DNA of 64,000 nt. Origin: Mucor racemosus (Eukaryota; Mucoromycota; Mucoromycetes; Mucorales; Mucoraceae). The DNA is taken from NCBI GenBank assembly GCA_027405735.1, contig JAPEHQ010000001.1:372001-436000 (forward strand), written 5' to 3'. The notes under the pieces were generated by a model that saw nothing but the letters and a program-made list of their open reading frames with translations, searched no databases and was not told the origin of the DNA. Positions within the stretch are counted from its first letter, which is position 1; each line of letters begins with the position of its first letter. Shown here piece by piece: positions 1-64,000 of this stretch. The translations under genes were made by a program, and so were the position numbers.

Positions 1-230
1 AATTTTATCACTTTTCTGAAACATTTCGTGCGTTTGTAGCCAGTTCTAGCTTTTCACTGAGTAGATATAAATATCACTGCCTTCGATTTGATCGGGTAAT
101 CAAGAAATACGTCCAACAATATAATAGTAGTAAATAATGATGGTTGATCTTAGAATGCGGTTAAATGAAAATATCAGTATCTAATATAGGCTGCTCCCTA
201 TAATAAAAGCATTAGTCCCTTATGCTAGCG
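1..230. other. intergenic, no gene seen
   Basis: AT-rich sequence before the first solo LTR. No reading frame or repeat relationship to the rest of the window was found. Confidence 0.5.
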
Positions 231-235
231 TGAGT

Positions 236-480
236 TGTTATGTCAATATCATATCCTAGGTCGCACATTGAAGGTGTCAGTCAATATTCGGTATTATAGT
301 AAATCAACAGGTGTCCACGTTGATTCACATGCGTCTTAGTAAATTGGTGTAATGTTCTTAGATAGTAATTCTGTGTAACAGTTATAATGAAAAGTATATA
401 AATACATCCTTTGGATGTATTGTTAATAAAAAGTGTAATATTTTGGCAAGATTATTTCTTAAGACCGTTTTGACATTTCA
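236..480 (+). repeat. solo LTR, family A (copy 1)
   Basis: A 245 bp unit that starts TGTTATGTCA and ends GACATTTCA, flanked on both sides by the 5 bp duplication TGAGT (231-235 and 481-485). TG...CA ends with a 5 bp duplication define a solo LTR of a Ty3/gypsy- or copia-type retrotransposon. A TATA-like GTATATAAATA lies near 395. A nearly identical copy sits inverted at 56751-56994. No internal retroelement sequence is attached. Confidence 0.9.
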
Positions 481-510
481 TGAGTATTCAGATAAAAGAA
501 AAGAATATCA

Positions 511-658
511 CACTATGAAGAAAAAATCCCTTAATTCTCTTAATTGTGCCACATTAAGAAAAATAAGAAAATTTTCACTGCTTATTTTTTTTAAATTTTG
601 TCTTATTTTCCTTAATGTGGCATAATTAAGAGAATTAAGGGATTTTTTCTTCATAGTG
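511..658. mobile_element. palindromic CACTA-type MITE
   Basis: Two ~66 bp arms form an almost perfect inverted repeat around a short spacer: the left arm begins CACTATGAAG at 511 and the right arm ends CTTCATAGTG at 658. The element is flanked by TCA on both sides (508-510 and 659-661). Termini CACTA plus a 3 bp duplication are the signature of the CACTA (EnSpm/CMC) superfamily. At 148 bp it has no coding capacity and is non-autonomous. It lies 30 bp from the family A LTR. Confidence 0.75.
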
Positions 659-661
659 TCA

Positions 662-2096
662 GCTTGATAGTCTGATATGCCTTATCAAACGGTGAATATA
701 TCCTTGGAATAATATGAAAACGAAAAGAGAGAAGAGACACACGTAGAAAAGGATTTTCAAGGCTTTACGTTATTTAGCGCAATTAAAACCCTGCTTAATT
801 GCTAATTTCAGCCAATGTAAAAGTAGCATTACAGCGCATGGACCATATACTAAACAAAATAAGCGTTATCTGTTATCATAGAAACATACATTTTCCTTAC
901 CAGAAAAACCATCTATCATATCATACATTCATTAAAAAATCGCAAAAGCGAGCCAGTAGAGCAACGCCGTAATTGAGCATAGCAAGATTGAATTTTTAAG
1001 TCTCTTATACTATGGTATATCTAAGTTTTAAATAAAAAGAATTTCTATTTTTTTAATTTTTCTTATATTTAACCATATACAGTCTGAAAATTCAGTTTTT
1101 GTAGCGGACATTTTCGGGACTCATTTTACCCTTACCAACACTCATGATTTTGATCAAAAAACAGAAAAATCAAATTTTGATACCAAAATCAACGTTTAAA
1201 CATACTACATTATGAGAGAAAAATGTAGCAACATCTACTATAAATTTTATGAAAGCTTAATATGAAAGATTATATAATGAGAATTTGTACTTTTGGCCCA
1301 AAAACGGTTTTTTGATTAAAGGATTTTCATGTAATATTTTGCAATAAAAATGTTGGCTATTTTTTATTGATCAAATAGAGCACTAAATTGTGTATATGTG
1401 TGTATTTTTTATTTTTATAATTGGTAGTATAATTAACTCTAAATTTGCAAAATCAGAAAAAAAAAATTAAAAAATGTCAAAATTGATGATCTGGACAAAA
1501 ATAATTTTCTAAATTAATATTCCGCTTCTAAGCCTTGTAAGACTTAAAAATAAGAGAATTTATAATACTTGAGAACTTTTTCAAGAATTCACGATGTTGT
1601 ACCCACTTGATTCAAGCTTACTACTATAAATATTTATACATATTTTTATAATAACCAATTTTTCTGCAGGTGGATATTGACTTTAGACCAAAAAAGCATG
1701 GATTATAACGTAGATGATGGAACAAAATGACTAAGTCTTGAATACTTTTTTTGTTCGAGGAAAATATTATAACGCCCCCTAACATTAACAGTTAATAATT
1801 TATTTCCAAACAAACAATAGGAAAAACATATAGTTGTTCCTGCTTGCTACTTGATTTTAGTTTATAAAAAATACAGGTCTTTTTTGTTGTAGTTTTAAAC
1901 ATAATAAATAAAAGAGTTGAGGAAAGAGTGGTGAAGAAGAAAGAAAAATAATTCTAAATCGATTGATTTTGTGTGTTATAAGCAGAAATTTATAAAGACA
2001 TATATACTTTGAATGCTGCCAAACAGGTTGTTGGTGTGTTCCCATTTAGTCTCTGAAAGAAGAAAATGGGCAGAACTCTTTCAAACCCGAAATTTC
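662..2096. other. gene-free AT-rich stretch
   Basis: No gene, RNA or terminal repeat was recognised. The short reading frame at 1857-2045 is AT-rich, lysine- and leucine-biased and has no supporting context. Confidence 0.4.
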
Positions 2097-2101
2097 AAAT
2101 T

Positions 2102-2629
2102 TGTCGTATATTTTCAGGTTTGATAAATAATACTTAAAAAAGAATACAATTAAAAAAGGATGAGTAATGAATCAGTTCTTCAACTGTGTAATAAAAACAA
2201 GATTTTGTTTTTTTTAAATAAAAAAGTATGGCCTTTTATATTGATTTAACATTGAGATCCTGAGATGTAATTTAAGGCACTATTAAACCATTAGATCTGT
2301 TTGATAGTAATCTATGGATGGAAATGGATCAATAATAATTTGACCGTTCTTGCAGAGCTTGTGAGTTGTGTTGTTTCAATGCTGCTCTAAATGTGCTTGG
2401 ATGTTGATTTGATAGCTACTTGATTAATTAACCACTGAGATGAGTTTATATGGTGTCATAATTGAGGTCCAAGCGTTCTTGCTAATTGTTGGATTAAACT
2501 TGGTAACCTAGGAGTTTTCTATGTTCAATATCAAGACTTTGCACTTCAATACATGTCGTAGGCAATAGATTGTAAGATGTATTGATACTGTAGAAGGTGA
2601 TAACGTATGATACTAGGTAGAATACAACA
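2102..2629 (-). repeat. solo LTR, family B (copy 1)
   Basis: A 528 bp unit, reading on the minus strand from TGTTGTATTC to ACGACA, with 5 bp flanking duplications AAATT at 2097-2101 and 2630-2634. It is closely similar over its full length to the oppositely oriented copy at 3019-3547. Each copy has its own target duplication, so they are two independent insertions and not the arms of one hairpin element. Confidence 0.9.
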
Positions 2630-2634
2630 AAATT

Positions 2635-2877
2635 GATATATCTCGTCAATAAGGCAATTCTGTTGAATCAGAGTAATTTACATTTGCTTGAAACCATTCA
2701 AATTATCTTCGTTATTAATTATATTATGATTGATATACTTTAGTAAATTGATTAACAAACTTTGATCTCATTGCTCTGCTCACCTGGGCTGCCTGATCTG
2801 TATAAAAGTTTTTATTCTGCTCATCTTTGCAGATCACTATGCCCATGGGGAAGGATACTTCGGCCGTAGTAGTGGTG
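2635..2877 (-). other. possible decayed coding fragment between repeats
   Basis: The minus strand is open from about 2945 to 2724. Residues such as VSFPMGIVICKDEQ look less AT-biased than the surroundings, but the first part of the frame is repeat sequence (diverged LTR family D). I do not recognise a family. It may be a retroelement or captured gene fragment. Confidence 0.25.
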
Positions 2878-2880
2878 CAT

Positions 2881-3606
2881 TGAATGATAATATAATTAGA
2901 ATATGCATTTGGATATTGTGCGGATATATTGGAATCATGCTTCAATGATTCAATAATAGTAGCATGGTGATAGACACATGAAATATGACCTTACTTGATT
3001 TGCATGCTGAACAGCATGTGTTGTATTCCACCTACTAGTATCATACATTATCACCTTCTACAGTATCAATACATTTTACAATCTATTGACTACGACATGT
3101 ATTGAAGTGCAAGTCTTGATATCGGATATAAGAAACTCCTAGCGTACCAAGTTTAATCCAGTAATTACCAAGAACGCTTGGACCTCAATTATGACACCAC
3201 ATTATTTCATCCCAGCAGTTAACCAATCAAGTAGTTATCAAATCAACATCCAAGCATATTTAGCGCAGCATTAAAACAACACAACTCACAAGCTCTGCAA
3301 GAACGGTTAAATTATGATTGATCCATTTCAATCCATAGATTACTATCAAACAGATCCAATAGTTCAATAGTGCCTTAAATTACATCTCAGGATCTCAATG
3401 TCTAATCAATATAAAAGGCCATACTTTTACATCTAAATAAACGATATCTTGTTTTTATTATACAGTTGAAGAACTGATTAATTACTCATTCTTTTATAAT
3501 TGTATTCTTTTTTAAGTAATATTTATCAATCCTGAAAATATACGACAGCATGGCTTGACAGATGTTCTAAATTGGTAATTCAGTAATTCCTGATTCTGAT
3601 CGATCA
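2881..3606 (-). repeat. diverged LTR fragment (family D, U3 type 2), split by LTR B2
   Basis: When the inserted family B LTR (3019-3547, plus one target duplication) is removed, 2881-3018 joined to 3553-3606 matches the reverse complement of about 56342-56530. Similarity stops inside the LTR, so this copy is truncated or chimeric. It serves as the host of the nested LTR B2. Confidence 0.6.
3019..3547 (+). repeat. solo LTR, family B (copy 2), nested
   Basis: A 529 bp unit from TGTTGTATTCC to ACGACA with flanking GCATG at 3014-3018 and 3548-3552. It interrupts an older LTR fragment, whose two halves rejoin cleanly against the 56.3-56.6 kb copy. Confidence 0.9.
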
Positions 3607-3738
3607 TACTCTTTTTTAACCAAGGAGTGAAACATCGATGAAGAAGGTTTTAATGGGCCTTCAGGAGGAATGCAGAAGTCTTATATTTTATTGATCAATT
3701 GCAAGTAATGAAATACTGTAGATGAAATTAGTTGTGAA

Positions 3739-4081
3739 TGAAGATGTATCCTTAACCGGATGTCAAATCCAAAAATAAAACAATAGTTCAGGAACCGAAA
3801 CTCAAGTCTATTAAACATCAACAAAACCACAGTTCCAGTATGATATTACAGCATGATATTACAGCGTGATATTACAGCATAACATTAAAGCATGATGTTC
3901 CACCATCATGCCACATTAGTATAATAAATAACACTTTAACACTTATAACACTTATCACATCATCATTTCCCTCAACTCAATTAGTATATTAAACCCTCTT
4001 TATTTCCTTTCAATAAACGAATTTTCTTTACTTGATTACATTTTCTAGTTTTATTTAACATAAACATATTCTGATAAATCA
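3739..4081 (+). repeat. solo LTR, family D (copy 1)
   Basis: It starts TGAAGATGTATCC and ends GATAAATCA, flanked by GTGAA at 3734-3738 and 4082-4086. A TATA-like AGTATATTAAA lies near 3983. The U3 part carries about four 13 bp tandem units (ATGATATTACAGC, 3840-3891). Related copies lie at 39549-39939, 56342-56639 and 57517-57690. Confidence 0.88.
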
Positions 4082-4282
4082 GTGAAAATTAAGTGCAAAA
4101 ATTGAGGTATTCAGTTTTTGTATTCACAAGATATAGCTAGCTGAGAGATATGCTGCCTTTTTTTGTTTCAGCAAAAAGTATTGATTTTTTGTCAGTATAA
4201 TAAAATAATGATCCATATTACAGCTTAAAATCTAGGATGCCTGAGTTCCAAATTAATTTGTGAAATTGATCTGAAAAAGATT

Positions 4283-5270
4283 CAAAAAAACAAAATGATT
4301 TAATAGCTCATGGATTGCAAAGTAAGTAAGCCTAGCGTTTTAAATGGTTTTTGTACAGTTTTAAATTCTGCATCAATTTAAATAAACTTCAAACAAATGT
4401 CTCACATTAAATTTTGCTTAAAACGCGATTGAAATTTTAGTTGTTTTTTTTGAAGGTACACATCATTTTTTATAGGCAAGTTTCAAATATAAGTAATGGA
4501 GATAATGAGAAACAGAATTATCTATTTATCGAGTTGTTACTGAACCTTCTAGTTGCATATCCCGTAGAGAAAACGAGATTTTTGTTCAAAAAATTTTCAA
4601 ATCCAAAATTTGGGATAAGGGTATACAAGGGAAAAATCAAATATAGAAACGAGGATACCTCTTCAAGCAAATTTTTAGGGATATCTCCATGAAAAATTAA
4701 TATTTTGAAAAAACTAAAGTGAATTTGATAGAGCTCTACGATGCCTATGAGGTGAATGTGAAAAGCATGCTACTAAACATAACAGATATTTAGTAATCTA
4801 CTACAAAAAAGTCAAAAAGGGGAAAAATAAAAAAGTACGTCAAATATTTTTATTCTTGAATATGTCATAGATTGCTTTAAAACAAGTAAATTTCATTAGA
4901 CAATGGTAGTATAGTCTAATTTTTTGTAGAGATATGAAGCCTCAAAGTTTTTAACTTTTAGCAGTGAAATACGCGTAAAATCCGAAACATTAGCATTGAA
5001 AAATTTATAACAACTGCAAAAAATTGGATATTCCTGGATACTTATTTTTGGGTTAAAACTAAACATCTCAGGTATATTGGCATATAGTTTTTTTTGGTGT
5101 TATTTAATGGAAAAAAAAAAGTAGAGCAAGGATGAAAAGTGAGGCCTAGTTTTCAAGGAAAAAGCAATAAATTTTATGCGTTTTAAAATATTTCCTGGGA
5201 TATAAAATAAATCTCGTAGCAGGTAGCATAATGCAACCAATTTATATCAATTTCGCAATATAAGCTATAT
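4283..5270. repeat. ~1 kb noncoding dispersed repeat J (copy 1)
   Basis: This region aligns collinearly, in direct orientation, with 42470-43460, with frequent substitutions and small indels. A third, more diverged partial copy is at about 34420-34760. No frame is conserved between copies, and I found no terminal inverted repeats or TG...CA ends, so the element class is unknown. Confidence 0.7.
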
Positions 5271-5951
5271 ACTATATACGATCGCAATTGATACTCATTT
5301 GAATTTATATTCATCGAGAACAAGTCTGTTTACTGTCCTTAGTAGGTGTATGGAAATAGCAGGTAATCAACTTGTTCTTGGAACTTACCGAGTGCACAAT
5401 GGCCCATGGAAACTGAAACTTGGAGCATTTATTCACCAAATATAATACTGAACTTCTGTGAAATTAGAGTTTCCTTAGATAGATTTTTACTTCTTTAAGC
5501 TGTGTGAATTATTATTCGAGCCTTTTGATAGATATATTTCGAGTACGACAATGAAGGAAGTTGGTATGAATTTCAAGGTCTTTTTGAATTATCAAACAAT
5601 AAAATTATTCTGTTTATTTGCTTCAATGTGTATATTATGCATATGTACTGTAAATGTAATAACAATCATAACCAACAACTCACCAGAATGAAAATCACAG
5701 CAAAATCAATCATACAGCAAATGAATTATAAAAGTCCAGGCTATTAATGTTAAAAAAGAAATCTACGAATATATTCATATACATTTAACTGTTCTTCTTT
5801 TTCGATTTTACTTACACGCCTTATGCAGGATACAAATAAAACATGGATAAAATAAAATAAACATATGTATAAATCTTTCTTTTTTTTAAAGGTAAGGTAC
5901 AATAAAAGTAATTAAAATTTGGATATCTGGCATTTACTACACTTTTTTAAA
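5271..5951. other. 3' flank of the KH gene; no gene
   Basis: AT-rich sequence between repeat J and the stop codon of the KH-domain gene. It contains a plausible 3' UTR near 5880-5951 and no other feature. Confidence 0.4.
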
Positions 5952-8093
5952 CTAATCAGTAGTGGTAGTAGTATTGTCAGTATCTTTCTTTGGATCATCA
6001 ATTGTTTTCTTTTCTTTCTCATCCTCGAGAGGCTCTCCATCTACATTTTCTTGTTCTTCTGATTGTTGTTGAGAAGCATCGTAAGATCCATATGGTTGTT
6101 GCTGTTGGCCATAATATTGTTGATACCATTGATAATAAGCTTCTTGTTGCTCTTTGGTTGGTTGTTGTCCACCATAATATTGTGCATAATATGCTTGTTG
6201 ATCTTGAGTAGTATTGCTATCTCCACCTTCTGCTTTACTATCTTTTGCATCGTTTTTGTCGTCTCCATCACCTGAAGAAGCAGCTGGAGGGGGAGGGGGA
6301 GGTTGAGAAGCTCCATCTGTTTGTGAAGGATCTTGTTGTTGGTAATTATATTGATAACCAGGATACTGTTGATAACCTATAAACAGATATTAGTGTCATT
6401 TCCTTACTAATTTGACATGTATTTTTTTACATACCTTCATTTCCAGAGTTATTGTATTGACTTTGATCATAACCGTATTGTTGGTAGTATTGACTATATT
6501 GTTGATTATAATCGTATCCACCTTCTCCGCCACCTTGTTGCTGGTTGTAGTCGTTTCCATAATCATTTTGGGATCTGTATCCTCCTCTATCATTGTTATT
6601 GTATCCACCATGTCTTCCACCGGAGCCACGAGTGGCTTCTGCAACCTTGTCTTCAACCAATTGTTTAGCAATAGCAACACATTGAGGATCACCAGAAATG
6701 TTGACGGTGCGTTCATCAGAATTAGGATCATTGCTAGGATCAATTTTGACTCTAGCGCCGGATTGGTCTTGCATTGATCTAACAGTTTCACCACCTCTAC
6801 CAATAATTAAACCAACTGCAGAGGAAGGCACAGTAACGAAAATACGCTCATCATCTGGTCTACCCATACGGTTGTAATTATTGTATCCTCCTTGTTGACC
6901 GTAACCGCCACCACCGCCACCGCCATAACCTTGTTGTTGACCCTAAAAAATGTATAAATATAAATGAATTGCAATATTTTAAAAACTTCTAAATACATTA
7001 CATTGCCAAAAACGATGTCTTCAATAAGTGATTTAGCCATTTGTGTAGCAGCATCATCACCAACGAGGTTAATAACTCTTTCATTATTGCTATCTCCAGA
7101 GCTATCTGAAGCGATTAAAATTTTGGCTTTACTACGTTCCTCAAAATCACGAATGGTTTCGCCACCACGACCAATGACCAATCCAACTTTAGTTACAGGA
7201 ATGCGAATGGTAACAGTGTTTCCTCCTTGTGGTTGATATCCACCACCCATACCGCCACCCATTCCACCGCCTCCAGGTCTTTCATTTGACTGAGCATCAG
7301 AAACCATTTGTTGAATCATATCACGAGCAATTGCAATTTGATCAGGCTGACCTGTTAAATTAACAGTTCTTTCATTACCAACAGGGTCTAAACAAAGAAA
7401 ATTTGATTAATAACAAGAACTAATGTAAGATTTTCTTATTTACCATTGGCAAATTGAACCTTGGATACACCAGACATACGCTCAATCTTTTTCAAGTTTT
7501 CTCCACCTTTACCAATGAGCAAACCTACCATATGATTAGGTACAGAATACTCTTCTTGATGGCCACCACCGCCACCTCCATATGATTTACGTTCATCAGA
7601 ACCAAGGCCATAACTACTTCTTGATTCATTATTGCCATCTAAATATTTTATAAATCAGTATAAATTATAAAATCAGATTTATCAAATAATTACATGAGGG
7701 TCTTGAAGAACCACTGTCGTAAGCGCTTCTTTTATTATCGTGTTGGCCTTCACCATAAGAGCCATATGAGCGACTTGATGAAGAATTGTGATAATCATCA
7801 CTACGATCATCATCATTATAACCTCTCTTGGTACCTAATTTTTTTTGATTAGTATCACTTGAATACAAAAGAAAATCTTATTTACCTGAATAAGAGGATG
7901 AAGGGGAATATTGTGAAGAGCTGGCTTCTACTTGTCCACTAACGCCACCACCAGCAGATTGTTGTTTAAGCTTTTCAGCAATGGCTCTTGCCTTTGATAA
8001 AGCATCATTAAAATTAAGAGGAGCTGCAGAGGCAGAACCAGGAGATGTTAAAGAAGGAGGAGGAGGTACAGCTGAATAGTTCTTGCCGTCCAT
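5952..8093 (-). CDS. triple KH-domain RNA/ssDNA-binding protein, FUBP/KSRP-like
   Basis: Six exons (8093-7886, 7834-7694, 7638-7444, 7387-7002, 6942-6435, 6376-5952) give an in-frame protein of 620 aa. Three KH domains are visible, each with its GXXG loop: GKGG at about residues 159-162, GRGG at 254-257 and GRGG at 358-361. They are separated by Gly-rich linkers. The C-terminal tail is Gln/Tyr-rich with AYYAQYYGG and AYYQWYQQYY, resembling the tyrosine motifs at the end of human FUBP1-type proteins. Proteins of this family bind AU-rich or pyrimidine-rich RNA and ssDNA and influence splicing, mRNA decay or transcription. It is divergent from the methyltransferase gene, with 185 bp between start codons and so a shared promoter region. 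Family assignment is strong; the exact role is inferred. Confidence 0.9.
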
Positions 8094-8278
8094 GATTGAT
8101 ATTATTCAAGTTGATTGAAAAGGAAAGAGAAAAAATATTTGCTTTTAACCAGGCTTTTTGCAATGTTAGGGTTGAATGTCAGTTGTAACAAATCGGTGAC
8201 TACTAGTACTTTATGAATACATGTGTACCTAGTCTAAAGGTAAACCATAATCCTCTCTCTCCTTTCCATCAATCACGC

Positions 8279-9278
8279 ATGAGCTCCAAGTTAATAACAA
8301 AAAAGTGGATAAAAAGATTACTGCCTATTTGTGATGGTGATTTAGGACATGCTAAGCGACAATTGGAATGGTTAAAAGAAAAAGTTACATTTGATTTGAG
8401 TGGAAATAGTAGCAAGTCAATTTATTCACTTTCAAAACAAGAGCAAGATCAGTTGGATAAATATATTGTACAACGAATTGAGCAACACAAACCACTGCAG
8501 TATATTTTAGGTAGAATTTTAACATGTATTTAAGCGATACTTTGCTAACGATACATTCAGGCACACAACCTTTTTGTGAGTTAGATATTGTTACACGACC
8601 TCCGACATTAATACCAAGGTACACGATTTAAAGGATTTTTACGCAATGAATCAACTAAACACTTTTTACTTTTAAAGATGGGAGACTGAAGAATGGACAT
8701 ATAGGGTTATTGAGTTATTAAAAAATCAACTATCAACCATTGGGAAACCTTTAAGAATCTTAGATATTTGTACTGGATCAGGTTGTATTTCATTAGCGCT
8801 AGCAAAGCATTTACCAAGAAATTCCGTACACATTACTGGTCTAGATATATCCACTGAAGCCATTTCTTTATCAAATCATAATTTACAATTACATCAATCA
8901 CTACTTCAAAATTCAGTTGAATTTCATGTGCAAGATATATTCGAATACGAACCCATTAAAGACGATATACACTTGATTGTATCAAATCCACCCTATATTA
9001 CAAACGAAGAATATGCGACTCTAGACCCTGATGTGAAGGAGTGGGAAGATGCTAGGGCACTTGTTGCTCCAGATCAGGGAACACGAGTCCATCAACGTAT
9101 TATTCAAGTGGCAAATCATTGCAAACCATTAACAAAAGGACCTCATTTATTTATGGAAATGGGTGGTACACATCAAATCAAATTACTGAGTGATTTAATG
9201 CTTCAACAAGGATTCAAATCCATTGATATTTGGAAGGATTTAGCAGATAAAGATAGAGTAATCACTGGTGGATTCTGA
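8279..9278 (+). CDS. MTQ1: peptide-release-factor glutamine N5-methyltransferase, HemK/PrmC family (Mtq1-like)
   Basis: Three exons (8279-8510, 8561-8618, 8678-9278) encode 296 aa. The chosen ATG gives the more usual N-terminus; an in-frame ATG at 8213 would add 22 residues. After an N-terminal helical domain come the family's LIPRWETE segment, the SAM-binding loop DICTGSGCISLAL (about residue 126) and the catalytic NPPY motif (about 200-203). Family members methylate the Gln of the GGQ motif in release factors. The length and N-terminal domain fit the mitochondrial form (Mtq1) better than the shorter cytosolic Mtq2. Exon 2 is only 58 nt. It shares a promoter with the KH gene. Confidence 0.88.
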
Positions 9279-9705
9279 TGTCGCGTGATGTCTAATTGCT
9301 ACAAGTTGTACTAGTGGCGTGTTTATTCGTTCCGTAAATATAATGACAAAATACAAACAAATCAACTGACATCCCCTCCTTTTTGGAAAATATCGTGAGA
9401 GTTTTTTGTTATAAATAAAAAATCCACCAAAATCTAGAAGATTGGCCTTACATGAAAATATTTGGGTATTTATATGACAATATATACTTTATAACGAACA
9501 AAAGTTATAAAGGGAATATACATGAATTCTGATCATTCATGTTTGAATGTGCAAATCACTTTATCATATCCTCATTTTCTTCTGTGATTTCATGACATGC
9601 AACCCTATTTCTGTTTGGCTATTGTGTGTGAACATTTCAATATATAGAAAGCAGCATACAACAGTTTACGCGTGCGACCCCAGTTCAAATTGTACATTGT
9701 ACATA

Positions 9706-10629
9706 CTGTATTTTTCAGACTTTTTGAAATGGAAATTTATACATGAATACGTTCCAAATAAATTTGAGGTTTTTATTTCAAAAAGTTTGAAAAATACAAG
9801 CTACAGTATCACCTGAGGAAAGAGCCAAATATTTAGAAAATTGCACACATCCATGCATCTGGTGCTCATGAAGGACAGACAGAAGCATGTACTATGCAAT
9901 CATATGTCACAATCCATACTAAAGGCATTTGTATATGAAGACACCTGATATCGCGGAGCAGCTACGTCTTCATTTTATTTACTTTGTCGAGGTCGATAAC
10001 CACTTGTATGAACTGGATGGGCGTCGTTCATCCCCTATTAATCACGGAAGGTGCTCAAATTTTATTGAGATAAATAAAAAAATGGATAGATCAAGAATTC
10101 TACAGCACTAAAATCCATTTTTTTTTACTGTTATTTCAGGAGTTGCACAAAATATACTTTGCTGCGTTTGTCGATTGAGGTTTTTGTGGTAATAAAATTA
10201 CTTGAATAAAATCATTAATTTTGAGAAAAGGATAAAAAGATTGAAAACTATTTCTTCACGAAATCAATATTTATAAAACGGTGCTACAATTGAAGAATTT
10301 TTCGCTAAGGAGACAGATGTAACATTTTGTTGCGAGGTAGAGCTCGCACGAGTCAGATTCCTATTAGTCATTTGATAATAACAAACATATAAGATAGTAA
10401 ACATATAAATATCACATCGATATTGTTAATAATAAACAGCTCATCTTTTCACACTCTTGGTTTTTAGTATTGTGGAAAGCTGCGGGTTGAGTAAGCGTAT
10501 TTCTTTGTATCTGTACAGGTAATCTACATCCCGTTACCGTGCCCTCACAACAATTTGTTCCCCTGATGAGTATTTCGTCCAACTCAAATTTCATTTCAAA
10601 TAACCTTCCAAAAAGTCTGAAAAATACAG
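9706..10629. mobile_element. 924 bp TIR element carrying a host-gene fragment
   Basis: Perfect 21 bp terminal inverted repeats: the left one starts CTGTATTTTTCAGACT at 9706, and the right one is its exact complement ending at 10629. The element is flanked by CATA on both sides (9702-9705 and 10630-10633). A further degenerate inverted TIR at 9780-9801 forms a ~96 bp hairpin with the left end, so a small MITE may be nested at that side. There is no transposase. Inside lies a decayed ubiquitin C-terminal hydrolase fragment (9809-10111). The element looks like a non-autonomous DNA transposon that captured genomic DNA; the superfamily is uncertain. Confidence 0.65.
9809..10111 (+). pseudogene. 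ubiquitin C-terminal hydrolase (UCH-L3/Yuh1 type) fragment
   Basis: Three segments in different frames match the second half of UCH enzymes. VSPEERAKYLENC lies at about 9809; AHEGQTEA follows after a 1 nt frame change near 9856; then come LRLHFIYFVEVDNH and LYELDGRRSSPINHG at about 9960-10040, which contain the family's catalytic His (LHF) and Asp (ELDGR). A stretch at about 9896-9938 starts GT, contains a branch-like ACTAA and ends AG, which looks like a retained intron, so the copy is DNA-derived and not an mRNA retrocopy. The active-site Cys half is absent. It is non-functional as it stands. Confidence 0.75.
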
Positions 10630-10656
10630 CATAAAAAGGACCCCAACTATTTTTCT

Positions 10657-10680
10657 TCTTTCTCTCTCTCTCTCTCTTTT
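10657..10680 (+). repeat. CT-rich promoter tract
   Basis: A TC dinucleotide run just upstream of the small gene at 10786. Similar pyrimidine tracts precede other genes here (around 11150, 11540 and 50350), consistent with fungal promoter or 5' UTR composition. Confidence 0.5.
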
Positions 10681-10785
10681 CTTGTTCACACTTTCATTCC
10701 AAATCATTATGCCAAATCAGTTAGTAACAAAAGGACCTTTGTATTGGTACATAAATAAAAGTTTTTCTTTACTGTTCATTTTCTA

Positions 10786-11072
10786 ATGCTGCGTAATTGT
10801 AGGGCTGTGCCTTTGACTTTAGTTACTGCAACTGTTTATGTTTCAAAAATGAAAGCTTCTTCAATTTCGTCACATCCATTAAAATTTGTACCTTCTGGTG
10901 AACCAAAGTATGATTCAGCGAATATGGATCGCATTCGGGCAGAATGGCGCCATAGAAATAATGGCATTGGATTGAAAGATGTCAGGTAAACTTAATTGTG
11001 TTGCTATGTTTATATAGTAATTTGTCAACTAATTTGTCTATTGAATACAGCCGAAGTGGAGGGGGTGTTTAA
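10786..11072 (+). CDS. small two-exon protein of unknown function
   Basis: Two exons (10786-10985 and 11051-11072) joined by a clean GT...AG intron give 73 aa. The second exon adds only seven residues, so the protein ends in SRSGGGV. The N-terminus (first ~25 aa) has Arg and Lys but no acidic residues and could be a mitochondrial presequence. The C-terminal half is charged and ordered-looking (KYDSANMDRIRAEWRHRN). A short upstream frame begins at ATG 10709 and stops just before this start. I do not recognise the family. Confidence 0.6.
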
Positions 11073-11594
11073 TTCACATGTATTATATTTAGCTCATAAG
11101 CAAAAACACAAAAAATCACTCAAAATTTAGGGTTCTTTTATTTAACTTTTTTGTCTCTCTCTCCCTTATCATAGCCCCCATTTCCTACTATTTTATCCCC
11201 TTACATATGAATATATAACAACATCAACTTAATAAATACATGATTTATTTTGTTCATTATATTGATCTAATATTTTTTTTAACGTTAAAAAACATACTAG
11301 ATAAAGCACAGTTATGCATCAAAATAATTTATAACAATTTACTCTATTCTGTAACTTGCATGAGAAAAAAAAAAAAAAAAAAGTACATTGGCAACAATGT
11401 TTCTACCACATGTAACATAGAACATTGCTAAATTTTATAATAATTACCATTCTTTTAATACAAGAATGTAATATATCTTAAAACGGTCGAATTCACACAT
11501 TGTATATAATTTTTTATATTTCATTACCTCCTTTCAGAGAATCTTACCCCTCTTTCTTCTCTCTGTTTATTTTCCCTCTCATCTCCTATATATC
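11073..11594 (+). promoter_or_regulatory. intergenic and probable promoter of the Ser-rich gene
   Basis: Contains pyrimidine-rich blocks (about 11145-11210 and 11525-11590), typical of the other promoters in this window, and an 18 bp A run near 11366. No coding region is seen. Confidence 0.4.
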
Positions 11595-12935
11595 ATGTTG
11601 AGAAATCCCACTAGTAAAGCTACTGTTACAACAGAAGAAATTGTTGAAAACGAATACGAAAAATTAAAGTTTGCTTGGGAACACCAAATACATGCTGCAG
11701 AAAAACAAAAACAAGAAGCTAATAATAATGAAAATATCCAATTCACATTGATGCACTTGTTTCATGGTTATTTAAATCAAATTTGGATTGATTCTCAGAA
11801 TATGCTGCAATGCGCACAATCATGGAGCAGTGATGAAAATCAAAAAGATGCTGCCTTTACGATGAATATACTTGGTTTACACTTGATGAAACAATCTTTA
11901 AGAACTCGTCAAGAGTTATTTCATATTGTAGATGAAGCATCAAGTGGATTTGATTATTTTTCAATGCCTCCAACAACAGAAAAATCGTCATACTCTGCAT
12001 TTACTTCTTCATTATCATCATCTTCTTGCTCTATTGCATCAAATCAAAGGCCTATCAAATTGTCAAGCTCGCCATCTACGCCCACAATCAACAATTCAAC
12101 ACCCAATCATTGGCAAGACACAACAGCAACATGCAAACATACCTTTACTCCTGAATCGAATTACTCACTCTATTTTCCGGAATCCAACGATAAATGCAAT
12201 TCACAAAAATTATCATGCCATATTTATCATGAAAAGCTCGGGTTAAAGAAAAGTTTCTCTGCTGATAATTTTTGTACTCTCACAAGCCAAATATCAGCAT
12301 CAACAAGCAGTAGTAGTGATTATGAAACAGAAGAGGATGGTATTGCCATAGTGAATCAATCTTGTGGTACTGGTAACAATAACAGTACGTTTGAAATAGA
12401 ATATATAGAAAATGACATGTTGGCAAGTAGAAAACTACTAGTAGAAGATGATCAAGATGACGAGAACTCCAATTATAAGGATAAGTTAATAAAATATCAG
12501 TTGATCGACAAGTTACATGAAAGTTCAAAAGTTGAAGTGGACGATGATAATACTTCAATTTCATCCAGTGGCACAACTATGGAAGAGTTAAAAATAAAGA
12601 GATCAACTATAAGCAATAATTTGCTGCATGAGCGTATAGATTCTTCTTCAACATGTCTACCACAATCAATCTATTCATCAGACAACTGCGATTGCGAAAA
12701 TACTAATACTATGCCAAGGAAGAAAAGGAATTTATCCATATTTTTTAATGCTAGTAAAGCGCCAACTACTAGTAAAACAAGCTTCAAAGATAAACTTAAA
12801 CAATATCGTAAAGATTCAGCAGACAAGAAAAGTTCAGCAGACAAGAATACCATACCACGATCATTATCAAACACAATCTGTCATTTATTTTCAACATCAA
12901 ATAAAGGCAATAAACAGCAGCAAGTTCAAATTTAA
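11595..12935 (+). CDS. Ser-rich hypothetical protein, 446 aa
   Basis: A single open exon with an ATG start 3' of a pyrimidine tract. Residues 1-115 look helical and ordered (EYEKLKFAWEHQIHAAEKQK, then TRQELFHIVDEA). The remainder is low-complexity: poly-Ser (about 130-150), acidic stretches (DYETEEDG, VEDDQDDEN) and a basic C-terminus (KTSFKDKLKQYRKD) containing a repeated SADKK unit. No catalytic motif, membrane segment or signal peptide is visible. Possibly a regulatory or scaffold protein; the family was not recognised. Confidence 0.7.
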   Translation: MLRNPTSKATVTTEEIVENEYEKLKFAWEHQIHAAEKQKQEANNNENIQFTLMHLFHGYLNQIWIDSQNMLQCAQSWSSDENQKDAAFTMNILGLHLMKQSLRTRQELFHIVDEASSGFDYFSMPPTTEKSSYSAFTSSLSSSSCSIASNQRPIKLSSSPSTPTINNSTPNHWQDTTATCKHTFTPESNYSLYFPESNDKCNSQKLSCHIYHEKLGLKKSFSADNFCTLTSQISASTSSSSDYETEEDGIAIVNQSCGTGNNNSTFEIEYIENDMLASRKLLVEDDQDDENSNYKDKLIKYQLIDKLHESSKVEVDDDNTSISSSGTTMEELKIKRSTISNNLLHERIDSSSTCLPQSIYSSDNCDCENTNTMPRKKRNLSIFFNASKAPTTSKTSFKDKLKQYRKDSADKKSSADKNTIPRSLSNTICHLFSTSNKGNKQQQVQI

Positions 12936-14088
12936 AACATCTTTAGAACTTACGTATATATTAATAATAAAAGCAGCTCATATTTTGCATAAATTCAAAT
13001 TATCAGATCAAACCTTGTTACATTCCTGTTGAAAATGTAGTAATTTAGCTTGTTTTTTTTTAGCCGTCAAAATATGTTTAAAGAATTTTCATTTGACGTA
13101 TTGAAAAGATGCTTTATTCATTTTGCTTACAAAATGGTAATCACTATCTCAACTTCATGTATTCATTTTTGTTTGAGGTATCTTATTGTCAATCATTGAT
13201 ACATGGTTTTGCATGACTAGGAAGAGGTGTAGGAGAAGAGAAAATAATTCAAATGCCGATCGTCGCCAGGTTTTGTTTTTGTTCAATTTGCTATTTTTTT
13301 TCAAAAAAAAATCTAAATGCGTTTATTTCTCCACAAATTATTATCATAATATACAACACTGTTTAAAACATATATGTACAGAATTTTATGGCGTTTTGAA
13401 TGGTGTAAATTATGTAAAACATTTAAACACAAAATTATGAGTAAATGTGGATATTAGAAAAAGCTGTTTTTCGCGTAAAAATGCCTATTTCCAATAATAA
13501 ATAACCCATTGATTGCTTTTATATGATTCTTTGAAAAAAACTGAATATTTTTGACTTAGAAATACCATAATAAAAAGTTCCATTTTTAGGGTTGAAATTG
13601 CGATTTAAAGAATTTGAACGATTTTCCCCTATGGTAGCAAGGGCCGCGAGGCCAATGTTCGATCGATTTTTTTTTACCTCAAAAATCCGAGAAAAAAATC
13701 TAGGAAGCATGTCTGCGATGGGAAAAATAGTTTTGGCTAAATTTGTACTTCAGAAAATGACCTGAAAGATTCAAAAGAATCCTTTAAACTTCGAGATTTT
13801 TAGTGTTTTCAGCGAAACGGCAAGGAAAAACTCTATACTTTTGAGTATACACGCTATATATGACGATTTATATGGTCTGATTCAGTAATAACGAGCTCAA
13901 TTGCATCATATCTGGTTAAAAATTGCTTTTTATGTACATCGATTGAATCAAAAACTCGACACAAACAGTAAAGTTCTTGAGAATTTACTGATTTTAACTT
14001 TTTTTTTCTGCCATCTGTTCAATAAATCAGATTCAAAATATTGTCTAAATCAATACGTTTTATTGATACATGCATTCAAATGACTAAA
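12936..14088. other. tail-to-tail intergenic region
   Basis: A 1.15 kb AT-rich region between two convergent genes. No gene, RNA or defined repeat was recognised; the reading frames here are short and low-complexity. Confidence 0.45.
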
Positions 14089-14453
14089 TTACACCTTCTT
14101 GTTAACTTGCTTTCCTTTTAGTTTAGCACCAGGAGCAAGCCATTGTGTAGGACCATTGTAATATTTACCTAGTAAATATCTTCCTTTTACTGTTAATTGA
14201 TCATCATCATGCAAATGCCGAGTAGCAGCAGAGATTGAACGAGTTAATACAGGCGATGCTTCTCCCTTTGTGTGTGGATCAAGGGAAGAGTCTATACTTA
14301 GGTTTAAACTGTCCTGCGTTGAATGTCTATCTGTTGATGCTGGAGATCCTTTTTTCGATTTTTTCAATCTATGCAAATAAAAAATTAGATTTTGTATTAT
14401 AAATGAAAGCTAAACAAACTTACTTGGACCAAATATGGGTTTTCTTTGGATAT

Positions 14454-14492
<39 letters not shown>

Positions 14493-17400
14493 CTAGTAGA
14501 AGTACTGTCCTCAGTATTATCCCAATTATCATGCGAGTGTGCTGAATGCAAAGAAGCAACGTCTTTTGGATCCATCACATCCTCTACAGAGGATTCAGAT
14601 TGATCGTCTCCTACATCGTAGGATTTACTGGCTGAATTTCTATAGTTGGTTCCATGATCTGTTACATAAATAGGTGTACTGTGTAAAGAGATATTCGAAT
14701 CAATTAGTTTGGGATTTTCTCGAGGATGTCGACGAAGAAGTTTTTCTTTTAGTAATGCAGTACTATTGTGTAGCAAAGCAGCTCTCATAAAATCTATTTA
14801 AAAATATTAGATCAAGTTTTGTGTTGCATGAATTGCTTTTCGTACCTTTTTTGATGTTAGAGATAAGCTCAAACCATGACCAAGTCTCGTTACGGAATTC
14901 TAGTGTAGGTTGTTCAAATGCAAAATCTCTCAAATCTTCGATATTCTTATCCTTGGGACCCTATAATTCTGTCAATATAAAAGCATCTTTATATATAAAC
15001 TATCAAACTTACTTGATAACTCAAACAATGCCTTGCGCCTGGTATTTTCACTAGAATAAAAGCTCGATTACTAGAAGCTCGTTTCTTCATCACAGATAAA
15101 TCATCCAATGTTTTGTATTTAGACAATTTGTTGGCATTTTGCTTCTTTGTCTTTTTGCTATTAGTTGTACTGCTTTGAGATGCTGATAATACATTACTAG
15201 ATGAAAGGCTATCATTTGGCATTTCCTCTGATGTAGGATCGTCCTTGTTGGACATGAGTAAATTACTATTATTACTATTTATGCTTAGCTTTTGCGAATC
15301 AAATGAAGCATTCAAATTGCCTGGCGCAGATGCAAAAGAAGAAGATGCATTGTTTGAAAAAGATTTAAGTGTGGCATTGTCAGAGCGTTCACTACTGCTT
15401 GGTTGAGGTATAATGATGCCCGAACCAGAAGAATGGTCCATTGAGAAATCTGATGATTCTGGCGGTGTAGATCCACTAATAATTGTTGTGGGTGCAGAAG
15501 TTGAATGTACCATAGCATCAGATTCTAGTTGTTTGGACGATGGTTTCTCTGGAGGAAAAAGATAGTACGCTAATTGTTTACCAAAGCTATAGGTCATTTG
15601 TACTCGCATTGGATGGAGGTTGGTTTCTAAATGTTGTATAACTGGAATACCACCAACAGGTGCTAAAGAAACAAAATAACAACGCAACATTTTATGGCGA
15701 GAGAAATCATATGGTTTACGAGAATCGAAATAAGGACCCAATACATCGACAAAGACTGGCGAGGGAGATAGGTTTTTCACTTGCAAAATGTCTACTTCCA
15801 ATGTATTGATAGAGGAATGATCTTCTTTACTGACGAAATTAAAGGTGAAATTAGTCAATGCACATTCACACAAGGGTACTTCACCATTGGACAGCATCTC
15901 CCATTCCATTTTCTCGGCACAAAATACAAATTTCAGGTTGGTTTTGGGTTCATGATAATCTTTACGTTGATTACTCTGCATTAATTTGATAGCTTCCATA
16001 CCAAGATATAATTCTTCCAAGGTGTCGTATAATGTTAATCGAATTGATTTGAATTCCTCTATGCGTTTTTCATCTAATAAAGCAATGTTTTGTCGATATT
16101 GATCTCTGGCATGCAGTAACTGACGAGCTCTACTTTGTAGATCCACAATCTTTTCAGTTGCTTCGTATAGACTAGAACGATCAGCAGCCATCATAATTTC
16201 ACGAAGACGAGCAAGACGTTCTTTTTTAGCAGGCTCTTTATACAACAGTAGATCAGTAGCGACCTGATAAATAGCATTGTATTGAGATGAATCTGCTGTT
16301 AATTTCAATGAAGGAAAGTTCAATTGAACCGAATCACATCGATCTTCAAATGGATGTACTTGCGAATATACATTGGTATTGGTCTTGATTCTAAGAGGAT
16401 TGTATTTATCATACAATAATGTAGCAGCAATACGATCACCGATACGTTGAAACTTGTCAGAACTTCTGACATAACTGATCAGCATCTCTGGCGGAATCCA
16501 AGCAAGCCAATGATCACTTTCTTTGGCTCCATAATGATTATCCAACAACAAATCTACACTATCAAATTGTTCCTTTTTAGCTACAAAGAATTGCACATTA
16601 TCCAAACTAACAACCGTTCTATGCTTGACCATTTCCATTTCAACATCGGGATCTGTTTCATCGATAATGTTGAGCCCTTTTACTTGAGTGCGTTCATTAG
16701 CCACAAGAACAATATTGTCTGGATCACAATCACTCTGTAAACTAATTTGAGGGTTCAAAAGATCTACAAGATAACTGCTCTTCATAACATAGTTATTGGG
16801 GATAGTCTTTAGTTGCATTACTGGATTATTGACATTATCACTTCGAGACATATCGACTGTATCAGAATCGCTACCACCAAGTGGCTTCTCTTCTTCAGTT
16901 TCATTTGGAGCGTAGAACTTTGTATCCTGTTCAGATAATAATTTGGAAATCAATTCTTCTGCCATTGATGTGTCCATGCCACCTTCATCATCATCAAGTA
17001 CAAATTGTTTATGATTATGGCTGTACTGCATATCAGAAGCTTCAATAAGATCTCTCAAGAATTTGACCGTACGTGCAGTCATATAATATGAAAGAGCACG
17101 ACGATGATCTTTGAGATCAAGTCCATGATATAAAATGTTACGAACTGAATTGTTCCAGAGGATTTGAGGATTGTGAGCAATATATCGAACCTTGAATAAG
17201 CCCATTAATTCTTCCCATTGCGCTAAAGAATCTTTGCCAAAGATGGTAGATTTGGAATAAGCATCTGATTTCTTGTTATGGACCATATCAGGAAGATCTT
17301 GCGTAGACAACTCCTTGAGATAGCGTTGTAATAATTCGCGTTTTTCATATAATATTCTAGTCTTTTCTACAATAGCGTCCGACTAAACGAATGAAATGTT

Positions 17401-20400
17401 AGATGATCAAAATTAACCATGTATTTTACAAATTCATCATTTACCAATTCTTGTAGAGCTTTTTCATCAGAACCATGTTGAAGACGCTTCAATTCAATAT
17501 TATGTAATCGAGTTTGATGCTTTCTGATCTGTATATCAATATTTTGGCTTCTGTCACGTAATAATGTCATTTGCATTTCGCGAGTATCTGTGAATAGATA
17601 TTAGTTGAACGTTTCTTCTAGTTCAAATGTCAACTTACCAACAGCTGTTCCTAATATACAATCATGTGTTTCATGCAAATATCTAAATTTCTGTACATCG
17701 TCCTTGTTTGTTTGACGAAGATAGTATATACAAGGTGAGAATGCAAATGGTAAAACTTGAATTGCAGGTAGGATTTCAGGAGTAGCAACGCCCATTTCAA
17801 TAAAATCATCTAAATCAACCCAATCTGAAGAGTCAGAATCATTATTACATCTATAATTCAAGCCTTCCATCATGTCTAATCCATTATCGCTTTCATCTGA
17901 AAGATATTGATCTGCTTGTACAGGTACACTAACATTATCTGCGCCCGACGAAGAGAAAGAATCATCACCATTAATATTATAATTGGCTTTAACAGCACGC
18001 AAATCAATATTTTTGAGCTGTACTTCTGCTTCAGTTATAGGCCAATTTGCTTTCAACCGTTTTTGATCTAGTTTGTAATTTGCTACATTTACAACTTCTC
18101 TTCTTTGATGAATATCAACACTAAATGCATTGACAAATCCTTTCAAACCAACTGAATCACCTAGTTCTTCAGTTGTTACTTCTTCTGCAACCACATTTTC
18201 ATCTTTCATGAAATAACCACATGTCAATGGGTTAACTACAACCTTGTACTTTACTGTGCTCATATGACGGCCGAATTTTTGTGTTGGACGAGTATCTAGT
18301 TTGGGAAACAATGAACCTGCTCTTAATGGATAACTCATAGCACCACCAAATAAACGGAACCAAGAAACAAAATGATCTATGAAACCTGGAGTCAAATGCA
18401 TTGAATTGCCTGTAACATTTCCTTTATCCGAATCAGGTTCGTAATCAGATGTTTTGATAATACTAATGGAAGGATGAATGAAATCTGATCTAAATCCTCT
18501 ATATGCATCATAGTCCTACAAGTAATATTAATAGACTATTTACAATGACAACTACTTGAATTACCTTTTCATGAACATTTTGTGGCGCCTTTAGTTTTAC
18601 TTTATAATGAGGTAAAAAGTGCAATAATCTACTTTTATGAACAGCACGAGCATCAGACATGACCTCGCTGTTTTCATCGCAGATTTCACAATGAGGATTA
18701 CACATCCGTTCTAAATGGCATCCTAACCCCATTCGAATACCACCTGATAATTTGAGTGCAATCTTTACAAATCGAGATCCATTTTCATCGCTATTTGACA
18801 TGATGGAAGAATTAAAAGACGACATGGACATGGATTGGCGTATTTGTTGTTGCTGTTGCTGCTGTGAAGTATCTTTACATCCACTATGGTCTGCAGCAAT
18901 AATATAAGGTGCTGTATATCCACCTCGCACAAGATCAGGTACACCAAATGCATAATCTCGACTGATAATTTGCATAAATTCGCCTTGAGGATTTTCATGG
19001 CCTAATAAACAGATAACATCATTTCGCCATACCTTGGCTAGACCAAATCCCTTTTCACTCATATCATAAGGATCTCGAGATCCTTTCATTACCATGGCTA
19101 AATCACCACCTCCAACAAAGGATATTTTGACTCGAGTATGAATGATTAACCTGAGTTTATCCCAAAAACCAACCTTTTCTGAAGGATCTACAGGTGGTTT
19201 TGTAAATGTATCCATGACACGAGTAATATCTTGGATTGCAGGTTGATATGGCACACACCAACAAATATGAGAAAGCGCAGAGTTGTGTACATTAATATTA
19301 ACAATCGAGAAAAACTTGAGTGGTGTTGTAGTACGTACAATATCCATTGAATAATGAGCATCGTTTTCATCTACGATATTTAAATGAATACTACGAGTAG
19401 CATCCAATTCACCTAAATCATCACCAAATACATAATTTCCAGAAAGTGACCAAGCAGCTGTAGAATGAGGTACACTATCTATAGTCGATATATCATTATC
19501 TTCAGGATTGCTTGCTAATGGAGGTACAGAAATGAACGGAATAGGATAATCACGAAGCTGAACCCATGTTTCTCCTGATTTCCAATCCAAATGAAAAGGT
19601 ACAATCGTTGATAGTGGCGTGTCTAATGGTTGGCCTTTACCAACATCAAAGATAAATTGTCTTGTCTGATCTAGATTGAAATCAGGATGTCTAAAATCAA
19701 GTGATGTATGCTTCATTGTTAAATCTAATAATGGTGGGTATTTGGGTAATTCGACAATATTGATGCAGAACATTTCAGAAAGATAGTGTGTCTTTTCATC
19801 TTTGACAGGATCGACAAATATCTCATCTAATTGACCAGCAATTATAGCATGTCGATAATTAGCACTTTGCATACGAACATAAGTGTTGTTTTCTTTGACA
19901 AGTGCTGCATCTATATGTCTTCTCCATGAATTGGAATTGTGCTCTTGTAATTTCTGCCATGCTTCATTCACTCTAGCATCTGCTTCTTCATTTGCATAAA
20001 TAGATTCTGTAGTTATATTATTAGCTAAAACAATATCACCATCTAAATATGTAGAATATTACCTTTATCTTTGTAATCACCAGTTGGTTGCATCAATGTC
20101 TGCGCTTTAATCTCAAAAGCATCTTGAATAGCAATACGATTTGCTTGTTCAACTAAACCAGTTTTCCAAATAGAGCGAAGTCTTGCTTCAAAAGGATCAT
20201 CCTCAAATTGAAATGTAAACAAATCACACACTAGTCGCATATGAGGAATTACAGAGGGCGTATTTTTCTCATGAGGTCCAAAAAAAAGAAACGATACACC
20301 TTTTGATAATCGAGCATGTGATGCTTTGATAGCCTTTATCAATGTTACTGTGCTATCAACAAAATTGCAAAGCTCATAGCCATAAGGAATTCTCATGTAC

Positions 20401-20744
20401 ATTTTTGACATGGCCAATTGATTTGTTTTTGTAAGCTCTCCAGTAGTGAAATTTACATCCTTTTCAATGGAAAATTGCATATTATCTAGTTCAAATAATT
20501 GATCCCAATGATCTGCTTGACGTGGAGAAACACCAAAAAGTGTTAAATTTCTAATAGCCATAGGTGGCATTTCTCCAAGGTTTTCTACTTGATTATCCCA
20601 TTGCATACGTAACGTATCCATACGTAAATACAATTCAGTTGTACCAGGCAAGAATATATGGACATCGGTACGATTGATTTGAAATTGGACCTTGTGCAAT
20701 ACTACTTTCTTTTTCTTTTTGATGATACCATCATCCTCTGATAC

Positions 20745-20778
<34 letters not shown>

Positions 20779-23700
20779 GGTGGTTGTTTGCTCTTTTTGG
20801 GAAAGACCTGCTTTAGTGCTTCCAATGTTGACATTGCAGTAACGAGACACGCATAGTGATTAGTAATAGAATATTGGGCACCGTTTTTTTTAACAACAAT
20901 AGAAGGCGCAAGCAAGATTTGTGCTGAATCCAGCAGCACTTCTGTGCGAGTATTAATACGAGAAATCCACATAATCACTGCTTTTCTATCCTCATGTTGA
21001 TGCCAATCATATTCATCAATTGAATCATCTGTTTTAAATATACGTTCTATAATGAAATGTTGTATCGATACGCGAGATGTACCAAAAGGAATTTGTCGAT
21101 TGTTATTGTTGGTAGCTGTTGAATCTTCTGTGGAGGCTGCTAATGTTTCATCATCGTCACCATCTGAATTATCATCTTCATTATCTGTACTGGCAGTGGT
21201 TGTAGTTGTATTAACAGAAATGTTACTAAGGCTGCTCTTATGAGTTCGATTTCCACGAGTAGCAGCTGCAAAGATTCGAGACCCACTAAACCCTAAATTG
21301 ATCAGCTGTATCGAAGCAATAACTCGAACATCAATGTCTTTTTCAGGAGCATTATCCAAGAATCCCTTAGGAATCACTCTTTTACCCTTTAATCCACGAT
21401 CAACACCTTCAAATACAATGGCAGCATCTGTAATCATAACACTTGTCTTTAGAATTGAGATATATCCAAACAAAACATTATTTTCAGATGAAGTTTTTGT
21501 TCCTGATGCTGATTTTTGATGTGTATTACTTGGATTCACGTCCTTTAAAACCTGCTCCACAACATTTCTAGCCCAAAACTCCATTTGATTTTGTCCATCT
21601 GCAGTTTTTGTCCATAAATTCAACACAGGTCTATCAATAACAGTATCTACATTGATATGATGAGCATCTGGATTCCAAATGACTTGAATGTTTTGTTTGT
21701 TGATATCATGAGCAGCACTAACATTAAGACGAGTATGAGCATTGCATTCAAAATTTCCTACTGATACAAAATAATTGGGATCTCCCACATCAGGAGGATG
21801 ATTTTTCGGTGGAAAAGATGAATTTTCAGAGAATATATCAAAACATGTATTTTGTACTGTAAATCGCATGGACGTTTTATAATACCATTCAATGATATTT
21901 TTCTCAGTTGATTCATTTGCCCCTTTTGATTTCCAACTACGTCTAAATAAATTGATCCATGATGGTCTTGCCTGTGTTTGTATACGTTGTACAGCACTAG
22001 AATTTGCTTGATATTCTATATGATCCTCATTTGTTGTATTTGTCTGCTGAGTACTATGAATTGTGGTGGTATAAGGTTCTGAGTAACGTGGAAGAACTGA
22101 GGTGGGTCGATTCTTTTGTGCGCAATAAGATCCATTGGCTTCAAATGTGATACCTGACCATGATATAATTCCCATTTGTTTAGTTGTTGCGCATTTGATA
22201 TGTATAGATGGGTTTTCAATGCATACTGATAAACTGCCTCGAGGAATGTCATGAAAGATTTTCTTTAGTTGATTTTCTAAATGCTGCTCTTGAGATGCTG
22301 AAAATTGTTTTGGCGTGGCTGGAATTTTGGCAGAGTCCTCATTTTTAAAGGATTTTAATTTATAGAGCAGGCTTGCCTTTGACACGTCTAAGTATATTTT
22401 TGGTTCATGCATGGATAGATTAATATCGAGGAACTTTTTGTTTGGTCGTAGATCATCATTCCAAAGTACAGTATTAGCTTTGTCAAAATCATCTGGTAAA
22501 ACATCCATGCCCGTGGTCAAGCCAGATTCTATTGGCACTGAGCTAATTGCAGATTGTGATATATTTGCTGTAAACTTGATTTCCGGTAAATTGATCAATT
22601 GTAATTGAGAATGTGTAATCGGTAATGATTTATCGATAATGGTGTAGGTACTAGCTAATGAACATTGCAGCTTGTAATATGGATCTACATCCCGCACATA
22701 ACACTCTGATATACCGGAAATGTGAAATCCTTGCAGTTTCAATATGCTAGAACACATGGATTGATGTTGCGACTCAAGCGTTGTATTATCAATGGACAGT
22801 GTGACAGAACGGAAGAATTGAACCATGCTGGATTTGTGTTGTGCTGTTTGTTCTACTAACGAATCAAAACCTTCATATTTAGGTCTTTCTTTTTGAACTT
22901 GTTTTGCGCTTTTACTGATGCTCTTCATCAATTCCATCAAAGGATTAAGTTTAATTGCAATGGCACCCAAACGAGTATTTACATCTATATCCTTAAGTGT
23001 CACACAGGCAGCAGATAAATGACAGGAAATGACAATTTCTCCCCCTGATGGTAATGCCAACATGTCCATTAATTCTAGTGTTTGCGAATTCTCTCCTCCA
23101 ACAATCGATACTTTTCCCATATTGACCATAATCTCAAAAAACTTTTCTTTAAACAAATGTTGAGCTCGTTTTAGTGAATGTCGTTGGTAACTTGATTTCA
23201 TTGAAAATCTATCGTTTTCATCCAAAATGTGATTGCATTGTTGTTCCAATGGTGAAAAAGGTACTGATGAATTGGGTATATTAGATGTAGAATTACTGCC
23301 ACGAGGAAGAGTAACGTCTGCAAATAAGGTTGAACTGAAATTGATGTTTTCTACTTTAACTGAGGCATGTTGTTCAATATCTATACTAAGTTTATCAATC
23401 TGTACATCGACATAATTTGCTAATCCAGACATTAAAAGTTGCGCTGGCAATGCTGAAGTGAATTTGATGATTTGTTTGACAATTGAAAGTGAATACCACC
23501 ACGGAATCTTCTTTAATGAAGAACTTACACGGGAAAGCTTGCGATTAAGCTTATTTGTTCTTACTATTTTCTTATGGTGTTGACGTGCAGCAGCTAAAGC
23601 AACTAAACTATGCAATTGAACATGAATATCAGCAATATAAATTGAGATGTAAGGCGTAGGTGATGATAATGTTGGTCTATTTCGAAGTCTAAGCTTCAGT

Positions 23701-23891
23701 TTTCCTACTTTTACTGACCAAAGAGCAGCTTCAGATGATTTGTGGTGATGATATTGAATATTATTGACTGAGAAAAAGCCAATACGTCCAAAACGAAAGT
23801 GGAATCGTAGAGCTAAAACCGACCTTAAACATAATCTGATTATCCAAAAGCCCAGAATTATTAAAGCATAATGATACAAGCTATAAGCCAT
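14089..23891 (-). CDS. FMP27: bridge-like lipid-transfer protein, Fmp27/Hobbit/BLTP2 family
   Basis: Eight exons (23891-20063, 20042-18565, 18515-17639, 17587-17445, 17382-15013, 14960-14846, 14793-14424, 14368-14089) join in frame to 3153 aa. A hydrophobic N-terminal segment (about residues 5-30) would anchor it in the ER. The diagnostic GFWDK block begins at about residue 1568 (GFWDKLRLIIHTRVKISFVG). The C-terminal region has the conserved HWLAWIPPEML block and a KDKNIEDLRDFAF segment. Family members form long hydrophobic grooves that move lipids at ER-plasma membrane contact sites. Oddities: a poly-Thr run encoded by (ACT)n at 14455-14493, a poly-Gln run near 20748-20780, and a serine-rich insert before the last exons. 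The length is at the large end for the family. Confidence 0.93.
14455..14493 (-). repeat. (ACT)n microsatellite in FMP27 coding sequence
   Basis: A triplet run in exon 7 of FMP27 encodes about 14 consecutive Thr residues. Being in frame, length changes would alter only the Thr tract. Confidence 0.8.
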
Positions 23892-24265
23892 GATATTCTT
23901 GAGCTTTTTACTATGTTGTTATTAATAGTAAGCCTTGTAGAAAAATAAAAACAGACTACTAGAGTTTTCGTAATAGCGGAAATAAAATTTTATTAGTGAT
24001 TAATGCAAGGAAATGAAGGGTCGTTTTCAATTTGATTTACTTGTTTTTTTTTTCTATTGAAATCCTTAAAACGAGAGTATCTTGAGGTAAATAAAGAAAA
24101 GAAGAAAAAGTGTATATATAAAGAGAACGAGATTAGTTAAAAAGGTACTTTAAAATATCCATAATTAGAAGACACCAACATGGCCCCGAATAAAAAACAT
24201 GATGAACATTCGGCGTTTCAACGAAGCCATTAAATAACGAGAAGCTCAGTATTTGTATTTTTTAT
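23892..24265 (-). promoter_or_regulatory. FMP27 upstream region
   Basis: 374 bp between the stop of the SET gene and the start of FMP27, both on the minus strand. It is presumed to hold the SET gene 3' end and the FMP27 promoter; no specific element was recognised. Confidence 0.35.
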
Positions 24266-26454
24266 TTAGAGTGGTACAATGGCTAATGGATTCTCAATGG
24301 AGTAGTTATTGAGTATCATGTCAGCCCAAACAAACGATTCAAAGCTAAATACATTTAAATCAAACACATCAGGATAAGCTTCATTGAAAGCAGGTATCAT
24401 GGATTCATACATTTCTTTCAATTCCGCTTGATCTTCTGTAATAGATGTTGCACTGCCACTAATTAATTATTAGGAGGATTTCCTTTTTGTATATTATAGG
24501 GGGATTTATTTACCTTTGTGATACTGTTACTCGATTCAAGAATTGTTTAAACTCACTGTCAGGATTTGAATTCTCTCTTATCAGGCACAACATCATAATA
24601 ATATCAGCTTCTTCTTCCAATTCAAAATTATCGGATATGATGGTAGCAAATTGAGCATCCTTATTTAATAAACGTTTGGTTGTTATGACAACGGTGTCCA
24701 AGGTAATAAATTCATTACCAGACAGCTCGATGTTTGATTGTTGGTAAAAAGAAGGATTTACGATACTCAAAAATGGTGCACAAGGAGCAATTCTGCCTTC
24801 TTTTTCTTCCTGGTACATTTTCTGGATCAAGTTGTATTTCATCTCCTCGACCTTCTTGATTGTGGCATTAAGAACATCTTCTTGGCCTATCATTATTATT
24901 AGTAAAAACTCTATTCTAAATACTGTGTGTATATTTACCTGCTCGATACATGAGAGCAAACTTTTGCCAATATGGGATATGTTCATTTTCTAATTGAACA
25001 GATTTCAATGCATGAAATTTACTTTTTAAAAGTGAAAGTGTCATGGAAATCATTGTAATTTCATTTCTGTAACCAACAAAATCTAGTAAATTGGCATCTG
25101 CACAAATGGCAAAATATTCAGTTTCTATGCTATTCATAACAAGAACTCGCATCAATTTGAAAAAGGATTCTGGCAAATTTTTTCTATGAAAATAAAATGT
25201 AAGGGGATCTGAATTACCAGATGAAACTTGACATTGCTTTAAAATATTAAGCTTGGTTTCTTGATTGGGATCTTGAGAGAAATTTGGTTTGATAGCAATA
25301 TGATCAAATTCGTTATACTAATTCAATGAAACAAATATTAGTAGTTGCAAATTTACGTAGAATTTCGATATTATATATATACCTCGAAACAAAATCCATA
25401 ACCAAGAAGCACTGTAAATTGATTAAAGTTAGCATGAATAACTACAAATTGATACTCTCCCCTTATCTTTCTGAATATAGCTCTTCAATAATACCCATCC
25501 ATCTCCCCTTCTCTCCCTCATCCTCCGTTTCCTTTTTAATCCTTACACTCTTCATTCGACTATAATATTTTAAAATGTCAATAAATACTCAAAAAATTGA
25601 TTGAAATCCCAGCTATTACCTTTGGTCCATAATTATTGAATATCTCATCGCCAGGATTGAATACTTGGCCAGCAACAAAAGATAATGATCCAGTATCAAC
25701 ATCGCCATTTCTGGACCAAGTGATCTTTGTATTGGGCTTATGATTTAATGCGTCAACAAGAGGAAACAGCACTTCGGATTGATCTGTGGATGTTGGATCA
25801 ATAAGCGTATATGGAAATGCTCTAGAAGAAAAAACACTATAACCCCACAAGAAATCCTCCCTGCCATTGAAGGAAAATGTCAACATCAAATTCATGCGTA
25901 AAAGAGGGGGGGTTTTTTTACCATGTAATATCATTTTTATCAATTTCTTCGGGTAAATGCTCCAATAACTTTTCAAAATCAAGAAACAAAGCAGCTTTGC
26001 GTTCTCTTGTAGCAGATTCCAGGTTTGTATTTTGAATAAATTTCATATCGTGTTCATCAAAGAACAATGGTGTTTTAATGATCTTTGGTAAAATGTTGAT
26101 ATATGGCCAATAAAATGAATCCTCTCCCAAATGTCTTTGCAAAAGCAAGTAAAGTGTTTGTACAATACGTCCAGAAAAAGAATCTAAATCAGGAAGAGCT
26201 TGACGAGCCATTTTCTCGGTAATACATAGCTTGAATGGCACTGTGGCAAAATTCTCGTTTTCTGCAACTACTTGAGTGGTGTAAACACAGCCAACGCCAT
26301 CAGTATCTATTACAATAATGCGTAAATCTTTTGTCTCTAAGATATGTATCCTGTTTATGGATAAAATACCGTTTTTGAATTCAATCTTTTTGAAGCTTCC
26401 GCCATTGTTTTTAATCCAATTCAAGTAGGATTCTACTGCTGTTTCTTCCATCAT
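24266..26454 (-). CDS. SET-domain protein lysine methyltransferase, Rubisco-LSMT/SETD type
   Basis: Seven exons (26454-25922, 25860-25620, 25559-25547, 25411-25383, 25317-24939, 24886-24514, 24458-24266) give 586 aa. Residues 178-263 carry the split-SET signature: SSRAFP, the PLVDALNHKPNT segment (Asn-His at about 217-218) and NNYGPKSNEELLLGYGF, where the catalytic-site Tyr lies. The SNEEL piece is encoded by a 13 nt microexon, which restores the family motif exactly. The C-terminal part corresponds to the LSMT substrate-binding domain. Relatives in fungi (Rkm family) methylate ribosomal or translation proteins; the substrate here is unknown. The first ATG (MMEET) was used; an upstream exon cannot be excluded because a CAG precedes the open frame. 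Confidence 0.83.
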
Positions 26455-27348
26455 TGAAATGTTGAAAATGTCAAACAAGCGTATCTGAAAAAAACACTAG
26501 CGTTAAATATCGTATCTAGGACTGGTAATTAATGCCTTTTGAATCAATTTTGATTTGTTCCTAAATGTACCCAAATAGTAATGTCTTAAGTTTAAAGGAT
26601 TCTCATGTAATTTCAACATTATTTTTTTACACATTCTTAATTAATTATTAATTTTTATTATGTCTAGCATACCATTGTATTTTTTATTTAGCGTTTGATT
26701 AAATATTTCTCATTGAAAACATGAATTTTAGTAAATGGAGATACTTCAAACCAGAGCGGCGATTTAAACCCATTTTGCTGCTCATAATGATCAAATACCT
26801 TGAACGATAGCAATTGAAAGTAGAGAACTCGTTCAAAATAATAAACATATCCTCAATTCATAATTGATAATAGCATTTTTTTTACTTTATATGAATATTT
26901 AGCCTAAAAAGTATCAAGTTTTAATATCAAGTCTAATAGAAACTATCAAAACTACAACTAAAAATGCTATTGAAAGACTTACATTTGATTCGAACAGCTA
27001 AAATGTACTTTCTATTTACCTCGATCAGTTATTTCATAAAGATCACTGACTTTGTTTATGCATACAATCAAAGAAAAAGGTTATAGAAACATTGAAAATA
27101 GCTTAAATACGATTGAAATGACATTTTATACATTTGATAAGAATCAACCGAGATACCAATACCAATTACAATGTTCTACAAGTGAAACTTTTCATGCCTC
27201 AATGTCATGATAAGTGTATCGGGGACTAAATACATAAAAAATTTTATGATGTTGGTTGGTAGTCAAGCAATAGAAAGCTATTTCTACTTCTTTATTTGAT
27301 AATAGACTTTTTATATGCTATATTTATTATAATTTTCTATACTAATAA
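26455..27348. promoter_or_regulatory. divergent intergenic region SET gene / PAN3
   Basis: About 0.9 kb of AT-rich sequence between two head-to-head genes, so it must contain both promoters. No repeat or RNA gene was recognised. Confidence 0.4.
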
Positions 27349-30216
27349 ATGCAAAAATCAAACAGTGGACAGATAGTTATTCCTTCAAAAGCTCCTTCCG
27401 TTATTCCCATCGTCGATCCTACTTCGGAAGGAGAAGCTACTGAAAAAACAACTAAAGTTGTATTGAAACCACCTCTAAAAGGTTAACTTTAACATATATA
27501 TATATATATATATAATTGTGATGCAGTATGCTGATTATTATTTATAGGAAGTATTAACGGGAAAAGACTTTGTAGAAATGTAATTATTCACGGTTACTGT
27601 AAATATGAAGGAAAAGGCTGCGAGTTTAATCATGATACGGTGTGTATTTTTTGTTTCATGAGTCATATATGTATACTTATTTTAATTCCTTCAGAATAAG
27701 CCTACTTCTCCTCAAGAAAGTCCTGAAAAGTGAGTTTATTATTATTATTATCTTAAGAAGTATAGTTTGAAATATTCATTTGATTAAATCAAACAACTAG
27801 TAAAAGCAAAAATCGCAACCTAGCAACTATTCCGTTTCAAGCTGTTTCGTCTGTGTCAGCAGATAGTGTCAACGCACCTGAATTCGTTCCTAGATTTGCA
27901 GTTGGTACTTGTTTACAACTTGATATTTTGCTATTTGATAGTTAATACATTTTCATTTCAGATTCCAGCACTGTTTCTACACCAACAACTAAAGGTATTG
28001 CAATTTTAACATGGGCATATCATATAGCGTTGGTGTTCTTATAAACTCGTTTAATGTAGAGACAGATGCAATCGATTTTGCCTCTTTAGATCCTTCTATT
28101 ACGTATGTTTATTGTTGTGATTTTCTAGTTTCTTACTTTTAACATCATTCAATAGAAACCAACAACAATCTTATCAGTCTGAGCAACCCAACGTATCATC
28201 TATTACTAATGGATTTTCTCAATTTGGATTATCAAATGATGTAAGAAAATAGATGTATATTTTTAAAAGCCTGATATTTATAAATGCGATTAGACAAATG
28301 GAAATACAACACCACAACAGCAGCAACCATTGCAACAACAGCAACAACAACCTCAATCACCTTCGCAAATGTTGGCAGGTCTTGGAATGGTGCCACCATC
28401 TCAAATGGATCCATACTTTTATATGAATCAGCAACCTGTGTATCCTAGACAACCAGTAAAGTATTATATTATAATGATAATCATAGCAACTAAATATCTA
28501 AATGTTTATAGTTGCAACATCATTTGTATTCAGCTCCTTTACCTCATGTCAGTAATTTGCCACCACATCAAAGAACTATTCAGTCCTTTTTCATTCCTGA
28601 TAATCTTCGAGAACAATTGACACAACGAAATGAAGCTCAGTTGATGACTACACCTGGTATTTACATAAAAAAGCATATACAAATGACAAATTACTAATGT
28701 AAACATATAGCTCGTGATTTGGGATTACCAACGGAGGTCCATGTTTATCACTCACTTTATCCTTTGGATGCACATGGAGAAAAATCAAGTTCATTTTACG
28801 GACATCCTTCATCTGTCTATAAAGCAACTTGTAGCGTAGATGGACGTACATATGCACTAGTTCGTATTGAAGGTTTTAGGTTGGTTAATGAGCTGGCTAT
28901 GCAAGTAGTTGAAGCATGGCGTCGCATTCGTCATTGTAACATTGTTTCAATTCGAGAAGCATTTACCACTCGAGCTTTTGGTGATTCATGTAAGCATTTC
29001 TTGACTCTTTTGCTTGCATTTTCTAATACTTTTTATTTTATTTTATTTTTATTTTTAGCATTGATTTTTGCTTATGATTATCATCCTTGTTCAACATCTA
29101 TATATTCAACTTATTTTACAGCACAAGGACAGGCAGCCTTGTATAATTCTCAACTTCAACAGCCAAATGGAAATCCACGTTTAATTCCTGAAACGACCAT
29201 TTGGAGTTATATTACTCAGATTGCATCTGCTTTAAAAGCAGTGCATGGATCAGGTTTGGCAGCTAGAGTGATTGATCCAAAGAAAATTTTGATTACCGGC
29301 AAAAATAGGTGATTTTACTTTTAGTTTGAAATACTCGATATGTATAATAACAGTAGTTGCAATTTAGAATTCGATTAAGTGGTGCTAGTATTTTGGATGT
29401 GTTGCAGTATGATGGAGTTTTGAATGTTGCTAGACAACAGCAAGAAGATCTCTTGTCTTTTGGCAAGCTCATCATTGCATTGGCTTGTAATTCGCTTCAA
29501 TCTTTCACTGATATTGCTCAATCTTTTGAATATATTGCAAGATTTTATTCACCAGATTTGAAAAATGTTATTTTGTATCTTCTCAGTAAGCCTTTACCTA
29601 CAAAGAACATTGATGAAGTGATTGTAATGATTGGTCCTCGTATTTTACATGAGATCAACTGCAGTCAATTGTAAGTATTTTGTCATTTCATTTGCGCATA
29701 TGCAAGTATTAATTTATTTATTATTTATTATTTAGCTATAACGATGAATTGGAAAGCGAATTGGCTAGAGAATTAGAAAACGGTCGACTTGTTCGACTTA
29801 TGGCTAAGATGGGATTCATTAATGAGAGACCCGAGTAAGTATTAAAAAAAGCAATTATGAATACAAAGGCTAAGCGCTTTATTTTCAACATAGATTCGAT
29901 ATGGATCCTGGGTGGTCAGAGACTGGCGATCGTTACTTGATCAAGCTTTTCCGAGACTATGTCTTTCATCAAGTGGACGAAAATGGTCGACCTGTAGTTG
30001 ACATGGTCCATGTATTGACTTGTCTTAATAAGGTAACTTTGAACTGTTTAATATAAAAAATAATTGGTTAATCATGATATATAGTTGGATGCAGGTGTAG
30101 AGGAAAAGATCATGTTGATGTCTAGAGACGAGCAATCTTGCCTTATTGTTAGTTTTAAGGAAATCAAAAACTGTATTATATCGGCTTTCACCGATTTAAC
30201 TTCAGGAAGAAAATAA
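27349..30216 (+). CDS. PAN3: PAN2-PAN3 deadenylation complex subunit PAN3
   Basis: Fifteen small exons, with junctions at 27481/27548, 27639/27695, 27729/27801, 27904/27962, 27994/28060, 28102/28156, 28240/28294, 28455/28512, 28656/28711, 28989/29059, 29308/29368, 29670/29736, 29834/29894 and 30032/30085, give 677 aa in frame. An N-terminal CCCH zinc finger has C53, C62, C69 and H73. A PAM2 motif ([11 protein letters not shown], about 109-119) would bind poly(A)-binding protein. A Gln-rich linker precedes the pseudokinase (from [12 protein letters not shown]), and a C-terminal knob domain contains [20 protein letters not shown]3 recruits the PAN2 nuclease to mRNA for poly(A) shortening in the cytoplasm. 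Confidence 0.95.
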
Positions 30217-30353
30217 CAAATAAGAATCACAAAAAAATTTGAAAAACAAATAAAAAGCCCTTCTTTTAAAAAAAAACTGTGAAAGTATGATATGCTCTGT
30301 CATTTGTAATAGTATCATAATTCATGATTAAATTAACAAAAGTTCACGATTTT

Positions 30354-30420
30354 CTTGCAATTTTTTGGAATCTGTTTGCTTGCAATTTTTTGGAATCTGT
30401 TTGCTTACAATTATTTGAAC
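30354..30420. repeat. 25 bp tandem repeat, 2.7 copies
   Basis: The unit starting CTTGCAATTTTTTGG is repeated twice exactly and a third time partially and diverged, 140 bp after the PAN3 stop codon. Confidence 0.85.
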
Positions 30421-30475
30421 CAGTATTGAAATCCGGTGTTTGTTTGAAAAATAGATGTATATAGAATATATTGCA

Positions 30476-30805
30476 CTATAACCTTGATTATACATGAAGA
30501 GGGCGATTGCTTATTAATTTCGATAGTTGTAACCATATATTATGTTGGTTTTAGATGATTTAGCGTTATTTCTAATTTGAAATGGTCTGCTGAGCTATAG
30601 AAACCACTCAAAAAGTAAGCGTTTCATCCCTACATGATCCACATTTTTGCCAACGATCGCTTTTTCAAAAAAAAATGCCGAACGGTCTCCGGATGCGGTT
30701 ATCTAATAATATTTTTAAGCTGTAAATTTTAGGAAAAAATCACCGGACAGTCCGGACGCGGCCGTTTAAATATCTCAAGCTGTGAGATGATACAAGGTTC
30801 GACTG
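30476..30805. mobile_element. possible pogo/mariner-like MITE
   Basis: The right end reads, in complement, TA-CAGTCGAACCTTGTA (30807 leftwards), followed by a GC-rich block (TCCGGACGCGGCCG near 30750) unlike its surroundings. A degenerate matching left end (CACTATAACCTTGAT) begins near 30476. The CAGT terminus beside TA resembles the MITE at 32658. The left end is weak. Confidence 0.4.
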
Positions 30806-31074
30806 TATAATTTATTACTCAAAAGCTTATGAAAATTGGCGTTTTCACAAAAATAATTGTCACTTTCATAAAAATGATTGGCCGAAAGGCAAAAATAACT
30901 AGCGGAAATTGAAAAAAAAATGCCACAAGCTCGATTCTTTTTATCATTTTGGCCAAGAATATCTGTCCATGCCAAGTAGTAATTAAATTAGGCGGTTATT
31001 AACTTACAATATTGTCCCTTTTTTTCTTAACTGAATTTTGTTATTTTTTTTCTACTACAAACATTTTCTAACAA

Positions 31075-31767
31075 TGAGCACATTTTTTTTATGAAAATGG
31101 ACAAGACAACATTTATAATGAGCAAGGAGAAATTGTTTACGATCCGATGGAGGATGTTCTTACACAAATTGATGATCCGAATGTAATTCTTGAAACAATT
31201 ACTAGCCAGAAAACATATTTAAGTGTTAAACGACCGGAGAAAACTGTTGAAGAGTCTCCTCCTAAAAAGCAACCGAAGACTAAAGTACCAGATTCGGATA
31301 GATCAAAGAAAAACTATAGCGACTTTACCAGAGTGACGTTTATAGATCGTATGATTGAAAAGCCTGAAGAACGTAGGTTGGTGGCCAAGGTTGCAAATGA
31401 CCTAAATATCAATTATCGCACTGCGTTAAGATGGTGGAATAGCTATAAAGATACAGAGGGGATCCCATCATATAAGAAATCCGAAGAAAACAGTGGCCCT
31501 AAAAGCTCGCTCACTACTAAACATAACGAGTATCTACAGGGTCTATTGGATAATAATCCTCAACTATTTTCGGATGATATTATGAAAAGTTTGACTGAAC
31601 AATTTGAAGGCTTCATTATCTCAATGTCGCAACTAAATAATTATTTACGTAATACAATGCTCATCATTATCAAGAAACCATTGTTTGAACCTGAAATAAG
31701 AACATCACCAGCTGGTCTTTTCGCAACAATACTGTGTGATATAAAGATCTCAAATGGTGCCATTTAG
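31075..31767 (+). pseudogene. Tc1/mariner-like transposase, N-terminal part, frameshifted and truncated
   Basis: The open frame from 31147 has a basic HTH/homeodomain-like region (VANDLNINYRTALRWWNSY) and a second winged-helix-like segment (TEQFEGFIISMSQLNNYLRN), as in mucoralean DDE transposases of the Tc1/mariner group. The frame continues upstream of 31147 but hits a T run at 31084-31091, where one extra base separates it from an ATG at 31075. The catalytic DDE domain is missing: the frame ends shortly after KKPLFEPEIRTSPAGL. It is inactive. Confidence 0.6.
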
Positions 31768-31802
31768 AATCTGTACTAATGAATGATGCATATAAAGCCT
31801 AC

Positions 31803-32362
31803 TTACAATATTTCATGAATATTGGCGTTAATAAATAAACCAGAAGACCTTGCTTCATGATATGATTTTAATTGAAGCCTCTTGAAGATATTGCTAAAGT
31901 CGTGACCATTCTTCAGTATATGTGGTGAGGCAGTATTAGAAAGTAAGGCTTGCTCGAATTCAGGGGCATCTTCATCATTAAGTTTATATGCAATTTCATT
32001 CACTGTTTCATCTTCTTCATCACTCATACAAGAGCTTTCTACTTCTTCACTGGATTGTTCACTTTCATTCTCTTTTATCTCTTTCTCTTTTGTCGCATTT
32101 TTATTCTATTAGAAAAAAAAATTAACATAAACCGGATTTTAAGGGAGCCTTATTCAATAAATACCTCTAGTCGTTTTCTAATCTTTCATCCACTAGCCTT
32201 AATAGATGCACCTAAAGTTTTATTTCCTTCGATTTTGACTGTATCGTCTAGCTTAGAAGATGACCACAGTTTTTCAAGATCCACCTTTAAGCCTGGACCT
32301 CGTTTTCTCTTGGGATGCTTGGAAAAGTACGCAATCCTCATTTGTTTCTCAAGATTAGCCTT
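31803..32362 (-). pseudogene. degenerate acidic-protein gene fragment, cut by an LTR
   Basis: Minus-strand exon 32362-32165 (KANLEKQMRIAYFSKHPKRK...) contains an in-frame TGA at 32188-32186. An apparent intron (32164-32106) then leads to an acidic exon (32105-31803; SEQSSEEVESSCMSDEEDE). At 32362 the fragment meets the solo LTR F1, and the open frame resumes briefly on the far side of that LTR with a compatible phase. The family was not recognised; it may be part of the adjacent transposon or a host gene. Confidence 0.4.
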
Positions 32363-32536
32363 TGCAGTAAAATATGGGTGTAAAAAGCGATAAAGAATTC
32401 TGTTAAAATCCTTCTTTATTAAAATATGGATAATGTACAATAAAATGGTTATTCTACGTCTCTATTTATATTATTTGGTAATTATTTACTATCTTGCAAT
32501 TGCATTGCAATTGTCAACGATTCCATTAATTTTGAG

Positions 32537-33354
32537 TGCTACAAAAATAGTAATTAAACAAAAAAAGCGTTGCGACTACAATTATAACTCTTTGATATTT
32601 ATTTAAGATATAAAGTAAAAGCAAAGGTTTATGGATTACCATAGCCTTTGTGATATACAGTCGTGATTCGATTTAGTGGACTCATAAATAACGGATTTTC
32701 GATTTAATGGATAGTTTGAAATCTCCCGTTTTTTTTTTAATAATTTTACTGCCTAAATCCACTGAATCGATTCAGTGGATAGTGGACAATTTCGTTTCTA
32801 CCAGTCCACTATATTAGTAAAATATAAATACTATTGGATAAAACTGTATTTAGCCGGCAATAGTTTGATCTGGTAGCCATGAAATTAGAAGAAATATGGA
32901 GAGTAACTAAATCACGTGCCTAATTTACCTCAGTCTTTTATTAAATTTCTTGTTATCCACTGTTCAATTCAGTTGCTCGAATATGAAAAGTTTTTATTAA
33001 AAATACTGTTTAATACTATAAACTAATAACGCCTTTTTATTCTCATTTTTTGATCCAGCATTACGGAAAATGATTTATTCGATTTAGTGGAAAATTCGAT
33101 TTAGTGGACACTTTTCTCCCTCCCAACGATTCCACTAAATCGAATCACGACTGTATATACTATTTTCTAAGTCTATTAATAATACAGTAATAAGATCTTG
33201 AAGCAAGATCTTCATGGTTTAGTTTCTAGTTTGGAAGTACCAGTGGTACAATTTGACATTTTAAAGTTTTGTGTGATTTAAAGTTATTAGATCTTAGATG
33301 TTGACTAAGATCAATTTAATTACTAAACAAACTTGCTATATGTAGTTTACTACA
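32537..33354. repeat. solo LTR, family E (copy 1), inserted in LTR F
   Basis: It starts TGCTACAAAAATAG and ends TTTACTACA, with TTGAG on both sides (32532-32536 and 33355-33359). The empty site is seen in LTR F copy 2, which reads straight through a single TTGAG (near 40358). It is itself interrupted by the MITE 32658-33153. A related copy without the MITE is at 35266-35751. Confidence 0.88.
32658..33153. mobile_element. pogo/Tigger-like MITE with TA duplication
   Basis: A 496 bp element whose ends are inverted repeats starting CAGTCGTGATTCGATTTAG, flanked by TA (32656-32657 and 33154-33155). The motif CGATTTAGTGG recurs inside both ends. There is no coding capacity. The equivalent position in LTR E copy 2 (near 35551) lacks the element, confirming it as an insertion. 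Confidence 0.88.
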
Positions 33355-33668
33355 TTGAGTATAAATGTTGGGTTGTTCGGTTATTAATTTGGTGGATCAA
33401 GAACGGTGTTTTAAATATAGTTTGTCAATCATGCTTTCAGAACAGCCCTTACTTGTTCTACTTGATAAGCATGTACTTTTTGTATCTTTTATTTGGGATA
33501 TCCCACATTACTTTAGTATTTTAGCATCTCTTATTTGATTATTATACCCTTGCTGTCTTTGTGCAATTGTCTATTTACTATATAGTCTTATCTTTGATAG
33601 CATGGTTTCAAATGAGATGACATTTAATTTAGGTCTTTTATGATGGGAATCTAGCTTAGTTCACTTCA

Positions 33669-35265
33669 GTCTTGGCGTCGCTAATTTTGTCAAATTATCC
33701 AATATATGAGGAAACAAGACTTTGGTGGTCTAAGACAAAGGCTGCCAGGGAAGGAGTCTTATAACCATTTATATAAGTTTCTATTGCTGCGAGTTGGGTA
33801 TTTTTTAATTATCATAGCAGCAAGATTAGGTTTTTTTTTAAAAAAAAAATACCCTTTGATAGATTAGACAAATAGGCTTTTTTTCACTTAAACAAGGTGT
33901 GATGAAACAAATCTTTTTGAAGATAGCAGTACGTCAGAAGAGGGCTTTTTTTTTTAAGAGTTATCCAAATTGTTAAAACTACAAAAAGAAAAAACAAAAC
34001 AAAACAGGATTTACAATTATGAGGTTTAATGGTCCAAAAATTATCCAAAAAAACAAATCACCCTTGAAACTTTAATATACAATAAAACATAAAGCATTAA
34101 AAAACAAGAAGACTTTGCTTAGTAGCTTTTAAGTGCAAGCTTATTATAACCTTGAGATATTTCGCATATTAGGTTGAGTTTTTAAGCGGGATAAAAGCAA
34201 GTGTTTCAGTTTTGAAGCCCTTATACTCGCTGAGGAATCAACATGAATAGAAATAAGTCTTTTGTCAATATTCTGTAGCATCTCAAATATAGCCCTACAT
34301 TTTTTATTTCCTGATTATCTATTGAAATGGGGGCACGCTCCGATTTTGAATATCACCATATAAAATTGTAGAATCACATATGCACAGTTGACTGAGCTTC
34401 AATTCAAAAAAGTGTTCAAATGGAAAAAAAATCCAAAAAAATCCTTGTATGTTTAATTACTCACAAAAATGCATAGTAAGTTGAACTAGCGTATTAAATG
34501 TTTTAGGTTCAGTTTCTAATTCTGAATCGATCTGTGTAGGTTTTAGAAATATTTTTCTCATAAAATTTCTAGTAAATTTAGTGTCAAATTTTAACGGTTT
34601 TTAATCAAAAAGTACCCTTCATTCAAATGTAACACTAAAATATTTTATTTTCACATTATGCGCAACAAAATTATCTACAGAATGAGTATTTATACGTAGC
34701 TGCAGCCCTATTTTTCGTGGGGATTTTAATTTTTTTTGATCATTTTTTTTGGTCGGCGAAAATTCACCCTTGTATATCCTCGTCCGAAATTGATCCTTTT
34801 TTGAATTACCAAAAATTAATCATTCAATCTCAATTTTCTCGACCAAAAATCAATATTTTTTGACGAGGTAAAATTCGTTAGATAAATGCTAATGAGTACT
34901 ATCCTATGGCTTTAGCTTTGCATACCTGTCATCCCTTCATGGATTTCTATAACAGAAAAAGTGCTCTCGCAAAATTTATAAAAAAAATAAAAAAGTCTCC
35001 ACAACGATCTAAAAACTAGATATCCTGATAGAGAATGAAAAATAACGTAGACTTTACTTAATAGCCATCATTGCAATACCTTAGTATCTTCTCGACTTAT
35101 TTTCATTTCAAATGCGCTTTCTCAATTTTAAGCTGGCCATTTCTGCATCATTCAAATTTATGAAACAATCACTATAGTAACCATCCTTGCTTCATTTAAT
35201 AAAATTTGTAGCCTGTACAATGTTGAATAGGATGACAATTGGAATATTTGTTTTGTTAAAAGGAA
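33669..35265. other. repeat-derived AT-rich region
   Basis: No gene was seen. The section 34420-34760 is a diverged copy of the ~1 kb repeat J. 34320-34900 also shares phrases (CGCTCCGATTTTGA and the ATCAATATTTTTTGA-like stretch) with 53690-54290, suggesting another old dispersed family. Confidence 0.45.
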
Positions 35266-35751
35266 TGGATACAAAAATGAACGTATAATACTACTATGGA
35301 TAAGGTTTAGGCATCGTTTGGAACCCTAAGGATGTTGTACAAAAGAAAAAAATACATACGCTCTTTATCTTTTAGCTTTTTAATTGTGAGGTTGACTCCT
35401 ATCAACATGGGATATTGAACATGTTTGAATATGCGGCAAAGACGTATAAAAAGCAACGTGGAAATACAAATATAACTATTCTAAGTTTTTCAAAGATGAT
35501 CTAAAAATAAAGCAAAGGATTACAGATTACCATCATCTTTTGGATACGTATACTATTTGCTAACTTATATTAATAATTAGTAATAAGATCTTGAAACAAG
35601 ATCTTGGTGGTTTGGTTCCTACTAGTTTGGAAGCACCAGTAGTACAATTTGACAATTTAGTGTTTTTGTGATTTAATATTCCTACATCTTTAGATGATAT
35701 CTAAGGTAACCCCTGACTACTAAATAAGCTTGGTATGTGTAGTTTACTACA
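35266..35751. repeat. LTR, family E (copy 2)
   Basis: It matches LTR E copy 1 (MITE removed) from the TGGATACAAAAATG start to the TTTACTACA end, with extra sequence that copy 1 lacks. A TATAAAAAG box lies near 35448. A clear 5 bp duplication was not resolved because similar GAATGGATA occurs at both ends. Confidence 0.65.
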
Positions 35752-36140
35752 GAATGGATAGAATCCATGTAAACACGATTTTTATGTTGATCATTTTAAA
35801 GGAAAGAAGATATATTCAAAGATGAGTGTGATAAAAGAAGGATTCTTAAAATGTGTTGATGATGATTTATGATGAGTGTGAAAATGCAAGAACAACGTAA
35901 AAAATTGACCACAGGGAAAGCACAGAGGCTTTATAGCTTTATAATAATACCAAATCTTTATTAAAATGATTTAAATGCGAAATAGTGTTGACAAAAGAAA
36001 GTGTACCAAAGAAATTTTGGATCTCTATAAATACAGCTCCAACAGGGATACACACTTACTGGCATTGAGCGGACAAAATCTTGTGATTTAACTAGGATTG
36101 GCAACGAGTCGAGCTGGCTCGATAAAATTTGATCGAGTTT

Positions 36141-36390
36141 TACTCGAGTCGAGTCGAGTCGAGTCGAGTTTTTCAGTCTCCTGAAACTCGAGAGCTCGAG
36201 GAAGGCTCGAACAAAACTCGGCAACTCGAGAAAAACTCGACAACTCGAGAAAAACTCGACAACTCGAGAAAGACTCGACAACTCGCATAAAGCTCGACAA
36301 CTCGAGCAAAACTCGACAACTCGAGTTAAACTCGACAACTCGAGAATAACTCGACAACTCGCATAAAGCTCGATTAAACTCGCATGAAAT
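36141..36390. repeat. 19 bp CTCGA minisatellite, left array
   Basis: A (GAGTC)n run at about 36143-36171 is followed by about ten units of roughly ACTCGACAACTCGAGAAAA. The reading frames it opens on the minus strand are artefacts of the repeat. It lies inside the hAT left terminus and 200 bp from the transposase stop. Confidence 0.85.
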
Positions 36391-36585
36391 GCTCAATAAA
36401 ACCCCCTTGAGATCAAAAACTAGTAAACGAATTATGCTTCATAAAATGTACCTTCAAATTGTTTTTTGTTGTATTATATATTTTTTATTAGTCAAAATAT
36501 TTGTGTTTAAAAAGAAGAACACCATCAATCAATTATTATTTATATAAAAAGAAAAAAAAAACTATGAATCAATTATAAAATAAAA

Positions 36586-39436
36586 TCAGTTAGGCAGTAG
36601 CTCTCTTTCCCATTTTTTCAAAAGGACAAGCTTTTCCCCCAATTCTGGGTCTAATCTTGGTCTTTGATTATTTATACTTCTTTTTGCAACTGAAAACAGT
36701 CTTTCGGAGGCAACGCTGGTTGATGGAATGGCTAAGTAAATGCTGGCGTATTCAGACAAATAGGGGAATGCATTTTTGTTTCTTTGCCAATACGTTAAAG
36801 GTCTAGATGTATAATGATACCCGTCAATAATATTTTTAGATGTAAAGTTATTATTTTCAAATCTTTGGTCATAACCAAACTCTTGCAAATTGTCTACATC
36901 TTGAAATTCTGTATTGGGGTCATAACGGAATGTCAAGGTTTCTGCTGGAAAATCTTCCTTCTCATCCAGGTTAATATACGCCTTTAACTCGTCGTAATGC
37001 CTATTCACAAATTCATCCTCCTGTTCACAGATAGCACCAGTATTTCTTTTTTTTGGATAAATTGTAGCATTTGCAATTCTTCTTTTCTTTGTGAACATTA
37101 CAATTGTGTCATCCTCTTCATTGCTGTCATTGTCGTCTTGGATGGAGAAACTGGATTCTACTACCTCTGTTGTTGCCGATGATGATGATGCTGCTGCTAA
37201 TGTTGTTGTTGATGTTGATGCTCTTGTTACTGATGCTCTTGTAGTTGTTTCTGTTTCTGCTGGAGATGACGCTAATTGATTATATTTCATACGTAGAAAA
37301 TCCTTGAATCCTTTCTTACAAATATTTCTTTGTTCTTCAGCAATATCATGCTCCCAATCTTCATCAGTCCAATAATGGAATTTAAGCATTGGATCGAGCA
37401 TTGTTGCAATACTATATACGGGACTTTCATCTGTTTTACGATAGTATTTTGACAATTTTTCTACTGCTTCATCAACGGCGTTTGTTAATTCAGCATCATA
37501 CTCATGCTCTTCTCTGAACTCCAATAGCAAGTCAAACAAATTGTTGAATAAAGGTATTGTCCTATTCATTGTGGTATGACTATGGATGTACAGTATCGTT
37601 AATTTTTACTATATTATTACATACGATTATATGTATTAATTTTTGATATTTACCTCTGAGTGCTCAGCCAATTTGTTGCAACATAAAATCTCAACAACAA
37701 TTTTTCGACACTGGCCAGGAACTTGATTTCTTCAGGATTCAAGTAGTAATTTTCTCTAGCATATTCATCTAAATTGATAGCATAATTGTATGCGTTTTTA
37801 ACTTTAAGAAATCGCTTAATCATAGCATGGCTTGAGTTCCACCTGGTAGGACAATCGATGATGGGGGCTAATTTAGGCATATTGTACCTCTGACAATATT
37901 CTTCAAATGCGACTTTTAAATTACTGTGATGCTTTATTCTTTTTAATCCGTCGCGAAGCTTGTTGATTATCGAAGTGTCATTACTAGAATTGGAGTTCTC
38001 AGTTGGTGCTGATTTTAAGCATTTAAGAAAGTTGTGAGAAACAAGATTGATTATATGGTTGAAACAAGGCAATTGTCCTTCATCGGCACGAAACTTGGTG
38101 CATTCCTCATTTCTTTGTTTAACCAGCTCGTCTATCTTCTTGCACATTGACTTGTTATTAGATGCATTATCACATGTAATGGTGAATACTGAATTTAACA
38201 CTTTACTGCCATAAGAATTTAGTATTTGTACAATTTTTTCAGCCAGAACATCTCCTGTTGCCATACAACAATAAAGATTAGAATTGAAGCAATTACAATA
38301 TACTATATTTCTAATACCTGTATGCGACGAGTTGCCTAAATCTACCAATCCTAATGTTAATTGCACTGGTGCCCATGTTTTTTTATCAATATAATGTGCT
38401 GTAAGCGACAGAAAACTACCACCTATGACAAACTTTAGTTTCAGGAACTTTTTGAAAGTAAGTTTAGTATATATTATTACCAGTAGGTGCTGTCCAAACA
38501 TCTGTAGTTAATGATATATATTGCTCTCCTTGAAGTAGTGTGGCAACCTTAAGCTTCATTTCAGTATAATAATCAATGACATTTGTTTTAACTGTGCCTT
38601 TTAATGGTAATTTAATAGTCTTCAAAACGCTAAGGTCTCTACTTCGAGCACAGAAATCAAGAAGATCTTGCATAGTATTGCATTGGTCAAAAAAACTTAA
38701 TGGAAGCTGTTTGTCAATGACAAATTTAAGCACCAGTTGGTTAAATATATCTTGTTTAAAAGGCAATTTGCATGCTGAACGAGAGCCGAGGTTTGAAATA
38801 CAGGTGGCGTTAGGGCTATAATTTATTAGCTTTTCCATGATAAAATCATGTCTGTAATTTAGCTGATCGGAAATGTCGTCAAAATGTAAGTTTAATGTAT
38901 CCAACTGAGTCTTCACTTGAATTTGAAGGTCTTGATCTAAAATTGTAAAAAATTAGAAATTGAACATTACAACGTCAAGTATTTGGCAATTACATACTTA
39001 TAATGTCAGTAACATTATGTTTTTTTTCCAAATGCCTACGAAGCGCAGATGTGGAGCTAGTTTTTCCAGACTTATAAACCGCCATACAACCACCAGTCTC
39101 GCGTCTGTTAAAGGTACAATAGAGATTTTTATTTAAGGGTACACCGTAGCAGTAGAGAAACCACCAAGCACTATTGTCAGCCTCACTTTGTTGTTTCTTG
39201 TATTCCGTCTGGTATAGTATGTGGCATCCGCTTATTGGTATGGTAAGTAATTTTGTATTGTCATTTTCACACATTAAAGATTCGTGGCTGACTTGGTTGT
39301 GAGAATATGCCAAGTTATTTAAGTCTTCAATATGCTCATCAAGCGACATATTTTGATTCATATAGTTTGTCATAGCTGTTGTTGAACCACGATCATCTTC
39401 GATACTCATTTGACTTGAACTGTTGTACGAACTCAT
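36586..39436 (-). CDS. hAT-family transposase, apparently intact, 885 aa
   Basis: Four exons (39436-38998, 38936-38481, 38422-37654, 37579-36586) join in frame without stops. The N-terminal BED-type zinc finger includes SALRRHLEKKH. The RNase H-like catalytic core includes LTTDVWTAPTG, FTITCDNASNN and DCPTRWNSSH. The C-terminal hATC dimerisation domain includes IPSTSVASERLFSVAKR. It catalyses cut-and-paste transposition. A Thr/Ser/Ala-rich and acidic insert separates the core from hATC. Since every intron splices cleanly and all three domains are present, this copy may still be functional. Confidence 0.9.
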
Positions 39437-39548
39437 TTTTAAATTTGTTCAAGCGAATTAATTTAAGATATGCTTGATTAAAGTAATGTAAAGTGATTTA
39501 TTAGCTTCTATGTCGAGTTCTAATGTTATGAACAGCACTCTTATTTAT

Positions 39549-39939
39549 TGACTTACCAGAATATGTTTAGGTTAAATAAAAACTAGAAATTTAATCAAGT
39601 AAAGAGATATCGTTTATTGGAATGAAATTAATAGGGTTTATATACTATTTGATTTGGGGAATTAATGATGTGATAAGGTAGTTTAGATGTTATTTAATAT
39701 TAGTGTGTTATGCTGATATATCATGTTGGAATATCGCACTGGCGTGTTATGCTTTTGTACCATGCCTCTATACCATGCCTCTATACCATGCTTCTATACC
39801 ATGCTTCTATGCCATACTTCTATACCATGCTTTTAGGAGCATGGTATAGTTAATATTCAATTAAGTAACTTCCGGTTCCGAATCTGTTACTGTTTACTTT
39901 TTTGGATTTGACATGATCCGGTTTAAAGATGATACATCA
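39549..39939 (-). repeat. solo LTR, family D (copy 2)
   Basis: On the plus strand it runs from TGACTTACCAG to GATACATCA, with flanks TTTAT (39544-39548) and TTTAC (39940-39944), i.e. a duplication with one change. It contains about six 13 bp tandem units (TATACCATGCCTC, 39756-39833) at the position where copy 1 has a different 13 bp repeat. It sits upstream of the hAT transposase start. Confidence 0.83.
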
Positions 39940-40188
39940 TTTACTGTATATTAAAAAAAATAATCAGCAGTAACTTAATTTGCATTTGATTTATTCATTT
40001 ATGCATTATGCATACTAAATAATAAGTATAATAATCTTAAATTTGAGCACCAATTGAAGTTTTAATTAAATGTCAAACAAAAAGAAATTAAGTTAACCAT
40101 TTCCAACCATCAATCATATGATAAGCCCATTCTCTTATTCTACTTATAAACAAGGTTTAGGAGCATAAGTAGGGTACACAGTACATAC

Positions 40189-40671
40189 TGCAGTGAAATA
40201 ATGATGTAAAAAAGCGATAAAGAATACTGTTAAAATCATTCTTTATTAAAGTATGGATAATGTGCAATAAAATGGTTATTCTACGTCTATATTTATATTA
40301 TTTGGTGTTTATTTACTATCTGGCAATTGTATTGCAATTGCCAACAATTCCATTAATTTTGAGTATAAATGTTGGGTTGTTTGGTTGCTGATTTGGTGAA
40401 TCAAGAACGGTGTTTTAAATATAGTTTGTCAATCATGCTTTCAGAACAGCTCTTACTTGTTCTACTCGATAAGCATGTACTTTTTGTATTCTTTATTTGG
40501 GATATCCTATATTACTTTAGTATTTTAACATCTCTTATTCGAGTATTATACCCTTGCTATCTTCATGTAATTGTCTATTTATTATACAGTCTTATCTTTG
40601 ATAGCATGGTTTCAATGAGATGACATTTAATTTAGGTATTTTATGATGGGAATCTAGCTTAGTTCACTTCA
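40189..40671. repeat. solo LTR, family F (copy 2), uninterrupted
   Basis: A 483 bp unit from TGCAGTGAAATAATG to TTCACTTCA with CATAC on both sides (40184-40188 and 40672-40676). The frame 40369-40623 inside it is not a gene. Confidence 0.9.
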
Positions 40672-40676
40672 CATAC

Positions 40677-41904
40677 GTACCGCATATGAAATTATTTTAC
40701 CCAGTAACCTGTGCATTAATAATTAATACCGCGAAAATGTAGAATAGAGACCAATTAGTAGGATGCATCTAACATGCTCTTCATTTTCGACATGAAATAA
40801 GCATAATTTACAGTTACCTTGACTTTATTATTATGATACTTGGGTAAATTGAGTACTTTGAATGAACAGAAATTATATATTTGTTGATCGATATTGGTTA
40901 TTGTTGGTAGCCAATAGATTTGCCAGAAATGCCAAATGTAAAACTAAAATTATTGAGTGATTTACAGAATGACTAATAAAAAGGTTATTAAGTTGTTCGT
41001 AAACAAATCCATTTTTTATACAAATATCTTGAGGCTATACATAATCTCCATAAATTTAGTATGGAATTAACATTTGAACTGAAACAAATAATAAACTTCC
41101 ATAGTAACAATTATTCGATCGTCTGTTGTTGATTGTTGTTGCATTGATCGCATTAAAAAACTCTTTCATTATTTGTCGCGAATATACTATGAACTATCCT
41201 ATTTGTGTATTTTTGACACCTGGCATGTGCCTCACGTTGCATGGAACAAATGCTTCTGGATCTATCAGAATTACAATATTCTAAATACAGACAAGTCTAG
41301 TAAATTCTATTGTTTAGTAACTGATTCCTGTAATCCAGGAACTAACAATGAAACATAACTTATAACAATACAGTATTACCATCGAAACAACATTTTATTT
41401 CCATAAGCATTCATTATTATTGTCACATTTAATGGATCCCTTTCCATTAGATCTTATCACATAATTCCAATAGCTATGCGATAATTCACATTACATGCTG
41501 TTTCAGCAATGCATGAATTAGTTTCAATTTCAATTGCACAGCTCATAGAAATATGCAAATGTCAAAACAGATATTGAACTTGATGAGTGAAGATATCTGC
41601 TCTCATTTTTTATCACTTTATTATACTGTATCTCTTCAGTAAATCATACAGTAGGGCAACTTCCAATTATTATAAAATACATCTATTCCTATATTATCTA
41701 CATTTAAAAATAGTAAGTGTTGGCCAAAAGATAATTGTGCTCATTACAAGCTATATCAATCTACATTCAATACATCTTAGTAAACAATACTTTTTACATT
41801 AATTTTAACTATATAAAGTCTCAATAAATAACTTTTGTATAAAAGCTCCTTATGATGATTCAAACCAGCTTATCTGCATTATAATGAAGTGTGCTCTTGG
41901 TCAA
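40677..41904. other. gene-free region inside the proposed hAT element
   Basis: AT-rich sequence with short frames only. No repeat partner or RNA gene was recognised. Confidence 0.35.
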
Positions 41905-42140
41905 ATATTATGGTCAAAATAATGTGATTTTTAATATTAGAGATATTGATGAACATTGGTTGAAGGAAGGTTGGTGTTCTTATTTATAAATTAGATATTT
42001 ATTAAGGATATAAATAAGGATATAAAGGGGAAGAAAGACAGATAATTCTACAAGGAATAATGGAATGATTTCCTTGCAGTATTGATTATAGGAACATTTG
42101 GAATGAGGATTAGTGCTATGAATTATTATAGTGATAATTT
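41905..42140 (+). repeat. dispersed repeat G (copy 1)
   Basis: Shares a block (AAATTAGATATTTATTAAG and GATTTCCTTG with sequence around them) with 54870-55095 in the same orientation and with about 54500-54645 inverted. It may be another LTR family, but no target duplication was found. Confidence 0.6.
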
Positions 42141-42169
42141 GATTCATTATATGCGTGTAAATAAATAAA

Positions 42170-42450
42170 AACTCGAAAGCTCGAAGAAAACTCGAGAACT
42201 CGAGAAAAACTCGAGAACTCGAGAAAAACTCGACAACTCGAAGGAAACTCGATGACTCGAAAAAACTCGACAGCTCGAAAAAACTCGACAACTCGAGAAA
42301 AACTCGACAGCTCGAGGAAAACTCGACAGCTCGAACAGCTCGATTAGTAGCTCGACTCGACTCGAGGCTCGCGAGCTTTGTTTATGCAATCTCGAGTTGG
42401 CTCGCAGGCTCGAGTAAAACTCGACTCGACTCGACTCGAAAGGCTCGACT
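42170..42450. repeat. CTCGA minisatellite, right array
   Basis: About a dozen degenerate units of ACTCGACAACTCGAGAAAA type, ending in an (ACTCG)n run at about 42417-42440 next to the inverted terminus CCAATACTA. It is the counterpart of the array at 36141-36390. Confidence 0.82.
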
Positions 42451-42469
42451 CCAATACTAGAAAAATGAT

Positions 42470-43460
42470 AAAAAAAATAAAATTGTTTAATAACTCATAA
42501 ATTGCAAAGTAAGCTGAACTAGCGTATTAAATGTTTTTTGTACAGTTTTAAATTGTGCATCCATTTAAAAAAAATTCCAACAAATATTTCACATTAAATT
42601 TTGCACAAAATGCAATTGAAATTTTGGAGGATTTTTGAAGATACACATCACATTTCATAAGCATATTTAAAAAATAATTAATGGAGATAATGCGCAAAAA
42701 CATTATCTATCGATCGAGCTATTGCGGAATCTTTTAGCTGCATTTTTCGTAGAGAAAGTGAGATTTTTGTCCACATTTTTTTCAGATTCAGAATTTAGGA
42801 TGAGGGTATACAAGGGAAAAATGGAGTCTAGAAATGGAGGTACCTTTTTGTACACATTTTTGCGGATATCTCCACGAAAAATTAATATTTTGAAAAAATC
42901 TAAATTGGATCCAAGAGAGCTCAACAAGCTTGATGATATGAGTTAAAAAAAACTGCTACTCAATTTAACAAATATTTTGAAATCTACTACAAAAATACCA
43001 AAAAAATGCAAAAAAAAATAAAAGTGCTCATAATTTTTTTATATTTAAATATGTTATAGAGAACTTCAAAACAAGTAAGTTTTATTATTAGAAAGTGTTA
43101 GTATAGCTTAATTATTTCTAGAGATATGAAGCCTCAAAGTTTTCGATTCTTTAGCAGTGAAATACGCGTAAAAATCTAAAACATTAGAACTGAAAAATTA
43201 ATACCAACTGCAAAAAATAGGATATTTCCGGATACTTGTTTTTGGATTAAAGGTGAACATCTCAGGTACATTGGCATATAATTTGTTCTTGGTGTTGTTT
43301 AGTGAAAAAAAAAAGTATAGCAGCGATGAAAAGTGAGGCCCAGTTTTTACGGAAAAAGGGAAAAGTAATGAATTTTACGCGTTTTTGAGCCTTCTGTTAG
43401 ATATAAAAGCAGGTAGCACATAACAGATAGCATAATGCGACCAATCCATATATATTTAGC
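42470..43460. repeat. ~1 kb noncoding dispersed repeat J (copy 2)
   Basis: Collinear with 4283-5270. It begins immediately outside the right hAT-like terminus. Confidence 0.7.
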
Positions 43461-43774
43461 AGTGTCTAAGATATACAGTATTATCCCAGAAAGTGCAAAG
43501 TAAGAGGCTAATTATTATTAGAAATGCGAGTACATTCCGATTTTGGAGGTTGAAAAATTTGAGAGCTAGTTTTTTGAAAGTTCGAAATTTCTCAATTGGG
43601 TGCAATATCTATGAAAAATCATTTGAGTAAATAGAGTATAATATTCCCAAACTATAAATATTGAAGTCATTAGAGCAAACTTGGAATACTAGCAGGTAAA
43701 GTCTTAAAATTCAGTTTTTTTTCAATTCATTAACAATATTGCCTTATAATTAATTGTGATTTTGTAGTCATCAA

Positions 43775-43848
43775 GCTCGTTTAGCTCAGTTGGTTAGAGC
43801 GTGGTGCTAATAACGCCAAGGTCAACAGTTCGACCCTGTTAATGAGCA
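43775..43848 (+). tRNA. tRNA-Ile (anticodon AAT)
   Basis: 74 nt cloverleaf without an intron. The acceptor stem GCTCGTT pairs with AATGAGC (one G-T pair). The D arm is AGCTCAGTTGGTTAGAGC, the anticodon loop CTAATAA gives AAT, and the T arm has GTTCGACC. The A box (TAGCTCAGTTGG) and B box (GTTCGACCC) are intact. Confidence 0.95.
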
Positions 43849-44006
43849 TTTATTTTTTCTTACTTTTTGCAAGATAGTGCATGTAGCCCATACTTATTTA
43901 TTCTGACTCGGTTTACGTATATTTGTATTGACAGAGAAACTATAATTTGATTCATCAAGTGTAGATGATTTTTTATAGTTTTTTGATGAAAGAAAACTAA
44001 TGGTAT

Positions 44007-44746
44007 TGTTACAAATCGAACATTTATTATTTGAATAAACTCTTTTTTTTTGTTACCCTTGAACTCATCTTTCCAAATCTGTCACAATCTGTCAAAAGTA
44101 AAATCAAACACAAATTCAAAGCACGAAGGCTTTGTAACAACACCCATATATTCATAAAGATTCCTTTTTAATCAAACTTCTGGAGACTCGACTCTCTTTA
44201 ATCCATAAATTTATTATATAATCCCTGCATTCAAGATACGACAACCATTTGATCTTGCCATGACTCACAATTACTCTTATTTTGCCCCAATTATTGGAAG
44301 GAGATCAGTTAAAGATTGATCTCGAACATATTATCTACCTAGACATAGAAATTATTAGAAACAATTAGAAATTATACAATTATTATAAAAAGGAAGCTAT
44401 AGACTTCAACCAAATAAAGATCGTCTTATATCTTACATACTTTATATCATATCTAAATTGCTCGCTATTCTATTAGTTAGGAGCTCAATTGTCTTTTATC
44501 CTTTTATATTACATTACATTATATACTAGATCCCTTGAACTGTCGTTAGAAGTTCATTGTACCTTTTCCACATTTACATCTTTCGTTTTATATACATTTA
44601 TATAAAACATTTACTTACTAGTTGGACAACTATAAACCTGGTGCTCATTGAATAGACATTACTGCTCTGGAAATATCTATTTTATTTACTTTCAATCCTA
44701 CTTTCTCTTATTACTTTATCACTTTCACTAGTTACCGCTCGTAACA
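44007..44746 (-). repeat. LTR-like unit, family H, 740 bp
   Basis: The ends are inverted TGTTAC...GTAACA, with GTAT on both sides (44003-44006 and 44747-44750). On the minus strand a TATA box (GTATATAAAACG) lies near 44575. The section 44590-44665 matches 57455-57516 in opposite orientation, where the family D LTR cuts the second copy. It begins about 160 bp after the tRNA-Ile. Confidence 0.65.
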
Positions 44747-44751
44747 GTATT

Positions 44752-45176
44752 TGGTAAAAAACAATGAGGTAAAATATAGCCAGTATAAAATGAGCAATGT
44801 GTTGCATATTTCCGTAAAATGGGGATTACTAATTAAGATAATATAAACATTGCTATTGCATAAATTACTACAACAGGAACATTTATATAAATATCGTAAC
44901 TGAATGACCAAGTTTTGTGTTCCTATACCTCAAGATCTTTAAGAATTTTAAAGCAATCGAACGTCTACAAATAACAAACGTGCGTTTTGACGTTCTGTTA
45001 TTGGTCAATTGTTTCCCATACTCGAGAATCTCACTCACTGGAGCTTGTCAAAAAAAAAAAAAAAAGAAAATAACTCACGTACAAATATATTTTTTTTTTT
45101 TTTTTTTTTTTTGTTTATTACTTATTCTTTTTGTGTATATATTTGTTGCTATAATAACTAAAAATACCAATAGTAT
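44752..45176 (+). promoter_or_regulatory. VIP1 upstream region with homopolymer tracts
   Basis: Contains an A run (about 45050-45064) and a 24 bp T run (about 45090-45112) shortly before the VIP1 start. Poly(dA:dT) tracts commonly exclude nucleosomes in fungal promoters. No other feature was seen. Confidence 0.4.
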
Positions 45177-48100
45177 ATGCCTTCAACTTCATTAAATTTA
45201 CCAATCTTGTCAAGAAATGCTTCAACTGGAAAAGCTCAATGTAAGAAGAATCACTTGACGTCAAGTTGACTTCAATGAAATACTCAACACACGCTTAATT
45301 AGATGTTATCGGTATTTGTGCTATGGATAAGAAGGCTAGGTCAAAACCGATGCGATATATTTTAGATAGAATGCTGGCTTACGGAGACTTTGAAGTAGTG
45401 ATCTTCGGTGACAAGACAATTATTGACGAAGGTATGACAATTTTATTGATTGAATAAATTATTGTAATTAATTTTAATCATTTTTTACAGAGGTTGAAAA
45501 TTGGCCTGGTTGTGATTTTTTGTTGTGTTTCTTTTCAGCAGGATTCCCTTTAGATAAAGCTATTGAATACGTAAAACTTCGTAAACCCTTTACTGTAAAT
45601 GATGTTTGTATGCAATCATTGTTATGGGACCGTCGTATTGTCTTGGCTGTATTAGATGCTGTTGGCGTGCCTACTCCTCCTCGTCTTGTGATATCGCGTG
45701 ATGGAGGAGCCAAAGTAGATCCTGAAGCAGCACGTGCCTTCCATGAAGCCTCCGGCATGGATATTAATCGTATAATGGGAAAATATACAAAAGATACAGA
45801 AAATTTTCATATTTCACAAGATGGTATTGAGGTTGATGGCACATTTTTGCCTAAAACTTTCTTGGAAAAGCCTGTAGATAGTGAGAACCATAACATTAAT
45901 ATCTATTACGATAAAGAGCGTGGAGGAGGAGGAAGACGTTTATTTAGAAAGGTAAGGTGATTATTTATTTGTTTTATTTAGTCATTAAGCCTTTTTTTTT
46001 TTTTTCGCATTAGATCGGTAATAAATCGAGTGAATTCGATCCCAATTTAAATATACCAGCTCCAGAAGGTTCTTGGGTTTATGAGTCGATGATGGTTACG
46101 GAGAATAGCGAAGATGTTAAAGTCTATACTGTTGGCGCAACTTTTGTTCATGCGGAAACCAGAAAGTAAGGAAAAACTAAGATTAAGCAATGGTTTCATA
46201 CCAACATTTTCCATGCCATGTAGATCACCTACCGTGGATGGATTAGTCAAACGTAATACCGAAGGAAAAGAGATTAGATATGTGACTGAATTGACAGCAG
46301 AGGAAAAGCAAATTGCTGCTAAAGTGTCAAAAGCATTTGGCCAAATGATTTGCGGATTGGATCTGTTAAGAGTTAAAGGGAAATCCTATGTCATTGATGT
46401 GAATGGCTGGAGTTTTGTAAAGGGAAATGATCATTACTACGATCAGTGTGCCAAGTTATTAAGTGAAGCCTTTCTTCGATCTGTCCAAAGACGTCCTTCT
46501 ACCACAATTCATGATATACCTCGAGAAATTCTCCCTGAAAATTCTTGGAGGCTCAAAGGCTACGCTGCCGTTTTTCGTCATGGCGATCGTACACCCAAAA
46601 ACAAACATAAAATCTCACTAGTAGCACAGCCATTTGTTGATCTTTTAGAAGGAAGCACTCAAGAAGTTGTTTTTCGTCAAAAGCATCAGCTGCAATTAGT
46701 TACCAATGCAATCAACAAATGTTTAGAACAAAATTTAGAAGACAAAGATAAATTGATGGCATTGAAAGAAATATTGGAAAGAAAAAGCGAATTACCGGGC
46801 ACCAAAGTACAAGTAAAGCCTATTTTTGATAAAGAATCCAATTTGCTTCGAAAATTACAAGTCAATGTGAAATGGGGTGGTGAAGTAAGTGATTTTAACA
46901 TTGATAACAGTATTTTATAGTAACGTGAAATAGTTTACACACGCAGGATTACACCAATCTCGGGATTTGGGTGAGAATCTCAGAAAAGATATGAAAATTC
47001 TAAATAAACATGTTACAGACGACATCAAGATTTGGAGTAGTTCAGAGCGTAGAGTTCGTGCCACAGGTAACCATTACAACATGTTTATTTTTTTATTACA
47101 AATTATAATAGTAATGCTAATTTTTTTTGTTTATTTGATCAGCTGATGTTTTTACTCGCTACTTTCTTGGAAGACCAGAGTCAATTGATGGTGTTATATC
47201 AGAGAGTAAATATTTGCTTGATGACAGTAATGCAGCTAAAGAACAAATGGACGCAGTAAAGAAGCAACTCAAATATTTACTTCGTCCTGGATATGAAATT
47301 TCTTCCATTTTACTTGCTCAATGCGGTTGGCCTGCTAACATGGCACAACCTCATATTATTTTACAAGAAGTATCTACCATCATGGGTCGCTTAAGAACTG
47401 TCATGCGACTAAATTGGACATCTAAAGATGTAGACCAATTGCAACGTCGTTGGTGTTGTTTTGAATCACCAAATCTGTTCAAGGAACGATGGGAAAAAAT
47501 GTTCAATATCTTTTGTCTTAATCAAGTTAACGATAGTAGTGATTCCGACATGAAAAAAGAGTCATCATGTCCTGATCCTTCTGGTATCCCCGAATTGTAC
47601 GACTCTTTAAAGTATGATGCATTGCATAATCGCCAATTTTTAGAGGCTATTTTTACTGATTCAGAAACATCTCGAGTAGCTACTCCTACAGAAGAGCATG
47701 ATAGTGCAAGTTCAACTACTAGTTATAGATCTACAACTGAAACATTAGATGTAGTCAATGATGATCTTCGCAATTTGTATGCTTACGTTAGAGTGCTTTT
47801 TAATTTTGTTGCGCCTCAGGAGTACGGTATCAGCGAAAAAGAGAAAAAAACCATTGGTATGCTGATCGGTTTACCATTGTTGAAGAGTATTTTACATGAT
47901 ATGGAAGATTTCAAGACATCTGACAAACCAAAAACGAGACTTTATTTCACTAAAGGTAAAATCAAGTGTATTTGATACTATTAGCCATCTGTATTCATAC
48001 TTGATTTCTATTTGTAGAATCACATGTACATGCTCTTCTCAATCTAGTGTATATCTCTGGTTTACCAACCAAATTTCCACGCCCTGTTTTACCTGAATTA

Positions 48101-48525
48101 GATTGTAAGTTACATGTAAATCACAATCTCAAATGCATTATATACTAAGCTTTAATGATTATATAGTCTTGACTCAGATTACGTTTGAATTATATGAAAG
48201 AAATAGGCATAATGGATCAGAAAAAGAGTATTCACTTCGTATTGCTTTTAGTCCTGGTGCCCATTATGATTCTGTACTTGATTTACGTATGGATGCAGAG
48301 CATTGTTTGAAGGTTGCACCAAGAAAGTAAGTATTATGTATGCATGATGTTGTCTATTGACTCTAATGTTATTCTACCATTTATAGAAACTTGATCCCTC
48401 ATTTGTCTTTAGATGAAGTTTTACAATATTATAAAACTGCATATCTTAAAATCCCTGAATTAGCAGCCATAGAAAGACAAATTGACGAAAGAAAGTTATA
48501 TTATGCTCAAGAAGATAATCAATAA
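45177..48525 (+). CDS. VIP1: diphosphoinositol pentakisphosphate kinase/phosphatase (Vip1/Asp1/PPIP5K)
   Basis: Ten exons (45177-45240, 45303-45431, 45491-45951, 46014-46165, 46224-46884, 46934-47066, 47143-47955, 48018-48104, 48167-48326, 48387-48525) encode 932 aa. The N-terminal ATP-grasp kinase has [19 protein letters not shown]-type [21 protein letters not shown] and GLDLLRV. The C-terminal histidine-acid-phosphatase-like domain begins with RHGDRTPK (R387) and includes [14 protein letters not shown]. The kinase makes 1-position inositol pyrophosphates from IP6/IP7 and the second domain removes them; in fungi this controls phosphate signalling and polarity. The length is close to that of S. 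pombe Asp1. Confidence 0.95.
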
Positions 48526-48847
48526 TGCATTGTCTACATAGCTTTACGCTTACTCACATAACAGCTCTTGTAATTTTTCACTCTCGTATACATCCTCCCA
48601 CATTTGTACTTTCCTCTTAAATAAATCTTTTGTTCAGTCTTGTACCATTACATTACACTTTAATGAATCTAATTTGTTTCCATCGCAACGGATTTTTTTT
48701 TTTTGACAGCTGAGTTTTAGTATCGTGTAGATCGAAAAATTAAGAAATCAAGAAATGAAAAATAGTATTTTGTTGCATCAATTTTATTTCGTTGAATATA
48801 AAACAAAGCACAAAAAATTGATAGTGTAAACCATAATACAAGGGAAT
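48526..48847. other. convergent 3' ends of VIP1 and RPS5
   Basis: About 320 bp between two stop codons facing each other. It presumably carries both polyadenylation sites; no gene was seen. Confidence 0.45.
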
Positions 48848-49578
48848 TTAACGGTTGGCTAAAAATTAAAAAAAGATTAGTATTCAAACCACAAGAATTC
48901 TTTAAAAATTCAAAAATCTTACACTTGGCAACACGTTCAAGTTCGTCCTTCTTCTTGATGGCATAAGAGTTAGCAGAACCCTTAGCGGCATTGATCAATT
49001 CATCAGCGAGACATTCAGCAACGGTCTTGACGTTACGGAAAGCAGACTCTCTGGTACCAGTGGTCAACAAAGAGATAGCTTGGTTGACACGGCGGAGAGG
49101 AGAGACATCGACAGCTTGACGACGGACAGTACCTTGAGAACCGATACGGGTAGAATCTTCACGAGGACCACAGTTGATGATGGCATCAACCAAGATTTGG
49201 ATAGGGTTGGCATCAGTCAACAAGTGAACGATTTCGAAAGCATGTTGAACAATACGGGCAGCCATGAGCTTCTTACCGTTGTTACGACCAGTCATCATGA
49301 GAGCGTTGGTCAAACGTTCAACAATAGGACACTAATCATACAAATTTAGTATTTCCATTTCATTATATAATCCCAATTAAACTTACTTGGGCCTTACGGA
49401 AACGCTTGACAGCGAAACGACCGGCAGTGTGAGGCAAGTAGACTTGTTGACGGATTTGAATATAATCTTGGAGAGAGATATCCTTAACCTCAACTTCATC
49501 ATAAGTCCACTTGTTGAAGAGCTTGCGGGTACCGTCGGCAGTAGCCAAAACGTCAGCGGGCAAATTAAGAGCAACCAT
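48848..49578 (-). CDS. RPS5: 40S ribosomal protein S5 (uS7)
   Basis: Three exons (49578-49387, 49331-48923, 48858-48848) encode 203 aa. The sequence is the canonical eukaryotic S5 ([40 protein letters not shown]), and the last 11 nt exon completes the conserved terminus KSNR. It is a component of the 40S head near the mRNA exit channel. G+C content and codon use are clearly more biased than in the neighbours, as expected for a highly expressed gene. A CAG/TAG signal just before the ATG suggests a 5' UTR intron. Confidence 0.97.
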
Positions 49579-50426
49579 GCTAGCCTACATCCATTTGTAA
49601 TTTAATGAAAAAAAGATTGAATCCATCCAAATGAATTATATAGATTTATGATTGAATTGAGAATGAGTATTTTGTTAGATGCCATAAACCGATGCCTTAG
49701 TGGTACATTACCTGTTGTCGATAAGAAAGAAGGTTTTTGATGTGTATACATGTTGGATACACTTAATGGGGAGTATAGGAGAGCATGAACTGAGAGTGTC
49801 ACGTGGATTTAGTACCCCGGACCCTCGGACAGGACATATCCAGTGAACATGCTTCTCAATGTGTTACCAAACACAAAGAAAACAAAGATCTACTAATGAT
49901 TAAACGCATATATTTTCTCGCTTGATTACGAATTCTGATGCAAATTGACCTTGCCAATAAAATTGAGCTAACTTTTTGAAATTTCCGTACATGATTTAGT
50001 TAAAATAATGATCCTTTTTAATCATAAGAATAGCCCCTTACGATATTTATTGATATATAAACAAAGAATCAACATTTTAATTCCTTGTTTTTGTGTTACA
50101 AAAACCAAAACCTAAACAATTGTTTACATCTTTCTGATCTACTAAATAAGCAGTAAACTACGAAATAGAAAGCAATCTAGTTGCATTTGAACATTTGAAG
50201 GAGATATAAATCCAAAATCTAATTCCCCAAAAAATAGGGATTTACGGGATGGAAAATGTTCAAAAGGCCGATTCATTTTTTCTTTTCCATAACGAGGTGA
50301 AAAAGCGGTAAATGGAATTTTTTCTCTTGGTACTCTTTACTAAATCACGTTTTCCTTTCTCTTCTTCTTCTTTCTCTTTTTCCCCTTTCCTAAATATCTT
50401 ACAGATAGTAAAAAAAAAAAAAAAAT
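49579..50426. promoter_or_regulatory. divergent promoter region RPS5 / OSBP gene
   Basis: The two genes are transcribed away from each other from this 850 bp interval. A long pyrimidine tract (about 50350-50398) and a 14 bp A run precede the OSBP start. GGACCCTCGGACAGGACAT near 49817 is a conspicuous GC-rich block on the RPS5 side. No gene was seen. Confidence 0.4.
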
Positions 50427-52227
50427 ATGAGTAAAAAAAGCTGCAAGAAGTTCGAAGAAGATATCGATTGCTCCGAAGTATTAGAAGATGATAATAGAAG
50501 TATTATTATGGGCCTCATTGCTCAACTAAGAAAAGGAACTGATCTTTCTCGTGTTACTTTACCAACCTTTGTTTTGGAGCCAAGAAGTATGCTCGAAAAA
50601 ATCACTGATTTTATGAGCCATCCTGATCTTTTAGTCAAGTAATTTACCATAGCAACCAAGTTATCATAGAAACGAATTCGGCGTTAATATATTTTAAATT
50701 AGAGCTTCCAAAACAAATGATCCTACTCAAAGATTTGTAGAAATCTGCAGATTTTTCCTCTCTGGCTGGCATATTAAACCAAAAGTAAGTTTACATATTT
50801 CCAAGCATATCTCAAAACTATAGTAAATTTTGCATTAATTATCTAGGGCGTAAAAAAACCTTACAATCCCATTCTTGGAGAGTTTTTCCGTTGTGAATTT
50901 AATCTAAAAGATGGTTCCAAAGCAATGTATATCTCTGAGCAAGTTTCTCATCATCCTCCCATTTCAGCATACTACTATTCTCTACCAGAATTAGGTATTT
51001 TCGTCACTGGCGAAGCACATCCTAAAGCAAAGTTCCTTGGCAACAGTGCTGCTACAGTCATGAAAGGCTATAGTCGCATTGTCTTTAGTGAATTGAACAA
51101 TGAAACCTATGAGATTACTAACCCCAATGTTTATGCTCGTGGTATCTTGTGTATGTTCAATTGGCAAAATTCAATTTTTATCATTACTAACAATTGTGCT
51201 CTTTGTAGTCGGAAAAATGATTATGGAAATGGGAGATCAATCAACTATTACATGTAAATCACTTGATCTTATTTGTGAACTGGAATTTAAAACCAAGGTA
51301 AACTGATGATTTCATTTTGTTTATATTTTTACAACTCTTAATTAAATGTAAATCTGATAGGGGTATTTCTCTGGTCAATACCATTCAGTTACTGGCAAAA
51401 TTAAGCGCATTTCAACTGCTGAAGTGCTCTACGAAATATCTGGTGTTTGGACTGAAGAGTTATTTATCAAGGGAAAGGTAATTGGAAAACTAGAAAACAG
51501 AGAATGCGAAATATATTAATCAACCATTTATTTCCTTTTCTGTACATTTTCCAATTTTTGCGACTTGGTTTTGTTGTGCAACAGAACTCATCTAAAGAGT
51601 CATTTTTTGATGTTTCAAAGCATTCTGTTATTGCTAAATCTGTTGAGCCTTTAGACAATCAAGAATGGAATGAATCAAGAAAGTAAGTTGCAAGGTTTCT
51701 GGGCTTTGTTTATGGTTAACGGACCCAAGACCAGACAAACCATCGATGAAGCCATGTCATATTGATTATTTGACTAATTTCCCGCTCCCCAAATCTTTTT
51801 TTTTTTTTTTTTTCTATCAACAGATTATGGTCTAAAGTAACTGCTGGATTGGCCGCAAAAGATATGGATGCTGCCACAGATGAAAAGTCGTTTATCGAGA
51901 ATAAACAGCGCGAGGAGACAGCCGTCCGTCAAAAAGAGGGTTTACAATGGCATCCTCGCTTTTTCAATATCAACAAACACGAAGAATATGAATTTAAAGG
52001 CGTAGATGGGTAATAAGTAACATTTGATTTATGCAATATATGAAATTAATTCCATTCGACCATGTAGAATCGATTATAAAAACCTCACACAAGCTAAAGA
52101 ACATCTTGAAAAGCACATGTTTGCTCATACACCTCCTGCCGTTTCTCCTGCAACTTCAACAGAGACATTTATAAATGAACAAGGTCAGAAAACACTCATT
52201 TCTGAACGTAAACCAATTGCTGCTTAA
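50427..52227 (+). CDS. short oxysterol-binding protein homologue (Kes1/Osh4 type)
   Basis: Eight exons (50427-50638, 50703-50784, 50847-51150, 51209-51297, 51361-51477, 51585-51682, 51824-52009, 52068-52227) give 415 aa. The family signature EQVSHHPP is at residues 129-136, the lid and early strands ([19 protein letters not shown]) precede it, and [11 protein letters not shown] is present. There is no PH domain, ankyrin repeat or FFAT motif, so it is the short form, which exchanges sterol for PI4P between membranes, mainly Golgi and ER/plasma membrane. The length (415) is close to Kes1 (434). Confidence 0.93.
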
Positions 52228-53686
52228 ATAATTTTCTTTCTTTTTTATACATACAACCTTCAAATTGGTTAAATTTTTATTTTTCATTACCCTATTTATA
52301 GGTTCTGAGCGAAAATAACCTGTCAAATTAAAAACTGCACATATCTACATCCATACTCTCTTTTTTTTTTCTCCATTTGTTTGTGGATACCCTGTCGTTT
52401 TCCACATTTGCATCTTGCAACTATACTTTTGTTATAAAAATACTTTAGTTAAATATGTTCTTCAAAAGCTATGTATTCCAAGAGTTTTCATGCCACATAA
52501 TACATCAAACTTATGCACTTGCATCAGACATGTTTTTTTAAAACTGAGTCGCAGTGCAATATTAGAATTTATAGTTAGCCAATTCAAATATATCATAATA
52601 GACATGAAAATCATACATACTAGAGATATTTTGCTTTAACGCGCATTTATATATATAAACAAAATATTTTTGAGATCTCGATATTCTACCAAATGCCAAA
52701 TAGCCGTGCATTTTTTAGGTAAATAATAGCACAGAAACCATCAAGTTGTTTACATGTATACAATGTGAATTTTGGATTGAACGAACCGGCGTTTATCAGG
52801 AAACTGTAGACAAGAGCACCATCTTTATCGAAGTATTAAATGAATTTCAAGTGTTTATAACCAAATATAAGTTATTTCAAAAGTTAAATATACAGCATTT
52901 GTTATCAATAAACCTTTTAATATTCATGATTTTACCCCCAAACAACTCAAACACAGCAAGATCAAGTCAAAACCAGCTTATTTTGATGTTTATTGGGTCA
53001 ATATCTGAAAACTGTTTAGAGAGTTTTATAGTAGAAAGACATAGGGCGGAAAAAGAGATGAGAGAGTTGAGAAGGAGTGAATTACTACTACTCGTTCTGT
53101 GTTACATATGTATGTGTGTGATGTAAGTAAACTATTTCTTTTAAGAATTAATTGAATTTGTCATAAATACTCTCGAAAAGTTTATTATTGTTTTAATTGC
53201 CAGAGACCGATGCCAAATGTTATTGATACCTCCTAAATTCTTGGTATATTATGTATCGCTCTTGATCTATTGCCTAATAAGATAATATATTTCTTAATAA
53301 GATACGTATTTTGCATTAATTTACGATCTGATTACGAAACAAAAGCACAATAGTCTAATGCAAAAATGCAAAAACTCAAACTTTGAAGATTTTCTCCCAT
53401 TCTTAAATTTAATTTAAATTAACCTGTTTTACTGAGGGTATTTTAAAAGATGTACAAAACATGTACCAATCTTTTTTTTTTGTTTCCACTCCTATAAGTT
53501 TGCGCCTAAACGCCCTATTTTACAAGCAATACCTCCTTTTGAGATTGAATGTTTTTGCGAATTATAACCCGAAAAGTAGCTCTAAATCGCTCATAATAAG
53601 CTCCAGTGAATTACAGAAGCATCTATCAATGATCCTATATCATTTTTGGACATTTTTACGATCATAAAAAAATCAATGATTTCGAC
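52228..53686. other. gene-free repeat-like region
   Basis: Short frames only. The longest (52746-53126) has no recognisable domain and biased AT-rich composition. The beginning is the 3' end of the OSBP gene. Confidence 0.4.
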
Positions 53687-53720
53687 CAATTTTCCATGAG
53701 GTATACCTCATGGAAAATTG
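53687..53720. repeat. perfect 34 bp palindrome
   Basis: The half-site CAATTTTCCATGAGGTA is followed directly by its exact complement, without spacer. It lies inside an old AT-rich dispersed repeat related to 34780-34870. Confidence 0.9.
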
Positions 53721-54499
53721 AGAAAATTAATTATTGCGATTTTTCTCCCAAAAATCAGCATTTTTTACTAAGGTATGTTATAATACAAAATGTTTGTAAA
53801 AGTTATATCCTTTATTTTAAATTATTGGATTGAGAGTTGCTTATTCTAAAAATAGACTTTTGTGGCAAAAACCGATTTTAGGTTTTTCAAAAATAACTTT
53901 TTACAAATGCATTTTATTTATGCACCATTAATACCATCAGATAGAGCATTAAAATATGTATCAATAAGCTTAAACCTTAAAGCAATTCAAATATTTTTTC
54001 CTTGTCAAAATAATGAAAAACAGTTCATGGATGTCGAAAAGTCCTAGAATAAATTATGTCAAAATCATGAGGTTTAAGGTCCGCTACGCTAAAAAAGCTG
54101 CTTCGACTATTTTTCTATTAGCATTGACCATTTTTGAGGTGTTCAAATAATTGTTGCGCACCCAAGACAGAAGACTTTTTGAATTGGCAAACTTTTGGGT
54201 ATTTTATAGAATATGTTGAATCATTTTGTTATATTTATTCTAATGTTGATTATTAAAAATATTGCACGCTCCGATTTTGAAGTCTTAAACGCACTTAACA
54301 AACATTAGCACTTGTACACCTTCCCGCTAAGCCTTTTGTCTTGATCAATTGCACTGTAAACATAATATTTTTTTCTGAAATATGTATTGAATATTCAATA
54401 TAATGGTTTAATCATATGTTTACATATTATATCAAATAATAGGCCTTTTGTAATGAGTCAAACATTTCAGTTTCATTCATGCAAAACCTTGCCTCATTC

Positions 54500-55095
54500 C
54501 TTATATAAATTCTACAAGGAAATCATTACATGATCCCTTGTAGATTTATCTGTCTTGTTACACTCCCTTTACTTTTATTTATTCACTAATAAATATCTAA
54601 TTTACAAATAAGAACACCAACCTTCATCAATTCAGTGATCACCAATTTATAGTAGCAAGAATAATATCTATAAGCATATTATCCACCTTTGTTGTTAGTC
54701 TAAAATTATAGATCATTACACCTTTGTAAAAAAAATTCTTTTGTTCGCATCTCAATTTGCATGGTATACATTTAGATTCAGTTTTCAACATGATGTAAAA
54801 GTTTGTAATTTCGTGAATATAGAAATACTTTTACAAAAAAAAATGTAATGATCTGTAATCTTGAATAAATATTATAGTCAATATAATATGTTAATGACAT
54901 AATTTTTAACATTAGAGATCGGTGAACATTGGCTGAAGGAAGGTTTAATAGTGCTCTTATTTGTAAATTAGATATTTATTAAGTAAAATAAATAAGGATG
55001 CAAAGAGAAAGAAATTATGGAAAGATTTCCTTGTAGTATTTATTATAGGAACATTTGAGATGAGCATTATTGCTGTGAACTTAAGAACTACCTTT
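54500..55095. repeat. dispersed repeat G, two copies in inverted arrangement
   Basis: 54500-54645 is a minus-strand copy (TATA-like CTTATATAAATTC near 54501) and 54870-55095 a plus-strand copy of the repeat at 41905-42140. They are separated by about 220 bp. Confidence 0.6.
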
Positions 55096-55117
55096 GTTGG
55101 TGATCATAATTGACCAG

Positions 55118-55570
55118 TGCTAACCATGCGCCGGGACTCGCTTGAACTGTGCTTTTTTTACAGGATAATATTACTTGTTTTGACGCTTTGACTTGCTTGA
55201 TTAAATACTTTTAGCAACTTCTCTGTTTGGCGCTCAATGAAAACATCGAACGCTTGCTTGCATGTTGACCTAACTTGCTTGCTTTCTTAAGTTGAAAACA
55301 AGCGAGAATGTAACACAAAAATTTCATTCAATTTCCGCGATTTTAGCTTTCAAAAAGTCAAAATGCATCACATTTTGTATCAATACAGTATCAGGTTGCA
55401 AATATATAGCACAATACTTGCGCTCCCATTTGAATTTGCTTGCTTGCGTGTGTGTCGTGCTCAGCTTGCTTGGGTCCTTGTGAAACTGGTTAATGCTTGC
55501 TTTATACTTAATTGGTTGTTTTTAAGATTCAAAATGCTTGATTTGAGCTTGCTTGAAAAGTGAACCAATC
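55118..55570. repeat. region of recurring CTTGCTTG motifs
   Basis: About ten CTTGCTTG/GCTTGCTTG-type motifs are scattered at irregular spacing, mostly on the plus strand. It begins near CAGTGCTAACCATGCGCC (55117) and ends near GAGCTTGCTTGAAAAG (55560). It resembles the subterminal motif arrays of hAT-like elements; no clear terminal repeat was found. Confidence 0.5.
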
Positions 55571-55609
55571 GTTTAATATACACAATGAATAATAACTAGA
55601 AAATAAAGT

Positions 55610-55760
55610 TGAAACTAGATATATTTATTGAGTATATTGTAGGTAAAAAAGATAATGATCCGTCTCGAAAGACATCAGGATTCAGGGTATTTATATGTTT
55701 TGGAAGCGAGGATACAGAGTCTACATTACAGAGTATATGAATGAATAATTTCATGATCCT
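55610..55760 (+). repeat. dispersed repeat I (copy 1)
   Basis: Aligns with 63330-63470 (shared ATATTTATTG, then GTATTTATATGTTTT.GGAGCG). Possibly part of another LTR. Confidence 0.55.
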
Positions 55761-56336
55761 GAGAAACTAGTTGATTACAACAACATGATGATATAATAGA
55801 TTGACCAGAGCAACTTTAGTAGGAGGATATGACCAAGTTAAGTATATAGAATATTCATGCTTTATTAACTTTAGACAGTGAATGTTTATACAAACGGAAT
55901 AGCTAAATTCCATTTCCAGGAACGAATTCATGATTGGCTCAATTTCAGGATCTCAGGCTACACTATTTCATTAAAGACTAAATGTAACATAACTAAATGA
56001 AATAAAATTGCACTATATTATTATAAGTTTATACTCATCATTCTATGCTAAGAATCGTGTTTAAATAACCCTTTGAGCACTTCCACTAGTAATGCATGTA
56101 CTCAGTCTAGTCTACTTGTTGCATCCACAGATCTGGGTGCATTTCTTGGTTAAGATTACGACACAGTTTGATATTATGTTATGTTCTACATTGCTGTGTA
56201 TTATGTTATAAAGCTCAGTTTATACTGTACGTATTGAGGAATGTGGAACTAGTGTGTGTCACCTAGACTTGATTGGATACACAGTATATATATATAAAAA
56301 TAGACTCATTTGAGACTATTCATATAATTAGAGAAT
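55761..56336. other. gene-free stretch
   Basis: AT-rich, with a short TA run near 56286. No gene or repeat end was recognised. Confidence 0.35.
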
Positions 56337-56341
56337 GTGAA

Positions 56342-56639
56342 TGATCTATCAGAATTAGGAATTACTGAATTACCAATTTAGAACATCTGTCAAACCATGA
56401 TGTTCAACATGCAAGTCAAGCAAGGTCATATTCCATGCGTCTATCATCATGCTACTATTGAATCATAGAAGCATGATTCCAATATATCCACACAATATTC
56501 AAATGCTCATTCTAATTATATTATCATTCACATTTAATACAACTCATTCAATTAGTATATAAACCCCCTCTAGAAGCTCATAATAAAACGGTACTTTTTC
56601 ATTTGATTAATTTTATACGATTTACCTTTCGATAAGTCA
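56342..56639 (+). repeat. solo LTR, family D related (copy 3)
   Basis: It starts TGATCTATCAG and ends CGATAAGTCA, with GTGAA on both sides (56337-56341 and 56640-56644). The 3' half with AGTATATAAACCCC resembles LTR D1, while the 5' half instead matches the fragment at 2881-3606. Confidence 0.82.
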
Positions 56640-56750
56640 GTGAATATAAAAGAAGATATTTCGATCTTATAATAAATTTCTTTAGTTTTAGTGTGCTCTT
56701 CCATTTTATAACAGTTTTCCCTTATTTTTATTAAATGATTTAGTACGTAT

Positions 56751-56994
56751 TGAAATGTCAAACGGTCTTAAGAAATAATCTTGCCAAAATATTACACTTT
56801 TTATTAACAATACATCCAGAGGATGTATTTATATACTTTTCATTATGATTATTACACAGAATTACTATCTAAGAACATTACACCAATTTACTAAGATGCA
56901 TGTGAATCAACGTGGACACCTGTTGATTTACTATAATACCGAATATTGACTGCAACCTTGAATGTGCGACCTAGGATATAATATTGACATAACA
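56751..56994 (-). repeat. solo LTR, family A (copy 2)
   Basis: 244 bp, the inverted counterpart of 236-480 with few differences, flanked by CGTAT at 56746-56750 and 56995-56999. The near identity suggests recent activity of the parent element. Confidence 0.9.
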
Positions 56995-57094
56995 CGTATT
57001 TTAGCTTTGAGATTGATATAATCTCCTGGCGTAACACTACTGTATGTCCTTAACACCAATACTTGCACCCACCTCATTTTTTATCTGGATTACA

Positions 57095-57177
57095 AAAAAG
57101 CGGGCCATTTTTCAGCTCGAATGGAATGGTCATCTTTGTTAAAACTCGATTCAAACTCGAATCGAAGCCCAATCCTA
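57095..57177. repeat. hAT-like terminus fragment
   Basis: In complement it starts TAGGATTGGGCTTCGATTCGAG at 57177 and continues with AACTCGA-type motifs, like the ends of the 36093-42459 element. No partner end was found nearby. Confidence 0.45.
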
Positions 57178-57375
57178 ATATCATCTACATGGTTTGTAAC
57201 AACTTACTATTATATTGTCGTGTGCTGAGATATATGTTTTACAGTAGATTCAAATAAATGCTGCATACAAAAGATTATATATGAGATAAAAGATGCGATG
57301 ATTTATTATTATTTTATGTTTTGATATTTTATACTAATTAAAAAGGTTCCACACAAAGTCTGTGTGCCGGACGAT

Positions 57376-57516
57376 ATTGTTACAATTATTGAGATTGTAG
57401 TAATATAAATATAAAATAAAGAATAAGAAAAATAGAGTATAATAGCCAATGCAGTTATACTGTATCTATTAAATGAGCACCAGGTTTAAAGTTGTCCAAC
57501 TGTAATAAATGTTTTA
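57376..57516 (+). repeat. LTR family H fragment
   Basis: Begins TGTTACAATTATTG and matches the start of the minus-strand H copy (44746 leftwards), including ATGAGCACCAGGTTTA. It is cut off by the family D LTR at 57517. Confidence 0.55.
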
Positions 57517-57690
57517 TGATTTATCAGAATATGTTTAGGTTAAATAAAAATTAGAAATTTATTCAAGTAAAGAGATATCGTTTATTGGAATGAAATTAAT
57601 AGGGTTTATATACTATTTGATTTGGAGAATTAATGATGTGATAAGGCAGTTTATATGTTATTTAATAGTAATGTGTCATGTTGGTAATAA
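57517..57690 (-). repeat. LTR family D (copy 4), truncated
   Basis: Plus-strand sequence from TGATTTATCAG matches 39549-39720 closely, then similarity ends, so only the R-U5 side remains. Confidence 0.7.
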
Positions 57691-58146
57691 AAAGTCTTTA
57701 CTGGCATCTAAAGAAAAAGTTGAGTTCGTAGATTGTGGTGATATGAGATGTGGTTAACATCCGTATATTTTCATAAATACAGAATGTGTTGATTTATAAT
57801 CACTGAGTAAAGGTTTGTAAAGATTTCAGATATTGATCCTGTCAATATTCGGTTATGTTGTTCTTTTTGTATGAGTTGTAAAATAATATAATGGGAGATT
57901 AAATCGATTAGTATATAAGGTTTGGTGAATTTCGTGTATGGTTTATGTTACCTCTGAACTAGAATTTGGAAGTATAATATAATTTTTGGGAATTAAGATT
58001 GTTTGTTTATTTTGACAGATAATAATTTATTATAAGAAAAAAAAGGAGAGTTGCTGTTCGATTTGCAATAGTATCTCTGCACACGGCATTAGATGTTTCT
58101 GGAAACATCTAACGTTAATAGGAAATTAACAAAAAATAAAATTAAG
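57691..58146. other. gene-free stretch before the tRNA
   Basis: AT-rich, no feature recognised. This is the 3' flank of the minus-strand tRNA-Ala. Confidence 0.35.
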
Positions 58147-58219
58147 TGGAGAAGCTGGGCGTCGATCCCAGTGCCTCTCGCATGCTAAGCGAGCGCTCTA
58201 CCATTTGAGCTACATCCCC
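58147..58219 (-). tRNA. tRNA-Ala (anticodon AGC)
   Basis: 73 nt: GGGGATG acceptor 5' strand, D arm GCTCAAATGGTAGAGC, anticodon loop TTAGCAT (AGC), and T arm CTGGG-ATCGACG-CCCAG with discriminator A. The A and B boxes are present. The acceptor stem has one T-T mismatch (position 6 against 67) because the 3' strand reads CTTCTCC where CATCTCC would pair. The LINE inserted directly at its 5' end has replaced its upstream flank. Confidence 0.9.
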
Positions 58220-58440
58220 ATCTCTTTCCGTTTCTCTAAACTTTTGACAACATTTCGACAGAAAATTTCTCAATCTTTTATTAAAACTCATTTATCTCAA
58301 CAACTAGTTCACCAATCGACTCCAAACTATACCATTATACTCGCCTTCCATAGCAGTTTATTGTTTATAAGTTTCAGCCTTGTTGGACACCTCCATTTTA
58401 TTCTTTAAATTTGCACCTTATTGAATAATATTTCATCGCC

Positions 58441-59376
58441 ATGTTTGAAAATCTACAAGATTTTGATATGCATCAGTTGCCACAGTTGCTTTTGCAGTTT
58501 CAACAACAACTTACCTCAGTACAGGAGAAGGTACACCAACATGAAAGCCTCTTGTTACGAATGGAAAAGTTAGAAAACGAAAATAACACCTTGAAAAAGG
58601 ATATTTTGACCAAGGACCTAGTAATTGAAAAATTACAGGGTCAACTATCCAGTCACCCTACGAACACCACCAACCCTCCGCTTGAAGGAGGTAATGAAGT
58701 CTCTAAACAAGCTACTACCAAACCCAAAGACTCCAATGCAAAGTATGCTAATGCTGCTAAATCTGGTGCTCACCTTCCTGATCCCGCCCGCTCTGCTAAA
58801 AAGCGAGTTGCTGCTGGTCGCCTCTTCAAATCGGCTGCTGCTAAAGGTCCCCAAGGATACCAATATGTATATATTGGTCGCTCTGGTAAGATTTTACGCT
58901 CTGAAATTCGATCTACCTTCCGCAAGGTTGGTGTTGATACTGGTCGTGTCCTAGACATCTGTTTCCCTGCCTCTGGCGTTATTGGTATTCTTCTCCATAC
59001 ACAGTATGTTGAGGAATTTCTTGATCTCATGAAGAAGTGCGAAGCCGAAATCATTGAGGGTTTTGATCCCTTGGATCCCCAACACATTGCTGATCCCAAA
59101 TATGATGCCCTCCATATTAATGACCGTGAGTCGTTAATGTACGAATTTACTAACACTCGTGCCCTGCAAACTTTGTCCTTCCTTCGCCCCCTCAACGTTA
59201 GTGGTGTTGGTAAATACTTTGTATCTGCAGGATGGATCTGTGACGAAGAATTGGCTGTTGCTGTATCTGAAGCTATGGCTCGTTTTGAGGAAAAAGAACC
59301 CAAGAAGGCTAAGTTCTTGCTCAACTCTGCTCGTAAGCGCACTGAAAACTCTAATGGTTCTGAAATGGAACAATAA
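58441..59376 (+). CDS. LINE ORF1 protein, 311 aa
   Basis: Probable RNA-binding nucleocapsid-like protein. An N-terminal heptad-rich coiled coil (about residues 15-75, LLRMEKLENENNTLKKD) is followed by a low-complexity linker with basic stretches (SAKKRVAAGRLFKSAAAKG). An RRM-like fold follows (about 135-200; YVYIGRSGKILRSEIRSTF, then RVLDICFPASGVIGILLH). No CCHC knuckle is visible. Its stop codon TAA (59374-59376) shares its last base with the ATG of ORF2 in the string TAATG. Confidence 0.85.
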   Translation: MFENLQDFDMHQLPQLLLQFQQQLTSVQEKVHQHESLLLRMEKLENENNTLKKDILTKDLVIEKLQGQLSSHPTNTTNPPLEGGNEVSKQATTKPKDSNAKYANAAKSGAHLPDPARSAKKRVAAGRLFKSAAAKGPQGYQYVYIGRSGKILRSEIRSTFRKVGVDTGRVLDICFPASGVIGILLHTQYVEEFLDLMKKCEAEIIEGFDPLDPQHIADPKYDALHINDRESLMYEFTNTRALQTLSFLRPLNVSGVGKYFVSAGWICDEELAVAVSEAMARFEEKEPKKAKFLLNSARKRTENSNGSEMEQ

Positions 59377-62300
59377 TGAGTTCTTCAGTTGAATCCTCAC
59401 CTATGTATAATAATAACCCGGTCCACTCCTTATTTGTTTCTCTCTCCCTATGGAATGCTAATGGTCTACGTGCCTCTGTCGTTCATGATGTTCTGTCTCA
59501 TGTACTGAATTCTCATGTTCTCTTGGTTACTGAAACTTGGCTTACTTCTGGGTCTTTTCCTACTAACTGGTCCCAATTCCACTTGTACGGTACGAAAGTA
59601 TCCGGTGCTTCTGGTCGAGGTTCTGGTGGTATAACTGCTTTTGTCTCTCCTTCCTGTCCCTATCCTGTCTCTCAACTTCCTTCTTATAATTCGCACACTC
59701 TGTCCCTTAAGGTTGGCACCCTGACGGTTCATTGTGTTTACTTTCCTCCACCCTTATCAACAGATAAGGTGCTCTCGATTCTTAGTTCACTACCTATGAC
59801 TAAGGATACTATTTTATGTGGTGACTTTAATGCTCGGTTAGGGTCTCTCACTGGTGATGTTGCTACTAACCCTCGTGGTGTTGCTCTGAAACCTTGGCTT
59901 GAGGAATTTGATCTCTCAGTGCTGAATGCTTCTTTGGCTTATGGTGTTAAAACCTTTACGACGTTTCGACGTCAAAAGGAGGCAAGTAGCATTATTGATC
60001 TGTTTCTGACTAACATTGGTGAGGCTGCTATGCTGAATCCTCAACTGGTGGTTGAGTCTGATCTGTCTCTGGGTTCTGATCATCGGTTGATGTTACTTAC
60101 TTTCGAGTATGTAGCCCCTCCTGGTGATTTGGTGGTGTCTGGTGATTCTGTTCTGGCTCCAAGACGGCAGTGGAAGCTTTCAAAATTGGGTATGATCAAG
60201 CCGTTAAGTCTATATCAAACTCTTTTTCGTTCTTCTGTTGCTCCTCTGGTGGATACTCTGTCTGGTTTGGTCTCGGCTCCTCCTTCTATCCGCCCGGATA
60301 TTGATGCACTCAATGATTCTTTGAATCACTGTTTGTATGACTCTCTTGATGGTTCTATTGGTGTGAAAACTGGTCGTCCTGGTCATTGGAAAAAGTTCTG
60401 GACTCTAGAAATTGAGGATGCTGCTCGTTCAAGGGATCGTCTCTACAGCAAGTGGCGACATTCCACTGGGATTGCCAAAATCAACAACTGGGCTGTCTAC
60501 AAACATGCGCACCGTCAATTTCGGTCATTGGTACAAGCTGCAAAGCGAAGGTCCTGGAAAAAATTCTGTGCTGTATTGGAGAGTGATTTCTCAAAAGCTA
60601 CTGCTGCTATTAAGCGTATTAAACGCCATAAAGAATCCTCTGCCACATATAGTCATCCTGATGGTCCTGCTGCTTCGGTCGCAACTATGGGGTCACATCT
60701 CAAATCTGTCTATAATGGTTCTTTACTTGCTTCTGCTAGTCGTCCTCCACCTCCTGAAACCTTTGATTCTGATCTGCCTTTTAGTGTACCTACGGATATG
60801 TCACTTTTTGATGTTGATACCTTAGTATCTCATATTAAACGGCTCCCCACAAATAAAGCTCCTGGTCCCGACCATATCAAAGCTGAGATGCTCAAATCTC
60901 TGGTGACGGAAATTGCTCCTGTGTTGTCTCTCCTGTTTACCTTGTGCTATCAATGGTGTTACACACCGGCTCTCTGGCGTCAAGCTCAGGTCTTCCCTAT
61001 CTTCAAGAAAGGTGATGCTACTGATCCTGGTAATTTTCGACCGATTTCTCTTACTTCGGTGATGCGTAAGCTCTTTGAATTTTCAATTATGCCTGATCTG
61101 GATGCTCATTCTCCTGCTCTTGATGTTGCGCAAGGTGGTTTCCGTCCTCAACGTAGTCCTCTGGATCAAGCCCTCTGTTTACATGACTTGATGCATGACT
61201 ATTTTCTGATCCATCATCATTACCCTGTAGTGGCCTTCTTAGATATTAAGGCAGCTTATGATACAGTAGATCGTCGAGTTATTTGGCAGTTGCTCGCTAC
61301 CTCAGCTCTCCCTCGTCCAGTCCTTGGTCTGTTGATTAACATGTTTGATGAAGTTTCTGTCTCGGTGCTCATTGCTAACCACAACTCTGCTGCTTTCTCG
61401 CCGGTTACAGGTGTCCTGCAAGGCTCTGTTCTTAGTCCCCATCTGTACTCGTTGTATATCAACTCTTTGCCTGGTGCTCTGCGTGCTGCTGCTTCTGGTG
61501 CCTCTATGATCTGTGCTCCTGGTATGACCAACTCAATAGCAATCAATAGTCTACTTTTTGCTGATGATGTTGCCATATTTGGGCGTCGGTCGGATGTTCA
61601 GCATATGTTGGACCTAGCTTCTGATCACTCTATCTCTCTGGGCTACAGATGGAAACCATCTAAGTGTGCTGTTCTTGGGTCTCCTAATGCTGCTACCGGT
61701 CATAGACTTACTCTATATAATGAACCCCTTCCTATCGTAGAAGAGTCCACTTATTTGGGTATGCCTTTCCGGTATAAAGGTCTGTTTGCCCCTGGTATTC
61801 GGTCTCTTCGGGCTTCTGGTGCTATTCAGGTGATGGCTCTGTTGAATTCGGTTGGTGTAAACCGCACTGGTTTTTCATTGTTGCTCTGCTCGCGCTTGTA
61901 CAAGGCCTTTATTCGTCCAAAACTCGAATATGGCCTAGCTATATCTCACCTCTCCTTTCGGGATTTCAAGGATCTGGATGATGTTCAGAATCGATTAGTT
62001 GGCATGTTTGTGGGTAGCTCCTGGTTTAATGTTGCAAAACATATAACTTGCTTGCCCAGTATGAAACATCGCTATAATGTTCTAGCTACTAGATTTGCTC
62101 TGCGTGCTGCTACCCTGCCTGAGGACTGTCTCTTGGTGATCCTGCGTAACGCTCTTTCCTACACTAGGTTAGATAAATACATTTGTGAAAACAAATTGTA
62201 TCAGTCGTTACCTGATCCTGTTCCTTCTGCTGCTGGATTAGTTTCTGTTTTCAACAAATATTGGCAAGACCAGGTAGATCGCCAAATGGAAGCGGCTGCT

Positions 62301-62738
62301 GTTTCTGGATCTAATACTTTGCTGCGTGCTTGTCGTCCCTCTGTTGTGAGACCTGATCCCATCCTATATCTACCAATAGGTCGCTCTGCTCGCAGTCGAC
62401 TGGTTCGATGGCGCCTTGGTCGGTTCACCAACATGCGAGAAGAATGTTCGTGTATGTCACCCTTGGGTGTTCATATCTCTCGAGATCATTTTCTGACCTG
62501 TCGTGCTCTGGATGGTGAGCTACTAGATGCTTTACCTTCTGCTCCTTTCGGTACCAACAAGATCGATCATGCTTTGAACTGTCTCCCGGTCAAATCCTCG
62601 GCTGGTCCTCCTCCATATTGGTCGGCTTTACTTTCTCTGCTTCATGCAATTGATTGTATTTCACACCCATTGGCTGTCATTGCTCCAGATCAAGATCCCG
62701 GATCTTTATGGTTCACTGACAAAAAGACTAAACATTGA
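59376..62738 (+). CDS. LINE ORF2: AP endonuclease-like and reverse transcriptase, 1120 aa
   Basis: The N-terminal endonuclease motifs are all visible: SLWNANGLR, TETWL, GGITAFV, GDFNAR (from residue 149), IIDLFLT and GSDHR. The reverse transcriptase has NKAPGPDHI, FRPISLTSV, QGGFRPQRS, VAFLDIKAAYDTV, GVLQGSVLSP and the catalytic FADD (F728-D731). The C-terminus has a Cys/His cluster (CSCMSPLGVHISRDHFLTC). No RNase H domain is seen. There is no stop or frameshift, so the element may be competent to move. The start overlaps the ORF1 stop. Confidence 0.93.
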   Translation: MSSSVESSPMYNNNPVHSLFVSLSLWNANGLRASVVHDVLSHVLNSHVLLVTETWLTSGSFPTNWSQFHLYGTKVSGASGRGSGGITAFVSPSCPYPVSQLPSYNSHTLSLKVGTLTVHCVYFPPPLSTDKVLSILSSLPMTKDTILCGDFNARLGSLTGDVATNPRGVALKPWLEEFDLSVLNASLAYGVKTFTTFRRQKEASSIIDLFLTNIGEAAMLNPQLVVESDLSLGSDHRLMLLTFEYVAPPGDLVVSGDSVLAPRRQWKLSKLGMIKPLSLYQTLFRSSVAPLVDTLSGLVSAPPSIRPDIDALNDSLNHCLYDSLDGSIGVKTGRPGHWKKFWTLEIEDAARSRDRLYSKWRHSTGIAKINNWAVYKHAHRQFRSLVQAAKRRSWKKFCAVLESDFSKATAAIKRIKRHKESSATYSHPDGPAASVATMGSHLKSVYNGSLLASASRPPPPETFDSDLPFSVPTDMSLFDVDTLVSHIKRLPTNKAPGPDHIKAEMLKSLVTEIAPVLSLLFTLCYQWCYTPALWRQAQVFPIFKKGDATDPGNFRPISLTSVMRKLFEFSIMPDLDAHSPALDVAQGGFRPQRSPLDQALCLHDLMHDYFLIHHHYPVVAFLDIKAAYDTVDRRVIWQLLATSALPRPVLGLLINMFDEVSVSVLIANHNSAAFSPVTGVLQGSVLSPHLYSLYINSLPGALRAAASGASMICAPGMTNSIAINSLLFADDVAIFGRRSDVQHMLDLASDHSISLGYRWKPSKCAVLGSPNAATGHRLTLYNEPLPIVEESTYLGMPFRYKGLFAPGIRSLRASGAIQVMALLNSVGVNRTGFSLLLCSRLYKAFIRPKLEYGLAISHLSFRDFKDLDDVQNRLVGMFVGSSWFNVAKHITCLPSMKHRYNVLATRFALRAATLPEDCLLVILRNALSYTRLDKYICENKLYQSLPDPVPSAAGLVSVFNKYWQDQVDRQMEAAAVSGSNTLLRACRPSVVRPDPILYLPIGRSARSRLVRWRLGRFTNMREECSCMSPLGVHISRDHFLTCRALDGELLDALPSAPFGTNKIDHALNCLPVKSSAGPPPYWSALLSLLHAIDCISHPLAVIAPDQDPGSLWFTDKKTKH

Positions 62739-63011
62739 TGAAAAATGACTGTATTGCTTTCTTTGTGCGGATCCTCGGTGGTAAGTCTTATCAAAGTTCC
62801 CAGCCGTTGGTAATCTCTCAAGATCAATTTCAGTTCATCCACTAATCTCACTGCTCAATATCCACTACCACACCATCATTTTCCCTTAAATTAGTATAGT
62901 GCCCTGTCAAGGGTTTTTTGTTTCTCTTTTCTCCATGTTTCTTAAATTTAAGGCTTATGCTCATATCGAGTGCCCATTTAAATTTTATTAATAAAAAACC
63001 AATTCTTAACC
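62739..63011 (+). other. LINE 3' UTR
   Basis: Follows the ORF2 stop. AATAAA occurs at about 62991 just before the end. No simple tail repeat is present. Confidence 0.7.
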
Positions 63012-63025
63012 TGAGCTACATCCCC

Positions 63026-63329
63026 TTTTCACATGTTAAAGTGGATCAAAAAATTGCCCAAATATCAAACATTACATTTTACTGCCACCGCAACTAAAGT
63101 CCGTATTACCTCGTTTTCCCTGCAGGTAATACGTCCAAATTTTTTTTTAGTATAAAGAAAATTATGTAAGCAATGAAAAAATTTGAAAACATTGTAATAT
63201 AATAGTAATATTTTCAATATGAGCAAATAAAAAAAGGTTTAAGAATATAGAGAGCCTGTAGAAAGTGTAAAATGTTGAATAAAACGTTGGAGTTGTTTAG
63301 GTATACGAAATAAAAACCAGGAATTAAAA
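63026..63329. other. original upstream flank of the tRNA target; inverted repeat
   Basis: Before the LINE inserted, this sequence lay directly 5' of tRNA-Ala. CGTATTACCT and AGGTAATACG (about 63093-63130) form a 10 bp stem. Part of it (CTGCAGGTAATACG) recurs at about 63856. Confidence 0.5.
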
Positions 63330-63916
63330 TCAGAATTCAATATATTTATTGCGTATATTTCTTGAGGAAAAAGTAAGATAAGCACTAATCAAATGTATGA
63401 TGGGTCTGTATTTATATGTTTTAGGAGCGCGGATATAGGATGGATATCCCAGTTGACCAGAACCAGCAAAAGCAAGGGATCCAAAGTTAATTATATACAG
63501 AATATCCTTGATCGAACAATAGACTTAATGATTCTTCTACATCATGAATCAGCTCAAGTAATGTGTCCCATACCTATTCCTAATTGGCTGACTCTCAAAA
63601 AATACTGTATCCCAACCCTTGGATTAATTCCCACAAAACCACTGATACCTATTCCCAATATTGAAATAAAGTTTACAGCATCATTCATCATATCTCCCGC
63701 ATCTACGACCAAGTCTGGATAATCCATTTATAACTCTAAAAGTGAATGATGCCATCTATCCTATTTCCATTATGTAACCCATAATGCTCGTTAATCTAGT
63801 CTATCCTAAACAGGAGTATGAATATAATACGTTCGTTTTGTCATGCGCATTCTCTGCAGGTAATACGCTAATATTCTTTTTTAAGTATTACTTCTCAAAC
63901 TTGAAAATATACGACA
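63330..63916 (+). repeat. dispersed repeat I (copy 2) and an LTR B-like 3' end
   Basis: 63330-63470 matches 55610-55760. The stretch 63866-63916, ending AATATACGACA, resembles the end of the family B LTRs (TTTTTTAAGTA, then GAAAATATACGACA). The frame 63393-63722 has no recognisable product. Confidence 0.5.
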
Positions 63917-64000
63917 TAAAGAGAGCGAGAGTTTTTGGATACATACAATCTTATTTATAGAAAGAATAGTAATAAAGACTAGTAACATTTATCATGAAGA

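What the first reader, a model, noticed from the sequence alone, without database searches (positions are those of the whole stretch)
58147..63025. Intact LINE inserted at the 5' end of a tRNA-Ala gene; the target duplication is tRNA nucleotides 1-14
The 14 bp TGAGCTACATCCCC lies on both sides of the LINE and corresponds exactly to the first 14 nt of the minus-strand tRNA-Ala, ending inside the A box. The duplication keeps the tRNA whole while replacing its 5' flank with the LINE 5' UTR, head to head. This is what a tRNA-targeting retrotransposon that spares its host gene would look like, comparable in principle to Dictyostelium TRE elements but with the cut inside the gene. One insertion cannot prove specificity.
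Basis: partly seen in the sequence, partly recalled or inferred. Interest (0 to 1): 0.9.

Follow-up and report, generated by a model that had tools for sequence, protein, structure and literature searches.

The report
LINE that inserts inside tRNA genes
A jumping gene in what appears to be a Mucorales fungus inserts at one fixed spot inside tRNA genes and copies their first 13-14 letters as it lands, so the tRNA gene stays whole and can be hit again.

Summary
Window 58220-63011 is an intact two-ORF APE-type LINE, 5' to 5' with a tRNA-Ala(AGC) gene and flanked by TGAGCTACATCCCC, the complement of tRNA nt 1-14. Of 22 related insertions with a readable end in this genome, 21 lie at a tRNA 5' end or carry its copied stub; in 18 of 18 with both junctions readable, both sides show the same tRNA. 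Seven tRNA species and several element families are involved. Six of 11 distinct tRNA-Ala(AGC) genes are occupied. The five empty ones show that the sequence beyond the stub is the displaced tRNA flank. Repeated hits give head-to-tail, also mixed-family, stacks. One diverged copy is off target. Two copies of another LINE family have poly(A) tails and non-tRNA targets. Best explanation: target-primed reverse transcription from a nick in the A box near nt 14, with a second cut at nt 1. Whether DNA alone or Pol III factors guide it is open. tRNA-targeted LINEs are known; this A-box, gene-restoring, multi-isotype fungal form looks like a new variant.

The parts
58146..58219 (-). tRNA-Ala(AGC) gene, whole; nt 1 = 58219, nt 14 = 58206
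   Evidence: ARAGORN; its 47-base core is matched without mismatch at 12 places of the genome
58206..58219 (.). left copy of the 14-bp target duplication TGAGCTACATCCCC = complement of tRNA nt 14-1 (the A box lies from about nt 8 on)
   Evidence: sequence; same kind of junction in other copies
58220..63011 (+). intact LINE, family A, 4792 bp; the T at 63012 may be its last base or the first of the duplication
58220..58440 (+). 5' UTR, now the 5' flank of the tRNA gene
58441..59376 (+). ORF1, 311 aa: predicted N-terminal coiled coil, beta-alpha-beta-beta-alpha part, helical C-terminal part
59376..62738 (+). ORF2, 1120 aa: APE-type endonuclease and reverse transcriptase; overlaps the ORF1 stop by one base (TAATG)
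62739..63011 (+). 3' UTR without poly(A) tail; AATAAA at 62990-62995, 16 bases before the end
63012..63025 (.). right copy of the 14-bp duplication (stub of tRNA nt 1-14)
63026..63080 (.). displaced native 5' flank of the tRNA-Ala gene; 91% identical over the compared columns to the flank of one empty tRNA-Ala gene, 79-85% to four others

Best explanation
This is a LINE lineage that integrates site-specifically inside tRNA genes. Shown by sequence: insertion at one fixed position of several tRNA species, with the LINE 5' end facing the tRNA 5' end, a 13-14 bp duplication equal to tRNA nt 1-13/14, the native 5' flank displaced beyond the element, truncated copies as expected of reverse transcription, and repeated insertion at the same gene. 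Inferred: the ORF2 endonuclease nicks the RNA-like strand of the tRNA gene within the A box after nt 13-14 (after TRGCTCA in the tRNA targets of A, B and X, TGGTGTA in those of C); the 3' end there primes reverse transcription of the LINE RNA, whose body ends 8-16 bases after an AATAAA; the other strand is cut opposite nt 1, so that nt 1-14 end up on both sides. The tRNA gene with its internal promoter stays whole, the element takes the place of its 5' flank, and the target is regenerated, so stacks build up with the newest copy next to the tRNA. Direct reading of the A box by the endonuclease, perhaps helped by Pol III factors, is my preferred but unproven means of recognition.
For: Junctions of A, B, C and X copies at Ala, Thr(AGT), Thr(TGT), Lys, Phe, Ile and Val genes. 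18 of 18 insertions with both junctions readable have the same tRNA on both sides. 6 of 11 distinct tRNA-Ala(AGC) genes occupied; all 12 pattern matches are free of mismatches. Empty-site comparison with the five unoccupied genes. Mixed stacks: A over B at Lys and at Ala, X over A at Thr. In the C8/C16 array the distal unit is 1 substitution from the copy at the C4 Thr gene but 4 from the two C8 units, so at least two insertions. Ten full-length A copies or units differ by at most 8 substitutions in about 4.8 kb and 9 of 10 keep both frames, so the family moved recently. Two copies of control family F have poly(A) and non-tRNA duplications.
Against: One readable copy (C5:1104-1107 kb, 86.6% to B, 5'-truncated) ends at TGACTTGAACTCC, not a tRNA start, so specificity is not absolute or the site has changed. 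Three degraded places (C10:159 kb, C3:2.606 Mb, C1:3.117-3.129 Mb) show no tRNA in what I fetched; at C1:3.121 Mb a 5' region lacking a clear match to the first 15 bases has no tRNA beside it. Family E has a 17-nt, not 14-nt, Val stub and a disrupted 5' side. The C16 flank of the array hardly resembles the empty-gene flanks (38-51%). Nothing here shows cleavage, transcription or the order of the cuts. Other species could not be examined at the DNA level.
Confidence: 0.9

Rival explanations
1. Recognition is by tethering: ORF1 or ORF2 binds the Pol III machinery (TFIIIB/TFIIIC) on the tRNA gene, as proposed for Dictyostelium TRE5-A, and the A-box cut is only where the tethered nuclease reaches. 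(This rivals only the recognition step of the best explanation.)
For: The 7-mer TRGCTCA alone occurs 8 times in 59.1 kb of the window outside the LINE, one of them in the window's tRNA-Ile, which implies thousands of sites genome-wide, yet the readable A and B insertions sit in tRNA genes with one exception; TRE5-A ORF1 binds TFIIIB subunits (PMC5911963, PMC5391098, passages).
Against: The cut is at one exact place, not in a window of several bases as for TRE5, TRE3 or NLTR-A. A longer A-box motif TRGCTCARNYGG has only 161 sites against 37 for the reversed control, so reading about 10 bases of DNA could be enough.
Confidence: 0.4
2. The stacks arise mainly by unequal crossing over between copies, not by repeated insertion.
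For: The proximal C8 unit and its neighbour are identical over the element, and the spacing is nearly constant at 4802-4806 in C8, C16 and C37.
Against: Mixed-family stacks at Lys, Ala and Thr genes cannot come from crossing over of one copy; the distal array unit differs from its mates; the proximal C8 unit has an extra C at its 5' junction. Crossing over may still have added units.
Confidence: 0.2
3. The tRNA is a 5' module carried by the element, as in SINE heads.
For: A tRNA abuts the 5' end of many copies.
Against: Different copies have different tRNAs, the 3' stub follows the tRNA of that locus, and empty tRNA-Ala genes carry a flank like that beyond the 3' stub.
Confidence: 0.01
4. Insertion is broad and only copies at tRNA starts survive selection.
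For: Inserts at tRNA starts may be harmless (inference).
Against: Selection would hardly pick one exact place in seven tRNA species; another LINE family survives elsewhere in the same genome.
Confidence: 0.03

Closest known systems
Dictyostelium TRE5 / TRE3 LINEs
   Same: tRNA-gene-targeted two-ORF APE LINEs; TRE-TRE tandems at one gene; many tRNA genes hit (PMC5391098, PMC5911963, PMC5006619: passages)
   Different: insert about 40-54 bp upstream or 40-150 bp downstream, not inside the gene; end in an A tail
Dictyostelium purpureum NLTR-A
   Same: non-LTR element a few bp 5' of the tRNA coding sequence (PMC5006619: passages)
   Different: carries RNase H; 2-6 bp upstream of nt 1; the passages I saw give no target duplication or cut inside the gene
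NeSL-related tRNA-gene elements: NeSL-1_TV (tRNA-Pro), LIN15_SM (tRNA-Arg), LIN25_SM (tRNA-Glu)
   Same: non-LTR retrotransposons specific for tRNA genes (PMC4640811: passage)
   Different: the NeSL clade encodes a restriction-like endonuclease; one tRNA species named per family; the passage does not say whether the gene is restored
Dewa (zebrafish)
   Same: target-specific non-LTR element linked to tRNA genes (PMC3706591: passage)
Dada DNA transposons of Perkinsus marinus
   Same: insert in tRNA genes; putative duplication TAGCTC, part of the A box (PMC3706591: passage)
   Different: DDE transposons with 6-7 bp duplications; each family has its own tRNA gene
Mucor Grem-LINE1
   Same: L1-like LINE of Mucoromycotina (PMC7377519: passages)
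   Different: pericentric, drawn with a zf-RVT domain, which A, B and C lack in Pfam scans; control families F and G have it

Membership tests
non-LTR retrotransposon (LINE), APE type | endonuclease of the Exo_endo_phos type plus reverse transcriptase in ORF2 | tested here: met
   best solved relatives are human L1 ORF2p
non-LTR retrotransposon (LINE), APE type | target duplication and 5' truncation as left by target-primed reverse transcription | tested here: met
target-specific LINE | several independent copies at the same site of a repeated gene class | tested here: met
   21 of 22 readable insertions
TRE5/TRE3 | insertion outside the tRNA gene, about 50 bp upstream or 100 bp downstream | tested here: not met
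   cut inside the gene near nt 14
TRE5/TRE3 | ORF1 contact with TFIIIB | not testable with these tools
   needs protein work
NeSL clade | restriction-like endonuclease instead of an APE | tested here: not met
   APE-type domain upstream of the RT
L1 / Tx1 clade | RT phylogeny with reference elements | not tested
   reference elements were not at hand; no RNase H by Pfam, best PDB match human L1
Grem-LINE1 | zf-RVT domain | tested here: not met
   none in A, B, C
Grem-LINE1 | pericentric location | not tested
   centromeres of this genome not located

The most novel reading that the evidence does not exclude
An APE endonuclease has evolved to read the A box, the internal Pol III promoter shared by many tRNA genes, and its 14-nt stagger fits the distance from the cut to nt 1, so that each insertion rebuilds the gene and its own target. 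The element 5' UTR would then act as the tRNA gene's new upstream region, facing it head to head, and sister families have divided the tRNA set between them (C at Val in 4 of 4; A at Ala in 6 of 9; B at five different tRNAs in its six on-target insertions).
Probability: 0.45. Interest if true: 0.82.

Novelty: new variant of a known kind. Interest (0 to 1): 0.7.

Why it matters
It gives a natural LINE that lands at one exact place in many unlinked members of a gene class without breaking the gene: a safe-harbour integrator aimed at a promoter element rather than one gene. It makes testable whether an APE nuclease alone can read the A box, how Pol III genes work when their 5' flank is replaced, and how sister families divide tRNA species. 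It would add a Mucorales fungus to the hosts of tRNA-targeted LINEs, with another nuclease type than the NeSL-related elements.

Tried and rejected
Rejected: tRNA as a module of the element; crossing over alone for the stacks (mixed families); the 7-mer as sufficient target. C37 was first counted as a separate locus, then found to repeat the C8/C16 locus, so tRNA-Ala counts were lowered from 7 of 12 to 6 of 11. C35 and C37 units are not counted as separate insertions.

Led nowhere: related DNA in viral and prokaryote contigs (no relative), so the target could not be checked in other species. The pattern search for further non-Ala junctions found 9 places, 7 of them junctions already known and 2 on C20 that look like chance; the reversed control had none. 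Foldseek of ORF1 gave no match at E 0.001 or better. Folding of two 3' UTR stretches was not remarkable. No tandem repeats at 57000-64000. The tRNA census was partial (63 scored of 3128 first-look candidates), so the share of all tRNA genes hit is unknown. One search timed out without output and one search failed on time; the tree was redone on 51 rows that I chose and only shows that A and B each have closer relatives elsewhere. The ends of control family G were not reached.

Searches for prior reports. None of the listings showed, by title and start of abstract, a fungal LINE inserting inside tRNA genes; papers outside that library and Repbase entries were not seen. Of eight papers only the passages returned were seen, none in full.

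Full report
Observation. The window holds a tRNA-Ala(AGC) gene at 58146-58219 on the minus strand and, head to head with it, a LINE at 58220-63011 with ORF1 58441-59376 and ORF2 59376-62738, the start codon overlapping the ORF1 stop by one base. TGAGCTACATCCCC, the complement of tRNA nt 14-1, lies at 58206-58219 and 63012-63025. The uncertain base is the T complementary to A14, which may belong to the element.

Genome-wide test. The genome (53.2 Mb, 54 contigs) was searched with the element's ends and its ORF2, with the ORF2 of a relative and with the 3' part of element X; such counts are lower bounds (41 of 168 first-look candidates scored). The contigs are unnamed. The protein relatives that carry organism names are from Mucorales (Mucor, Parasitella, Rhizopus, Cokeromyces, Phycomyces, Dichotomocladium), so the host is inferred to be a Mucorales fungus.

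Families. A (window): ten full-length copies or array units compared differ by at most 8 substitutions, 9 of 10 with both frames open. B: 81% identical in ORF2; the single TAG reported in it appears to be its own stop near the end, since a family C query finds the frame open to residue 1111 and the C17 copy has open frames of 348 and 1167 codons. C: 47% identical in ORF2, two copies with a full-length open ORF2 and shorter ones. X: one copy, about 2 kb, ORF1-like only, with a stop in its frame. E: one broken relative on C2.

Junctions. A, nine: Ala on C1 (window), C3, C5, C8:561 kb, C8:1.89 Mb and the C8/C16 array; Thr(AGT) on C4 and, 5' end only, on C22; Lys on C7 (5'-truncated). B, seven: Lys on C7, Phe on C7, Ala on C8:556 kb, Thr(TGT) on C17, Ile on C22 (5'-truncated) and on C1:4.46 Mb, and one off target. 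C, four: Val on C10 (5'-truncated), C2:82 kb, C2:29-32 kb (5'-truncated), and a 3' Val stub on C2:27 kb. X: Thr(AGT) on C22. E: a 17-nt Val stub at the 3' end, 5' side disrupted. Together 22 insertions with at least one readable end, the array counted once; 21 are at a tRNA 5' end or carry its stub. The exception is a B-like, 5'-truncated copy (86.6% to B) at C5:1104-1107 kb whose 3' flank is TGACTTGAACTCC. Three degraded places were left out of the count: C10:159 kb, C3:2.606 Mb and C1:3.117-3.129 Mb; no tRNA was seen in what I fetched of them, and at C1:3.121 Mb a decayed 5' region stands without a tRNA. Both junctions are readable in 18 insertions, and in 18 of 18 the two sides belong to the same tRNA. 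At C2:82 kb the fetched piece cuts the tRNA-Val, which I recognised by sequence, not by ARAGORN. Small deviations: one extra C at the proximal C8 unit, six extra bases at the C1 Ile copy, loss of a few 5' bases in the Ala B copy, and a longer A run near the 3' end of the Phe copy.

Occupancy and empty sites. The tRNA-Ala(AGC) pattern has 12 matches, none with a mismatch. Seven adjoin an A element, but contig C37 repeats the flanks of the C8/C16 locus at 99.6% and 97.9%, so 6 of 11 distinct genes are occupied. The five unoccupied genes were fetched. Their 5' flanks align with the sequence beyond the 3' stub of occupied ones over 55 alignment columns: 91% for the window against one of them, 72-85% for the other 24 pairs of five occupied and five empty loci; the C16 flank aligns poorly, 38-51%. 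So the element separates the gene from its native 5' flank.

Stacks. A units stand head to tail at intervals of 4802-4806 bp in C8, C16 and C37, and at 4806 in three intervals of C35 with one of 6720. The stub TGAGCTACATCCCC stands between units at each of the eight places checked in C35, C37 and C16 (L001-L008), at one more in C35 (L032) and in C8 and C16. Mixed stacks (A over B at Lys and at Ala, X over A at Thr) show sequential insertion at a regenerated target; that the tRNA-proximal one is the newer follows from this geometry. In the array the distal unit is 1 substitution from the copy at the C4 Thr gene and 4 from the two C8 units, which are identical: at least two insertions, with possible later amplification. 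C35 consists largely of such units and is partly rearranged or poorly assembled.

Controls. Of 51 endonuclease-domain matches in the genome, 21 lie outside the places of A, B, C and E by my reading of the list. Four copies of two such families were fetched, 4 of those 21. The two family F copies have a poly(A) tail, duplications with TTTGTCGAGAAA and GTTTGTCA plus a T run, and no tRNA. The two family G copies have no tRNA in the fetched stretch, but their ends were not reached. F and G have zf-RVT; A, B and C do not.

Mechanism. The junctions fix the geometry: the strand that primes reverse transcription is the RNA-like strand of the tRNA gene, cut after nt 13 or 14, and the other strand is cut opposite nt 1 (inference from target-primed reverse transcription). 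Nt 14 is A in each tRNA hit by A, B, C and X, and the element's possible terminal U could pair with it (inference). The bases before the cut are TRGCTCA in the tRNA targets of A, B and X and TGGTGTA in those of C. The 7-mer alone is too common (8 in 59.1 kb); TRGCTCARNYGG has 161 sites against 37 for the reversed control, so either a longer reading of DNA or Pol III factors must add specificity. All five families have AATAAA 8-16 bases before the 3' end and no poly(A) tail there, unlike family F. ORF1 is predicted as a coiled coil followed by a beta-alpha-beta-beta-alpha part and helices (mean pLDDT 76.5), which recalls L1 ORF1p (from memory); Foldseek gave no significant match. Motifs of APE and RT (for instance SDH and FADD) are visible in ORF2; their naming is from memory.

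Relation to known systems. tRNA-targeting LINEs are known: TRE5/TRE3 and NLTR-A/B in dictyostelids (PMC5911963, PMC5006619, PMC5391098: passages), Dewa in the tRNA-Leu spacer (PMC3706591: passage), and NeSL-1_TV, LIN15_SM and LIN25_SM specific for tRNA-Pro, -Arg and -Glu genes (PMC4640811: passage). Dada DNA transposons hit tRNA genes, in Perkinsus at the A box (PMC3706591: passage). What appears new is the combination: fungal host, APE nuclease, cut inside the A box, duplication that restores nt 1-14, several tRNA species per family, and regenerated target with stacks. Nine literature searches listed no such report.

Verdict. The finding is real and the targeting interpretation is supported. 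The kind is known; the variant appears new. Recognition remains the open step.

Noticed in passing
window 63080-63145 (hairpin 63102-63133): A repeat with a perfect 10-bp palindrome, 40 matches listed (71 candidates, 40 scored). Against my partial tRNA list, 6 of 40 lie 56-62 bp upstream of a tRNA and read away from it, 3 at 431-1215 bp, 3 stand beyond LINE inserts, 28 have no listed tRNA near. It may be a second tRNA-linked mobile element or an upstream element of tRNA genes; its RNA would fold strongly (z -6).
   Followed up: partly
window 63026-63070 and L046-L050: About 40 bp upstream of tRNA-Ala(AGC) genes are conserved between most loci (like TTTTCACATGTTAAAGT..ATCAAAAAATT), suggesting an upstream promoter part that the LINE pushes away; the C16 locus is an exception.
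   Followed up: partly
L025 4245-6278 (C22): Element X: about 2 kb, ORF1-like only, at a tRNA-Thr gene above an older A fragment; its 3' part has one match in the genome. Looks like a non-autonomous member, comparable to TRE5-A.2.
   Followed up: partly
L039 336-1950 (C2:27 kb): Internally deleted family C copy (5' part joined to 3' end) with a tRNA-Val stub, another likely non-autonomous form.
   Followed up: partly
L036 2352 (C5:1106 kb): The off-target copy ends at TGACTTGAACTCC; its complement holds GTTCAAGTC, which resembles a tRNA B box (motif recalled). Possibly chance.
   Followed up: no
contigs C35 and C37: C37 duplicates the locus that joins the end of C16 to the start of C8; the LINE array probably broke the assembly there.
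   Followed up: partly
L040 and L041 (C2:32-38 kb): Broken family E at a tRNA-Val gene with a 17-nt stub; the flank motif TTTCATATTA stands both next to the tRNA and beyond the stub, so another insertion or rearrangement seems to lie between tRNA and LINE.
   Followed up: partly
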